DNA from: a candidate division Kazan bacterium
GTDB taxonomy: Bacteria; Patescibacteriota; Kazan-3B-28
DNA: 56,288 bases
Direction of reading: 5' to 3'
Assembly (NCBI GenBank): GCA_003647645.1
Contig: QMNG01000005.1
Span: 1 to 56,288 of the forward strand
This document shows positions 1 to 56,288 of the stretch, one piece after another. Below the pieces are notes generated by a model that worked only from the letters and a program-made list of their open reading frames with translations, ran no database searches and was not told the origin of the DNA. Within the stretch, counting starts at the first letter, position 1. Each line of letters begins with the position of its first letter. A program made the translations under genes and the position numbers.

Positions 1-891
1 GATAAGACCGGCAGAACCAAACCCGACATCAATACCCTCATACAGCTGCTGGGCTACTGTCATAGTTTTCTTGACTGAATAACCCAGATTAGTGCCGGCC
101 GCCTGCTGCAAAGTTGAGGTTGTAAAGGGAGGAGAAGGGCTGCGCTTTCTTTCACCCTTCTTTATACCGCTGACTATGTGCTTGTCGGCCGCTTGGATCT
201 TTTCTACGATCCTGTCAGCATCGGCCTGGTTTCTAAGCTCAGCTTTTTTGCCATTTTCATTGATTACCCGAGTGGTCAGTTTTTCACCTTTTTCACCTGC
301 CAAGCTGAGGTCTATCTCCCAGTATTCCTCGGGCTTGAAAGCTTTGATTTCGCGCTCGCGCTCAACGATCAGGCGAAGAGCAGCGGACTGAACCCGGCCG
401 GCTGACAATCCCCGAAAGATCTTTTTCCACAAGAGGGGACTGAGCTTATAGCCGACTAACCTATCCAGCACTCTTCTGGCTTGCTGCGCATTAACCATAT
501 TCATATTCAAGCCCCGGGGATTTTCAAACGCTTTTTTAACAGCCGTCTCGGTAATTTCGTGGAAAGCCACCCGCTTGACTTTTTCATCCGGTATTTTTAG
601 CCCTTGTTGAATATGCCAAGCAATGGCTTCACCCTCGCGGTCTTCATCGGTTGCTAGCCACATCATATCAGCATCTTTAAAAGCTTCTTTCAGCGCCGTC
701 AGATTCTTCCGGCTTTTAGTCGGAATGACATATTGCGGCTCAAAATTTTTCTCAACATCTACGCCCAGCTTCGATTTGGGAAGATCGCGGACATGGCCGT
801 AGCTGGCCAAAACTTTATAATTCCTACCCAAAATCTTGCCAATTGTTTTGGCCTTGGCGGGGGATTCAACTACTACCAAATTTTTAGCCAT
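1..891 (-). CDS. topA: DNA topoisomerase I (N-terminal part; truncated by window edge)
   Basis: Minus-strand translation begins MAKNLVVVESPAKAKTIGKILGRNYKVLASYGHVRDLPKS, with the Toprim motif DEDREGEAIAWH and FRGLSAGRVQSAALRLIVERE. Confidence 0.95.
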   Translation of the reverse strand, partial: MAKNLVVVESPAKAKTIGKILGRNYKVLASYGHVRDLPKSKLGVDVEKNFEPQYVIPTKSRKNLTALKEAFKDADMMWLATDEDREGEAIAWHIQQGLKIPDEKVKRVAFHEITETAVKKAFENPRGLNMNMVNAQQARRVLDRLVGYKLSPLLWKKIFRGLSAGRVQSAALRLIVEREREIKAFKPEEYWEIDLSLAGEKGEKLTTRVINENGKKAELRNQADADRIVEKIQAADKHIVSGIKKGERKRSPSPPFTTSTLQQAAGTNLGYSVKKTMTVAQQLYEGIDVGFGSAGLI

Positions 892-901
892 GTCTTTATT
901 T

Positions 902-954
902 GTCATGCTGAATTTAGTTCAGCATCTAGATTCTGAAACGAATTCAGAATGACG
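902..954. repeat. Two adjacent imperfect hairpins of the GTCATnCTGAA...TTCAGnATCT type
   Basis: tgtcatgctgaatttagttcagcatctagattctgaaacgaattcagaatgac; the second half recurs near 30715-30740. Confidence 0.6.
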
Positions 955-963
955 GTTATATTA

Positions 964-1839
964 TTATTCTGTCTTCGTGATAGCAAATGTGCCTTTGCCT
1001 GTATTCGCTACGATACCCTTCATCTCCAGCATCGTCAGACCACTTTGGACCTGCGCTGTCGGCAAGTTAGTTTCACGGACTATTTCATCCAAATGCAGCG
1101 GTGTAGATACAAGTGCTTTATAAATCTTTTCTTCATCATCTGTCAAATTATAGCTCTTTTGCCTGACACTAATTTGCACAACGTCAGAGGGCTGTAGAAC
1201 CGGCACAGCGCCCTGCTGGATTAATTTATTCGGACCCACAGACATCTCACTGGTAATCGGTCCGGGAACAGCCAAAACTTCCCGATTATATTCAAGAGCC
1301 AATTTAGCCGTAATCAAAGCGCCGCTCGACTCCCCTGCTTCACTAATCAAAATTTTACCGCTTAAACCAGCAATTATCCTGTTCCGAAGCGGAAAATGAT
1401 GCTTAAGCGGCTCTGTGCCAGCTGGATATTCAGAGATTAAAACTCCCCCGCTTTCGATGATTGATTTAGCCAAGTGCAGATTCTTGGCCGGATAGATATT
1501 TTCGTCATTAAGGCCGGAGCCTAGCACAGCTATTGTAGATCCGCCTGCTTTCAATGCTTCCTCGTGCGCTAGAGCATCAATTCCGTATGCCAGACCGCTG
1601 ACTATAATGCTTCCGCCGGCAATTCGATTAACTATCTGCTTAACCACAGCAACACCATAGGGCGTTGGCTTTCGGGTTCCGACCACGCCAACTGCCTCAA
1701 TTTCTTGCAGTTTTATAAGCATTGCATCCCAGTTGCCGCGCACAAAAATCCGTTCTGGCGCATCCGGAATTTCTTTGAGTATCGCCGGATAGCGCGGGCT
1801 ATCAATTTTAATTTCAATAATTTCCGTTGCAACTTCCAT
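964..1839 (-). CDS. dprA: DNA-processing protein DprA
   Basis: VGVVGTRKPTPYGVAVV, SGLAYGIDALAHEEAL, AVLGSGL, ISEYPAG, FPLRNRIIAGLS; C-terminal winged-helix-like region. Confidence 0.93.
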   Translation of the reverse strand: MEVATEIIEIKIDSPRYPAILKEIPDAPERIFVRGNWDAMLIKLQEIEAVGVVGTRKPTPYGVAVVKQIVNRIAGGSIIVSGLAYGIDALAHEEALKAGGSTIAVLGSGLNDENIYPAKNLHLAKSIIESGGVLISEYPAGTEPLKHHFPLRNRIIAGLSGKILISEAGESSGALITAKLALEYNREVLAVPGPITSEMSVGPNKLIQQGAVPVLQPSDVVQISVRQKSYNLTDDEEKIYKALVSTPLHLDEIVRETNLPTAQVQSGLTMLEMKGIVANTGKGTFAITKTE

Positions 1840-1949
1840 ATTTTATTAAGATAATTAAGTAAACTGATCCCGTTAGAAAATTAGAAAACATTAACTAGTT
1901 AATAATACGGGATTTAGAATGAAACTCATAAACAAAATTTTCTAGTGGA

Positions 1950-2501
1950 ATGACAAAAAAGAAGGGATTATTAATCGAAATTGGGGTCGGTATTGCTGTT
2001 TTTATGGTGGCAACCGTTGCACTGGGAATCCTCTACAATCGTGACACCGAGACAGGCACTGAACTGCAATGGACTGATACCAATATTCATACCTTCACGG
2101 ATAATTCCGCACTACAAAATAGCGTTCTGGCATTTTTTAACAAAGAGGACTTGCAAGCCGCTTTCCCTGACATAAGTGGTGAAAATATCGATTGGCAAGC
2201 AAACATAATTCTGGCTTACGTGAGCAGCGTCGCACCAGCCGCCGACTATGACTACGAAATAATCGAGGGCCAAAAACTGGGTTCGGTGGCAACCCTTAAA
2301 TATAAATTCTCTTTTTTAGAGACCAATGACGCTTTTCCTCTAGGGCTTGAAACTACGCAGAGCCACCCCGTCCTGTTTGTGGCCGTAGATAGAAAAGATG
2401 TCGACACAACAAATCCATTTACGTTTCGATTCCAAAATGCAGACACAAACGAAACTCATAGTTTAACTATTTTTGAAAATGAAGGCTCAGCCAACAATTG
2501 A
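1950..2501 (+). CDS. Hypothetical single-TM anchored protein
   Basis: N-terminal TM segment; overlaps the AI-2E gene start; no family recognised. Confidence 0.7.
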   Translation: MTKKKGLLIEIGVGIAVFMVATVALGILYNRDTETGTELQWTDTNIHTFTDNSALQNSVLAFFNKEDLQAAFPDISGENIDWQANIILAYVSSVAPAADYDYEIIEGQKLGSVATLKYKFSFLETNDAFPLGLETTQSHPVLFVAVDRKDVDTTNPFTFRFQNADTNETHSLTIFENEGSANN

Positions 2502-3516
2502 GATTTCAGTCAGCACCATTATAAAAATCCTGCTGGTTCTGCTGGGAATTTGGGCAATTTTTATCATTCGCGACATTATTGCAATTGTCTTTATCACATT
2601 GATCATTGCTGCAACTCTTTCTCCAATCATTGATAAAATGGCCAAACATGGCATACCGCGAGTTATTTCTATCGTCTTGGCCTATATTTTGATAATTGCC
2701 TTCTTCGGGACTGTTGTTTATTTTATTTTGCCACCGGTCATTAGCCAGCTCAGTCAACTGGCGGAACACTTGCCTACATATTACACTTATTTCAATAATT
2801 TCATCGATAATGTAAAGGAATTTGGCATCCAAGCGAACTTAATCGACGGTTCGCAGCAAAACATCACTGCTTTATCCAACTTTTTAAATAACTTTACTAG
2901 CAATATTTTCAACACCACCCGCGGATTTATCAGCGGTTTTGTTGCTATGTTGACTGTTTTGGTACTGACTCTTTATTTGCTGTTGGATGAAGGGGGAATT
3001 AAAAAGTTCTTTGTAGCTTTGTTGCCGCTCAAGCAGAAAAACCAAATTATCCAGGTAGCCAACAAAATTGGTAAAGGTTTGGGCGCCTGGCTTCGCGGTC
3101 AGATTTTGCTGGGTATTATAGTCGGCGTGGTGGTTTATATCGGCCTCTATTTCCTAAAAGTTCCCTACGCTCTGACTCTGGCCATTCTCGCCGGAGTATT
3201 GGAAATAATTCCTATCATCGGTCCAATTATCTCGGCCATCCCGGCTATCTTGATCGCCCTAACTATGGGTTTGCCCGCAGCCGTAATGGTAGCTGTCTTC
3301 TATATTCTGGTACAGGAGCTGGAAAATAAACTACTGGTACCAAAAGTTATGCAACATTCAGTCGGGCTGCATCCTGTGACAATTATTATTGTATTGCTCA
3401 TTGGCGCCAAATTTATGGGCATTTTGGGAATCTTGTTGGCTGTGCCGATCACAACCATGCTCTACATTATTCTGAAAGAATGGACAATAATGAGCCGGAA
3501 GAAGCCAGCAAGATAG
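2473..3516 (+). CDS. AI-2E family transporter / PerM-like permease
   Basis: Multi-TM; ILAGVLEIIPIIGPIISAIPAILIAL and VQELENKLLVPKVMQHSVGLHP signatures. Confidence 0.92.
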   Translation: MKMKAQPTIEISVSTIIKILLVLLGIWAIFIIRDIIAIVFITLIIAATLSPIIDKMAKHGIPRVISIVLAYILIIAFFGTVVYFILPPVISQLSQLAEHLPTYYTYFNNFIDNVKEFGIQANLIDGSQQNITALSNFLNNFTSNIFNTTRGFISGFVAMLTVLVLTLYLLLDEGGIKKFFVALLPLKQKNQIIQVANKIGKGLGAWLRGQILLGIIVGVVVYIGLYFLKVPYALTLAILAGVLEIIPIIGPIISAIPAILIALTMGLPAAVMVAVFYILVQELENKLLVPKVMQHSVGLHPVTIIIVLLIGAKFMGILGILLAVPITTMLYIILKEWTIMSRKKPAR

Positions 3517-3559
3517 AACATAATATCAAGTATTAAAAACTTCATTAAAACAAATTTAT

Positions 3560-3590
3560 AAACAGGACATTTTTGTCCCGTTTATTTTTA
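3560..3590 (+). terminator. Intrinsic terminator after the AI-2E gene
   Basis: AAACAGGACA tttt TGTCCCGTTT stem followed by a T-rich tail (tttattttt). Confidence 0.7.
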
Positions 3591-3633
3591 AATATATCTT
3601 CCTTGGTTTTTATTAGCGTTGAGCTTTTTAAGG

Positions 3634-3769
3634 TATTCCCTCCATGGTCTCTGGCTCCGCATTGGAGGAGAGACGACCATGAATTGAGCTAAATCCTTAT
3701 CGTGTGGGGTATGTTTGAGACCCTGACTTGTCGGGGAAGTTTACCCCTTTAAGCGGTAAAAGGATTTAG
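3634..3769 (+). ncRNA. Candidate structured RNA, copy A (strand not certain)
   Basis: tattccctcca; CTAAATCCTT...AAGGATTTAG helix enclosing GTGT-GGGGTA-TGTTTGAG-hairpin-AGTT-TACCCC; same architecture as 14365-14510. Confidence 0.6.
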
Positions 3770-3843
3770 CCAATGAAAAAGCCCAACGAACTGCGGCCGG
3801 CTTTGGCGCCATCGTTTGCCGGAACAAATGGTGGCTCAAAAAT

Positions 3844-5628
3844 CTACCAACTTCCCCCGCCTCCGCCACCTCCGCCGCCTCCAGAGAATCCGCCAGCACC
3901 GCCAGCCCCGGAGCCGCCCGGTGTGCTTGACAGCGAGGAACCAATGCTTGATGAAATCGAACTGATACTTGAAACAAAATTATCCATGCCACCACTGGTC
4001 ATGTAGGCATAGCCAACATACCAAGCCGGAACATATGAGCTGGCCTTTTCTTCACCATAAATTTTTTTAAACGCCTCAACCCACTTACCCACTAGGCCAA
4101 AAGCAATCGCGTACGGTAGGTACTTTTCGAAAATATTCTCCTTTTCGTAAAATTCCATCCGATACTTTTCGGCCTGCCTGAGATAAAGCTTAAAGCCTTT
4201 GAGATGATAATCTACTTCGGCGCCTTTCCGGCTTTTTTTAAGACTAAATTTAACAAACAGATACCAGATAACCACCACTATCAATACACCGACCAACACA
4301 AATCCCCAGCTGAACCCGGCCAACGGAACACTTAAAAGCCCGGTAAAACCCAGAAATACTATAAAGCCAATTATACCGGAGATAATACCTTTGGCTGAAA
4401 CGGCTACCCCCTCTTTAAATAGTCCCTGTTTTTTCAGCCAATTGACTACAAACCTTTTGATTGGCTGTAAAATTTTATAAAACTTGTTTTGGTGTTCGGA
4501 TAGAGTAGTGGTAGCCCCAACTTCAAAATCGCCGTCAAATAGCTCACAAAGAATAGTTTCTTCATATTTGGCTAAATTTGTAAAATCATTTTTTAACAAA
4601 ACCAACTTCCAACCTTTGGTTTTTCCAAAGAACGACTTGTTTTGTGTTTCTTCGATCTTCAAATATCCCTTCACAGCCAAATCAATGATCGTGGCACTAA
4701 CATATCTACCCGGCATTACCGCGCCTTTTGTTTCAAAAACTCCCAGTTCCAGTGGCAACATCTTATTGGGCGGATCGTACTGCACGGTAATCGGCCCCGG
4801 TTTTTTCTCGTCTTTTTGGGCTTCCTTGCGGACCAACCAGATGATCCAAAAAATTGGAAGTAGCAACAACCACCAGATATAACTGCTGTACAACTCCCAC
4901 CAAGTCGGCTGATATGGCGTGATAATTCCTGCCGGCATTTGCATACGTATGGTAATACCCTCTTGCTTGGCTAATTCACGAGTGGAAGTCACTGTTAGAA
5001 TATTGGAGTCCAATTGGACGTCGCTTGTCCATTTGAAAATTGCGTTTTGTTCGGTTGATCCGCGGACGCCAGTAAAAAGCTGTACTTGAGTATTCTCGGC
5101 ATTTATTCCAGACGGGAGGATAATGTCGGCTGTATAGCGCTCTATTGGCAGCTCCCAAAAATTTCCGTTGAGATTCCAATAGAATTCCATTCCGTCGCTA
5201 GTTTCAACAATTGCGTTTTTTACTTCATAGACAATGCGGTAATTAGTGATGCCAGTTATCGTTTGATTGGGATCGCCTATTTTCCAAGTTATAACATGGT
5301 TAGCTGCATCATTGACAGTTTCATACGTATAAGGATTGCCATCAAAATCCGTGATGCTCACTAATTTAACAGGAGTTTTATTAAACACCCCCTCGCTGTA
5401 GGGAGCCTGAGTCGGCAAACTCCTGAAAATACCGTGTTTGTTCTTGAGCCTTCCGCTATCAACTGACAGTTCTTCCTTAATCAACAGCGAGGCATCTGTA
5501 TGAACTTGAATGGTGCTTTTAAAATCCCGAATCACAGAATCATAAACCGGCTCGGCAGCCAAAACGACCGAGAACGATTGGGCGAAGACAATGCCCACCC
5601 CTGCGAGTATTAATAACTTCTTAATCAC
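3844..5628 (-). CDS. DUF2207-type membrane protein with Gly-rich C-terminus
   Basis: Signal peptide, secreted N-terminal domain (IRDFKSTIQVHTDASLLIKEELSV), TM segments, tail ending SGGGGGGGGGGSW. Confidence 0.85.
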   Translation of the reverse strand: MIKKLLILAGVGIVFAQSFSVVLAAEPVYDSVIRDFKSTIQVHTDASLLIKEELSVDSGRLKNKHGIFRSLPTQAPYSEGVFNKTPVKLVSITDFDGNPYTYETVNDAANHVITWKIGDPNQTITGITNYRIVYEVKNAIVETSDGMEFYWNLNGNFWELPIERYTADIILPSGINAENTQVQLFTGVRGSTEQNAIFKWTSDVQLDSNILTVTSTRELAKQEGITIRMQMPAGIITPYQPTWWELYSSYIWWLLLLPIFWIIWLVRKEAQKDEKKPGPITVQYDPPNKMLPLELGVFETKGAVMPGRYVSATIIDLAVKGYLKIEETQNKSFFGKTKGWKLVLLKNDFTNLAKYEETILCELFDGDFEVGATTTLSEHQNKFYKILQPIKRFVVNWLKKQGLFKEGVAVSAKGIISGIIGFIVFLGFTGLLSVPLAGFSWGFVLVGVLIVVVIWYLFVKFSLKKSRKGAEVDYHLKGFKLYLRQAEKYRMEFYEKENIFEKYLPYAIAFGLVGKWVEAFKKIYGEEKASSYVPAWYVGYAYMTSGGMDNFVSSISSISSSIGSSLSSTPGGSGAGGAGGFSGGGGGGGGGGSW

Positions 5629-5646
5629 GGAAGTAGTATACCAGAG

Positions 5647-6540
5647 CTAACTAAAAGCTATATAGAAATGGCTAGTCGTTGAATCTAGATTAGGTTTATT
5701 GAGAATATCCGCTGTATTATCATGATGAATTACCTGAATGTCGGTTGCCCCCATTCCTTCGGCATATTGCAGTAAAACATTAAGCGCCGATACAGAATCG
5801 ACAAATGGACAAAACGGATCCGGCCCGGGTAGATTCTCGATATCGAAGGCCTGAATTATTGCCAACATCTTGCTGTCGTTGATATCAGCCTGAGTTTTAC
5901 TAAGGTAATGAGAAAAATCCAGACTCGCTATTATTAAAACATCCTCGCCTGAAATCGCATGCAACCATTCAACTAGATTAGTGATGTCCTGACTGACAAC
6001 ATTCTGCTTCAAAATAATCGGTACGATATTAGCACTGGGGAAAAAGTGTTTGATAAAACCAGCTTGTAGCGTAATCCCGTGCTCGTTTATAAATGAAGTA
6101 TTATTTATGGTCGCCAATCGTTGTTGATTAAGCTGACGAACCAGATATCTATTAATTAGCAGTTCACCATCAATAGTTGCAAAACTATTACCTGTCGTTT
6201 GAATGTTCCCCTCTCCACGTTCGTAATGATTGGGAGAGAGCACAATTATTGTCTTTGGGTCAACCGATTTAACCAGCCCACGATAGAAAGAATTAATCTC
6301 CTTGTACGACAAATAGTCATGAGAAACAATAACTGCTCGTGTGTTGTTTGATATTGTATACTCCCCCTCTTGACCAAAGATCCAGTTCCAAGTTGCCGCG
6401 ATGTAAGGATAAGATGGAACTAGTTTGCCAACGCCACCTATGACCATAAGAACAATGGCCAATCCCAGAATTGTCAGAACTAGCCACTGATTATTCTTTG
6501 ATTTATCTAACTTAGCGATAAAGCCTACCTCCCCATTCAA
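5647..6540 (-). CDS. MEMO / AmmeMemoRadiSam system protein B-like, with N-terminal TM
   Basis: IIVLSPNHYERGEGNIQTTGNSFATIDGEL, EHGITLQAGFIKHFFPSANIVPIIL, ASLDFSHYLS. Confidence 0.8.
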   Translation of the reverse strand: MNGEVGFIAKLDKSKNNQWLVLTILGLAIVLMVIGGVGKLVPSYPYIAATWNWIFGQEGEYTISNNTRAVIVSHDYLSYKEINSFYRGLVKSVDPKTIIVLSPNHYERGEGNIQTTGNSFATIDGELLINRYLVRQLNQQRLATINNTSFINEHGITLQAGFIKHFFPSANIVPIILKQNVVSQDITNLVEWLHAISGEDVLIIASLDFSHYLSKTQADINDSKMLAIIQAFDIENLPGPDPFCPFVDSVSALNVLLQYAEGMGATDIQVIHHDNTADILNKPNLDSTTSHFYIAFS

Positions 6541-7642
6541 TTACTGTAAATCCATTTCGTTCCGAAGCCGGCTTGAGTATCTGCATTGGTACTTCGATCC
6601 TTTCATCCAGACCACGATAGTCGAAGAATATCCGAATTACAGTATCCGGCATTGGGGTAACTATCAGCGGCGCATAGGTATCAAATATGGATTGATCAAT
6701 GAAGGTTATAAAGTAGTAAGGATTATCCGAAAACCGCGGCATCCAGAATTCTTTGAAGTCTGCTATTTCCCTTTCATTTAGTCCCAAATAAGTAAGTTTA
6801 TCGGTAAAGAACTTATCAACATCTCGTTTGGCCATAACAAAGCCAGCTTCTGGCGTTACAAAATCGGCTGCAAAACCCTCCCAGAAAAGATATGGCCAAA
6901 TCGTACCATCTGAGTTAACTATTTTTCCGCTGGGGGCAACCAATACATTCCAACCCTGCTTAATAGCCGGTTCACTGATTGAAATACCCGAAGTCGGCAT
7001 TACATTTACAGCCACTGGCATAGTTTTTTCTGGATAAAGATAGATAACCGGTTTGCCCATCTCGGCTATTTGAAAAGTATAGGCTACAACTATAGTTGAC
7101 GACTTGGTCGTTCCATCTGAAAAATGCGCTGTTACGACATATTTGCCATCAGACACATCTACCGCAGGAGCATTTCCATAATCGTGCGACACCTTATAGC
7201 TCCATGTTGTATCCCCCGGCTTGAATTTGCGTAATGTATATCGATCAAGCAATTTATATTCCTTTTTATAGCAAGCAGGTTCTGTTCCTTCGCAGCAACC
7301 ATCTTCAAAACACGGAACCAATCCACTATAGGCCTCTACCACGATCTTGTTTACATTTGGTGAGTTGGTTCCACGTACTTCAAACGGACTATCAGCAATA
7401 ATAATCGCTCCATTCGTAGGAGAAGAAATATTTATAAAGCTTTCACCGGTATATTCTGGTTGAGTTTCTGGTTCGTTCTTAGTTTCTGTTGCCGGTGTAG
7501 CAGTTGGCTGTGATGTATCAGCAGTTTGATCGTCAATAACAAAGTTCCTCTGTTGAATACTGTAGTTTTGGCCAAAATTATAGCTGATATACGCAATCCC
7601 TGCCAAAATTACGAGACCAATAAGCGGATATAAATACTTCAT
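6512..7642 (-). CDS. Secreted/anchored protein with Gmad2-like Ig domain and a C-terminal KPVIYLYPEK domain
   Basis: N-terminal TM; INISSPTNGAIIIADSPFEVRGT; KPVIYLYPEKTMPVAVNVMP...NPYYFITF...GFTVIEWGG. Confidence 0.75.
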   Translation of the reverse strand: MKYLYPLIGLVILAGIAYISYNFGQNYSIQQRNFVIDDQTADTSQPTATPATETKNEPETQPEYTGESFINISSPTNGAIIIADSPFEVRGTNSPNVNKIVVEAYSGLVPCFEDGCCEGTEPACYKKEYKLLDRYTLRKFKPGDTTWSYKVSHDYGNAPAVDVSDGKYVVTAHFSDGTTKSSTIVVAYTFQIAEMGKPVIYLYPEKTMPVAVNVMPTSGISISEPAIKQGWNVLVAPSGKIVNSDGTIWPYLFWEGFAADFVTPEAGFVMAKRDVDKFFTDKLTYLGLNEREIADFKEFWMPRFSDNPYYFITFIDQSIFDTYAPLIVTPMPDTVIRIFFDYRGLDERIEVPMQILKPASERNGFTVIEWGGRLYR

Positions 7643-7712
7643 AATTTCATTTCATTTAACACATATAACTATTCTCTATATAACTTAAAATTCACTCTTG
7701 GACAATACTTTT

Positions 7713-9680
7713 TTAACTTTGTTTCTTCAAAAAATCTATCCTGTCGCGGAGTTCAGCGGCTTTTTCAAACTCTAGATTTTTAGCAGCCAAATCCATCTCA
7801 TCCTCCAATTCTTTAATGACTGATTTTAATTCCTCTTTGTTGGCCTGCTTGGCAAATTTGTCCAACTCCAACTCCGGCGGGATATCCGCATCCTTATGTT
7901 CACGAATGTCTTTAACTTCTTTCACAATCGAGCGGGGAGTAATACCGTGCTGTTTATTATATTCAATCTGCTTTTTCCGACGGCGAGCCGACTCGTCCAT
8001 CGCTCGCCGCATCGAACCAGTGATGTTATCGGCATACATAATCACCCGGCCGTCAATGTGGCGGGCCGCCCGGCCGAAAGTCTGGATCAGAGCTATGTCG
8101 GAACGCAAAAATCCTTCTTTATCCGCGTCTAAAATCACCACCAGTGAAACTTCCGGCAAATCCAGCCCTTCGCGCAACAGGTTAATGCCCACCAGTACGT
8201 CATATTTGCCCAATCGCAAATCATGGAGAATATCTATCCGATCGAGTGTATCAACATCACTATGGATATATTGCACTTTAATATCGGCCTCTTGCAGATA
8301 AGAAGTTAAATCCTCTGCCATTTTTTTAGTCAACGTTGTCACCAGCACTCCTTGCTGAACGTTCACCCGTTTGATGATTTCGTCCATCAGATCATCAATT
8401 TGACCAGAAGTGGGCCGCACCTCCACTTCCGGGTCAATCAATCCGGTCGGCCGAACAATCTGTTCTACTACTTGCCTGCTCTTTTCCAGCTCCTCCGCTT
8501 TGGGCGTGGCCGAAGTATAGATAACCTGATCTATCATTTTGTCAAATTCGTCAAAAGTGAGAGGCCGGTTATCAAAAGCGCTTGGCAATCGAAATCCATG
8601 CTCAATTAAAGTTTCCTTCCGAGCCCTGTCGCCTAAATACATGCCCCGAATTTGCGGCAATGTCATATGTGATTCGTCAATAAACATCAAAAAATCGTCG
8701 GGGAAATAGTGCAGCAGAGTCGCCGGCGGACTGCCGGCCTCGCGCCCTTCCATATGGCGTGAGTAGTTCTCAATTCCGGAAACATAGCCAACCGTCTGGA
8801 GCATTTCAATATCATAATTAGTCCGCTGCTCCAAACGCTGAGCCTCCACCAATTTATTTTCCGCTCTCAATTCCTTAAGGCGAACTTCTAGTTCCTCCTG
8901 AATTGACGCGATAGCCCTTTTTAATTTGTCCCCCGGAGTAATAAAGTGCTTAGCTGGGAATATCTCTAGTTCCCCCGCATCCTCTAGAATCTCGCCCGTT
9001 AGATAGTCCACTTTGCGAATCCGCTCAACCTTATTTCCCAAAAATTCAATTCTGTAAGCAACTTCCAAATAAGCTGGAAATATTTCCAAAATCTCTCCCC
9101 GGACCCTAAAGGTTCCGCGCACGAAATTAATATCATTTCTCTGATACTGAATGTTGGTCAATTGGAGCAGCAGCTTTTCACGTTTATACTCTTTGCCGAC
9201 TTCCAGTTTAATGCTCATATTCTGATAGTTGACAGGATCGCCAAGGCCATAAATGCATGAAACTGACGCCACAATAATAACATCCTTGCGAGTAAGCAAA
9301 GATTGAGTAGCCGCGTTGCGCAGCCGGTCTATTTCATCATTGATTGACGCATCTTTAGCGATGTAAGTGTCAGTGCGCGGAATATACGCCTCTGGTTGAT
9401 AGTAGTCGTAATACGATACAAAATAATGCACCGCGTTGTCCGGAAAATATTCTCTGAATTCACTCGCCAACTGCGCCGCCAAGGTTTTATTGTGGGCGAT
9501 TACCAATGTTGGTTTTTGTACCCTTTCAATGACTTTAGCCATGGTAAATGTCTTCCCGCTGCCGGTAACTCCCAAAAGAGTTTGATCCCGATAACCTTTT
9601 TCAAGTCCGGTAACCAAATTTTTAATGGCCGTCGGCTGGTCACCTTTCGGTTTGTATGGAGCTTTTAATTTAAATTTCAT
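7713..9680 (-). CDS. uvrB: Excinuclease ABC subunit UvrB
   Basis: [55 protein letters not shown]-terminal UVR motif. Confidence 0.98.
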
Positions 9681-9756
9681 AACTATTTCATCTTAACACC
9701 TTGAAAAACCAACGGCCCATCTGCGAGCCGTTAAAAATTGAGATAAAAAAGAAAAT

Positions 9757-9780
9757 CCCCGCACCAGATACAGTGCGGGG
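9757..9780 (-). terminator. Intrinsic terminator downstream of a 32-aa ORF
   Basis: Minus strand CCCCGCAC tgtatctg GTGCGGGG followed by ATTTTCTTTTTT. Confidence 0.8.
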
Positions 9781-9804
9781 CACACCCCGACAGGGTAACA
9801 GAAA

Positions 9805-9903
9805 TTATCCTCTCGTAGGACCGCTTCCTTGACCTCGATATCGCCAAGCCAACAGGAGCAGAACCACAACGGCGACGACAGCAAAGATCACTAATGTCTT
9901 CAC
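9805..9903 (-). CDS. Small single-TM protein, 32 aa (GTG start; absent from the ORF track)
   Basis: (M)KTLVIFAVVAVVVLLLLAWRYRGQGSGPTRG*; AAGGAGG 7 nt upstream of GTG; strong terminator 25 nt downstream. Confidence 0.65.
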   Translation of the reverse strand: MKTLVIFAVVAVVVLLLLAWRYRGQGSGPTRG

Positions 9904-9980
9904 AGTTTTTCCTCCTTGTATTTAATCCAAGGTTCAAATTCTTTCTTCAAACTCCCAAATAACCACCGACCTTTTGTTCC

Positions 9981-10643
9981 CTATCTCTTAGAATGGCGTT
10001 GGCGCCATTCTTTTATTTTCTGATGGTTCCCACTCAAAAGCACTTTTGGCACCCTCCGTCCCTCAAACATTTCCGGCCGAGTGTATTGTGGGTATTCCAG
10101 TGTTCGTCCATCTGAGAAACTCTCATCTTTGGGGGACTCTGGATGATGCAAAACCCCCGGCAACAATCGCGCTACCGTTTCCATAATCGTTAACGCTGCT
10201 AGCTCTCCACCCATCAGTACAAAATCACCAACGGAGATCCGCTCATCCACATAGTGTTTCACCCGCTCATCAATCCCCTCATACCTGCCAGAAACGAATA
10301 CTAATTCATCATATCTCGCCAGTCTCCTCGCATCTTTTTGTACAAACCGTTTCCCCCGCGGATCTAGTAAAATGATTCTTTGTTTATCCGCCATAGCTCC
10401 CTTGGTGCGAGCGGACTTCTTTATAGACCTAATCGCCTTCACAATCGGCTCCGGCTTCAGCACTAGTCCGGCTCCGCCACCATAAGGCAAATCATCAACT
10501 GTTTGGTGTCTGTCTTTCGTAAATTTTCTGGGATTGATTGTCTTTAGCCGAACTTGTTTCTTCTTCAAAGCCCGAGACAAAATCCCTTCCTTAAAATAAT
10601 CTTCAATCAGCTGGGGGAAAATTGTAATAACTGTGAATTTCAT
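9981..10643 (-). CDS. trmD: tRNA (guanine-N1)-methyltransferase TrmD
   Basis: MKFTVITIFPQLIEDYFKEGILSRA, FVSGRYEGIDERV, ISVGDFVLMGGELAAL, YPQYTRPEMFEG. Confidence 0.97.
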   Translation of the reverse strand: MKFTVITIFPQLIEDYFKEGILSRALKKKQVRLKTINPRKFTKDRHQTVDDLPYGGGAGLVLKPEPIVKAIRSIKKSARTKGAMADKQRIILLDPRGKRFVQKDARRLARYDELVFVSGRYEGIDERVKHYVDERISVGDFVLMGGELAALTIMETVARLLPGVLHHPESPKDESFSDGRTLEYPQYTRPEMFEGRRVPKVLLSGNHQKIKEWRQRHSKR

Positions 10644-10839
10644 ACATCCATTCTAACATTACTTATAATCCACTCCTAGAGCCACAAATAGCAAGTTAGA
10701 GGCTAAGCCCCTCGACAAGCCCGGGATAAGGCAGATTAGCAGGTAAGATAGATTTCAACGGCCCGCAAATGGGCCGATAGACCCTTACTCTCCATTGAGC
10801 TCTGCTGTACAGCATGAGTGAACAGGGCGTCTTTTGAGT

Positions 10840-10900
10840 GCCACCCGTTTGGACAAGCAAATGGGTGGCAAAAAGAAAACTTTTAATAAAAGTTATCACT
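10840..10900. repeat. Intergenic hairpin repeat, copy 1
   Basis: gccacccgtttg...caaatgggtggc + aaaaagaaaa + cttttaataaaag; second copy at 51958-52026. Confidence 0.7.
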
Positions 10901-10905
10901 ATACA

Positions 10906-10937
10906 AAAAGTCCCGATTTCTCGGGACTTTTCTTTAT
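10906..10937 (-). terminator. Near-symmetric intrinsic terminator after khpA
   Basis: AAAAGTCCCGA tttc TCGGGACTTTT, T-rich on both sides. Confidence 0.8.
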
Positions 10938-10948
10938 TTTCGTTTAAT

Positions 10949-11338
10949 TTATTCCTGATCTATGTCTTTAAGATCGTCTTTGGTAGTTGTCTCAGGAAGA
11001 TCAGCGGCGGCGGGTGCCTCTTCTTTAGCTTCCTCAGCTTTTTCAGCTTCAGCGGCCGGAGCAGCCTCGCTCTTAACACCGCCAGTGCCGCCTTCAGGCT
11101 CAATAATTTTTAGATTAACCCGGGCGTTATTTTGAGCACCGATTACCCGAAGCAAAGTTCTAATAGCTTTTGCGGTCCGTCCGTCCTTACCGATAATCTT
11201 ACCCATATCTTCAGGATCGACTGTGAGCTCAATTAAGACTCCCAACTCGTCAATCTTGCGTTCGACCTTAACTTTATCCGGCTGTTCAACAACAGCTTTC
11301 ACCACGTATTCAACAAACTCTTGATCTTTCTCTGCCAT
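10949..11338 (-). CDS. khpA: KH-domain RNA-binding protein KhpA with acidic/Ala-rich C-terminal tail
   Basis: LVEYVVKAVVEQPDKVKVER-like N-terminus, GKIIGKDGRTAKAIRTLLRVIGA; low-complexity tail. Confidence 0.92.
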   Translation of the reverse strand: MAEKDQEFVEYVVKAVVEQPDKVKVERKIDELGVLIELTVDPEDMGKIIGKDGRTAKAIRTLLRVIGAQNNARVNLKIIEPEGGTGGVKSEAAPAAEAEKAEEAKEEAPAAADLPETTTKDDLKDIDQE

Positions 11339-11371
11339 GGTTCTCCTTAATCGCTTAACTTATATATTATA

Positions 11372-11941
11372 TTATTTGCCTGCTTCACCAGCTTGCTCGC
11401 CCGACTGCTCGTCTGTTGGCGTAGCATCACTGGTATCAGGTTCAATTTTTTTATCACTAGGCGCCGCACTCTCATTTGCTTTCTCATCCTCGGCAGGCTT
11501 ATCAGCGGGCTGTGCCTCTGCCTTTACCTTTTCGGTCGAGGGTTCTTTAACGGGCTCTCCAGCTTTTTTATCATCATCGCCAGATTCTTTTTTGTCTGCC
11601 TGATCAGATTGCCCATCTGCTGGCGCAGCTGCGCTATCAGCGGGCTTTTCCTCTTTGGCTTTTTTCTTGGGTGGCCGGGCAGGACGCTGTTTGACATCTA
11701 AATCAAAACCAGCATACTCATTCAGGAGCCGTGAAATTGTATTTGAGGGCTGTACACCCTTACTCAGCCACGCCTCAATCGCCTCTTTATTTATTGTAAG
11801 AGGATTTTGTTTGACAGTTGGATTATAGTGTCCCACAACTTCAACCACCCTACCTTTTACTGGTTTGCTGTGCTCGGCGACTACCACCCTAAACTTGGGC
11901 TGGTTCCTGCGACCGGTACGAGCTAATCTGATTACTAACAC
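11372..11941 (-). CDS. rpsP: 30S ribosomal protein S16 with about 100-aa low-complexity C-terminal extension
   Basis: MLVIRLARTGRRNQPKFRVVVAEHSKPVKGRVVEVVGHYNP; Ala/Glu/Asp/Lys-rich tail. Confidence 0.95.
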   Translation of the reverse strand: MLVIRLARTGRRNQPKFRVVVAEHSKPVKGRVVEVVGHYNPTVKQNPLTINKEAIEAWLSKGVQPSNTISRLLNEYAGFDLDVKQRPARPPKKKAKEEKPADSAAAPADGQSDQADKKESGDDDKKAGEPVKEPSTEKVKAEAQPADKPAEDEKANESAAPSDKKIEPDTSDATPTDEQSGEQAGEAGK

Positions 11942-12132
11942 TGCAGTTTTAAACTAGATAATCTGTATAAGAATAGTTACAAGCACTAGTTAACTATAAA
12001 ACAGAGAATGTGTCAACCTTGTAGAAGATTTGGGAGAATGGGTAATAATTCGTTATTCGTCATTCTTAATTCAATTTTCCTGTCTAGTATTGCCAAAAAC
12101 CAGCCGCTTACTTATAATTATTCCTGTACACA

Positions 12133-12549
12133 ATGAAGATTGATGTTACAAAATTAGTCCAAAAAGAGATCGGTGCAACAGCAGAATACGATCTCGACGA
12201 ACAGGTTGAGGTACCAGACAAAGGTAATGCTCAGGTATCTGGTCGCGTTACTCTGACCAATTTAGACCAATCTATTCTTGCCCGATTTGAAGCTTTGGCC
12301 AGCCTGAATCTGAATTGCGACAAATGCTTAGAATCATTCCGCTACCAGACCCCGCTAAATTTCGATCGGGAATATCTTAAAACCAAAACCAATGATCCTG
12401 AGGCCTTAACCCTTGATAACAACAGTTTAGATATCGATCCGGCCATCTCTCAAGAAATATTGCTAAACCTGCCTCTCCAGGCGGTTTGCAAACCGGACTG
12501 CAAGGGACTTGACCCTGAAACTGGAAAAAATTTAAATCAGGAAAGTTAG
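12133..12549 (+). CDS. DUF177 (YceD-like) protein
   Basis: Upstream of rpmF; CDKCLESFRYQTPLNF...EYL...CKPDCKGLDPETGKNLN. Confidence 0.85.
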   Translation: MKIDVTKLVQKEIGATAEYDLDEQVEVPDKGNAQVSGRVTLTNLDQSILARFEALASLNLNCDKCLESFRYQTPLNFDREYLKTKTNDPEALTLDNNSLDIDPAISQEILLNLPLQAVCKPDCKGLDPETGKNLNQES

Positions 12550-12663
12550 AGAATAAAAAAAGCAGGAGAGTAATAACAAATAAATGTAACTCTTCGACTA
12601 CGCTCAGAGAATAAAACCATAAAAAGACCATAATTCATTATTCATAATTCGTAATTCAAACTC

Positions 12664-12960
12664 ATGGCGGCGCAACCAAAGAAGAAAATCAGCCGGGTTA
12701 GAGGCAAAACCAGACGAGCTCATCGGCGGGCAGTTTTGCCAAAGTTAGTTGCCTGTGCCAAATGCAAGACGCTTAAGCTACCACACACCATCTGCCCTGA
12801 GTGTGGGCACTACGGCAAGGTTAAAGTTATAAAAACCAAACTTGACAGGAAAATCGATAAAACTTTAAACAAACCCGTCTCGCCTGGTGACAATTCAGGT
12901 AAAACGCCCGTAAAGAATGAAAAAACTCCGAAAAAGACCGATAATGGAAATAGAGTATAA
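12664..12960 (+). CDS. rpmF: 50S ribosomal protein L32
   Basis: MAAQPKKKISRVRGKTRRAHRRA; CAKCKTLKLPHTICPECGHYGK zinc motif; Lys-rich tail. Confidence 0.95.
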   Translation: MAAQPKKKISRVRGKTRRAHRRAVLPKLVACAKCKTLKLPHTICPECGHYGKVKVIKTKLDRKIDKTLNKPVSPGDNSGKTPVKNEKTPKKTDNGNRV

Positions 12961-13016
12961 GGTACAGAAAAAAGAAAAACACCAGATACTAAATACGAGA
13001 TACCAAATACTAACAC

Positions 13017-13529
13017 ATGGCTTCAAACCGACATTTTGCAAGAATCCTCATTATGCAGACACTTTATGAGTGGCAGCAGCGTGAGGGATTAGATTTGAGC
13101 AAAATAATTGAGCGCCACCTCGAAAAACACGATTTTGAAGAAAATAACCTAAAGTTCATTAGAGGTATTATTAAAGGGTTAAAAAAACATTTGGACGAGA
13201 TTGACGAGGTCATTACTGTAGCCGCCCCTGATTGGCCGCTGCCCCAAATCGCTCAGGTTGATTTGGCCACTCTACGACTGGCTATCTACGAGCTTTTATT
13301 TGACGACGATGTCCCGCCCAAGGCAGTAATCAACGAAGCGGTTGAGCTTTCTAAAGCGTTTGGCGGCGAAAACTCCAGCAAGTTCGTAAATGGCGTCCTT
13401 GGCACAGTTTTCAGAACTTCAGATAAATATGATCCCCAAGACGACAAAAAACTCGTCCGCGATGCCAAGGCAAATAAACCGTTAAAAAAAACCGAAAAGA
13501 AGACAGTTAAAAACAGGAAGAAAAAATAA
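13017..13529 (+). CDS. nusB: Transcription antitermination factor NusB
   Basis: RHFARILIMQTLYEWQ, LRLAIYELLFDDDVPPKAVINEAVELSKAFGGENSSKFVNGVLG. Confidence 0.95.
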   Translation: MASNRHFARILIMQTLYEWQQREGLDLSKIIERHLEKHDFEENNLKFIRGIIKGLKKHLDEIDEVITVAAPDWPLPQIAQVDLATLRLAIYELLFDDDVPPKAVINEAVELSKAFGGENSSKFVNGVLGTVFRTSDKYDPQDDKKLVRDAKANKPLKKTEKKTVKNRKKK

Positions 13530-13569
13530 CATACAGTTGTTATTCCGGCCTGCCAACAGACAAACCTAA

Positions 13570-14274
13570 GTGAATAACAGAAAAGATAATATGGATTTTT
13601 CGAAACTGGAAAAAACAATCGGCGTCAAATTCAAAGACAAGAAGCTCTATGAACAGGCGTTTACCCACCGCTCGTACCTGAATGAAAATTCAGAAGTTAA
13701 CGCCCATAACGAGCGGCTTGAATTTTTGGGTGATGCAGTGATAGAACTGGCCGTCACAGATTTTCTGTATAAAAAATACCCCAATAAACCCGAAGGTGAA
13801 CTCACGGCCTTGCGGGCCGCCCTGGTCCGCCGCCACACTTTGGGGGAAATTGGCCAGAAGCTCGGATTCAACGATTACCTGCGGATGAGCAAGGGAGAAT
13901 CCGGCAACACTGCCAAGGCTCGGGCTATCATCCTTAGCAATGCGGTAGAGGCGTTTGTCGGTGCTTTGTATCTTGACCAAGACATTAAAACTACCACTGA
14001 CTTCATCAACAAGTTCATTAATCCTCGTATTAAAGACATTGTTCGATCTGCCTACCACATCGACGCTAAAAGCCATTTTCAGGAAATAATCCAAGAACGC
14101 GACGGCATAACACCGCATTATAAAGTGGAAAAATCATTCGGTCCCGACCACAACAGAACCTTTGAAGTCGGCGTGTACGTCGGTGAAAAACTAGTTGCCA
14201 AAGCTGAGGGATCCAGCAAACACGAGGCAGAAACCAATGCTGCCAGCAAAGCTCTGGCAGAATTAGAAAAATAA
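13570..14274 (+). CDS. rnc: Ribonuclease III (start may be ATG at 13591)
   Basis: HNERLEFLGDAVIELAVTDFLY, NAVEAFVGALYLD, dsRBD with GSSKHEAETNAASKALAEL. Confidence 0.97.
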   Translation: MNNRKDNMDFSKLEKTIGVKFKDKKLYEQAFTHRSYLNENSEVNAHNERLEFLGDAVIELAVTDFLYKKYPNKPEGELTALRAALVRRHTLGEIGQKLGFNDYLRMSKGESGNTAKARAIILSNAVEAFVGALYLDQDIKTTTDFINKFINPRIKDIVRSAYHIDAKSHFQEIIQERDGITPHYKVEKSFGPDHNRTFEVGVYVGEKLVAKAEGSSKHEAETNAASKALAELEK

Positions 14275-14310
14275 TTCATTGGCCAAATAGTATATATTGT
14301 TGACATACGC

Positions 14311-14334
14311 AAATACTCACGGCCGTGAGTATTT
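14311..14334. terminator. 24-bp perfect palindrome downstream of rnc, possible terminator
   Basis: AAATACTCACGGCCGTGAGTATTT followed by TCG. Confidence 0.55.
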
Positions 14335-14364
14335 TCGTAGATTATAGATGTAAAACTTCTAGAG

Positions 14365-14510
14365 TATTCCCTCCACTTGTCGTCAGGCAATCATCGAGCG
14401 TTGAGCTTGAGGGAACTAAATCAAATAAATCTTTCATTCTGGTGTGCTATATGTTTGAATTCTGCTGTACAGCAGAATGAGTTTATAGGTAAACCAGAAG
14501 AAAGATTTAA
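14365..14510 (+). ncRNA. Candidate structured RNA, copy B (strand not certain)
   Basis: TTCCCTC/GAGGGAA; AAATCTTTC...GAAAGATTT plus CTGGT/ACCAG; CTATA/TATAG; hairpin ATTCTGCTGTACAGCAGAAT; loop motifs gtgtg, tgtttga, gttt, ggtaaa shared with 3634-3769. Confidence 0.6.
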
Positions 14511-14550
14511 TTAGATTTATACACAAAAGCGAACGCGTAAAGTTTTGCGC

Positions 14551-14570
14551 CACTTTTTAAAAAGTGGCAA
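14551..14570. repeat. Hairpin GCCACTTTTTAAAAAGTGGC near the nrnA-like 3' end
   Basis: gcgccactttttaaaaagtggcaaag; perfect inverted repeat. Confidence 0.55.
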
Positions 14571-14593
14571 AGAGGGTTCCGCCGGTTGGCGGA

Positions 14594-15547
14594 TTATACC
14601 ACTCGCCAAGCCCCGCCTTGAACCTCAATCCTCGCTGGTAGTGTAAAGCCAGCAGCTTTAATGTGCCCGCCGCCACCCATCGCCTCGGCCAAATTCTTAA
14701 CATTAATATTATTCTGCTCAGTTCTTAAACTGCCTTTGACCACCCCATTTTCACCTTCGGACAGCAATAACGCAAACTTCACATCCGGTATTGTACTCAT
14801 TAAATTGGTTAATCCTTCAAGGTCTGTGGCGGTGGCATTGCAACGCTTAAAATCTTGCACCGAAACATAGGATGTTGCCAGCTTGCGCTTATGGTCATAT
14901 TTCATTTTTTTAAGGGCAGTTCCCCAAAGCTTTAACAATGCCTGGCTTTTTTTGACATATAAACCGCCCCTAATTCCACTAAAATCCGCCCCGCTGGCCA
15001 GTAATTCGGCAGCAGCCTGAAATGTTTCAATACCTGTGTTTGAATGCTGAAAAGAACCGGTATCGAACATGATCCCCGTCAACAAACAGGTGGCCAGTTT
15101 GGAATTAAACTGCAGGCCCCAAGTCTTTATTAATTTCCATAATATCTCTGAAGTGGACGACGCTGATGTATCAATGTAGTGCACCCCGGGCGTTCCGGCT
15201 GATGTAGCGTGATGGTCTATAACTATTAAATTATTCGGCCAATCAATGTTCAGTTCATCGGTTTCAAAAAAATTAGTTCTCGACCAGCCCCCACAATCCA
15301 ACAGCACTACAGTATCAAAGCGCTCCGGCCTAAAGCCGTCTTGTATTAAAAAGAAATAGGGCAGGTAAGACAAATTGGAAGGTATTACCCCGTCCACGGC
15401 CATCTCAACGCTTAACCCCCAATGGTGCACCAATATCTCATACATCCCCAGCATACTGCCCAGGGCATCGGCGTCCGGATTATGGTGCGCTACCAGAAGA
15501 ATCTTTTTCGATTCTATCAGTATCTGTTTGATTTTCATCCCCGTCAT
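14594..15547 (-). CDS. nrnA: DHH/DHHA1 phosphoesterase (NrnA-like oligoribonuclease/pAp phosphatase)
   Basis: LVAHHNPDADALGSM, VLLDCGG, VIDHHATSAG, TGIMFDTGSFQH, GGGGHIKAAGF. Confidence 0.9.
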   Translation of the reverse strand: MTGMKIKQILIESKKILLVAHHNPDADALGSMLGMYEILVHHWGLSVEMAVDGVIPSNLSYLPYFFLIQDGFRPERFDTVVLLDCGGWSRTNFFETDELNIDWPNNLIVIDHHATSAGTPGVHYIDTSASSTSEILWKLIKTWGLQFNSKLATCLLTGIMFDTGSFQHSNTGIETFQAAAELLASGADFSGIRGGLYVKKSQALLKLWGTALKKMKYDHKRKLATSYVSVQDFKRCNATATDLEGLTNLMSTIPDVKFALLLSEGENGVVKGSLRTEQNNINVKNLAEAMGGGGHIKAAGFTLPARIEVQGGAWRVV

Positions 15548-15893
15548 GACTCTTCAGGGTATCAAAAATCCGCTCTAATTTAAATTGCTGTTCAGTGTTT
15601 GACTGCAATAAAGTAATCCGCGGAACTTTGCGAATGCGCATCCGCTTAAATAAAAACTGCTGCAGCTCATGAATATGCTTGGCTACCTTTTTAAACTGAA
15701 TGTTTTCCTCGTTGATATCACCGGGACTAAAACTTAACCATACCTTAGCTGATTTTAAATCCGGCGAAACTATTACTTCGTCCACTAACGCAGTCGCTGA
15801 TATGCCCCAACTTTGCTGACGTTCTAAAAAATACTGGGCGATGGCACTTTGCAACAGTGCTTCCAATTTTGATTTACGAAGATGATTGACCAT
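15480..15893 (-). CDS. rbfA: Ribosome-binding factor A (start taken at MVNHLRKS)
   Basis: MVNHLRKSKLEALLQSAIAQYFLE...VDEVIVSPDLKSAKVWLSF...RIRKVPRITL. Confidence 0.88.
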   Translation of the reverse strand: MVNHLRKSKLEALLQSAIAQYFLERQQSWGISATALVDEVIVSPDLKSAKVWLSFSPGDINEENIQFKKVAKHIHELQQFLFKRMRIRKVPRITLLQSNTEQQFKLERIFDTLKSHDGDENQTDTDRIEKDSSGSAP

Positions 15894-17658
15894 TATCAAT
15901 AGTTGCTTTGCGATGTTCCACTTGAACAAATTCAGCTTTATCTTCTTCTTTGATCTTGGCGCTGATGGCAACCTCAAAACCAAAATTTTCACCCGGAGTT
16001 GCCTTACTTACCTCTTCGGTCAGATGTTTAATGGTTTTAATTTCACCCTCACCAACAATTTCACCATCACGAGTAAAACGCACTAAATTGCCGGGGACAG
16101 CTTTGCCTTTGATTACTTTCATCCCGATAATCTTATCCTTTTTGCCGTCACGAAATATCTTTAAAACAGTAGCACTGCCGACACTAATCTCTACCCGCTC
16201 TGAACCGATCGATTCCAGCAACACTTTTGTGAGATCATCAGTTAGTTCGTAAATAACATCGTAAATGGCTGTTTTGATACCATCTTTTTTAGCCATTGTC
16301 ATGGCACCCGGTGTAATACCAACCTTAAAACCAACCACCAGCGCACTCTCACCCTCAGCACTCAGTACATCCGACTCGTTAATGTCACCCAAGCCATCAG
16401 AAACAACGTTTATCTGACCCTTGTCGGTCTTAATTTTGGCTATCTGATTTTTTATCGCCTCCAAAGAGCCCTGTACATCAGCTTTTAGAACAATCGCAAT
16501 ATTTTGTGCGTGGGCAGCTTTGATTGAAGATGTCAGTTTAGATAAACCGGATGTTTTAACAGACGCTTTGCGAGTAGTCGCCCGCTTGGCCTCCAGCGCC
16601 GCCAAGTTTTTGGCTTCTTTTTCACTTTTAACCACCTTTAATGTCTCGCCAGCACTGGGAGCCGCTGAAAACCCGGTAATCTGTACGGGCATCGACGGTC
16701 CGGCTTCTTTAATCCTTTTACCTGCATAGTTCTCCATGGATTTAACTTTTCCGATATGATAGCCGACCACAAATGGGTCACCAATTTTTAATGTCCCCCT
16801 CTTTATCAACAGGGTTCCCAAAACCCCCACTCTTTTTTCGTGTTTGGTTTCTATAATAATACCGGAAGCCGGCCCCTCAACTTCTGCTTTAAGTTCCTGC
16901 ATATCGGCGGTTAGCAAAATAAGATCTAACAATTCATCAACTCCCTCGCCGGTTTTTGCAGAAACACTAATAATTACGCTCTGACCGCCCCATTTCTCTG
17001 CAACAATTTCATGGGCAGCCAATTCCTGCTCTACCCGTTCTACATTCGCCTCTGGCTTGTCTATTTTAGTAATTGCTACCACCATCGGAACACCTGCAGC
17101 TTTGGCCAACTCGATTGCCTCAATGGTTTGTGGTTTAATCCCTTCATCGGCAGCTACTACCAGAACCACTACATCCGTTACTTTTGTTCCCTGAGCTCGG
17201 ATAGCGCTAAAAGCTTCATGTCCCGGAGTATCCAAAAAGGTAATTTTTCTGTTTTTGTATTCCACCTGATAGGCGCCGATGTGCTGAGTAATACCGCCAC
17301 TCTCGCCGCCGGCTACTTTTGTCTTTCGAATATAATCCAGTAGGGAGGGTTTTCCATGATCAACATGGCCCATCACCGTTACTACAGGAGCACGTGGCTT
17401 TTGGTTTGCAGCCGATACATTCTCGTCATCATTGCCATTGTAAGTCCCCGCTTCTTTCTCTGCCTGGATAACCTCAAAGCCAAAATCGTCAGCCACAACC
17501 GCCGCAGTCTCAAAATCAATATTGTCATTGATCGATGCCAAAACACCATCTTTCAACAGCTCTTTGATCACCTCGGTGACCGGCACACCAAAAGATTCTG
17601 CCAGTTCCTTGACAGTCAAAATTTCCGGTAAAACTATTTGTTTTTTTTCATTTTCCAT
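15874..17658 (-). CDS. infB: Translation initiation factor IF-2 (P-loop reads GHVDHGKP)
   Basis: PVVTVMGHVDHGKPSLLDYIRKTKVAGGESGGITQHIGAYQV, FLDTPGHEAFSAIRAQG, AITKIDKPEAN. Confidence 0.97.
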   Translation of the reverse strand: MENEKKQIVLPEILTVKELAESFGVPVTEVIKELLKDGVLASINDNIDFETAAVVADDFGFEVIQAEKEAGTYNGNDDENVSAANQKPRAPVVTVMGHVDHGKPSLLDYIRKTKVAGGESGGITQHIGAYQVEYKNRKITFLDTPGHEAFSAIRAQGTKVTDVVVLVVAADEGIKPQTIEAIELAKAAGVPMVVAITKIDKPEANVERVEQELAAHEIVAEKWGGQSVIISVSAKTGEGVDELLDLILLTADMQELKAEVEGPASGIIIETKHEKRVGVLGTLLIKRGTLKIGDPFVVGYHIGKVKSMENYAGKRIKEAGPSMPVQITGFSAAPSAGETLKVVKSEKEAKNLAALEAKRATTRKASVKTSGLSKLTSSIKAAHAQNIAIVLKADVQGSLEAIKNQIAKIKTDKGQINVVSDGLGDINESDVLSAEGESALVVGFKVGITPGAMTMAKKDGIKTAIYDVIYELTDDLTKVLLESIGSERVEISVGSATVLKIFRDGKKDKIIGMKVIKGKAVPGNLVRFTRDGEIVGEGEIKTIKHLTEEVSKATPGENFGFEVAISAKIKEEDKAEFVQVEHRKATIDNGQSSS

Positions 17659-17748
17659 ATGCACCACTAAAGTTAGGGGAGAAAAAAAATTAAGACTACA
17701 AATAATCATTTTGCAGCCTCATATTGCTCGTCTTATCAGAAAAAATAT

Positions 17749-19074
17749 TTACTTTTTCATACTCGCAATAATTTTGGCTGCTGACACCTTTCCAATGCCG
17801 GGGATACTTTCAAGTTCCGCCTCGGTTTTTTTACTCAAATCTTCAACCGAGTTAATACCAGCTTCCCGCAACTTCTTAACCACACCCGCCGACAAGCCCA
17901 ACTGGTCAAGGCTATTTTTCACCCCGACTGGTGGAACTTTAACAACAGGCGCACCGCTAACCACCATAGTCGGCTTGGTCAGAGCTTTTAAGCTCAACCC
18001 CAAACGATGACTATCCGGTCCTAAATCGATAACCTTTACTTTCAGTCTATCACCCTCCTTCACAACTGTTCCGGGGTCGGTGATATGCTCATGAGCCAGC
18101 TCGGAGATATGAATTAAGCCATCCACCTTTTCATTTACTTTTACAAACACACCGAACGGCATAATTTGCGTGACCAGACCTTCAACCTCTTGGCCGACCT
18201 TAAAGTCTTTTATCACTTCCAGCCAAGGATCGGATTCCAGCCGCTTCATACTTAAAGAAATTTTATCGTCATCAATGCCGATAACTTGCACTTTGACAGT
18301 GGCTCCAACTTTGGCGAAATCACCGGGATGATTTACTTTGTCCCAGCTAATTTCTGAAATATGGACCAAACCTTCCAACTGACCTAGCGATACAAAGATG
18401 CCAAAATCCACAATGCCGCTTACTTTGCCCTCGATAACATCGCCAACTTTAATGCCGGAAACCAGCTTGTCGAACTCCTCCCGGCGGGCAGTCCGCTCGG
18501 AAAATATTAATTTATTGATATTTTTGTCTAAATCCAAAATCTTCACTGTCATAGTTTTGCCCTCAAACTCAGCCAATCGGGCTAAAATCTCGTCTCTGTC
18601 GCTGCCGACGCGGGGATAGTGCTCAGGGGCCAATTGGGAAACAGGCAGAAATCCCCTCAGTCCGTCTGCCTCGACGATCAGTCCGCCCCGGTTAGCTTCA
18701 ACTACTTTGACATCAAAAATCTCATCCTTGGCTTTGCGAGCTTCCAATGCCTCCCAGCCCTGATTTTGCAGAGCATCGCGGATACTCAACACCATAAAGC
18801 CTTCCTCGCTCTCAGGAATCAACACCGAAGCTGTAATTTGATCACCCACCTTAAAATCTGGAGCCACAATGCCTTCTTCAGCCAGCTCACGATTGCTGAT
18901 AATGCCGATAAACCGGCCGTCATCAATGTCCAGCCATATACGGTTGTTGGTAATTGCCGTAACTGTGCCAGTTACCAAATCTGACTCCTTATAAATACGC
19001 AAATCACCGCCCTTGCTTTCAAGGATTTCAGCGAATGGATGTTTTGATTTGGTTTTTGTTGCCATAGCAATCAT
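17749..19074 (-). CDS. S1-domain protein (ribosomal protein S1-like) with C-terminal helix-hairpin-helix region
   Basis: Repeated S1 motifs (GIFVSLGQLEGLVHISEISWDKV, GVFVKVNEKVDGLIHISELAHEHI); C-terminus SVEDLSKKTEAELESIPGIGKVSAAKIIASMKK. Confidence 0.9.
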   Translation of the reverse strand: MIAMATKTKSKHPFAEILESKGGDLRIYKESDLVTGTVTAITNNRIWLDIDDGRFIGIISNRELAEEGIVAPDFKVGDQITASVLIPESEEGFMVLSIRDALQNQGWEALEARKAKDEIFDVKVVEANRGGLIVEADGLRGFLPVSQLAPEHYPRVGSDRDEILARLAEFEGKTMTVKILDLDKNINKLIFSERTARREEFDKLVSGIKVGDVIEGKVSGIVDFGIFVSLGQLEGLVHISEISWDKVNHPGDFAKVGATVKVQVIGIDDDKISLSMKRLESDPWLEVIKDFKVGQEVEGLVTQIMPFGVFVKVNEKVDGLIHISELAHEHITDPGTVVKEGDRLKVKVIDLGPDSHRLGLSLKALTKPTMVVSGAPVVKVPPVGVKNSLDQLGLSAGVVKKLREAGINSVEDLSKKTEAELESIPGIGKVSAAKIIASMKK

Positions 19075-19304
19075 CGCGAGGAAGCGCTTCCCCGCTCGGA
19101 AATTAATAATATGCCTGATTGAAAAAATGCTATATAGCTAATTCTATATATTTGTTCACTGCTAGTCAATATTTTTCATTTTCTCGACAGACTATTTACT
19201 TAAATAAAGCACATTATGAACCATTGTACATACTCCTGAATAAAAAAGAGGAAGCTGAAATCTCAACTCCCTCCAAAGTGCATGAGTGGCCTTGTGGGTT
19301 GCAT

Positions 19305-20141
19305 CTAGAAAAAGGACGCCCACGGGCCAAGAATGTGGATTTCTTTCTTTTCTTCCCAGACAATGTTACCTGCGTCTTTGTCCTCCTCGCTGGCATAGCG
19401 CTTAATGATCAGATCAGCAGTGAGAGGATCAAAGGCAATACCCTCCTCCGTCACAGCGTGTACTTGGATTGTACAGGAATCAGAGTCAACACGTTCCAAA
19501 GTCACCTCTATCTCCACTATAGATTGGTCAGGAATTCTGGGTTCAAAGTCGTCCCAAGTGGGCCACTCTACGAGATTCTCCACGCTTCCCTCGTAGATCG
19601 TCGAGAAGCTATCTTCCGGGCTGTGAATAAGCAATTCAGCCGAGAGAGTGCCTGTGGTTCCGCCAGATCCTCCTCCCCATGCCCCCGGGCGAACATAGTA
19701 CAGCTGAAGAATGGTTGGATATGGCTCATTCGTCAGCAGTATAGTGAAATACTTAGAGGCCGCTCTCAAGACAACCACTTCTTCCGCAATTGGATCGTTT
19801 TGTTGAAAAAGAGTAATCCGACACTCAAGATCCTCAAAGGTCATCGGGGTTTTCCAGAAAGTCCCGGAGGTTGATTGAATTATCTTACCGTCGCTAACCT
19901 CCCAGTTCACCGACCCAGCCAGTGCTTCTGGCGAAGAGATAGAAAGTTTAACAATCTCCCCTGATTGAGGCGAATAGTTTCCACTGCCTACGACAATGTC
20001 CACCTGAACCGGCTCTGTCAAGTCAGGTTCATCTACGTCAGGCGGGCCGAGGTCAAATTGAAAGTGTCTAACTCCTCCCCCTCCTCCACAGGAGGCGAGA
20101 AGAAAACAGACGATCACAAAGCCAGAAATCACCCTTATCAT
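19305..20141 (-). CDS. Putative lipoprotein, unknown function
   Basis: MIRVISGFVIVCFLLASCGGGG lipobox; AAGGAGG upstream of ATG at 20141. Confidence 0.75.
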   Translation of the reverse strand: MIRVISGFVIVCFLLASCGGGGGVRHFQFDLGPPDVDEPDLTEPVQVDIVVGSGNYSPQSGEIVKLSISSPEALAGSVNWEVSDGKIIQSTSGTFWKTPMTFEDLECRITLFQQNDPIAEEVVVLRAASKYFTILLTNEPYPTILQLYYVRPGAWGGGSGGTTGTLSAELLIHSPEDSFSTIYEGSVENLVEWPTWDDFEPRIPDQSIVEIEVTLERVDSDSCTIQVHAVTEEGIAFDPLTADLIIKRYASEEDKDAGNIVWEEKKEIHILGPWASFF

Positions 20142-20299
20142 CCATATCACCTCCTTTTGTTGTTAAAGGGCGAATTTCACCCCAAGGATACCAGATGTGG
20201 AAAAAAACTCCATCAGCTGATAAGAATAATCTGTTTAAGCAAAAAATAGCCTAGCTTCCCGCCCCTAATTATGGAAGACAAAAAGAAAAAGGGCATTCT

Positions 20300-20325
20300 G
20301 TTAGTCTGCTATATAGCAGACTAAC
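20300..20325. promoter_or_regulatory. 26-bp perfect palindrome in a divergent intergenic region
   Basis: GTTAGTCTGCTATATAGCAGACTAAC. Confidence 0.5.
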
Positions 20326-20362
20326 CAAAACATATTTTTTGCTACTCTGTTAGAATGTAATT

Positions 20363-20785
20363 GTGAAAATGAGAATAAAAAAAGCTGCTTTAAAGACTTT
20401 AAATAACTTCCTGCAGGTAATTCCTATTATTCTGGGAGTTTTTCTGCTCTTGAGTCTGGTTAACATAGCAATTTCCCCAAGTTTTTACGCTAAAATATTT
20501 ACTCACAATTCCCTGCTCGATTCTGTAATTGGCGCTGCTTTGGGCAGTATATCGGCAGGCAATCCTTTGACGAGCTATATCATTGGGGGCGAACTTCTTG
20601 AACAAGGAGTTGGTTTAATAGCAGTGACTGCCTTCTTGCTCGGCTGGGTGACAGTTGGCCTTATTCAATTGCCGGCGGAAAGTTTAATGCTGGGCAAGCG
20701 CTTCGCTATCATCCGTAACATTATTAGCTTCATCATGGCAATCATTATCGCTATTTTGACTGTTTTTACTCTTACATTAATCTAG
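20363..20785 (+). CDS. Membrane protein, probable half of a split permease
   Basis: Four predicted TM segments; directly abuts the next permease-like ORF. Confidence 0.7.
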   Translation: MKMRIKKAALKTLNNFLQVIPIILGVFLLLSLVNIAISPSFYAKIFTHNSLLDSVIGAALGSISAGNPLTSYIIGGELLEQGVGLIAVTAFLLGWVTVGLIQLPAESLMLGKRFAIIRNIISFIMAIIIAILTVFTLTLI

Positions 20786-21301
20786 ATGAAAAGTATCATA
20801 CAAAAAATCGGCGGCGGATGGACCTTCCTGATTATTGCCCTCTTGATCTACGGAATAACGGCTCTTGTTTATCCCACTCTGGCTCTGCCTGTCCTCACAT
20901 CCTTTGGTCAGCTCATGGGGAAGATTTTGCCTATATTGGCTTTTGTTTTTGTTTTGATCTTCATCTTTAATCTTTTTCTTGAACCCAAAACAATCACCAA
21001 ATATGTAGGCAGACAATCCGGCTGGAAAGGGTGGGTGCTAGCCATTGTGGGCGGTATTATTTCAATGGGAGCTATCTATATGTGGTATCCTCTCTTGGCT
21101 GATTTAAAAGAAAAGGGGATGAGCAATGCTTTAGTCGCCACTTTCCTTTACAACCGGGCGATCAAGCTCCAGCTTCTGCCGTTTTTAATCTATTATTTTG
21201 GCTGGACTTTCACAATTATTATGACAATTTATATGATTATATTTTCGGTCATCAACGGCCTGTTAGTGGAAAAGTTTACTAATAATTCAAATAAGGAGTA
21301 G
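20786..21301 (+). CDS. Permease-like membrane protein (second half)
   Basis: VGRQSGWKGWVLAIVGGIISMGAIYMWYPLLADLKEKGMSNALVATFLYNRAIKLQLLPF; YraQ/DUF318-like pattern. Confidence 0.7.
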   Translation: MKSIIQKIGGGWTFLIIALLIYGITALVYPTLALPVLTSFGQLMGKILPILAFVFVLIFIFNLFLEPKTITKYVGRQSGWKGWVLAIVGGIISMGAIYMWYPLLADLKEKGMSNALVATFLYNRAIKLQLLPFLIYYFGWTFTIIMTIYMIIFSVINGLLVEKFTNNSNKE

Positions 21302-21303
21302 AG

Positions 21304-21612
21304 ATGAAAATTGCAGTGGCTGCCACCAACAAAAATAAAAATTCAGAAATTAGCCCTTTAGGAGGCAGAGCTCCTTTTTACCTAATCTTTAATGAAAAGG
21401 GAGAATTGTTGGATTCCCTGTCAAATCCTTTCGCAGTGGGCGGAGGAGGAGCTGGTTTTGCAGTGGCCAAAATGCTGGCTGACAGAAAAATAGACACAGT
21501 GATAGCTGGCGGTTTCGGGTCCAATATGATAGGGGCTTTAGAAGAACGGGGATTGAAATACTATGAAATGAGCGGCAACGCCCAAAAAGCGGTATCAAAA
21601 GCCATCTCCTAG
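21304..21612 (+). CDS. NifX/NifB-type dinitrogenase iron-molybdenum cofactor-binding-like protein
   Basis: MKIAVAATNKNKNSEISPLGGRAPFYLIF...GGGGAGFAVAKMLADRKIDTVIAGGFGSNMIGALEERGLKYYE. Confidence 0.85.
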   Translation: MKIAVAATNKNKNSEISPLGGRAPFYLIFNEKGELLDSLSNPFAVGGGGAGFAVAKMLADRKIDTVIAGGFGSNMIGALEERGLKYYEMSGNAQKAVSKAIS

Positions 21613-21807
21613 TTTGGACGGAAACGGTAAGACATTTTATCCAACGAACAGCTGAAACGACTGGCATAGATTTTTTGTTATCTTTTCTAAAAAAGTGACC
21701 ATTGGTGAAACGCAATGCAGCGCTTCAAAAAAATAGCAAACGGAAGTGCCAAAAACTTATTTTTCTTTTTTAGATTCCGGATCAGGCCCGGAACGACAAA
21801 GGGGAAA

Positions 21808-22215
21808 CTATTTCCCCAAAAAGCGCCGCAAATATAAGTCTTTGTCTTCCTTTCCCGACTTTTTGGCCTTTTTCTTAGGAAAGTCAAGAAAGATAAACTT
21901 AGCCAAATAAATCAATTCGACAATAAAGTAGACAAATAAAATAGCCGGCCACAATCTCCAAGATAAATAGGGGATACCTTCAAATCGGAACCAGATCAAC
22001 GCTAAACCAAACCAGCCGACAATGAACCCGGTCCGAGTTAAACGAATGGCAATTTGGCGCTTAAAATAATTCCATTTCCCCGCTTTGAAACTTATAATCG
22101 TGCTCATCAATACTATAAGGATGAGTGCCGCCAATACGTAGGTCGAACCCGGGAAAGTTGCACCGGGGAAGTTATCAAAAAAATACGAAATATGAAATAA
22201 GTTTGCGAATGACAT
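21808..22215 (-). CDS. Hypothetical membrane protein
   Basis: Three hydrophobic segments; plausible start downstream of gyrA. Confidence 0.65.
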   Translation of the reverse strand: MSFANLFHISYFFDNFPGATFPGSTYVLAALILIVLMSTIISFKAGKWNYFKRQIAIRLTRTGFIVGWFGLALIWFRFEGIPYLSWRLWPAILFVYFIVELIYLAKFIFLDFPKKKAKKSGKEDKDLYLRRFLGK

Positions 22216-22292
22216 AAGTTAGTATTTAGTATATTGCATTTAGTATTTAGTGTCTTTTTATTCTCTATACCCTATACCCCATACTTCATACT

Positions 22293-25184
22293 CTACTTCA
22301 ATTTTCTCCTAGTAAATCCCCCACCTGCCCGACCGCGAGGCTGCTGGCGAGGCCTGCTCTTAGTTTTCACCTTGGTTTTGGTTCGACTAACCGCTTTTGG
22401 CACAGCTTTTTTAGTTAGTTTACGCTTGATAAATCCAACTTTCGCTCTACCTGCCTTTTGGGCCGTTCGAACAAGCTTCGGCTGTTTGCCTTTGGCGGTC
22501 TTACTTTTACTAGCCAATCGACTAATGCTCCGACCAGAAATTTTGCTTTTAAGTTTGCGTTTGGTAAATTCCTTAGCTTTCTTTTTGCTGGCAGCTGGTA
22601 AGCTAACCCTCTTTTTCTCCCTAGCCGGCAGACTTGGTTCAACCTTGGCAGCCACGGCCTTTGCTTTATCTTCAGTAACCTCCGCGTTGGGATCCTCTAC
22701 ACTACCGTCTTCACCTTCCATCACCAACACAGTAAACGAAGCTACTTTATCATTCCCCTTCAATCGCATTACTCTGACCCCCTGTGTGGCTCGCCCTAGT
22801 ATCGAGATTCCCTTGAGAGGCAAACGAATAATTTGACCGGATGTTGAAGTAATAATAATATCTGTATTCAACTTGCGCTGAACCAGCCTGGCGCCAATGA
22901 TCTTGCCGGTTTTATTTGTAACATTCATAGTTTTAACGCCGCTGCCGCCTCGCTTCTGAACATTATACTGGGACACCATAGTTTGTTTGCCAAGACCTCG
23001 TTCAGAAATAACAAGCAGATTCATTGGCACACCCCGCTTGGCCACATCAGCACCAACCACCTCGTCATCCTTCTTCAGCCGGATTCCCCGTACTCCACGA
23101 GTGGAACGGCCCAGAGGTCTGGCATCAGATTCATTAAAACGAATGGATTGACCATTGCGCGTAACTATCATGACCTCATCGCCTTTAGCCGATGTTCTTA
23201 CCCACTTCAGTGCATCTTTCTCATCCAATTTAATAGCAATAAGGCCATTGTTCCTGATATTCCTGTAGGCGGCCATCTTAGTTTTTTTAATGACTCCATT
23301 TTTGGTAATCATTATGAAATCCTCATCTTCTTTAAACTCGGCCACTCCAATCATCGCTGTAACTAATTCATCCGGAGCAATTTGGATCAGGTTGACTACT
23401 GCTGTACCTTTGGCAATACGGCCGGCCTTCGGCACCTCAAACACTTTGCGCTTAAATACTCGCCCGCGATCGGTAAAGAAAAGAATGTCATCATGATTAT
23501 TAACAACACGGATGCTGTTAATCTGATCCTCTTCTTTCGTTGTCATGCCGATAACCCCCTTGCCGCCTCTCCGCTGAGTTCGGTAATCATCAATGGGTTG
23601 GCGCTTGACATAGCCGCCCACAGTCATTGTTACTACCACCTCCTCATTGGGAATAAGATCCATATCCGTGAAATCGCCAACCCCTCCCTTAGAAACCCGA
23701 GTTTTGCGCTCATCACCGTATTTTTCTTTCATTTCTTCGGATTCCTTAACTATCACCTCGTCTATCTTTTTGGGGTCACCAAGCAAGATCTTAAGTTCTT
23801 TGATGAGCTTCTGTTTTTCTTTGTATTCGTCCTCGACCTTCTTACGCTCCAAGCCAGCCAGTGCCTGCAGTCGCATTTCCAAAATGGCCGACGCTTGGAT
23901 ATCAGACAATTTGAATTTTTTCTTTAGGTTGGCGTGGGCGTCCTCTTTGGTTTCAGATTTTTTGATGGTTTTAATAACCGCATCAATATTATCCAAGGCA
24001 ATTTTGAAGCCCTCCAACACATGTGCCCGCTCTTTGGCCTTATTCAGCTCATACTGAGTTCGACGCGTAACTACATCACGCCGATGATCGATGAATTGCT
24101 GTAATGCCTGCTTTAAATTCAAAACCTTGGGCTGTAAACCTTTGTCAACAAGAGCCAGCAAGTTGACATGAAAAGTAGTCTGCATTTGTGTCATCTTAAA
24201 CAGCTGATTCAGAACTTTCTGGGGATAGGCATCTTTGCGTAGTTCTATGACTACTCGAATACCATCCCTGTCCGACTCATCACGAAGGTCACTAATCCCG
24301 ATCATCTTTTTGGCTTTGACCAAATTGGCAACCGATTCGATAAGTGCAGCTTTATTCACCTGGTACGGCAACTCCGAAACGATGATCCGATGGCCTCCTT
24401 TGTGTTCAACAATCTCAGCTACCCCTCGCATTACAATACCGCCCTTGCCGGTTTCATACGCAGCTTTAATATCTTTAATATTGAAAATTACGCCACCAGT
24501 GGGAAAATCGGGGCCCTTCACATACTCCATCAGATCATCAACGGTGGCATCAGGATTTTTGATTAAGTAGATGATGGCATCCATTAACTCATTAAGATTG
24601 TGAGGCGGAATGTTAGTAGCCATGCCCACAGCAATTCCGACTGTGCCATTCAACAACAACTGCGGCACGCGAGTTGGCAACACAGTCGGTTCTTGCTTGG
24701 TGTTGGAATAGTTGTCAATAAAATCAACTGTTTCCTTGTCTATATCAGAAAGAATCTCCTCGGCAATGCTGGTCATTCTGGCCTCGGTGTAGCGATTAGC
24801 AGCGGCCGGATCCCCATCTATGGAGCCGTAGTTGCCCTGTCCATCCACCAGGGGATAGCGCATATTCCACGGCTGGGCTAATCTAACCATCGCATCATAA
24901 ACAGCCACATCACCGTGAGGATGATAAAAGGCAATTACAGTTCCCGACACCTCAGCGCTCTTGCGATATTTGGCCGTATGTCTTAGACCCGACTCCATCA
25001 TAGAATACAAAATACGCCGATGGACTGGCTTTAAACCATCTCGCACATCAGGCAGGGCCCGGGAAACAATGACGCTCATTGCGTAACTTAAATAAGAATC
25101 CTGCATCTCGGTCTCTATCTGTATATCACGGATCTTACCTATGTTGCTTTCAATTTCGTCTTTGTTTTCGTCTTGTTTGTCCAT
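22293..25184 (-). CDS. gyrA: DNA gyrase subunit A with basic C-terminal extension
   Basis: [49 protein letters not shown] GyrA-box-like; tail of >100 aa rich in K/R/A/S. Confidence 0.97.
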
Positions 25185-25234
25185 ACAAATCTAGAATTGC
25201 CATTTTTCATCCGGCATTCTTCATTCTTCATTAT

Positions 25235-26275
25235 TTATTGTTGTACCCATGTATCTATCAGCCAGCTGCCATTTGTTTTTAGCAGCACAAACTTCCACTC
25301 TTCGGTGATATTGGAATTGTCGGGGGTAATTTTTTCTAAGCTACTACGGATCTCAATGTTTGTATCATTAACAATGGTCGTGTTCAGAATCCTGAAACTA
25401 TCAATATCGGACGAATCTTCCATCAGACCGGCAATTTTATTGGCGTCACTGGCTTTAGCCCCGCTGGTAAGATAATTCAACATTCCCTCAGAATCCCTGT
25501 TTCGCCATGCCTCAGCAAACTGGCTAACCACTTGTTCAGCCGCTTGGCGCTCAGCCTTATCCTGCTCCTCCTGCGTACCGTACTCTCTTATTTTTTCTTC
25601 TAGTAAACCCTTGATGTTGGTCGGCAAATTAAAGATTATCCGCGGCAGGTTAGCCTGCACATAGTCGTTGCCAACCAACAACATGTCGTCGTAAGACTTC
25701 TCCATATTTTCACCATAGATGAGTAATTGATCGAGTTCATCGATGCTGTCGATATCCTCTGCTCGACTGACGATCCGTTTTAATTCTGCCAACATTTTGC
25801 TGTAATCGTCCAAAAAACTGTTTAATTTACTGGCAAATGTACTGGCTGTGATGTTTAGGCCCGTCTGGCCGCGAATATCAAAGATGCCATCACGGATGGT
25901 GCGATTAGCATCATTAACCTCTGCTTCAAACGAATCTCTGCCGGCCGTTGCCATGTCGTCGAAGGTCTCGATCTGCTCAAAAGCATTGGTCAGCTCGATG
26001 CTGACCAGCACCGTTTCATCCCAAACGTTTTCCAGCACTTTACTGCTGGCCAGCCCCTGGCTTTGAAAATTATAGTAATAATAGGAAGCCAATCCGCCAA
26101 TTAAAACGATAATAACTGCTGCGAATACTGTCAGCATCACGCCCATTTTTCGCTTGGGCGGCTCAGGTGTTGGCACTTTGGGTTCTTTTATTTTAAGATT
26201 TTCGCCCTCAATATCAGAAGGATTATTTCCCTCTTCATTCATTTCTTCTTGACTAATATTTTCTTCTATTTCCAT
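25235..26275 (-). CDS. Hypothetical single-TM protein with extracytoplasmic region
   Basis: KRKMGVMLTVFAAVIIVLIGGLASYYYYNF TM; C-terminal EEWKFVLLKTNGSWLIDTW. Confidence 0.75.
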   Translation of the reverse strand: MEIEENISQEEMNEEGNNPSDIEGENLKIKEPKVPTPEPPKRKMGVMLTVFAAVIIVLIGGLASYYYYNFQSQGLASSKVLENVWDETVLVSIELTNAFEQIETFDDMATAGRDSFEAEVNDANRTIRDGIFDIRGQTGLNITASTFASKLNSFLDDYSKMLAELKRIVSRAEDIDSIDELDQLLIYGENMEKSYDDMLLVGNDYVQANLPRIIFNLPTNIKGLLEEKIREYGTQEEQDKAERQAAEQVVSQFAEAWRNRDSEGMLNYLTSGAKASDANKIAGLMEDSSDIDSFRILNTTIVNDTNIEIRSSLEKITPDNSNITEEWKFVLLKTNGSWLIDTWVQQ

Positions 26276-26302
26276 CCCGCCAAAAAATTTTGCTATGTTT
26301 AT

Positions 26303-26364
26303 TAAGTACTAATTTTGTAATCCTGTTTGTCAGCCCGTTTGCTAATTTTCTAACGGGACAGATC
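26303..26364 (-). repeat. Leader repeat, copy 1
   Basis: Minus strand GATCTGTCCCGTTAGAAAATTAGCAAACGGGCTGACAAACAGGATTACAAAATTAGTACTTA, similar to 53106-53165. Confidence 0.65.
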
Positions 26365-26482
26365 CCTTTAATTGGAAGCTTTGACTATGTATTCTGCGGA
26401 GTATCTAAAAACCTCCCATATGAGGTAAATATACCTGAAAATGGCCCTTTTTGCCACCCCTTTTGCGTAAAAATTTAGACAG

Positions 26483-27301
26483 CTAGACAGCCAGATCACG
26501 CTTGTTCCAGACAATCAAACCTATAGCTGTGGCCACAACAATTATTCCAATTAGGACAACTAAGCTCCAGTCGTCAAATGAAGCGGTAGTTAAAATGTCA
26601 TCGGGCTTGCCGTAGTAATGAAAAATGGAAAAGTACTGCAGACTCTCCCAATCTTCTTGCAATCTGGCAAACAAATCGGCGACATAAGACAGGGCCAAAA
26701 AGACCATCCCAAACAACATTGCCCGGCCGCGTTCATTTACCAGTGAGGAAAACATCAGACAGACGGCCAACAGTCCAGTAAAAAACAGAATGGCTACAAA
26801 AATAAATAGCCAGTAGCCCTCGACTGGAGCAGTTTCAAATTCCAATAAATTGGCCTGAAGAAGAAATCCGCAAATTGACGCAAAAACCAACACGACGATT
26901 CCAATGATCCCGGCAAAGAATTTGGAAAGAAACATCTTTGTGCGGGTTACCGGCTGCGACAAAACCAAAGCCACAGTACCTTGTTCCACTTCACCGGCTA
27001 AAACACGGGCCGAAAAACCTATAACGAAGGCGCCCACAATAATCACCCAAAACAAACTCAGGTGTTCCATCGATAGAAAAGATTCAAATTGGAGCCCCCC
27101 TTCAAAAAAATTAGACGCTCCAAATGCCTCCAAAAATCCCTCCGGCATCGCCTTAAACATCTCCGTATAAACGCCACTGAGATTATCAACAATCGTATAC
27201 ATTGATGCCAAAAGCATACTATACCCGAATAATGACGCAGCATAAATTGTGATGGTCACCCAATAACTTCTTAAGGTTTGTATAAATATCGGCCAGCTCA
27301 T
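26483..27301 (-). CDS. ABC-2 type transporter permease
   Basis: Six TM-like segments; EVEQGTVALVLSQPVTRTKMFLSKFFAG; adjacent to ATPase. Confidence 0.9.
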   Translation of the reverse strand: MSWPIFIQTLRSYWVTITIYAASLFGYSMLLASMYTIVDNLSGVYTEMFKAMPEGFLEAFGASNFFEGGLQFESFLSMEHLSLFWVIIVGAFVIGFSARVLAGEVEQGTVALVLSQPVTRTKMFLSKFFAGIIGIVVLVFASICGFLLQANLLEFETAPVEGYWLFIFVAILFFTGLLAVCLMFSSLVNERGRAMLFGMVFLALSYVADLFARLQEDWESLQYFSIFHYYGKPDDILTTASFDDWSLVVLIGIIVVATAIGLIVWNKRDLAV

Positions 27302-27388
27302 TTTGTTAGAAATCCTCTCTGTAATTGTTTATTTGGTATGCTGTGGTTTTATTCATCGGCCCGTCTGATGGATTTTAAATAAGGCAAA

Positions 27389-28258
27389 TTATTTATAGTA
27401 AGTCAGGAATATATCTTCAATGTTGGGCTTAGTCACACTTAAATCGGCAATCTGGTATTGGCTTAACCATCTGAGCATGTCCTGGACAGAACCGGTCGTT
27501 TGAATACGAACGGTTTTGCCGCTTTGAGCCAAAACGTTTAGGCCTGCCAATGCCTCTGGACTGGGTTTATCTACAAAAGTGATATCAAATATCGCAGCGC
27601 CCTTGCGGACAAGCTCATGAATATCTTCCACATCAACAATCCTGCCATCTTTGATAATGATGGCCCTGTCACATACCTTCTGAACCTCTGTTAGATCATG
27701 AGACGACAGAAAGACAGTTGTACCGCTCCCTTTTAAGCTCTTTAATACCGCATACAGATTTTCCTTCATGATCGGATCCAGTCCATTGGTTGGTTCATCA
27801 AGTATCAAAAGTTTGGGATGATGAACCAATGCCTGCACCAACGCCAACTTTTTCCGATTTCCACTAGAATAGTCCTTAATTCGGCGCTTGGTATCCAACT
27901 TAAAAATCTCTAACAGACGAGATAACGAAAGACCATTTTTGTGTTTGTGGAAACTCTTTAACCAACTCAAAAGCTCGCGACCTTTCATATGTGGATACAA
28001 AAAATTCTCGCCTGAAATAAAGCCGATTTCGCGATGAATCGCCACTGCATTGTTCTTGCTGTCCATCCCAAAAATCTTAATCTTCCCGCGATCGGCTCGG
28101 ATAAAGTCCAACATTAAGCGAATGGCAGTGGTCTTGCCTGCGCCGTTAGGGCCTAAAAATCCGAATATCTCGCCCTCATTAACCTCAAAATTAAGATCTT
28201 CAACTCCGCGATTTTTTCCATAAAATTTGGTTAGTCCCCGAACTTCAATGACCTTCAT
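27389..28258 (-). CDS. ABC transporter ATP-binding protein
   Basis: GFLGPNGAGKTTAIRLML, YSSGNRKKLALVQALVHHPKLLILDEPTNGLDP. Confidence 0.96.
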   Translation of the reverse strand: MKVIEVRGLTKFYGKNRGVEDLNFEVNEGEIFGFLGPNGAGKTTAIRLMLDFIRADRGKIKIFGMDSKNNAVAIHREIGFISGENFLYPHMKGRELLSWLKSFHKHKNGLSLSRLLEIFKLDTKRRIKDYSSGNRKKLALVQALVHHPKLLILDEPTNGLDPIMKENLYAVLKSLKGSGTTVFLSSHDLTEVQKVCDRAIIIKDGRIVDVEDIHELVRKGAAIFDITFVDKPSPEALAGLNVLAQSGKTVRIQTTGSVQDMLRWLSQYQIADLSVTKPNIEDIFLTYYK

Positions 28259-28428
28259 TTTGAATTTAAATTATAAGTTAAGAATAATGAGTTACGAATA
28301 TTTTTCACTTTTGTTGTCCTGAATTAATTTGGGGATCTACTCGCTCCAAGACACCGTCCGATACAAGCGGAGGTTCTGAGATAAATTTATACTAAACTTG
28401 CCCGACGTATTTAAAACTACACTACCTT

Positions 28429-28476
28429 GTTTTGTCAGCCTGCTTCCCAAGCTCACTAAATTTCCGGCGGGATGAG
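28429..28476 (-). repeat. Leader repeat, divergent copy 3
   Basis: Minus strand CATCCCGCCGGAAATTTAGTGAGCTTGGGAAGCAGGCTGACAAAACAAGG. Confidence 0.45.
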
Positions 28477-28547
28477 CAATAGAGCAGTATACACACAAAC
28501 TCGCGGACAAGTCAACACTCCGCTCCTAGAGCAGATTTATTTACACA

Positions 28548-28586
28548 AATAGTAAATACTATAGTATATACTATAGTATATATTAT
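28548..28586. repeat. AT-only palindromic repeat, copy 1
   Basis: aatagtaaatactatagtatatactatagtatatattat. Confidence 0.8.
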
Positions 28587-28596
28587 CCTCCCTTAA

Positions 28597-29580
28597 TTAT
28601 TCAACCGACAGATCAAAGCAAGTCAAACCGATACCATGATAGAATCGCTGAAAACGGCTGCTTGGTTCGGGAGATGCCAACCTTGAATCGTCTTTATCTT
28701 CTGCCGTAAATTCCGTATCGAAAGTAGCACACAATTCATAAGTAGTGCCGGTGAGAACCCTGTATTTGAACCTTTCTTTAGTTACCGGATCAACCATGCC
28801 GTCCTCGGCAATGTACACCCGCGGATCTTGAATTAGTTCGTCTAAAGTTTTTGGTAGCCGACCATGACCAACATCTTTGCCCCAACCATAAAAACTTTGG
28901 ATATTCTCTTGCAAGCTGGATAATCTTTCAACCCGGGTCGCATCCAGGCGCTTGACCCGCCGTACAGCCGGACTGTCGATAATAAAGAAAGTGCCAACTA
29001 CTGTGGCTGTTACCAAAATAACTACAACCCATTCAAAAATCTTGAATCCAGAACCCAGCCGCCTTTGGTTGCCATCAAAAAACTTCAGATGCCACCACTG
29101 ATATCCTAATATAGCCGCCGCAATTGATAAGGTAATTGCGGTGTGAATTAAAAATCTGGAGACCAGCGTCCCGCCCAAAAAAGAAATGAACAAAGCGATC
29201 AGCTGCCAGATGATTATCAGAATAACCACCACCAATGTAATGTAGATAAGCCAGTGTCTGACTCCTGTATTGTGTCTCATCTTACCGGACCCCAGCATCC
29301 GATTTGCCAGCCAGTTTATATACAAAAATATCGGAAAGGCAATGATCACTGCCGCCAGAAATCCAATGATTGCCGAATCGTTCAAAAAATTGCCGAAATC
29401 GACCGCATCGGGCAAAAATCGGTTCACCAGCGCCTTAGCCAAAAAGTTAAACCCAACGCTGGAAATTACCAATGTAGCGTAGCTCAGCAGATAAACGAAC
29501 CCGTCACGAGCCAAATTGTATCGGCTTTCATTCATTGCATCGCAATTATACACCAACCAAAAAGGGTATTCTACCCGCAA
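28597..29580 (-). CDS. DUF5671-like multi-TM membrane protein
   Basis: YNLARDGFVYLLSYATLVISSVGFNFLAKALVNRFLPD and further TM segments. Confidence 0.75.
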   Translation of the reverse strand: MRVEYPFWLVYNCDAMNESRYNLARDGFVYLLSYATLVISSVGFNFLAKALVNRFLPDAVDFGNFLNDSAIIGFLAAVIIAFPIFLYINWLANRMLGSGKMRHNTGVRHWLIYITLVVVILIIIWQLIALFISFLGGTLVSRFLIHTAITLSIAAAILGYQWWHLKFFDGNQRRLGSGFKIFEWVVVILVTATVVGTFFIIDSPAVRRVKRLDATRVERLSSLQENIQSFYGWGKDVGHGRLPKTLDELIQDPRVYIAEDGMVDPVTKERFKYRVLTGTTYELCATFDTEFTAEDKDDSRLASPEPSSRFQRFYHGIGLTCFDLSVE

Positions 29581-29620
29581 ACAGAATGTCTTTTATGCTC
29601 CTTGTTAAAACTGCCTAAAT

Positions 29621-30382
29621 TTAAGTTAATGTAACTAAAGTGCCCTCAGCATCTGTGCATTCCGGGACCATATCAACAGGAAAATCGTAGCCCTCAATGT
29701 CAGCGCAGAGAACATCGCCGCTGCCGTCAAATATCAACTTCCAGCCGCCATCACCATTAAATGCCAGCCAGGTACTGCCACCCGGCTCGCCAGCGAATGC
29801 GACGCTGCCGGAGGCAAACACCTTCACTCGTTTTTCCATTACTACTTCAATTTCGTCTATCGGCTTGTTATATTTTTCAGCGAAAAGCGCGGCGATCTGT
29901 TCTTCGTCTGTTGCTTCAGCCACCGGTTCCTCCTCCAGCTCACCGCAACTAACCTTTACGTAATATGTTACAGGATCCGCCCCCAGGCCCTCCTCGCCGC
30001 CGGTCACACCACTTTCGACAACACAAACCAGAGTGCCTTTGTTATAACCAGTCAGTCCAGCAATTGTACCGGCGGTCATATTGGCCGCATCAACTTCGAA
30101 TTCTCGGCCTTCCAAAAAATCACCAATCAAATCTTGCTGTTCATTGGTAAGTCCATCCGCTTCTATACCTACACCTGTAATTGTCAGACTGTCCGCCCCT
30201 TCAACCATCCAAGTAAATTCAGTATCCTGAGCCGCTGAAAAATCGATCTCAGTGCTCGTCTTCATGTCATTAAGTAAGCTCAACGGCGTTTCTGTCTGTA
30301 TGTTTTTCCCTCCAGACCAGTAGTAAATTCCTGCCAGGACCACCAAAATAACAATAATTAAAGCAAATCCTCCTCCACGCAT
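29621..30382 (-). CDS. Hypothetical anchored/secreted protein
   Basis: N-terminal TM (GFALIIVILVVLAGIYYWSGG); C-terminal GGWKLIFDGSGDVLCADIEGYDFPVDMVPECTD. Confidence 0.75.
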   Translation of the reverse strand: MRGGGFALIIVILVVLAGIYYWSGGKNIQTETPLSLLNDMKTSTEIDFSAAQDTEFTWMVEGADSLTITGVGIEADGLTNEQQDLIGDFLEGREFEVDAANMTAGTIAGLTGYNKGTLVCVVESGVTGGEEGLGADPVTYYVKVSCGELEEEPVAEATDEEQIAALFAEKYNKPIDEIEVVMEKRVKVFASGSVAFAGEPGGSTWLAFNGDGGWKLIFDGSGDVLCADIEGYDFPVDMVPECTDAEGTLVTLT

Positions 30383-30563
30383 ATCATTTTCCTTTCAAAA
30401 TTTTAAAAATATGCTCTGCTAACAGCGTATCATACCACAAACAGAAACCTCTTTTTCCCCTGGCTCCCGAGTATCCTTCGTCTGTTAACCAGCAGACTAC
30501 GGAATACCAATTCGTTCGCCGTAAATCGTTCCACGGCCCCGATATAATCGGGGCGACGGACGA

Positions 30564-30637
30564 TGGTTCCCGGGCTAGGATTCGAACCTAGATTCCAAGG
30601 ACCAAAACCTTGTGTCCTGCCATTAGACGACCCGGGA
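30564..30637 (-). tRNA. tRNA-Gln (anticodon TTG), CCA encoded
   Basis: RC: TCCCGGGTCGTCTAATGGCAGGACACAAGGTTTTGGTCCTTGGAATCTAGGTTCGAATCCTAGCCCGGGAACCA; acceptor TCCCGGG/CCCGGGA. Confidence 0.95.
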
Positions 30638-30664
30638 ATAACAGATAAATTATACCAGTAATGT

Positions 30665-30742
30665 TGTCATTCCCGCGAAAGCGGGAATCCAGACAGATTC
30701 GTTTTTCTTTTCCCAGATTCTGAAACAAGTTCAGAATGATAG
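30665..30742. repeat. Pair of dispersed hairpin repeats
   Basis: gtcattcccgcgaaagcgggaatccag and agattctgaaacaagttcagaatgat; the latter resembles 928-954. Confidence 0.6.
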
Positions 30743-30855
30743 ATGGTGGCGGGGGATTTATACATCAATATAACATTAGACCATCTATATCTAAAAATGT
30801 CAAAAAAACGGAGAAGTGGCAAAAATTATAAAAAGAAGATTTTAAACTTAAAAAA

Positions 30856-30908
30856 TTGACAAAAGTTTCCTTCACAATTATTGTTTAGATAGTTGTCTAA
30901 TTATCTAA
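30856..30908 (+). promoter_or_regulatory. Promoter and inverted-repeat operator upstream of the sdpR-like gene
   Basis: TTGACA - 17 nt - TATTGT; overlapping inverted repeat TTAGATA gttgtctaat TATCTAA (30885-30908). Confidence 0.6.
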
Positions 30909-30926
30909 CTAATAAAAAGGTTAATT

Positions 30927-31199
30927 ATGGTCTTCGAAGACATCACTGAAACATTTAAAGCCCTTAGCGATCCGACTCGGCAGGACATTCTTATGCGCCT
31001 GCGCAGACGACGAATGACACCCGGAAAGCTGGCAACATATTTTGACATTTCAAAACCATCACTATCACATCATCTGGCAATTTTACACCGTGCAAACCTG
31101 ATAGACAGCGAAAGAGTCGGCCAGAAAATCTACTATTCTTTCAATGCTACGGTATTTTACGAGATTATGAATAAGTTTATTAATAGTCTTAAAAAATGA
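30927..31199 (+). CDS. ArsR/SdpR-family winged-helix repressor
   Basis: FKALSDPTRQDILMRLRRRRMTPGKLATYFDISKPSLSHHLAILHRANLI. Confidence 0.92.
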   Translation: MVFEDITETFKALSDPTRQDILMRLRRRRMTPGKLATYFDISKPSLSHHLAILHRANLIDSERVGQKIYYSFNATVFYEIMNKFINSLKK

Positions 31200-31203
31200 C
31201 ATT

Positions 31204-31881
31204 ATGAGAAAAATACGCTCCCAGAGGGCAAAATTCACATTCAGGAGCGAGTGGTTCTCATGGCTTGCAATCATCGCAATTGTGGGCCTCGCTATCTGGA
31301 GCTATCCCCTGCTCCCCGACTTGGTGCCCTCACATTGGAACGCTGCAGGTGAAATTGATGGCTACCAGAGCCGACTATTTCACTGCTCAATGTTCCCCGG
31401 AATGACGGTCGGACTTTATCTTTTGTTCCTCGTTCTCCCCTTTCTCGAACCGCGCCGGCTGCATTTTGTAAAATCTTGGGGATTTTATTCCATCATCAAG
31501 AACTTTATGATGGGCTTTTTTCTGCTGATGTTCGGTATTACTACTTGGGCTGCTTTATCTGAGAAGCCGGTTCCGATTGGAACAATTGTCCCCTTGGCAG
31601 TTGGGCTGCTTTTCATTATTATCGGCAATTATATGCCCCAAATAAAATCTAATTTTTTTATGGGAATTCGAACCCCATGGACGCTCTCGTCTGAAACGGT
31701 CTGGCAAAAAACTCACCTGTTGGGTGGTTATACTTTTGTCATCGGAGGCATTTTATTTATAGTTGGAACCGTGCTGACCCCTCCATTGAATCTTTATCTG
31801 CCGCTTATTGGCGCTCTCGTAGCTGTTTCGCTGCCGGTCGCCTACTCCTATATCGCATTTTTAAGGGAAGAGAGAGAATAA
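31204..31881 (+). CDS. SdpI-family (DUF1648) immunity-like membrane protein
   Basis: LPDLVPSHWNAAGEIDGYQSR, GNYMPQIKSNFFMGIRTPWTLSSETVWQKTHLLGGY. Confidence 0.93.
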   Translation: MRKIRSQRAKFTFRSEWFSWLAIIAIVGLAIWSYPLLPDLVPSHWNAAGEIDGYQSRLFHCSMFPGMTVGLYLLFLVLPFLEPRRLHFVKSWGFYSIIKNFMMGFFLLMFGITTWAALSEKPVPIGTIVPLAVGLLFIIIGNYMPQIKSNFFMGIRTPWTLSSETVWQKTHLLGGYTFVIGGILFIVGTVLTPPLNLYLPLIGALVAVSLPVAYSYIAFLREERE

Positions 31882-33240
31882 TTATTTCTTGGTGATCTTC
31901 GATCCTTCTGCAGTGTCTTCAACTGCAAAGCCCTTGTTCAATATATCCCTGCGCAATTTGTCAGCTAATCTAAAATCTTTTTTCTTCCGCGCTATTTCTC
32001 TTTTAGCAACCAGCTTTTTCACCTCGGCAGGAATGACTACTGAGTAATTTTTGAGATCCAGTCCTAAAACTTGATCGAAATCGAGCAGCGTGGCTTGTTT
32101 ATCTGCCAGTGTTTTAGCCGGGGTCCTGACCAGTGACCAGACTACTTCAAAGGCCTTGGACATATTTAAATCGTTGTTTATTGCAGCTAAGAAACTCCGT
32201 TTATATTTTTGACACACTCGGCCGCCTTTGGCCCGTACCGAAAACACAGACCGCAATTTTTCCAATGAGCGACTGGCATTTTTCATTGCCGCCGCAGAAA
32301 AATTCAGTTTGCGCCGATAGTGGCTTGCCACTACCAAATACCTAAATGCTAATGGATCAAAGCCCTCTGCGATAATATCATCCAGAACTATCGCATTACC
32401 TCTGCTCTTAGCCATTTTGGCTCTGTTGACCAGGGTAAAGGCCCCATGTATCCAAAATTTAGCCAACGGTTTTCCATAGGCAGCCTGACTTTGGGCAATT
32501 TCATTATTGTGATGGATCGCAATATGATCCTCGCCGCCGGCATGAATATCAAATGGCTGTCCCAACTCAGCGGCAGATATGGCAGAACATTCCACATGCC
32601 AACCCGGATAGCCGACTCCCCAGGGACTTGGCCACTCCTGCTGTCGTTTTTCCCCTACGCGTGAAAATTTCCACAAGGCAAAATCAGTTTCCCGCTTTTT
32701 GCCTCTGCTGTGCTTCACCCGGGCCTTGCCCGCGCCCGCGCCGCCCAACACGCCATATTCTTTAAATTTATCTGTATCAAAATAAATGCCGTCGTTAGTT
32801 TTATACGTATATCCTTTTTTTTCCAGCCGTTTGATCAACTCTATTTGCTCCTTGATGTATTTGCTCGCCCAAGCAAATTTTTGGGGCAATTCAATATTTA
32901 ATCTTTTCAAATCCTTAACAAAAAGATCGGCAAAATGCTGAGTAATTTCCGATGCGGTTTTCCCAGCCTCTTTTGCAGCTTGCTCTACCTTGTCCTGACC
33001 GGTATCAGCATCTGAAGTCAAATGACCGACGTCAGTGATATTCATAATGTGGTTAACTTTATAACCGTTGAATTCGAGCGTTCTGCGCAAAATATCTTCA
33101 AATATATAAATGCTCAAATTGCCAATGTGAGCTGCCCGATAAACTGTCGGACCGCAAGCATATAAACCCACCACCTTGTCTTTGAGCGGCTTGAATGGCT
33201 GTTTTTTTTTGGTGAGCGTATTATATAGCTTGATCATCAT
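31882..33240 (-). CDS. cysS: Cysteinyl-tRNA synthetase
   Basis: LYACGPTVYRAAHIGNL, GYPGWHVECSAI, GGEDHIAIHHNNEIAQSQA, KMAKSRGN. Confidence 0.97.
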   Translation of the reverse strand: MMIKLYNTLTKKKQPFKPLKDKVVGLYACGPTVYRAAHIGNLSIYIFEDILRRTLEFNGYKVNHIMNITDVGHLTSDADTGQDKVEQAAKEAGKTASEITQHFADLFVKDLKRLNIELPQKFAWASKYIKEQIELIKRLEKKGYTYKTNDGIYFDTDKFKEYGVLGGAGAGKARVKHSRGKKRETDFALWKFSRVGEKRQQEWPSPWGVGYPGWHVECSAISAAELGQPFDIHAGGEDHIAIHHNNEIAQSQAAYGKPLAKFWIHGAFTLVNRAKMAKSRGNAIVLDDIIAEGFDPLAFRYLVVASHYRRKLNFSAAAMKNASRSLEKLRSVFSVRAKGGRVCQKYKRSFLAAINNDLNMSKAFEVVWSLVRTPAKTLADKQATLLDFDQVLGLDLKNYSVVIPAEVKKLVAKREIARKKKDFRLADKLRRDILNKGFAVEDTAEGSKITKK

Positions 33241-34148
33241 TATCCATATTTAAATCGAGGATCCTTTTTAATGATGACATGCTGATCCGTCACCAAAGCC
33301 CCAACTAGCACCAGTAGACCTCCGGCGATGTTGTGCCATGTCATCGCCTCGTTCAAAAATATTACCGATAGAATTGCCACTTGGATAATCATCGTATTGG
33401 AAAGAATTGACACCTCCAATACTCTCAGTTTATCCAGTATCTGTGCCCATAACAGCCCAGAGAAGGCAAATATCAATCCAACCACTACCACCAGCGCAAC
33501 AACCGGCCAAGTCCAAATTTTAGCTGGTACGCCATCCACAAGCAGCCCTAATGGCACTAAAATTATTGTTCCGACAATGTTGCCAACCAGATTGGTTAAT
33601 AAAGCAATGTCCTCTGGCCGACGAGCCAGTAAACGAACAATCACATTGTTAAAAGCGAAAGCCATTTCAGCCACCAACAGCAATAAAATTCCAAACAGCG
33701 AACCGGCAATAATATCGTTCGACAAAAACACATAGGTGCCTGCCAAAACCAGCAAAATACCCCCGTACTGCCATAGCTTTGGCCTTTCCTTTAACACCAG
33801 TGCCGCGATAATCACGGCAAATACCGTAACAGAAGCAGCAATTAAACCGGCTGTGGCACCGGTGACATATTGCAAACCGATGATGCTAAATATCTTGGCA
33901 CCGGCAAACGCCACCAAACCTCCCAATATCATCAAATATATTTCCTCTTTGGTAGGGGTAATTCGTTTGGCCTTGTCTTTGAAAAGATAATAAACTCCAA
34001 TTCCCAATAACGCTACTACTTGAATAGCGGCAGCAAAAATATACGGCGGGATTATCTCCAAACCCATTTTCATAATAATTTTTGAGGCCGACCAGACAAA
34101 AACTACAAATAGTCCTTGGAATAAAAATACAAATCTTTGATCACCCAT
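33240..34148 (-). CDS. EamA/DMT-family transporter
   Basis: About ten TM segments in two repeats; YVTGATAGLIAASVTVFAVIIAALVLKERP. Confidence 0.9.
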   Translation of the reverse strand: MGDQRFVFLFQGLFVVFVWSASKIIMKMGLEIIPPYIFAAAIQVVALLGIGVYYLFKDKAKRITPTKEEIYLMILGGLVAFAGAKIFSIIGLQYVTGATAGLIAASVTVFAVIIAALVLKERPKLWQYGGILLVLAGTYVFLSNDIIAGSLFGILLLLVAEMAFAFNNVIVRLLARRPEDIALLTNLVGNIVGTIILVPLGLLVDGVPAKIWTWPVVALVVVVGLIFAFSGLLWAQILDKLRVLEVSILSNTMIIQVAILSVIFLNEAMTWHNIAGGLLVLVGALVTDQHVIIKKDPRFKYG

Positions 34149-34197
34149 AGTTGAAATCCAAAATTATAGTTTTATTTTTCTCCCGATTCATAACTTA

Positions 34198-34809
34198 TTA
34201 TTTTGACATCATTAATCCTCTGCCCTCCAGTGCCCGACTTAAGGTCAGCTCATCGGCGTATTCTAAATCTCCGCCAACTGGCAAACCCCGGGCAATCCGG
34301 GTGACTTTTATGTCAAAGGGTTTTAGCACTTTCATTAAATACGCAGCAGTAGCTTCGCCCTCAACATTAACATTGGTTGCCAGGATCAGTTCTTTGATCT
34401 CCTTATTTGTTTCCAGCCGTCTCAATAAACTTTTGATATTTAAATCTTTCGGACCGATACCATCCAAAGGAGCTATCCTGCCGCCCAGCACGTGATATTT
34501 GCCTCTGTAACCTGCCCGCTCCAGCGCTATGACATCCAGTGGCTCCTCTACCACGCAAACCAAGCTGTCATCCCGGCTTTTATCGGCGCAGACAGCACAA
34601 GGGTCCTTGTCGGCAATGTTGTGGCACTGACTGCAATAGACCAAATCTTCCCGCAAATTCTGGAAAGCTTCTCCCAGTTCCTCGATATCAGTGTTCTGGT
34701 TCCTGACCAAATAAAAAGCCAGCCGCGACGCGGTTTTAGGACCAATGCCCGGCAGCTGGTTTAATTGATCGATTAACCGCTGGATTGATTTGGGTATGGT
34801 TTGTGTCAT
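34198..34809 (-). CDS. recR: Recombination protein RecR
   Basis: LPGIGPKTASRLAFYLV, CSQCHNIADKDPCAVC, YRGKYHVLGGRIAPLDGIGP. Confidence 0.97.
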   Translation of the reverse strand: MTQTIPKSIQRLIDQLNQLPGIGPKTASRLAFYLVRNQNTDIEELGEAFQNLREDLVYCSQCHNIADKDPCAVCADKSRDDSLVCVVEEPLDVIALERAGYRGKYHVLGGRIAPLDGIGPKDLNIKSLLRRLETNKEIKELILATNVNVEGEATAAYLMKVLKPFDIKVTRIARGLPVGGDLEYADELTLSRALEGRGLMMSK

Positions 34810-34884
34810 AAGTTTGAATTATGGATAAAGGATTGTAAATTGTTTTTGTTTTTATACCCTGACTCGCAATTTTTAATTCTGACT

Positions 34885-35172
34885 TTAAAGTCCTGTTATT
34901 CCCAAATCCCCCGCCACCGATTTCATCTTACTGGCTGCGGCTTGCTGGGATTTGGCTATTGCTGCAGTAGTGGCTTGTTTCAAAAAGCGCTGTAAGCTTT
35001 CTTTTTCATCTAAATTCATCAGCTCATCAGCTATTTTAACACTCTGAACTTTCTGCTCACCATTAACTACTACCTTCACTTTGCCACCCAGCTCAACACC
35101 TTCAAATTCCATCTTCTTCAGCTCGTTTTGGATCTGTTTTGCTTTCCAAATCATTTTAGCTTTATCAAACAT
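34885..35172 (-). CDS. YbaB/EbfC nucleoid-associated protein
   Basis: KAKMIWKAKQIQNELKKMEFEG, GKVKVVVNGEQKVQSVKI. Confidence 0.9.
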   Translation of the reverse strand: MFDKAKMIWKAKQIQNELKKMEFEGVELGGKVKVVVNGEQKVQSVKIADELMNLDEKESLQRFLKQATTAAIAKSQQAAASKMKSVAGDLGITGL

Positions 35173-35183
35173 AATGCCTCCTT

Positions 35184-35933
35184 TTATTCGACTGCCAAGT
35201 CCGACAATACTATATTATTGATTATTACGTCTCTGGTCGGGCGGCTCTTTTCACCCGTACCGTTGTCCTCCACCGGAGTATCAGCAATTTTATCCAGTGT
35301 ATCAAACCCGTCTATCAGTTTACCGAAAATTACATAATTTTTCGGCATTTCAGTATCTTTGTGCACAATGAAAAATTGGCTGCCGTTAGTGTTAGGCCCG
35401 GAATTAGCCATGGCCAATGTACCCCGGACATACTCTCCAATTATTTTTTCATCATCAAACTGATAGCCCGGTCCGCCCATACCGTCGTCACTGGGATCAT
35501 CGTTTTTGGAGTTAGGATCACCGGATTGAATCATAAAATCTTTTATAATGCGGTGAAACTTCATGCCGTTAAAATAGTTTTTCTGCGCTAATAGCACAAA
35601 ATTAGCGGCAGTTTTGGGAGTGTTATCGGTGTCCAGCTCAAAAGTCATGTTCCCTTCACTGGTTTCCATTACCAGCGTTTTGTAAGTATTTAATTCTGAT
35701 CGCTTAATACTGCCAAAGGGGCCTGTAACACTGCCAAAAAACAAGTTGTACGCATATGTTCCACCCCAGATCATTAGCCCCAAAACAACTAAACCGGCGG
35801 CGCCTATACCAACTTTGCCAAGGACTTGGCGAGTTTTGGCAGAGTTTTGACGGCGTCGCTCCCGCATTTCGCTATAAATTCTCTGCTTGGCTTCTAATTT
35901 TTGTAATTTTCTTTCCCTTGATCTCCTAGACAT
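35184..35933 (-). CDS. Peptidyl-prolyl isomerase (cyclophilin type), TM-anchored
   Basis: NYFNGMKFHRIIKDFMIQSGDPN, GTLAMANSGPNTNGSQFFI. Confidence 0.95.
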   Translation of the reverse strand: MSRRSRERKLQKLEAKQRIYSEMRERRRQNSAKTRQVLGKVGIGAAGLVVLGLMIWGGTYAYNLFFGSVTGPFGSIKRSELNTYKTLVMETSEGNMTFELDTDNTPKTAANFVLLAQKNYFNGMKFHRIIKDFMIQSGDPNSKNDDPSDDGMGGPGYQFDDEKIIGEYVRGTLAMANSGPNTNGSQFFIVHKDTEMPKNYVIFGKLIDGFDTLDKIADTPVEDNGTGEKSRPTRDVIINNIVLSDLAVE

Positions 35934-36194
35934 AAATCTTGTTGTTACGAAATAAATTTCACCTCGTAGTCTAACATCCCCGCCAGCTCATGTCTCAATT
36001 ATACCCTACCTCAAACAAGCAGGCCTAAATCACATAAAACTTGGAATACTATTTTATCCGGAATTATCTTTAACAAAACAAAATGGAAGAGCCCCGCAAT
36101 TTTATGTCAGATGTCCATTTTACAAAAATAGCAACCAAAAAGCACCCCAAAGGGTCGGTAGTGTTCTTATAACAAATATCAGTCGGCAGACAAA

Positions 36195-36359
36195 TTAAAT
36201 AACTTCCGTCAGAGCAATAATCATCGGGCCAAATATATTGATCAGGACAATGGAAACCAGAATGACTGCCAACTGTCTCCAAAATGAATTTGTGAAATCT
36301 TCCTGACGCTTGGCCTCGGCCTTGAAAGCTTTGACAAATTCTTTATTTAACACCTGCAT
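36195..36359 (-). CDS. Small single-TM protein, 54 aa (absent from the ORF track)
   Basis: MQVLNKEFVKAFKAEAKRQEDFTNSFWRQLAVILVSIVLINIFGPMIIALTEVI*; begins directly after the stop of the 36360-37688 gene. Confidence 0.6.
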   Translation of the reverse strand: MQVLNKEFVKAFKAEAKRQEDFTNSFWRQLAVILVSIVLINIFGPMIIALTEVI

Positions 36360-37688
36360 CTATCCTCCTGCTGGAGAAAATATAGCACCCATAAACCTCT
36401 GCCACAGATTTTGTGGTTCATCGTAAGCCCTTACTCCTGGAGGTGCGCTGCTCACCACTGTGTCTATTATGCCCAAGGCTGTCAGGGTTTGTAAAGCAGA
36501 TTCAGTGCTGGTGGAGGGAATGGGAGGCAAATCTACGACCGGGAAAGCTGCAAATTCTAAAGCCACTTTGTTTATTTCATCCAAATCCTTATCAATCACC
36601 AGCTGTTCGCTCTCAACCTCCCTGATGTATTTATCCACATTTATAAAACCTTCAATTGACTCCTCCACCCGCTCGGAATCTGTTGCTTTTGGTAATTCAC
36701 CAAAAATTTCTTCCGTGTCTTCGTCTTTATCCTCTTCTCTTTCTTCCGCGGCTTTTGCAACAGTAATGTTGATTGTAGTGGTTCGAACCACTGCTTCCGG
36801 ATCATCAACTCCAGCAGCCCGAATTGTTACTCCGTAAACTGTCGGAGCCAGCGAAGCTGTTGTTGTGATTGTGAGTGTACTGCTACCCGGCGGATCTTCC
36901 ATTCTTGAAGGGACAAACTCTGCTGTCATGCCAGCTGGCAGATTTAAAACACTAAAATCAATGGCATAGATATACTCTTTGTCTGGCGTTACCCCGACCG
37001 AAAACTCCGTGGAATTACCAGCCAGAACCGAAGCATGGTTAGGACTGACAGCCAAATCAAAACTTGGAGGAATAATTGGCTCATCAGCTTCATAAACAGC
37101 CAATCCCGCGATGCCCCAATTTGTGCCATCCGGTGAAGAAAAATCCAAAGTCAGCGGGTCCTCATCCTCGCCAACTTCATAAACCACGTCTTTGGTCACC
37201 CACTCCCCCGCCTCGCTCACCAAGGAAGTTGTCATTTGAGGACTGAATACAATTCCAGTTGAAAAGTCTACATCGGAACTGCCGACTGTAAACCTGAAAG
37301 TATATTTTTTGGCAGCCAGACCAGATATTTTGAATGTATTACTCGTGGCGCCGGAGTTACTATCCTTCTTCAACTTGTCTGAAACATCTTGGTCGCTATA
37401 TTCTAAGATGTTCGCATTTGTCCAGCCATAAACAATGTCCCCGGGCCCCTGTTCTGGATACAGATCCAGCGAGCCCATTACCGGGGTGCCGCCGCTGACA
37501 ATATCATCAATAGCTGATCCCTGAAAATCAAATTTTACTATTGGCGTACTGGCTGCGAAGCCAAAACCTATGATCAGAGCCAAAGCCACAGAGCCGGCAA
37601 TTGTTGTCGTTAGATCCCACTCCAAAAACCGAAGCCAAAAATGACGTTTTTTATTGTCCACGCCTTCTATTATACCCGACAAACGCAA
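36360..37688 (-). CDS. Hypothetical surface protein with N-terminal TM and Ig-like region
   Basis: FDLAVSPNHASVLAGNSTEFSVGVTPDKEYIYAIDFSVLNLPAGMTAEFVPS. Confidence 0.75.
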   Translation of the reverse strand: MRLSGIIEGVDNKKRHFWLRFLEWDLTTTIAGSVALALIIGFGFAASTPIVKFDFQGSAIDDIVSGGTPVMGSLDLYPEQGPGDIVYGWTNANILEYSDQDVSDKLKKDSNSGATSNTFKISGLAAKKYTFRFTVGSSDVDFSTGIVFSPQMTTSLVSEAGEWVTKDVVYEVGEDEDPLTLDFSSPDGTNWGIAGLAVYEADEPIIPPSFDLAVSPNHASVLAGNSTEFSVGVTPDKEYIYAIDFSVLNLPAGMTAEFVPSRMEDPPGSSTLTITTTASLAPTVYGVTIRAAGVDDPEAVVRTTTINITVAKAAEEREEDKDEDTEEIFGELPKATDSERVEESIEGFINVDKYIREVESEQLVIDKDLDEINKVALEFAAFPVVDLPPIPSTSTESALQTLTALGIIDTVVSSAPPGVRAYDEPQNLWQRFMGAIFSPAGG

Positions 37689-37693
37689 TATTA

Positions 37694-39073
37694 TTATGCT
37701 GCCACCTCTTCTTTGGACACCACGGGACCAGCTGCCTCGCGCTTGCGCTCTAGATTCCTAAATAACATCCGCTGGCTGTCAAAATACAGCTCCACTTGCC
37801 CCACGGGGCCATTCCGGTGTTTAGAGATCAAAATATCAGCAATGTTCTTCCGTTCGGTTTGGGGATTATAGTAGTCCTCGCGGTAAATAAACATCACTAC
37901 ATCGGCGTCTTGTTCAATGGAGCCGCTCTCGCGCAAATCAGAAAGTTGAGGAACTTTTTTAGGACGTTGTTCCACTTGGCGGCTGAGTTGCGACACGGCT
38001 ATTACCGGAATTTCCAACTCTTTGGCCAGGGCTTTCAGGGAACGGGAGATTTCGGACATCTCCTGAACCCGGTTGTCGCTGCTTCGGCCGGTTGAACCTT
38101 CCATCAGCTGGATATGGTCAATGATCAGCAAGTCCAAGCCCTTCTCCGCTTTTAGACGACGCGCTCTGGTTCGAATTTCCATTACGTTAATAAGGGCCGT
38201 ATCGTCAATATAGATCGGTGCTTCTGATAATTTGCCCATGGCCTCGGACAGATAATCAAAATCACCTTTGCCCAAATTTCCTGTTCTGAGTTTCCAGGCA
38301 TCGATGCCAGACTGCATTGCCAATAGCCGATCCACCACCTGATCTTTAGACATTTCCAAGCTGAACATTCCAATTTTATAATGCCCGTCACGGGCAGCAT
38401 TGAGCGCAATATTTAATACTAACGAGGTTTTTCCCATACTTGGTCTGGCCGCAACAATAATCAAATCGGCCTTCTGTAAACCAGCCAACCGATTATCCAA
38501 ATCCTTAAACCCCGTGGGGACACCCCTCAGTTGCCCACGATTTTCGTGCAGGCTGTCAATTCGCTCGAACGCTTCGCTTAAAGCCTCCTTTACCGGAATA
38601 AACGAAGCTCTTTGGTGCCGACGAGAAACGCTAAACAGGCTTTGCTCCGCTTTATCCAAAATTTCATCCAATTTGGCATCACGCGCCAGAGCCAGCTCAC
38701 CGATGCTGTTAGCAGCTGTCATCAAGCGTCTAAGAGTTGCCTTATTCGCGACTATTTCGGCATATTCAACCGCATTGGCGCTACTCACGGAACTGGTGGT
38801 TAAGGCTGCCAGCTTACTGGCGCCACCAACCTCGTCTAGTTTACCTTTATTTTCCAAGACATCGGTCACAGTGACGATATCAACTGGCCGGTGCTCATTA
38901 TAGAGTTCGCGGATAACATCGCAGATTAAACCATGGTGCTCATCATAGAAATCCTCCCCGCAGACAATATCCACCACTTTTTCAATAACTGTTTTATCCA
39001 AAAGCATCGCGCCCAGCAGCGATTTTTCTGCGTCCAGATTTTGAGGAGGAGTTATGTCAACCATACAAAACAC
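37694..39073 (-). CDS. dnaB: Replicative DNA helicase DnaB
   Basis: PPQNLDAEKSLLGAMLLD, VAARPSMGKTSLVLNIA, LLIIDHIQLM, LSDLRESGSIEQDADVVMFIYR. Confidence 0.98.
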   Translation of the reverse strand: MFCMVDITPPQNLDAEKSLLGAMLLDKTVIEKVVDIVCGEDFYDEHHGLICDVIRELYNEHRPVDIVTVTDVLENKGKLDEVGGASKLAALTTSSVSSANAVEYAEIVANKATLRRLMTAANSIGELALARDAKLDEILDKAEQSLFSVSRRHQRASFIPVKEALSEAFERIDSLHENRGQLRGVPTGFKDLDNRLAGLQKADLIIVAARPSMGKTSLVLNIALNAARDGHYKIGMFSLEMSKDQVVDRLLAMQSGIDAWKLRTGNLGKGDFDYLSEAMGKLSEAPIYIDDTALINVMEIRTRARRLKAEKGLDLLIIDHIQLMEGSTGRSSDNRVQEMSEISRSLKALAKELEIPVIAVSQLSRQVEQRPKKVPQLSDLRESGSIEQDADVVMFIYREDYYNPQTERKNIADILISKHRNGPVGQVELYFDSQRMLFRNLERKREAAGPVVSKEEVAA

Positions 39074-39155
39074 TCTGTGATTTAATTTCCAATTTCCAAT
39101 TCACAATTTCCAAATAATATAATGGTTCAACATCTAAATCTTGAAGTTTGCTCAT

Positions 39156-40634
39156 TTATGCTTTGCCAAATACTTGGACGATTCTGTCAACAGCCGTCGC
39201 CTCTGCCTTGCTTTCGACTGATGCATCTACCAGACATTCTATCGTACAATTTTTGTCAAATGAAGACAGGACTTTTTCTAGCAACTTAATATTATTTGGC
39301 CGTTCAGCAGCATCTTTGTAGAACTCTTTCGAGAATTTAATTTTTATTAGATTGCCGGCAACTTCAATTTTTGTCTTGGCCAAGACAGCCCCGAGTGTGG
39401 GATTCGACTGGCAAATCCTCTCAACTACTTTGGCCCAATCCCCGGCCTGAAATTTAGACACGGCTGAGGCTCCTGACGCCGAGGTGGGTTTAGCGCCAAC
39501 TGACTGCCGGGACCCGGTTTTTGTTCCCCGGTCAGATTTCTCATCTTTATTTTTTTCACCCAGCTCTCGAACTGCCCGAATAACTAATATTTCCAACGGA
39601 ACCTGAGGAATACTGGCCCGCTTGATAACTGCGGCTGAATCCATCAGCTCTCTGAGCCACCATGAAATCTGATCTACTGTTAAGTTAGCTGCCAAGTTGC
39701 TAAGTTTTTCAAGCTGCTCATCGCCAATTCCCAGAGTATCCTGGTTATTTAGTTTAGTGGCCAACAATTGACGGGTCAGCGATATCCAGGCCTGAGTCAA
39801 CTGGGCGAGATCATAGCCGTCATAATATATTTTATTGATTAGTTGAATAGCTGCCTTGGCTTTGCCGGCAACGACCAATTCTGCCAGTTCGAGAACAGTC
39901 CGCCAATCTACAAACCCCAGCCAGGAGGCTAATTTTTCTCTGGTAATGTCATCCCCCATGTTGGCAACTTGCTCCAACAAACTCAAACCATCGCGCCCAC
40001 TGCCCCCGGCCTGCTCGGCCAGAAACGTAATGGCCGGTTCATCAATTTTCACATTTTCCTGCTTGGCAATTTTACTGAGCCAAGTTGCGATATCTTTGGT
40101 TGTTAAATACTTAAAATCGTATCTCTGGCACCGCGAGATGATCGTGGCTGGAACTCGGTGGAGTTCAGTAGTGGCCAACACGAATATCACATGGGAAGGG
40201 GGCTCCTCTAAGGTTTTTAACAGGGCGTTAAAGGCGCCTTTTGAAAGCATATGAACCTCGTCTATGACATAAACCTTATACTTGCAAATTGCCGGTGCCA
40301 AATTCAGCTTGTCAATAAGTTCACGAATGTTATCTACCCCAGTGTGCGAGGCCGCGTCAATTTCAATGAGGTCTATCATCTGCCCCTTGGCTTGGCTTAA
40401 GCAATTTTGACACTTGCCGCACGGTTCCCCTTGATTTGGTTCTAAGCAATTTACTGCCCGCGCCAAAATCCTGGCCAATGATGTTTTGCCTGTGCCTCTC
40501 GGCCCAGCAAACAAATATGCATGAGCAACTTTGCCCAACTTAATCTGATTAAGCAAAGTTGTCTTAATCTGCGCCTGTCCCACCACTTCCCCAAAAGTTT
40601 GGGGCCGATATTTTCTATACCAAGCCTGCTGCAT
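39156..40634 (-). CDS. dnaX: DNA polymerase III subunit tau (possible gamma by frameshift)
   Basis: WYRKYRPQTFGEVVGQAQIKTTL, GPRGTGKTSLARILARAVNC, CGKCQNC, VYVIDEVHMLSKGAFNALLKTLEEPP. Confidence 0.97.
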   Translation of the reverse strand: MQQAWYRKYRPQTFGEVVGQAQIKTTLLNQIKLGKVAHAYLFAGPRGTGKTSLARILARAVNCLEPNQGEPCGKCQNCLSQAKGQMIDLIEIDAASHTGVDNIRELIDKLNLAPAICKYKVYVIDEVHMLSKGAFNALLKTLEEPPSHVIFVLATTELHRVPATIISRCQRYDFKYLTTKDIATWLSKIAKQENVKIDEPAITFLAEQAGGSGRDGLSLLEQVANMGDDITREKLASWLGFVDWRTVLELAELVVAGKAKAAIQLINKIYYDGYDLAQLTQAWISLTRQLLATKLNNQDTLGIGDEQLEKLSNLAANLTVDQISWWLRELMDSAAVIKRASIPQVPLEILVIRAVRELGEKNKDEKSDRGTKTGSRQSVGAKPTSASGASAVSKFQAGDWAKVVERICQSNPTLGAVLAKTKIEVAGNLIKIKFSKEFYKDAAERPNNIKLLEKVLSSFDKNCTIECLVDASVESKAEATAVDRIVQVFGKA

Positions 40635-40715
40635 ATCCTATAATCCCCTTTTTACCTCCCCATTTAAACTACCACTTATAATACCACACCCAAAAAAATC
40701 CCAAGTTCTCGCACT

Positions 40716-40778
40716 AATAGTATATAGCATAGTATATATTATGCTATATACTATAATATATACTATAGTATATATTAT
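40716..40778. repeat. AT-rich palindromic repeat, copy 2 (expanded)
   Basis: aatagtatatagcatagtatatattatgctatatactataatatatactatagtatatattat. Confidence 0.8.
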
Positions 40779-40821
40779 TAAGGTAACTCTTCGATAAACT
40801 CAGGGTAAATAGTCCTACGGT

Positions 40822-41685
40822 CTACTTATAAAACACTTTCTTCCCTATCCGAAGATCGACATATTCCCGCGGCGGGTTGTCTTCCATTTCCCTCAATACC
40901 CGAACCAAATTGTTCAATTGGTCCTCATACGATTTAGTCGTGTCCAGAATTATGGTCCAACCATCCGATGTTTTCATCTCCACCTCAAAAGTCGTTTCCG
41001 GAACCATTATCCGCTCTATGCTAATATTGGTTTTGCGCGGCAAATTAGCGGCAAAGCTGGTTACAAATTCAATAAATTCGGGGGTGACTATCCTCTGATT
41101 CAGGCTCACCGGCAGATTTTTTAGATCTTCAACCACAAGTAGAGGATTGCCCGGCTCAGCTGTATCGTAAACCACGCCGAAACGGTTCACCACAAACCTT
41201 TCACCCGAAGTCTGCCAGATAATCGAAGATTGATATTCAACAACAGTAATGGTCAGAGTATCCGAAATCAAGTCCTTGTTGAACTTAACCTCCTTAATTT
41301 GAGGAATATCCGTTAATTTTTTCTTGGCCCAATTCTGAGAAAAAGTTAGAGCATGAACTTTTGTAAATCCATCGGGAAACAACAAATTAGTAATTTCTTC
41401 CTGGCTAGACAGGTGAGCTCCAACAATTTTGAGATTATCCAGTACAAAAAAGTTAGTATTAAAAATCAGATAGCCTACAAATATTAAACCCAAAACGACT
41501 AAAACTTTGTAAACCGTCTGCAAATACGGCCGCTTGGCTGTCCTTAAATGCACTCTTGTTAATTGTAAAGCCGCCCGCTTGATAACATCTCGCTGCCGCT
41601 GGCGATTGGGTTGCACCGCCCGCCTTGGCGGGCGAACTACCTTTTTGGATTTTGACCGGTTCAGCCAGTCTATTAATATCCCCAT
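40822..41685 (-). CDS. ftsQ: Cell division protein FtsQ (POTRA type)
   Basis: Single TM then FVLDNLKIVGAHLSSQEEITNLL; position next to murC. Confidence 0.85.
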   Translation of the reverse strand: MGILIDWLNRSKSKKVVRPPRRAVQPNRQRQRDVIKRAALQLTRVHLRTAKRPYLQTVYKVLVVLGLIFVGYLIFNTNFFVLDNLKIVGAHLSSQEEITNLLFPDGFTKVHALTFSQNWAKKKLTDIPQIKEVKFNKDLISDTLTITVVEYQSSIIWQTSGERFVVNRFGVVYDTAEPGNPLLVVEDLKNLPVSLNQRIVTPEFIEFVTSFAANLPRKTNISIERIMVPETTFEVEMKTSDGWTIILDTTKSYEDQLNNLVRVLREMEDNPPREYVDLRIGKKVFYK

Positions 41686-41717
41686 AAAAAATAAATTTAT
41701 CTTCGGTTTGGAGGCGA

Positions 41718-43091
41718 TTAAGAAGTCGTTGGGCTATTCATTTCATCAAACAGCTCTTTCCCGAACACATTTGCCTGGCCGGCTCCCAGTGTTACCACCA
41801 CATCCCCGGGTTTAATTTCAGTCAACATCAGCTCCTTTATCTTTTCAAAATCACCCACAAATCTGGCGTTGCTGGATACTTTGTTTATTTCGTCAACCAA
41901 ATCCTGAGCGCTAATTGACTCTCTATCTTTCTTACTATCGCGGACCGCATAAATTGGCGCCACTACTACCAGATCAGCGTCCTTAAAACTTTGGGCAAAA
42001 CTATTGAGTAAAAGACGAGTTCTGCAAAATTGGTGGGGATGGAAAACGACTAACAGCCGCCGACCTTTAAAATACTGCTTCATGCCCTCCAGCGTAGCCG
42101 AAATTTCCGTGGGATGATGTGCATAATCATCAATAAACGAAACCCCGTTTGTTTCACCGAGCAACTCAAACCTCCGTTCAACTCCCCTGAATTTGTGCAA
42201 ACCCTTAATGATGGTCTTGTCATCCACTCCCAGCTCCTTGGCAGTCGCCCACGCCAAGACCGCATCCGACACATGGTGCCGACCCGGCACATGCAAATGC
42301 ATCCGCTCGCCGCTTATGCAGAAATACAGTCGACCATCCTCAAATTTCAAATCTGTCGCTCGTATGTCATTACTATCCCCCACTCCAGCCCAAACGATTT
42401 TTCTACCAATGCCACAGAGGGCATCACGCACGTTAGTATCGTCACCGTTGGCAACAATCAAGCCAGCTTTGTGAGGAACTAACTTGGCAAACTGAGTAAA
42501 GGCCGATTTGATATCCTCGATGTCCTTATAGTAATCCAAATGATCAGCCTCGATATTGGTAATAACGGCAATTTTGGGCTTCAGGTCCAAAAAAGACCTT
42601 CCATATTCACAGCCCTCGACCACCATAATATCACCCTGTCCGATTGTTAAATTGGCAGACAACTTTTTAACCTCGGCACCGATTAACACTGTGGGGTCCA
42701 GCTTGGCCTCAGTCAGAATAAGATCCAGCATTTTGGTGGTGGTGGTTTTGCCGTGGGTGCCGGAGACAGCCACCCCAATCTTATTTCGCATTATTTCCCC
42801 CACCAGCTCCAACCGGCGCAAAATCGGTAAATTCCTCTTTTTGGCCTCCATGATCTCAGGATTGGTGCTGGGAATTGCCACAGAATAGATAACCTCATCT
42901 ACCGTCTCATCAATATTGTCTGCTCTGTGCCCGACCGTAACTTGAATACCCATTTTTTCCATCTCAGGCCTAGAACCAAAGTCCTGCATATCTGAGCCAG
43001 AAACCCGATGCCCCCGACTTAACAACAAGCGAGCCAGACCCTGCATGCCGACTCCCCCGATTCCCACTAAAAAATAGTGTTTGTGATTCAT
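41718..43091 (-). CDS. murC: UDP-N-acetylmuramate--L-alanine ligase
   Basis: FLVGIGGVGMQGLARLLLSRGHRVSGSD, VSGTHGKTTTTKMLD, SFIDDYAHHPTEI. Confidence 0.97.
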   Translation of the reverse strand: MNHKHYFLVGIGGVGMQGLARLLLSRGHRVSGSDMQDFGSRPEMEKMGIQVTVGHRADNIDETVDEVIYSVAIPSTNPEIMEAKKRNLPILRRLELVGEIMRNKIGVAVSGTHGKTTTTKMLDLILTEAKLDPTVLIGAEVKKLSANLTIGQGDIMVVEGCEYGRSFLDLKPKIAVITNIEADHLDYYKDIEDIKSAFTQFAKLVPHKAGLIVANGDDTNVRDALCGIGRKIVWAGVGDSNDIRATDLKFEDGRLYFCISGERMHLHVPGRHHVSDAVLAWATAKELGVDDKTIIKGLHKFRGVERRFELLGETNGVSFIDDYAHHPTEISATLEGMKQYFKGRRLLVVFHPHQFCRTRLLLNSFAQSFKDADLVVVAPIYAVRDSKKDRESISAQDLVDEINKVSSNARFVGDFEKIKELMLTEIKPGDVVVTLGAGQANVFGKELFDEMNSPTTS

Positions 43092-43106
43092 AGCTACAAG
43101 AATTAT

Positions 43107-43700
43107 TTACTCTAGTTCCGCCACTACAACATACCGCCATATGGCCATACCTAGAGGGTATGATGTCTGCAAAGTTAAGATCTTTCTGTTACCATTGCCC
43201 TGTTCTAATACTTCCAGCTGAGTCGGCTTAACTATTTTTTTGTCGAATATCCTATACGTAAACAGCCGCCCTCTCTGGTCGGTAATACTGATCTCATCGC
43301 CTTCACGCAGCTGTGAGAGCAAGGCAAACACGGTTTTATATTTGCCGGGACGAGTGGGAAAGTTAGACGAATGGCCGAAGAAATAGGCGTTGCCCCACTC
43401 TCCCGGATTAGCCGTTCCCAAATAGTGCACCACCCCGTTCTCCAGGGCTTTCTGCAGCAGCGGCTCTTTGACGGTGTCTGCATATACCAGTGGTGCTTGC
43501 ACGCCAATTTTTTTTATCACTATTTGATTGGGAATACCGGCAATATCATCTACTTCAAATTCCTTATTCATTATATCGTGCTGCCACCAATAGTTGATCT
43601 GCCGAGCAAAAAAACCTCCATTAGTTAACACCAAAATAATCAGAATCCATACAATCCCCCACACCAGCCATCTCAATTTCCACACAATACGCTCATCCAT
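43107..43700 (-). CDS. Sortase-family protein with Ser at the expected catalytic Cys
   Basis: N-terminal TM; AYFFGHSSNFPTRPGKYKTVFALLSQLREGDEI; ILTLQTSYPLGMAIWRYVVVAEL (TLxTC expected). Confidence 0.88.
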   Translation of the reverse strand: MDERIVWKLRWLVWGIVWILIILVLTNGGFFARQINYWWQHDIMNKEFEVDDIAGIPNQIVIKKIGVQAPLVYADTVKEPLLQKALENGVVHYLGTANPGEWGNAYFFGHSSNFPTRPGKYKTVFALLSQLREGDEISITDQRGRLFTYRIFDKKIVKPTQLEVLEQGNGNRKILTLQTSYPLGMAIWRYVVVAELE

Positions 43701-43833
43701 TCTTTTGCCTTTGTTGTTCTTAAATTCGGCTTGAAATCTGTTATATTTATCCCACCAATTATTTTATTTTTTCCTCCGAGGCCTCAAAATCTCTTACAAT
43801 CAGAAATAGGCACAAAACGACAGCCGTTAAAAA

Positions 43834-44940
43834 TTATTTGGCCGTTTTGATAATTAAATCCGCTAAGCGTTCATCGGCCGACCTGTTCATTCTACCAAGT
43901 TCCAAGATATTGTCAGAGAGCTTCGCCTGGAAAGTCTTATCTTCTATAACCTGTTCTATGGCTGCCCTGAGGGTATCTGGTGACAAATCTTTTTGGTCTA
44001 TGGTAATAGCCGCATTCCGCGAGCTCAGAAACATGGCGTTGTGATGCTGATGATTATTAGCCGAACCTGGCAGCGGAATTAAGATGACCGGCTTACCCAG
44101 CGCCTGGAATTCAAATATAGATGAACCTGCCCGGGCAACTATAAGATCAGCTGCTTTCATTGCCTTTCTGTATCCGTCAACCTCAAACCCCATCACCATA
44201 TAATTTCTGCCTAAACTACCCGGCAGTCCTTTTTTGACATCTTGAGCTTGACTGTAATTCGATTTTCCGGCCTGGTGAATCACATTGTATTTAGCCAACA
44301 GTTCGGGCAGAGTTTGCCATAGGACCTTGCTAATCGTCAGTGCCCCTTGCGATCCTCCAGCCACCAACACGATTGGTCTATTGTTGACAAAAAATTTCTT
44401 TTTGGGCGCTTCAACTATTCCTTTGGCAATTGGCAGTCCTGTATAGACGAATTTGTTTTTATATTTGACCAGCTTGGGTTGAGTTTTTATATAGTTTGCC
44501 ACTGGGAATGACACTGCCACCCATTTGGCGCTGGCCACTGCCAGCCGGTTGGTCAGGCCCAAGCGGCTGTCCGATTCGTGTATCACCACAGGAATCCTCA
44601 GTCTCTTGGCCGCCATCACCACCGGCAAGGCAACATAGCCACCTTTGGCAAACACTACATTCGGTTTAAATTCCTGCAGAATATTCTGCGCTTCACCGAT
44701 GCCTTTGAGAAAATTGATGGAGTCCACCAAATTTTGCAGTGAAAAATATCGCCTGAGTTTACCCGTGCTAATTGCTCTAAATTGAAGCCCGGCCGCCTCC
44801 ACCAGCTCTCTATCCTGAGGCTTGTGGGAGCCGACATAAAGCAACTCAATATCTTTGTCCTTATTTTGAAGAGCGGCGGCGACTGCCAGAGTTGACAAGA
44901 TGTGACCACCAGTCCCACCACCCGCTAAGAGGATTCTCAT
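43834..44940 (-). CDS. murG: UDP-N-acetylglucosamine transferase MurG
   Basis: MRILLAGGGTGGHILSTLAVA, VIHESDSRLGLTNRL, LVAGGSQGALTIS, ADLIVARAGSSIFEFQALGKPVILIPLPGSANNHQ. Confidence 0.97.
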   Translation of the reverse strand: MRILLAGGGTGGHILSTLAVAAALQNKDKDIELLYVGSHKPQDRELVEAAGLQFRAISTGKLRRYFSLQNLVDSINFLKGIGEAQNILQEFKPNVVFAKGGYVALPVVMAAKRLRIPVVIHESDSRLGLTNRLAVASAKWVAVSFPVANYIKTQPKLVKYKNKFVYTGLPIAKGIVEAPKKKFFVNNRPIVLVAGGSQGALTISKVLWQTLPELLAKYNVIHQAGKSNYSQAQDVKKGLPGSLGRNYMVMGFEVDGYRKAMKAADLIVARAGSSIFEFQALGKPVILIPLPGSANNHQHHNAMFLSSRNAAITIDQKDLSPDTLRAAIEQVIEDKTFQAKLSDNILELGRMNRSADERLADLIIKTAK

Positions 44941-46051
44941 CTTTAGATGTTTTAACAGTTTGCTTGGAAATATTCAAGAGCACACCGCAAGCCATCAGCA
45001 TAATTACCAGTGAGCTGCCTCCCAAACTCACAAACGGCAGCGGCATGCCGGTCAGCGGGAAAAGACCTATAGTTGCTCCAATATTAATCAGAGCCTGATA
45101 GCCGATCCAGACAGTTAAACCTAGGGCCATTATCCGGCCGAACATATCCGGAGCCCGTCTAGCTATTTCTAATCCCCGCCAGACAATAATTGCAAACGGC
45201 AATAGCACAAAAAAGACGGCACCAATCAGGCCCAGTTCTTCACCGATAATCGCAAAAATCGAGTCAGAAGCCGCCTCTGGCAAAAAATTGAATTTTTGCC
45301 GGCTATGCCCGTAACCAAGACCAAATAGTCCTCCAGAGCCGATCGCCAATAGTGCTTGATTAACATGATAACCGGCTCCCAGGGGATCAGCCCCGGGATT
45401 CAAAAAAATCAGTATCCTACGTACACGATATGGCGCTGAGTACACCAAAAATGTAATCAGGGCGGCTCCAGCTGTAAATAGAGTCCCCAGTTGCCCCCAA
45501 GTCGCCCCAGCGGCCATATACATAGTGCCGGCAATTAGCGCAATTAAAACTGCCGTGCCAAAATCCGGCTCTTGAATCACTAGTAGCGCAACAACGCCAA
45601 CGATCATTATAAAAGGCAAAAAAGTACTGTAAAAGTCCGCAACTCGCCGGCCTTTTTTCTCAAACCAATATGCCAAATAAACAATCAAAGCAAATTTCAT
45701 AATCTCACTGGCTTGCAACGTACCCATGTCCCCCAAGCCAATCCACCGCCGAGCGCCACCGGCCTCGACACCCAATCCGGGAACCAGCACAGCTCCTAAC
45801 AATATCAAGCCCACCACCAGAGCAATCGTTGCAAATCGTTTCCAAACGTGGTAGTCAACTTTCTGCAAAATCCACCACAAAATCAGACCAACAATAGCGA
45901 ACCCGCCCTGCCGGAACAGATAAAAATTATTAGTGCCAGCCACTTCATACGACTGCACCACCGAAGCCGATGCCACCATAATCAACCCAAAGATTACCAA
46001 CAAAAATGTGGTGACTGCCAAATAATAATCTTGTCTATGGTATGCTCTCAT
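44861..46051 (-). CDS. ftsW: Cell division protein FtsW
   Basis: SEDS family; GGARRWIGLGDMGTLQASEIMKFALIVYLAYW, EELGLIGAVFFVLLP, LTGMPLPFVSLGGSSLVIM. Confidence 0.96.
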   Translation of the reverse strand: MRAYHRQDYYLAVTTFLLVIFGLIMVASASVVQSYEVAGTNNFYLFRQGGFAIVGLILWWILQKVDYHVWKRFATIALVVGLILLGAVLVPGLGVEAGGARRWIGLGDMGTLQASEIMKFALIVYLAYWFEKKGRRVADFYSTFLPFIMIVGVVALLVIQEPDFGTAVLIALIAGTMYMAAGATWGQLGTLFTAGAALITFLVYSAPYRVRRILIFLNPGADPLGAGYHVNQALLAIGSGGLFGLGYGHSRQKFNFLPEAASDSIFAIIGEELGLIGAVFFVLLPFAIIVWRGLEIARRAPDMFGRIMALGLTVWIGYQALINIGATIGLFPLTGMPLPFVSLGGSSLVIMLMACGVLLNISKQTVKTSKDENPLSGWWDWWSHLVNSGSRRRSSK

Positions 46052-46055
46052 CCCC

Positions 46056-47447
46056 CTATAAAGATTTTACTATATCTTTAAACTCTTTCCCCCGTTTATA
46101 AGCGTTCTTAAACATATCAAAGCTCGCGCAAGCTGGTGATAGAATTACCACTCCCCCATTCGTCCTTACTTGATTGTAAGCTTCCTTAATTGCCGACTTG
46201 AATGTAGAAAACTTTTTGGTGGCCACATCCGGAGCATGTCGCTTAAATATCCGCTCAAATTTACTAGCCGACTTTCCGATCAATGCTACAAATTTAACTC
46301 CATGCTTGGCCATATCTTTAGCCATTTTAACAATATCTCCTCCTTTATAAACTCCACCGACTATCATTGCTGTATCGCGATAAGCGAACGCTTGGGCCGC
46401 CGCCGCGGCCGCTTCCGGTGTAGTGCCCAAAGAATCGTTGATAAAAATCACATCGCCAATTTCTCTCGCTAACTCCAGACGGTGTTCCAAGGGTTTAAAG
46501 GCAGTTAATTTTCTGGCAATTTGTTTTAGGGACACTCCCGATAAAACTGCCACCGCAATTGCCGACAAAACATTCTGCAAATTGTGTTTGCCTTTAAGCG
46601 TAATGTCAGAAACTTTCGTCACCACCTGCCGCTTACCGCTGTCCAAGGTTCGATAAACAATATCACCCTTGGCTATATAAAGTCCGCGCTTTAGGACCTT
46701 ATTGAGCGAATATATAAATACTTTACCTTTGGCATCTTTTAGTGATTTTCTGGAACCCGCAAAGTCCCTGGAGACAATGAGCCAATCCTGCCCGCGCTGA
46801 TGTTTAATTATATTCTTCTTAGCTGCCAGATAACTGGAAAAATTTTTATGCCGATCCAGATGTTCTGGCACCACGTTCAACCACACCGCGATCTGCGGAC
46901 TTTTATGTAAATCTTCCAATTGAAAGCTCGAAAGCTCCAAAACAACTGTATCTTTGCGCTGCAATCTGCCAATTAGCGCCAATGGCGGCTTGCCAATATT
47001 GCCCGCTAGAAACACCCGACTTCGCCCGCCTTTGAGCAGATGATAAATAAGCGATGCTGTAGTTGATTTGCCTTTGGTTCCAGTCACGGCGACAATCTTG
47101 GCCGGACATAGGTCGAAAAATAATTTTATGGCACTGCTAATTTTGACCCCTGCCCGCTTGGCCTTCTTAATTTCCGGCAATTGTAATGGCACTCCGGGAC
47201 TTCGAAAAATAATTTCAAAAATTTCCAGACCATCCAAGTGCATATCCCCTAATTTAAATTTGGCGCCAAATTTTTTGGCCTGTTTGTAATTATTGCCCAA
47301 CTGAGCGGCTGTATTTTGATCCAGTACTGTCACACTGGCTCCCTGTCTACACAGAAAACGGACTAAATCCAACCCCTCTTTGCCAAGTCCAAGCACCGCA
47401 ACTCGCCTACCTTTAAGCTCACTATTTGTCATGTTGTTATTATACAC
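46056..47447 (-). CDS. murD: UDP-N-acetylmuramoylalanine--D-glutamate ligase
   Basis: VAVLGLGKEGLDLVRFL, VTGTKGKSTTASLIYHLL, ELSSFQLED, FINDSLGTTPEA. Confidence 0.97.
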   Translation of the reverse strand: MYNNNMTNSELKGRRVAVLGLGKEGLDLVRFLCRQGASVTVLDQNTAAQLGNNYKQAKKFGAKFKLGDMHLDGLEIFEIIFRSPGVPLQLPEIKKAKRAGVKISSAIKLFFDLCPAKIVAVTGTKGKSTTASLIYHLLKGGRSRVFLAGNIGKPPLALIGRLQRKDTVVLELSSFQLEDLHKSPQIAVWLNVVPEHLDRHKNFSSYLAAKKNIIKHQRGQDWLIVSRDFAGSRKSLKDAKGKVFIYSLNKVLKRGLYIAKGDIVYRTLDSGKRQVVTKVSDITLKGKHNLQNVLSAIAVAVLSGVSLKQIARKLTAFKPLEHRLELAREIGDVIFINDSLGTTPEAAAAAAQAFAYRDTAMIVGGVYKGGDIVKMAKDMAKHGVKFVALIGKSASKFERIFKRHAPDVATKKFSTFKSAIKEAYNQVRTNGGVVILSPACASFDMFKNAYKRGKEFKDIVKSL

Positions 47448-47493
47448 TTAATATCTAAGAAAATTCGAAAAACTGCTCTAGAAGCGAATAATC

Positions 47494-47520
47494 TTGACAA
47501 AATTGCGAAAATTTACTAGT
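47494..47520 (+). promoter_or_regulatory. Candidate sigma70-like promoter for the 47554 ORF
   Basis: TTGACA at 47494-47499 with a weak -10 (TTACTAGT). Confidence 0.4.
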
Positions 47521-47553
47521 CTGGGAGTATCTTTGTACCGGAGGTGACGCGGA

Positions 47554-47943
47554 ATGCGCATCGTCACATTCCCCCGCCCTGATTGCGACGATAAAGGGAT
47601 CTTTCTCGGCAAGGGGCAGATAAAAATCATCGTCGATGAAGACGATACAAACGCTGCGATTAGAACAGCATTCCACCAACTCCTTTCCAAGCACAACGGC
47701 ATCAAGGGAAAAACCATAGAGGTTGTTCCCTCTGGTGCCGACAAATTCTATGTCGGCATCTACGCCGTATCTTGGAGAAGGGACTACTTAGGCTACCATG
47801 CGGAGACCTATTGGGTCCTAAGCCAAGCCAAGAGCTTAAAACAGGCTCAGTACTGGATTGCTAGCCGGGGGGGCAGCAGAAGTCCATTAGGTCACTGGCC
47901 CAAGTGGGTCAGAAAGGTAACCACGAAAAAGGGCGGCTCATAG
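47554..47943 (+). CDS. Hypothetical protein, no family recognised
   Basis: MRIVTFPRPDCDDKGIFLGKGQIKIIVDEDDTNAAIRTAFHQLLSKHNG...; GGAGGTGAC upstream; terminator at the stop codon. Confidence 0.75.
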   Translation: MRIVTFPRPDCDDKGIFLGKGQIKIIVDEDDTNAAIRTAFHQLLSKHNGIKGKTIEVVPSGADKFYVGIYAVSWRRDYLGYHAETYWVLSQAKSLKQAQYWIASRGGSRSPLGHWPKWVRKVTTKKGGS

Positions 47944-47960
47944 AGCCGCCCCATTTTTTT
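47931..47960 (+). terminator. Intrinsic terminator with the stop codon overlapping its loop
   Basis: GGGCGGCTC ATA GAGCCGCCC then CATTTTTTTA. Confidence 0.88.
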
Positions 47961-47983
47961 ATTACTTCCAACTATAACATTGG

Positions 47984-48463
47984 CTATGGCTCGAGAACCG
48001 CTTCCCTCTGCCCGTTAATGGTCATCTTCACAAACGAAATTGAACGAAACTGCCTCAATGTCTGCTCCACTTGTTCTCTGATCGCTGTTACCAAAGTGGC
48101 GCCGCCCACCTGAAAATCAAAGGCCTCGTTAAAATCCACTGTGGCTACACCGTTTTGGACATTTACGCTGTGAACAACCGTACCCTCAGGAATAGCTGTC
48201 AGCAAGCCCCGCTTTTCTTCGCTGGCCGTCGGCCCTTCCAGCAGTTTCTCCACTGCCCTTAAGGCCAGTTTGGCTTCGTCATCAGACGCCTCAACCTTCC
48301 GCTTTACCCCTACCTGTACAACCTCAGTCGGCTTATTTTCATTGAAAAATACCAGTACCTCCTGCGTATTCGTTGGCTGATTGAAACTATCTGAATTGTT
48401 CACGTACTGATAAGCCACTAATGCCATCACCCCCAAAACAATGATCCAGATTATATATTTCAT
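47984..48463 (-). CDS. GerMN-domain protein
   Basis: N-terminal TM; VLVFFNENKPTEVVQVGVKRKV, AVEKLLEGPTASEEKRGLLTAIPEGTVVHSVNVQNGVATVDFNEAF. Confidence 0.9.
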   Translation of the reverse strand: MKYIIWIIVLGVMALVAYQYVNNSDSFNQPTNTQEVLVFFNENKPTEVVQVGVKRKVEASDDEAKLALRAVEKLLEGPTASEEKRGLLTAIPEGTVVHSVNVQNGVATVDFNEAFDFQVGGATLVTAIREQVEQTLRQFRSISFVKMTINGQREAVLEP

Positions 48464-48488
48464 CTTTTACCTCCAAATTAAATAAAAA

Positions 48489-49655
48489 CTAGTAAATTCC
48501 TTTTTTGATCATCATCCGAATATCTATCCAAATTGCACCAATGCCGATGACAAAGAGAATTAACTTGATAATCCAGCCAACAAACGGCAACAGTCCCATA
48601 ATAATATAAATCGTCGCACCGGCAACTAGAGCTCCAAATTGTCTGCTCCTGTCCTTTTCTGTGTATTTAATAATATAGCTGCCGAGCGTAAGAGAGATCG
48701 GCACACTGGCCAAAAACATAATAATCAAAAAGCCCAACATCACTACTATTGAAACCGGAATGCCAAAACCAGTAAGAGCAATAAGTAAAGCCAGCAACGG
48801 AATTGCAACTGCAAATAATATGCCCTGCCACAGTGCAGCCCCATAATTTCTTTTGATCGTATTGGCCACCCGGGGCAAATACTTTGGTAACAGTAAAATT
48901 AGCAATCCACCCAGCAGGAAAATTCCAACCAGTGACCACAGAGCTCCGCTCCATACCGCCACAGGGACCACAATTGCGGCTGCCGACCATGGAGATGAAG
49001 TGTTGGCGACAACCCATTTATGATATTCCACTTCTTTGGCAACATCATCAAAAACTGTGCTTTCGTACTGAGCCCAATAATCTAATTTACCGTCAATTTT
49101 GGCACCATCAGCAAAGGAAAGTTTACCATCACTATAGCGTAAGTCGGCATCACCTCCGATCGTTCCGCGAATCCTGCCTTCGTTGAAACCGGCCCGGACA
49201 TTGCCGAGTACATTCCCATATAGATTAAAACTGCCGGTGCCGACCAACAGATCGCCGCGAATAACCGATGTATCAGCTATCGTTATGGTCCCGGCGGCAA
49301 CTAAGACATCATCACCAACATTCCCGTGAAGAGTCACTGAACCACCGCCGATTCTAACATCATCACCCACGGACCCACGGACCGATATCTGCCCCCCCAC
49401 AATAAAAAGATCTCCTGTCACATCAGCATTAATCTCTACTGTTCCGCCAGCAACGAACAGATCGCCCAATATTTTGCTGTCAATTACAACCTCACCGCCG
49501 GCCACATAAGCATCATCACCGATCGGGTTTATGATAGTTAGCAACCCACCATCGTCAGCTCCCATAAAATTGGGAGAAGCAAGAACTGGAGTTGACGCTA
49601 AAACCACTAATAACACAACTAGCAACCCCAAAAAAATTTTTCTCAACATATACAA
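48489..49655 (-). CDS. Membrane protein with polymer-forming (bactofilin-like) repeat region
   Basis: Signal peptide; repeats GDLFVAGGTVEINADVTGDLFIVGGQISVRGSVGDDVRIGGGSVTLHGNVGDDVLVAAGTI; C-terminal TM segments. Confidence 0.82.
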   Translation of the reverse strand: MYMLRKIFLGLLVVLLVVLASTPVLASPNFMGADDGGLLTIINPIGDDAYVAGGEVVIDSKILGDLFVAGGTVEINADVTGDLFIVGGQISVRGSVGDDVRIGGGSVTLHGNVGDDVLVAAGTITIADTSVIRGDLLVGTGSFNLYGNVLGNVRAGFNEGRIRGTIGGDADLRYSDGKLSFADGAKIDGKLDYWAQYESTVFDDVAKEVEYHKWVVANTSSPWSAAAIVVPVAVWSGALWSLVGIFLLGGLLILLLPKYLPRVANTIKRNYGAALWQGILFAVAIPLLALLIALTGFGIPVSIVVMLGFLIIMFLASVPISLTLGSYIIKYTEKDRSRQFGALVAGATIYIIMGLLPFVGWIIKLILFVIGIGAIWIDIRMMIKKGIY

Positions 49656-49758
49656 AAAATACCAATATATCTAAAGTGTATCACTAAAAACAAATACCCA
49701 GTTCCCATCTGTACCTACGCACAGAAGCAGAACTGGGTATTATAAGGAACTGATGCCA

Positions 49759-50298
49759 TTATTGTAGCTCCTCACTGCTATTGGCATTGTGCTCAGTGTC
49801 ACTCCGTAGCAATGGTAATAGATCATCATCCGGATGAGGAACAAATACAAAGGTGTTGTGGTAGATCGCTGACAGAAAGCCCGTCGCTGTGGCAACACAT
49901 ACCAACCATTGCCCGAATGTTAGTAAGCCAAGTTGCGGCCCCAATGTATGAATGATCACACCAGATATTAGTGCCACCATCCAGAGACCCCAAGCCCATG
50001 GGCTCCAGCGATGGAAGAGATTAACTGCCCGCTGGGATTGCGCTCTTAAGGACAACCATGCCCACAGAGCATGCAAACCCATAATCACCAGAGCAGTCAA
50101 GCCGAGCAATGAATGTAGATTAATGTCCAAATTGAGTTGTAATCTGGCCATCAGGCTAGTCCCGATAATATCCAGAGCAAAAGCTAATGTAAAGATACCC
50201 ACGAACCATGGGCATAATTCACCGTCGCTCCGGACCCACCAGACCACAATGGTATAAAGCAACCCGGCGGCAATAATCCACCAGACGTACAACGGCAT
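49759..50298 (-). CDS. Multi-TM membrane protein (HsmA/TIGR03987-like)
   Basis: MPLYVWWIIAAGLLYTIVVWWVRSDGEL...FALDIIGTSLMARLQ...HSLLGLTALVIMGLHALWAW; GGGAGGTG upstream of ATG at 50298. Confidence 0.65.
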   Translation of the reverse strand: MPLYVWWIIAAGLLYTIVVWWVRSDGELCPWFVGIFTLAFALDIIGTSLMARLQLNLDINLHSLLGLTALVIMGLHALWAWLSLRAQSQRAVNLFHRWSPWAWGLWMVALISGVIIHTLGPQLGLLTFGQWLVCVATATGFLSAIYHNTFVFVPHPDDDLLPLLRSDTEHNANSSEELQ

Positions 50299-50457
50299 GT
50301 TACACACCTCCCGAATTGTCAAAGATACTCCGATTGTATCTAAAATACACTCTGAGTAAAGACTTTTCTGCTTGTGGCCCAGACACAGCCGGATAAATGC
50401 GCCAAAATAACGCCCGAGATACAACCAAACTATGCTTACAGGACAAAGAGGAATCTC

Positions 50458-50575
50458 ATACGTCACTAAAAAGACAAAACCGGCAAGATAAAGCTTCGCA
50501 AAATTGAATACTTTTGACACCCTGCCCAAAAACAACGTCGATTCCATCACAGACAACACTAAACAGAAGTAACAT
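50458..50575 (+). pseudogene. Decayed copy of the 51579-51752 small ORF
   Basis: I R H * KDKTGKIKLRKIEYF * H versus MPYQKDKTGKIKLRKIGDFWH; 51/63 nt identical by eye over the first 21 codons; start lost, two in-frame stops. Confidence 0.75.
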
Positions 50576-50642
50576 CAATAGCGTTATCAAATAACAAAGC
50601 CCAAGTGTTTCCACAAGGGCTTTTATCAACAAATAGGTACAG

Positions 50643-51464
50643 TTATTTACAACGAACATCCATCCAAGCCATACACAACATCTCCTCCTCGGGCAGAGAA
50701 TACAACTCTGCGCGAAACGCGTTCTTTCCGTCTACGCCATCGATATCTTCCAGAGGAATTTTCGTGTTGCACGCAACAGTAATCGAATCGTGGCCATCTT
50801 GTATCCAGCCTACCATCCCGACTAGCTCGGACTTGAGAAACCACTTGATATAGTAATCTTCCTCCCTGATCCCCCGAACATCAGCGTAAATTATACCTAT
50901 CTCACCAAGACCGACATCAAGATAGTACGGACTTCTCGCTCCGATATAGAGTTTACGGCGAGATTTTGGTTTAGCCTTCAGCTTCATACTAACTTCACTA
51001 TAGTCCGGCAGCCGACTTCTAACTGGCAGGGATGATGAGTGTGATGAAGAAGAACTAGAACTAGATTTTGCCCTAGCATTTGCCGTCATTGCCCTCTCAA
51101 CCTCCTGAGAAGCTATTTCAACAGACACTCGAGTAGCAAGAAGACCTACCGCCACAAAGGCCATAATAACTAGAAGAGCTACAATGCCAATCAAGGGGCC
51201 AAGCATCCTACCAAGTCCTTCGCCAAAAGTTGCACGATAGACCGGCCCGCTGCTCATCCTCACAGGCCTGCCGCCTCTCAGAAACCGAGAAAGTTGGCGA
51301 TGGTCCGAACTTTCACCCGCCTTCAAACCCGGCGGCGCTGAAGCAGTCTGCCGAGCGCTGTGGCCGTGGTCCAAAGTACTAGATTCTTTATCGTAGCCGC
51401 AGATTTTACAATAGTCGCCATCATTAGCAACTTCGCGGCCGCAGCCGCCTGCACACTTTGCCAT
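50643..51464 (-). CDS. Zinc-ribbon protein with central TM and Ser-rich linker
   Basis: MAKCAGGCGREVANDGDYCKICGYD; TM LGPLIGIVALLVIMAFVAVGLLA; SSSSSSSSHSSS; AAGGAGG upstream. Confidence 0.75.
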   Translation of the reverse strand: MAKCAGGCGREVANDGDYCKICGYDKESSTLDHGHSARQTASAPPGLKAGESSDHRQLSRFLRGGRPVRMSSGPVYRATFGEGLGRMLGPLIGIVALLVIMAFVAVGLLATRVSVEIASQEVERAMTANARAKSSSSSSSSHSSSLPVRSRLPDYSEVSMKLKAKPKSRRKLYIGARSPYYLDVGLGEIGIIYADVRGIREEDYYIKWFLKSELVGMVGWIQDGHDSITVACNTKIPLEDIDGVDGKNAFRAELYSLPEEEMLCMAWMDVRCK

Positions 51465-51566
51465 GACGCCTACCTCCTTTTTGGAAATGAGCACCTGATA
51501 ATTCAGGTGAATTCGCTCTCAAACTACCATAAAATCCGCATTCAGACAAGAAAAATAGCCAAATGT

Positions 51567-51578
51567 TATAATATAAAT
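51567..51578 (+). promoter_or_regulatory. -10 box placing the start site at or near the ATG (possible leaderless mRNA)
   Basis: TATAAT at 51567-51572, 6 nt before ATG at 51579. Confidence 0.5.
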
Positions 51579-51752
51579 ATGCCTTATCAAAAAGACAAAA
51601 CCGGAAAGATAAAGCTTCGTAAAATTGGAGATTTTTGGCATCCGGTAAAAAAGGATGGTAGTGTTAGTTCAATCAAAGGCAGCACTCGTCAAAAGGCCTT
51701 AAATGCCGTCCATGCCTACGAAGCCATCGCCCACGGAGCTAGGAAGAAATAG
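51579..51752 (+). CDS. Small basic hypothetical protein, 57 aa
   Basis: MPYQKDKTGKIKLRKIGDFWHPVKKDGSVSSIKGSTRQKALNAVHAYEAIAHGARKK; decayed copy at 50458. Confidence 0.7.
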   Translation: MPYQKDKTGKIKLRKIGDFWHPVKKDGSVSSIKGSTRQKALNAVHAYEAIAHGARKK

Positions 51753-51786
51753 TATATACTATACTATATACTATAGTATATATTAT
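51748..51786. repeat. AT-rich palindromic repeat, copy 3 (contains the stop codon of the preceding ORF)
   Basis: aatagtatatactatactatatactatagtatatattat. Confidence 0.8.
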
Positions 51787-51818
51787 TTGATCTCTTCCTT
51801 TTGGCAAAGCCAACATCT

Positions 51819-51944
51819 CCCATTGAGCAAACTGCGTTAGCCAATAACAAAACTATCGCTGACGAAGCTACTGTCTGAGCGTTAGCGAGTTTAGCGTAAG
51901 TCGGAAAGATAGTTTTGTTTTTTGGCTAGCAATTTGTGAATGGG
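51819..51944. other. About 126-nt nested inverted repeat / possible structured RNA
   Basis: CCCATT..CAAA..TAGCCAA.AACAAAACTATC ... GATAGTTTTGTT..TTGGCTA..TTTG..AATGGG; inner CGCTGACG/CGTTAGCG. Confidence 0.6.
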
Positions 51945-51957
51945 CCCGCCTTTGGGC

Positions 51958-52026
51958 GCCACCCGTTTGGCGGCGCAAATGGGTGGCGAAAAGAAGTTTT
52001 GGCTACCTTTTAATAAAAGTAACACT
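51958..52026. repeat. Intergenic hairpin repeat, copy 2
   Basis: gccacccgtttggcggcgcaaatgggtggcgaaaagaagttttggctaccttttaataaaagtaacact. Confidence 0.7.
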
Positions 52027-52034
52027 CCGCAGGC

Positions 52035-53066
52035 TTAGCCTGCGCCTAATATTCCCACCACCACGCCTAGCACCGCGAGCACGGCTCCAATGATCCAAAA
52101 TCTCGTCGTTACCTTGGTTTCTGGCCAGCCAATAGCCTCAAAATGATGATGGATTGGAGCAACCAGCAGCAGTTTTTTGCCGTAAAGCTTCCGATAAGCC
52201 AGTTGAAGAATGACGGAGATAGTTTCCATCATCGGTACAAATGCAATTAAAGGCAAAACGGCCACACCAACCCCATTATGTATTAGCATTGCTACCACGC
52301 CCAGTGTAGCTCCAAATGACAATGCATAGGTATCACCTCCAAAAAATCTGGCCGGAAAGACATTGAACCACAAATAGGCCAGCAAAACACCCACCACCGT
52401 AGCGCAGAATATCGCCAGAGAGATCTGATTCCCCGCCAAAGCCAATATGCCATATGAACCAAATGCCACAGCAAATAGCCCGCCCGAAAGGCCATCCAAG
52501 CCATCGGTGATATTGAAGGCATTAGCTGTCGCTAAAATTACAAAAATAAATATCGGAATGAACCACCAGCCGACAAAAAAGTCACCAACTGCCGGAATAT
52601 GAAAACTATCATAGCCAAGCTTATAGAAAAACCACCACGCTCCGACGGCTGCCACCGCAAACAGCCAGGCTATCTTGTGACGAGCCCGGATGCCTTTAAT
52701 CCCGCCGATACCGCGAATATTAAACCAATCGTCAACGGCCCCAATAACGCCTATTGATACCAATGAAAATAACGGCAGATAGGTTTGAGAGCGGGTTAGA
52801 TTAAATTTCAAAGACAGGATCACTACAATCGCCCAAAACAAAATTCCTGCCATCGTGGGAATGTTGCGCTTGTGTTTTTCAGCATGGAGTTTGCCAAATA
52901 CCGTTGCTTCCCGCCCATCGATAGTTTCTGTCTTGGGCTTTTTCCAAAATTTATACTTATACAAAAAATTTGTCCAAAACGGCGTGGCCAAAATCGCCAC
53001 AAAAAATCCCATCGCGGCTAACATAAATATTCTCAACAAATTTGCTTGTAATATCGCTTCTTCCAT
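52035..53066 (-). CDS. mraY: Phospho-N-acetylmuramoyl-pentapeptide transferase
   Basis: KRNIPTMAGILFW, ANAFNITDGLDGLSGGLFA, FGGDTYALSFGATLG, LVAPIHHHFEAIGWPETKVTTRFWIIG. Confidence 0.97.
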   Translation of the reverse strand: MEEAILQANLLRIFMLAAMGFFVAILATPFWTNFLYKYKFWKKPKTETIDGREATVFGKLHAEKHKRNIPTMAGILFWAIVVILSLKFNLTRSQTYLPLFSLVSIGVIGAVDDWFNIRGIGGIKGIRARHKIAWLFAVAAVGAWWFFYKLGYDSFHIPAVGDFFVGWWFIPIFIFVILATANAFNITDGLDGLSGGLFAVAFGSYGILALAGNQISLAIFCATVVGVLLAYLWFNVFPARFFGGDTYALSFGATLGVVAMLIHNGVGVAVLPLIAFVPMMETISVILQLAYRKLYGKKLLLVAPIHHHFEAIGWPETKVTTRFWIIGAVLAVLGVVVGILGAG

Positions 53067-53105
53067 CCGATTGGAAATTCCTTTTATAGATTATAAAGAT
53101 GATTG

Positions 53106-53165
53106 TAAGTATTTTTTGTAATTTTATCTGTCAGCCTGTAAGATAAATCTCCAACGGGGCAAATC
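53106..53165 (-). repeat. Leader repeat, copy 2, upstream of mraY
   Basis: Minus strand GATTTGCCCCGTTGGAGATTTATCTTACAGGCTGACAGATAAAATTACAAAAAATACTTA. Confidence 0.65.
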
Positions 53166-54393
53166 AACTCAATTTATTTTTTAGATCCTCTGCCAGTTTA
53201 TCCAGACCAATCGCTTTCGATGCTTTGATCAAAACAATGTCATTATCTCTCAAGTGCTTTAAAATTTCATCTGCAGTGATATTTTCCGTCTGAATTACCT
53301 TTGCCGCATTACCGACGATTGTATCAGCCATCAGCCTACCCTCTTCGCCAATAAGAATAAACAGGTCCGCTTTATCAGACGCAAAACGGCCGATCTCATG
53401 GTGGGCTTGTTCATAGGCCTCTCCCAGCTCTCTCATTCCTCCCAAAATTGCCACCCGTCTTCGCCGGGGCTTTGCCGAACTTAGTTCATCTACCCCTTTG
53501 GCAATATCCTGTAAACCCAACAATGCCACCCTCACGGAGTCAGGATTTGCGTTGTAAGCATCGTTGATCAGAATAATACCCCGTTTTAGCCTATCAACAT
53601 TAAACCGGCCCCGAAGAGACTTAAAATTGCTGATTTTATTCGATATGGCAGTTAAATTTATGCCTAGTTCCAGCGCAATCTGGGCTGCTATCGGGGCTGA
53701 CAGGGCCATCGCCCGAGTATGGCGATTGCTGATTCGCACTTCGCCGGCATCTGTGGTAAACGAATACCGGGCTTGCCCATTTTCAAAGTCATAAGCCGGC
53801 TCAGCAAAGGTCTGCTGTCTAAAACTGCCGCCAGTTGGAATATATCTGCGTAAATTTTCGTTGATAATTAGCAAACCGTCTTTTCTTAATCCTTTAATTA
53901 ACGAAAGTTTCTCGTTTCTGAGATGAGCTTGATCGTCGTAAAATTCCAAATGAACCTGGCCAACATTAGTGACCACTACGACATCGTAACGCATCAGCCT
54001 GTTGAACCAAGTAATGTCCCCCGGTCTGTCGGCAGCTAGCTCTAAAACCAGCACTTGAGGATAACTGATTGTTTGAAAAACCATATTCTTAAATCCGGTA
54101 CCAATTAGTTCAAGCGCCTGTCTGGCCGTTATCTTGGCCCGTCCGTCGTCCACTATGGTTGGAGTAAAGTCAGGATTAATTATGGTGGCTACCACTCCCC
54201 ACTCGGTGTTGGCATTATCTGGATTTTTGCCAACCCTAAAATTAGAGCTCAAAACCCATGCCGTCATTTCTTTGGCTGTAGTTTTTCCCACGCTTCCAGT
54301 GATAGCAACTATCCGCGGGCGGTATTGCTCCAAAGTGGCCTTCGCCAGTAAAGACAAAATCCATAAAAGAGCTCTAGTGGCAACTTTTTTCAC
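53164..54393 (-). CDS. murF: UDP-N-acetylmuramoyl-tripeptide--D-alanyl-D-alanine ligase
   Basis: AITGSVGKTTAKEMTAWVL, NTEWGVVATI, LINDAYNANPDSVRVALLGL, RVAILGGMRELG. Confidence 0.96.
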   Translation of the reverse strand: MKKVATRALLWILSLLAKATLEQYRPRIVAITGSVGKTTAKEMTAWVLSSNFRVGKNPDNANTEWGVVATIINPDFTPTIVDDGRAKITARQALELIGTGFKNMVFQTISYPQVLVLELAADRPGDITWFNRLMRYDVVVVTNVGQVHLEFYDDQAHLRNEKLSLIKGLRKDGLLIINENLRRYIPTGGSFRQQTFAEPAYDFENGQARYSFTTDAGEVRISNRHTRAMALSAPIAAQIALELGINLTAISNKISNFKSLRGRFNVDRLKRGIILINDAYNANPDSVRVALLGLQDIAKGVDELSSAKPRRRRVAILGGMRELGEAYEQAHHEIGRFASDKADLFILIGEEGRLMADTIVGNAAKVIQTENITADEILKHLRDNDIVLIKASKAIGLDKLAEDLKNKLS

Positions 54394-54458
54394 TATTTTG
54401 GATATATTAATATCGCAATCACTCTACCACGATCCGGTTTTCTAGTCCACTTTATCCT

Positions 54459-56189
54459 TTATAGAACTGACGGGGGAACTCTCCAATAATCCAGCATAAA
54501 CTTGGCGATCTTACCGAACAGCGGTGCGGCTGAAGCCGCTGCATATAAAACATTTTTAGGTTTGTCTAGTCTGGTTAACATAACAAATTGGGGATCTTCT
54601 ACAGGACCGAAGCCAATAAAGTTATGAATTGTTGTTCCCCAGTCCTCGTCATAATATAGACCAGTTCGTGGATTTACCATTTGAGCTGTCCCGGTTTTTC
54701 CGGCCAGATGATAACCCGGCACGCCGGCTGCTTTAGCATGGCCTTTTTCAATCACATTGACCATCATGGCCGATATCAACTGAGCTGCCTGCGGACTGAT
54801 GACTTCCTCTGCAATCACCGGATCAATCGACACCGCGCCAGAAGGATACAAAATTCTGTCAACAATGTGGGGTTGGACTCGACGTCCGTTATTGGCAATG
54901 GCGCCAACCGCCGCCACCAACTGTATCGGGGTCACGGCGATACCCTGTCCGTAAGCCATCGTTGCCAAATCAACATCTGACCAGTCGCGGATACCCTTAA
55001 CATTCGAAGCCACTTCGCCGTCTAACTCAATACCAGTGGGCTGGAAAAATCCAAACTTACTCAAATACTTGTTAAATAAGTTTTTGCCCAGCTTCTGGAC
55101 CACAAAGACAATTCCGGTGTTTAGAGATTTTTCCAGCACCTGGCTCATGGTTTGGAGCCCGTGAGCTGAAAGGTCAGAATTGCGAATAACCCTGTCATTT
55201 ACCTCTACTTCCCCAACATCCATATAGGTTGTGCCCGGACTGACTAACCCGGCGTCCAAAGCTGATGCCATGGTAACGACTTTAAATACCGACCCCGGCT
55301 CATATACTTGTGAAATGTTCATATTGGTAAAAAATTCAATTGGTTCCCGATTATAGTTATTGGGATCAAATGTCGGATATGCCGCCATAGCAACAACCTT
55401 GCCTGTCTTGGGATCCATAATTATCACACTGCCCCGCTCAGCTTCGTACTGTTCTACAGCCGCCTTCAATTCCTTTTCGACATAATACTGCAACGGCCGG
55501 TCGATGGTAATAACCAAATCCAATCCGTCTTTAGGATCGACTGTGCTGCGTTTCCCCAGTGCAATTTGCTGGCCAAAAGTATCCAGTTCTGCCTCCAAGA
55601 ATCCCGACTTTCCACCCAGTTCCTCATTAAAATATCCCTCCAGCCCATACTGGCCGACACCGTCCCGATTAACAAATCCTAAGACCTGAGCTGCCAGCGT
55701 CTCTTCCGGGAAATAGCGATATTCTTCCGGCACTAAATATACTCCAGATAAATTCAGTTCATCTATCTCCGCGGCTTCTTCTTCAGTCAATTTACGTTTT
55801 AGTGGGGGAATATAGAGTTTGTCGGATGATGCCTGTTCGATCAGAACAGATTCTTCAACATTCTCCAAATAAGGCATTAGTTTTGAGACAACCAACTCCG
55901 GCTGACGAACCTGGTTAGGGACTATCATCAAATCAAATAATTTTACGTTGGTAGCCAGAGGATAAAGACTATTATCATCTTTTTCATCAGTAAATATCTT
56001 GCCCCTCCGAGCCGGCACAGTTTTACTAATGGTATGTTGTTCCCGGGCTGCCGCTGACCAATGCGGGTATTCAAAGATCTGGTGTTCTATTAACTTCTCA
56101 CTCACCATCATAAACAGCACCAAAAACACTGCGCCGATCAATCCAATCCGAACCCGCTGTTCAATTTGTATTGATGTTACCCTATCCAC
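54459..56189 (-). CDS. ftsI: Penicillin-binding protein (FtsI/PBP3-type transpeptidase)
   Basis: VPARRGKIFTDE, YEPGSVFKVVTMASALD (SxxK), KSLNTG (SxN), HLAGKTGTAQM (KTG). Confidence 0.95.
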   Translation of the reverse strand: MDRVTSIQIEQRVRIGLIGAVFLVLFMMVSEKLIEHQIFEYPHWSAAAREQHTISKTVPARRGKIFTDEKDDNSLYPLATNVKLFDLMIVPNQVRQPELVVSKLMPYLENVEESVLIEQASSDKLYIPPLKRKLTEEEAAEIDELNLSGVYLVPEEYRYFPEETLAAQVLGFVNRDGVGQYGLEGYFNEELGGKSGFLEAELDTFGQQIALGKRSTVDPKDGLDLVITIDRPLQYYVEKELKAAVEQYEAERGSVIIMDPKTGKVVAMAAYPTFDPNNYNREPIEFFTNMNISQVYEPGSVFKVVTMASALDAGLVSPGTTYMDVGEVEVNDRVIRNSDLSAHGLQTMSQVLEKSLNTGIVFVVQKLGKNLFNKYLSKFGFFQPTGIELDGEVASNVKGIRDWSDVDLATMAYGQGIAVTPIQLVAAVGAIANNGRRVQPHIVDRILYPSGAVSIDPVIAEEVISPQAAQLISAMMVNVIEKGHAKAAGVPGYHLAGKTGTAQMVNPRTGLYYDEDWGTTIHNFIGFGPVEDPQFVMLTRLDKPKNVLYAAASAAPLFGKIAKFMLDYWRVPPSVL

Positions 56190-56264
56190 TGGCTATGAAT
56201 CTTGAATCATGAATTATGAATTAAGAATTCTCCTATTGATTATAACCCAAGAAGTTGCACACAA

Positions 56265-56288
56265 AATAGTATATACTATAATATATAC
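56265..56288. repeat. AT-rich palindromic repeat, copy 4 (cut by window end)
   Basis: aatagtatatactataatatatac. Confidence 0.75.

Follow-up and report, generated by a model that had tools for sequence, protein, structure and literature searches.

A cross-phylum family of small folded repeats with a TGTTTGA/GAGTT internal loop, probably mobile, found in a candidate division Kazan bacterium

The window, by which we mean the whole 56,288-nt stretch of contig QMNG01000005.1 of a candidate division Kazan bacterium that was analysed, contains three complete copies and one shortened derivative of a folded repeat, of which this genome carries six or more copies. Copies A and B lie in convergent gaps, as a preliminary description of this DNA had reported, the gap of copy B being that between rnc and dhh. 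The third copy, missed in that description, occupies the convergent gap ahead of a glycosyltransferase family 4 gene, and the shortened derivative sits between genes for a tRNA (m1G) methyltransferase and a KH-domain protein. In the following list, R1 is a rough covariance model built from four sequences (discussed later) and R2 is based on 53 sequences.

3657 to 3796, + strand: rod of copy A, outermost pairs CCGCA ... TGCGG, from folding; R1 match at 3692-3764 (78.6 bits) and R2 match at 3702-3751 (29.7 bits, E 9.3e-6), copy A itself belonging to the R1 training set and to the 53 R2 sequences
3712 to 3718, + strand: 5' strand of the copy A loop, TGTTTGA, from the R2 alignment; invariant in alignment A7, which was itself built around TGTTTGA
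3737 to 3741, + strand: 3' strand of the copy A loop, AAGTT (consensus GAGTT), from the alignment
3808 to 3835, + strand: separate 3' hairpin of copy A, GCCATC GTTTGCCGGAACAAAT GGTGGC, covarying with GCTACC/GGTAGC of the copy on contig C3
10782 to 10869, + strand: shortened derivative, outer end CTCCATTGAGC, apical part CTGCTGTACAGCA with TGAGT, most of the rod gone
14398 to 14536, + strand: rod of copy B, outermost pairs GCGTT ... AACGC, from folding; R2 match at 14442-14493 (E 3.8e-7), copy B likewise being among the 53 R2 sequences
14452 to 14458, + strand: 5' strand of the copy B loop, TGTTTGA, from the R2 alignment
14479 to 14483, + strand: 3' strand of the copy B loop, GAGTT, from the R2 alignment
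14549 to 14568, + strand: 3' hairpin of copy B, GCCACTTTTTAAAAAGTGGC
51819 to 51944, + strand: rod of the third copy, outermost pairs CCCATT ... AATGGG; R2 match at 51862-51901 (E 0.019)
51872 to 51878 and 51887 to 51891, + strand: loop of the third copy, TGTCTGA and GAGTT
51958 to 51987, + strand: 3' hairpin of the third copy, GCCACCCGTTTGGCGGCGCAAATGGGTGGC

The unit forms an imperfect rod, 126-140 nt long in the window and about 190 nt elsewhere (about 125-200 nt overall). Its hallmark is an internal loop whose 5' strand reads TGTTTGA and whose 3' strand reads GAGTT, flanked on one side by an apical hairpin and on the other by a helix that covaries freely; outward from this loop come further helices and loops, an outermost helix that closes the unit at its ends, and then usually a separate hairpin 3' of the rod. 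A G-A/A-G juxtaposition adjoins the apical helix, where sheared G-A pairs may form. Copy A is slightly degenerate in both the loop (AAGTT for GAGTT) and the apical hairpin. The third copy (51819-51987) is complete, folds with a z of -5.3 as DNA, and has outer arms resembling those of Kazan copies in the relative G006. The shortened derivative retains an intact 3' hairpin (10840-10869) and an apical palindrome that resembles that of copy B.

Sequence comparison and folding bore out the proposal that 3634-3769 and 14365-14510 are homologues with common covarying helices, and both regions fold far below dinucleotide shuffles (z of -4.4 for A and -5.8 for B, reached by 0 of 200 shuffles). The invariant strings and helices described for them are present at the coordinates given, but one string, tattccctcca, is located upstream of the rod, outside the family core. 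Nor does the family have only two members, given the third full copy, the shortened derivative and the homologues in other genomes.

Covariation was evaluated on 53 distinct sequences, with a pairing register picked after inspection of the alignment (two registers exist, the commoner with a bulged C). Both-sided changes were found at 12 of the 13 pairs of the middle helix and apical hairpin together, including all eight of the middle helix, and the covariation score was 0.508 compared with 0.170 ± 0.016 for shuffled alignments, none of 500 shuffles reaching the observed value; slid alignments scored at most 0.317. Of 73 non-redundant sequences among the matches listed for the stricter search pattern described below, 54 form the middle helix with five or more consecutive pairs; swapping of partners gave a mean of 6.6. 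This helix is absent from the search pattern; the GTCC/GGAC apical hairpin of the pattern-matched set, conversely, is imposed by the pattern itself. At the gathering threshold of Rfam 15, no family matched the elements in the window, copy A alone, or the elements at 15 loci from other phyla (the one match in the window is a tRNA far from the elements), and copy A gave no meaningful match at E up to 10, so that a known RNA family was rejected. The view of these sequences as conserved loops with covarying stems outside known families holds.

A first pattern, consisting of the strings common to copies A and B, identified a third site, on contig C3 of the window's genome, and a further one in a genome from another family of Patescibacteria. 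R1, built from those four sequences, recovered further homologues: more copies in the window's family and order, including the candidate division Kazan relatives G001 (METB01000001) and G006 (METE01), and in G062, a Magasanikbacterium, some of them near-identical within a genome (L025/L032, L023/L030). Three other R1 matches (L019, L020 and L021) were discarded as chance matches. A stricter pattern, TGTTTGAGTCC N(3-24) GGACGAGTT, run on species genomes, matched at least 120 stretches in many phyla, compared with approximately 10 expected by chance (estimated by hand). The matches listed include Bacteroidetes, Ignavibacteria, Deltaproteobacteria, Patescibacteria, Lachnospiraceae, Chromobacterium, Rheinheimera, Glaciecola, Elusimicrobia and others. 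Of 380 Patescibacteria genomes, 22 are carriers with up to eight copies each, a patchy distribution that extends to related genera. Only one viral contig contained the element and the phage and plasmid collections searched gave no match; a phage or plasmid origin was rejected on these grounds.

Where copies from one genome or genus could be compared (Flavobacterium, CP070652, Lachnospiraceae SIG293 and G268), they align to sharp ends, beyond which the flanks are unrelated. Four Flavobacterium genomes share a 66-nt left arm, with 14, 17 and 10 matches in three of them and at least 40 in the fourth, Flavobacterium sufflavum; identity is 94-100% for most of these. Insertion polymorphism is seen in the rnc/dhh gap of copy B, which measures 320 nt in the window and roughly 10-40 nt, element-free, in G004, G008 and G005. 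Element-like sequence was also seen 3' of dhh, in other contexts, at L248 (G001) and L251 (G006); the region downstream of dhh is a possible insertion hotspot. Coding sequence is avoided, with four copies inside ORFs. Divergent gaps hold 10 of 87 copies, compared with 23% of background gap length, and convergent gaps are mildly enriched (22 of 87 copies vs 17% of gap length); between tandem genes the copies are randomly oriented (28 vs 27).

The ends differ among lineages. Copies in CP070652 have perfect CGGG...CCCG inverted ends, and four of nine are bounded by exact, TTAA-like 4-bp target duplications, which, as judged by eye, are suggestive; SIG293 copies have different inverted ends, GTTTCATAAAGTATAG. 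In Flavobacterium and G268 the separate hairpin is found at one side only, and a search of these copies for a target-site duplication revealed none.

Several copies are compound. In G006 (L023, L030, L230, L231 and L234), several elements are immediately followed by another dispersed repeat, ATTCTGGACCCCAGTAGTAGAGC...GCTCACTACGGGGCGCGGCAAGCCAGAATGAC, with which they form repeat islands. L234 (G006:C4:86950-88200) is chimeric, its outer helix being mismatched because the left arm comes from one subfamily and the right arm from another, which suggests recombination at the apical hairpin. The minus-strand copy on contig C3 of G000 (L006/L024) contains within its 5' arm a hairpin, CCTGCCCGC...GCAGGCGGG, that belongs to another repeat and represents a nested insertion.

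We conclude with high confidence that the family is real, that it crosses phyla and that it consists of small folded repeats that are mobile. The explanation we consider probable is that of a small mobile element that is non-autonomous, has been selected to fold as a single strand and is mobilised in trans by a putative enzyme; in the single-strand folding and the recognition of the loop by such an enzyme we have moderate confidence. When single-stranded, the element would fold into the rod, with the outermost helix at its ends; a protein supplied in trans would bind the TGTTTGA/GAGTT loop, which keeps a fixed position next to the apical hairpin, and cutting or copying of the folded strand would be followed by its insertion elsewhere. 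Because only pairing and loops are proposed to matter, the helices would drift by compensatory change, and resident copies would decay, surviving mainly where no promoter is harmed. In favour of this explanation we count the number of stretches matched, the covariation, the sharp ends, the Flavobacterium copy numbers and the empty rnc-dhh gaps, together with the patchiness, the avoidance of divergent gaps, the random orientation and the near-absence from viral, phage and plasmid sequence. Against it we count the failure to find an autonomous copy or linked transposase, the restriction of suggestive duplications to CP070652, and a weak G-U excess (see below). As the outer ends vary by lineage, a single mobiliser for all is not proven; either any outermost helix suffices, or separate enzymes move one core.

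If the strand had been selected as RNA, a clear excess of G-U over A-C mismatches would be expected. Isolated mismatches in 97 rods comprised 30 G-U and 19 A-C, alongside 3727 Watson-Crick pairs, and variants within 17 groups of related copies comprised 45 G-U, 30 A-C and 90 other mismatches, plus 34 double changes; the Flavobacterium variants numbered 12 G-U and three A-C. A tRNA acceptor control gave 5:0, a sample too small to calibrate the comparison, and an earlier strand-polarity comparison on a loose alignment was uninformative because swapped partners showed equal bias. The weak preference for G-U over A-C means that one strand is mildly favoured and that the RNA form is not demonstrated; the data are compatible with either single-stranded DNA or RNA as the folded strand. 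Among helix variants confined to single copies, 120 of 199 break pairs, which fits selection for folding while a lineage is active, with resident copies then decaying neutrally.

These data also bear on the proposal, which we regard as unlikely, that the family is a functional RNA with a regulatory or protein-binding role, multiplied by duplication, or else an RNA that is itself retro-mobile. The strong covariation and the slight G-U excess agree with it, as do the tandem G-A juxtaposition beside the apical helix, typical of RNA internal loops, and a T-rich stretch 3' of the rod in many Bacteroidetes copies; the random orientation to neighbours, the absence of a promoter match or a common neighbouring gene family, the predominance of pair-breaking variants in single copies and the patchiness even between related genera speak against it. 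A riboswitch or leader was rejected because copies A, B and the third occupy convergent gaps. The preliminary description had suggested independent transcription of a functional RNA; what emerged instead is a dispersed repeat whose copies are sharply bounded, have unrelated flanks, show insertion polymorphism and are randomly oriented, and a search upstream of copies A and B revealed no sigma-70-like promoter. A + strand hairpin does precede each copy, but only that of copy A (3565-3578), and not the palindrome at 14315-14330 ahead of copy B, scored as terminator-like. A separate transcribed RNA gene is not supported and, in our view, unlikely.

It is similarly improbable, in our judgement, that the repeat is a REP-like element moved by an IS200-like tyrosine transposase (RAYT/TnpA-REP, Y1_Tnp), perhaps corresponding to the subclass 2.6 structures or TIRtron repeats. 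Such structures, with dispersed copies, are reported in PMC6006769 and PMC3733652, and folded hairpins with a mostly invisible target duplication would suit HUH enzymes. However, searches for Y1_Tnp (PF01797, E 0.001) found no match in the carriers G001, G002, G004, G005, G006, G007, G062, G033, G064, G103 and F. sufflavum, although a diverged homologue could escape the profile and some of these genomes are incomplete. Because so many carriers, F. sufflavum included, have no match, Y1/RAYT is an unlikely present mobiliser. Two cases of adjacency speak for such a transposase: an element lies beside a Chromobacterium RAYT, and in CP070652 a degenerate copy lies upstream of one Y1 gene. Against it, the Chromobacterium RAYT is the only one of 30 Y1 loci scanned to have an intact motif nearby, and there the element sits between the RAYT gene and that gene's own, different REPs. 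Overall, neither presence nor adjacency supported RAYT mobilisation.

A broader search for a mobiliser, in which ORFs within 1.2 kb of the 120 copies listed were compared all against all, revealed no enriched gene family and no linked transposase. An autonomous version sought with the left arm in G268 was not found, the partial matches L265 and L266 being variant or degraded elements with no transposase; in this non-exhaustive search, no related autonomous insertion sequence was seen beside the 120 copies or with that arm. The rod might also be no more than the long terminal inverted repeats of a miniature inverted-repeat element that ordinary DDE transposases mobilise. This reading would account for the CP070652 ends and duplications and the SIG293 inverted ends, but is very unlikely, as it leaves unexplained an asymmetric apical loop far from the ends yet conserved across phyla, and the one-sided terminal hairpin of Flavobacterium and G268 copies with no duplication.

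Compared with known systems, the element resembles REPs and REPtrons (PMC3733652, PMC6006769) in being dispersed, intergenic, palindromic, multi-copy, non-coding and patchy across phyla, and, like the CGTC REP class, it has no known transposase. REPs are, however, 20-40 nt long with a tetranucleotide foot, whereas the element measures about 125-200 nt, to which a hairpin is added, and has the TGTTTGA/GAGTT loop and no GTAG foot. In PMC3733652, which describes GTAG and CGTC REPs and TIRtrons, the CGTC REP has an unpaired CGTC tag, an 8-9 bp stem, a 4-5 nt loop and a CCA tail; stem and loop lengths vary in the element, and copies A and B have no tag. The GTAG or GTGG 5' foot of a 20-40 nt GTAG REP contrasts with a unit of at least 126 nt with hairpin feet TGTTTGA and GAGTT, and the REPtron arrangement, in which copies flank a RAYT gene of the same genome, was not found. 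The element shares with bacterial MITEs a short, non-coding, non-autonomous unit, sharp ends and many near-identical copies; inverted-repeat ends occur in CP070652 and SIG293, and 4-bp duplications are suspected in the former genome. Unlike in MITEs, the core loop and architecture are conserved across phyla and the ends vary; the non-exhaustive search revealed no parent insertion sequence.

PMC6006769 describes atypical secondary structures, with copies elsewhere, adjoining TnpA-REP subclass 2.6 genes in Bacteroidetes. Together with the TIRtron inverted repeats and the structures beside class 3 genes, these are likewise atypical folded repeats with copies elsewhere, although many carriers of our element have no Y1_Tnp match. 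Since the structures in PMC3733652 and PMC6006769 were compared by description and not by sequence, they may have provided an earlier glimpse of part of this family. Flavo-1 RNA (RF01705), another multi-loop hairpin annotated in Flavobacteria, is unrelated in sequence, even where (L045 3194-3274, Flavobacterium flevense) it shares an 8-kb stretch with a copy of the element. Our literature search found no description of a TGTTTGA/GAGTT element, sequence strings being poorly searchable.

Returning to the mobile element, we put forward tentatively, and with some doubt, that it represents a pan-bacterial class, conserved solely in the folded TGTTTGA/GAGTT loop and moved by an undescribed recombinase outside the IS200/RAYT group or by a reverse-transcription route. 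The family is a caution that repeats can imitate the covariation hallmark of functional RNA. Further members can be sought by its signature (TGTTTGA, hairpin, GAGTT and a covarying helix), and F. sufflavum, rich in copies and with no Y1 match, is a tractable isolate. A common folded core recurs in phyla as far apart as those of Flavobacterium and Patescibacteria, some carriers having reduced genomes in which no Y1 transposase was matched, which points to either (i) a single, widely travelling mobilising enzyme, or (ii) an interaction with a universal host machine.
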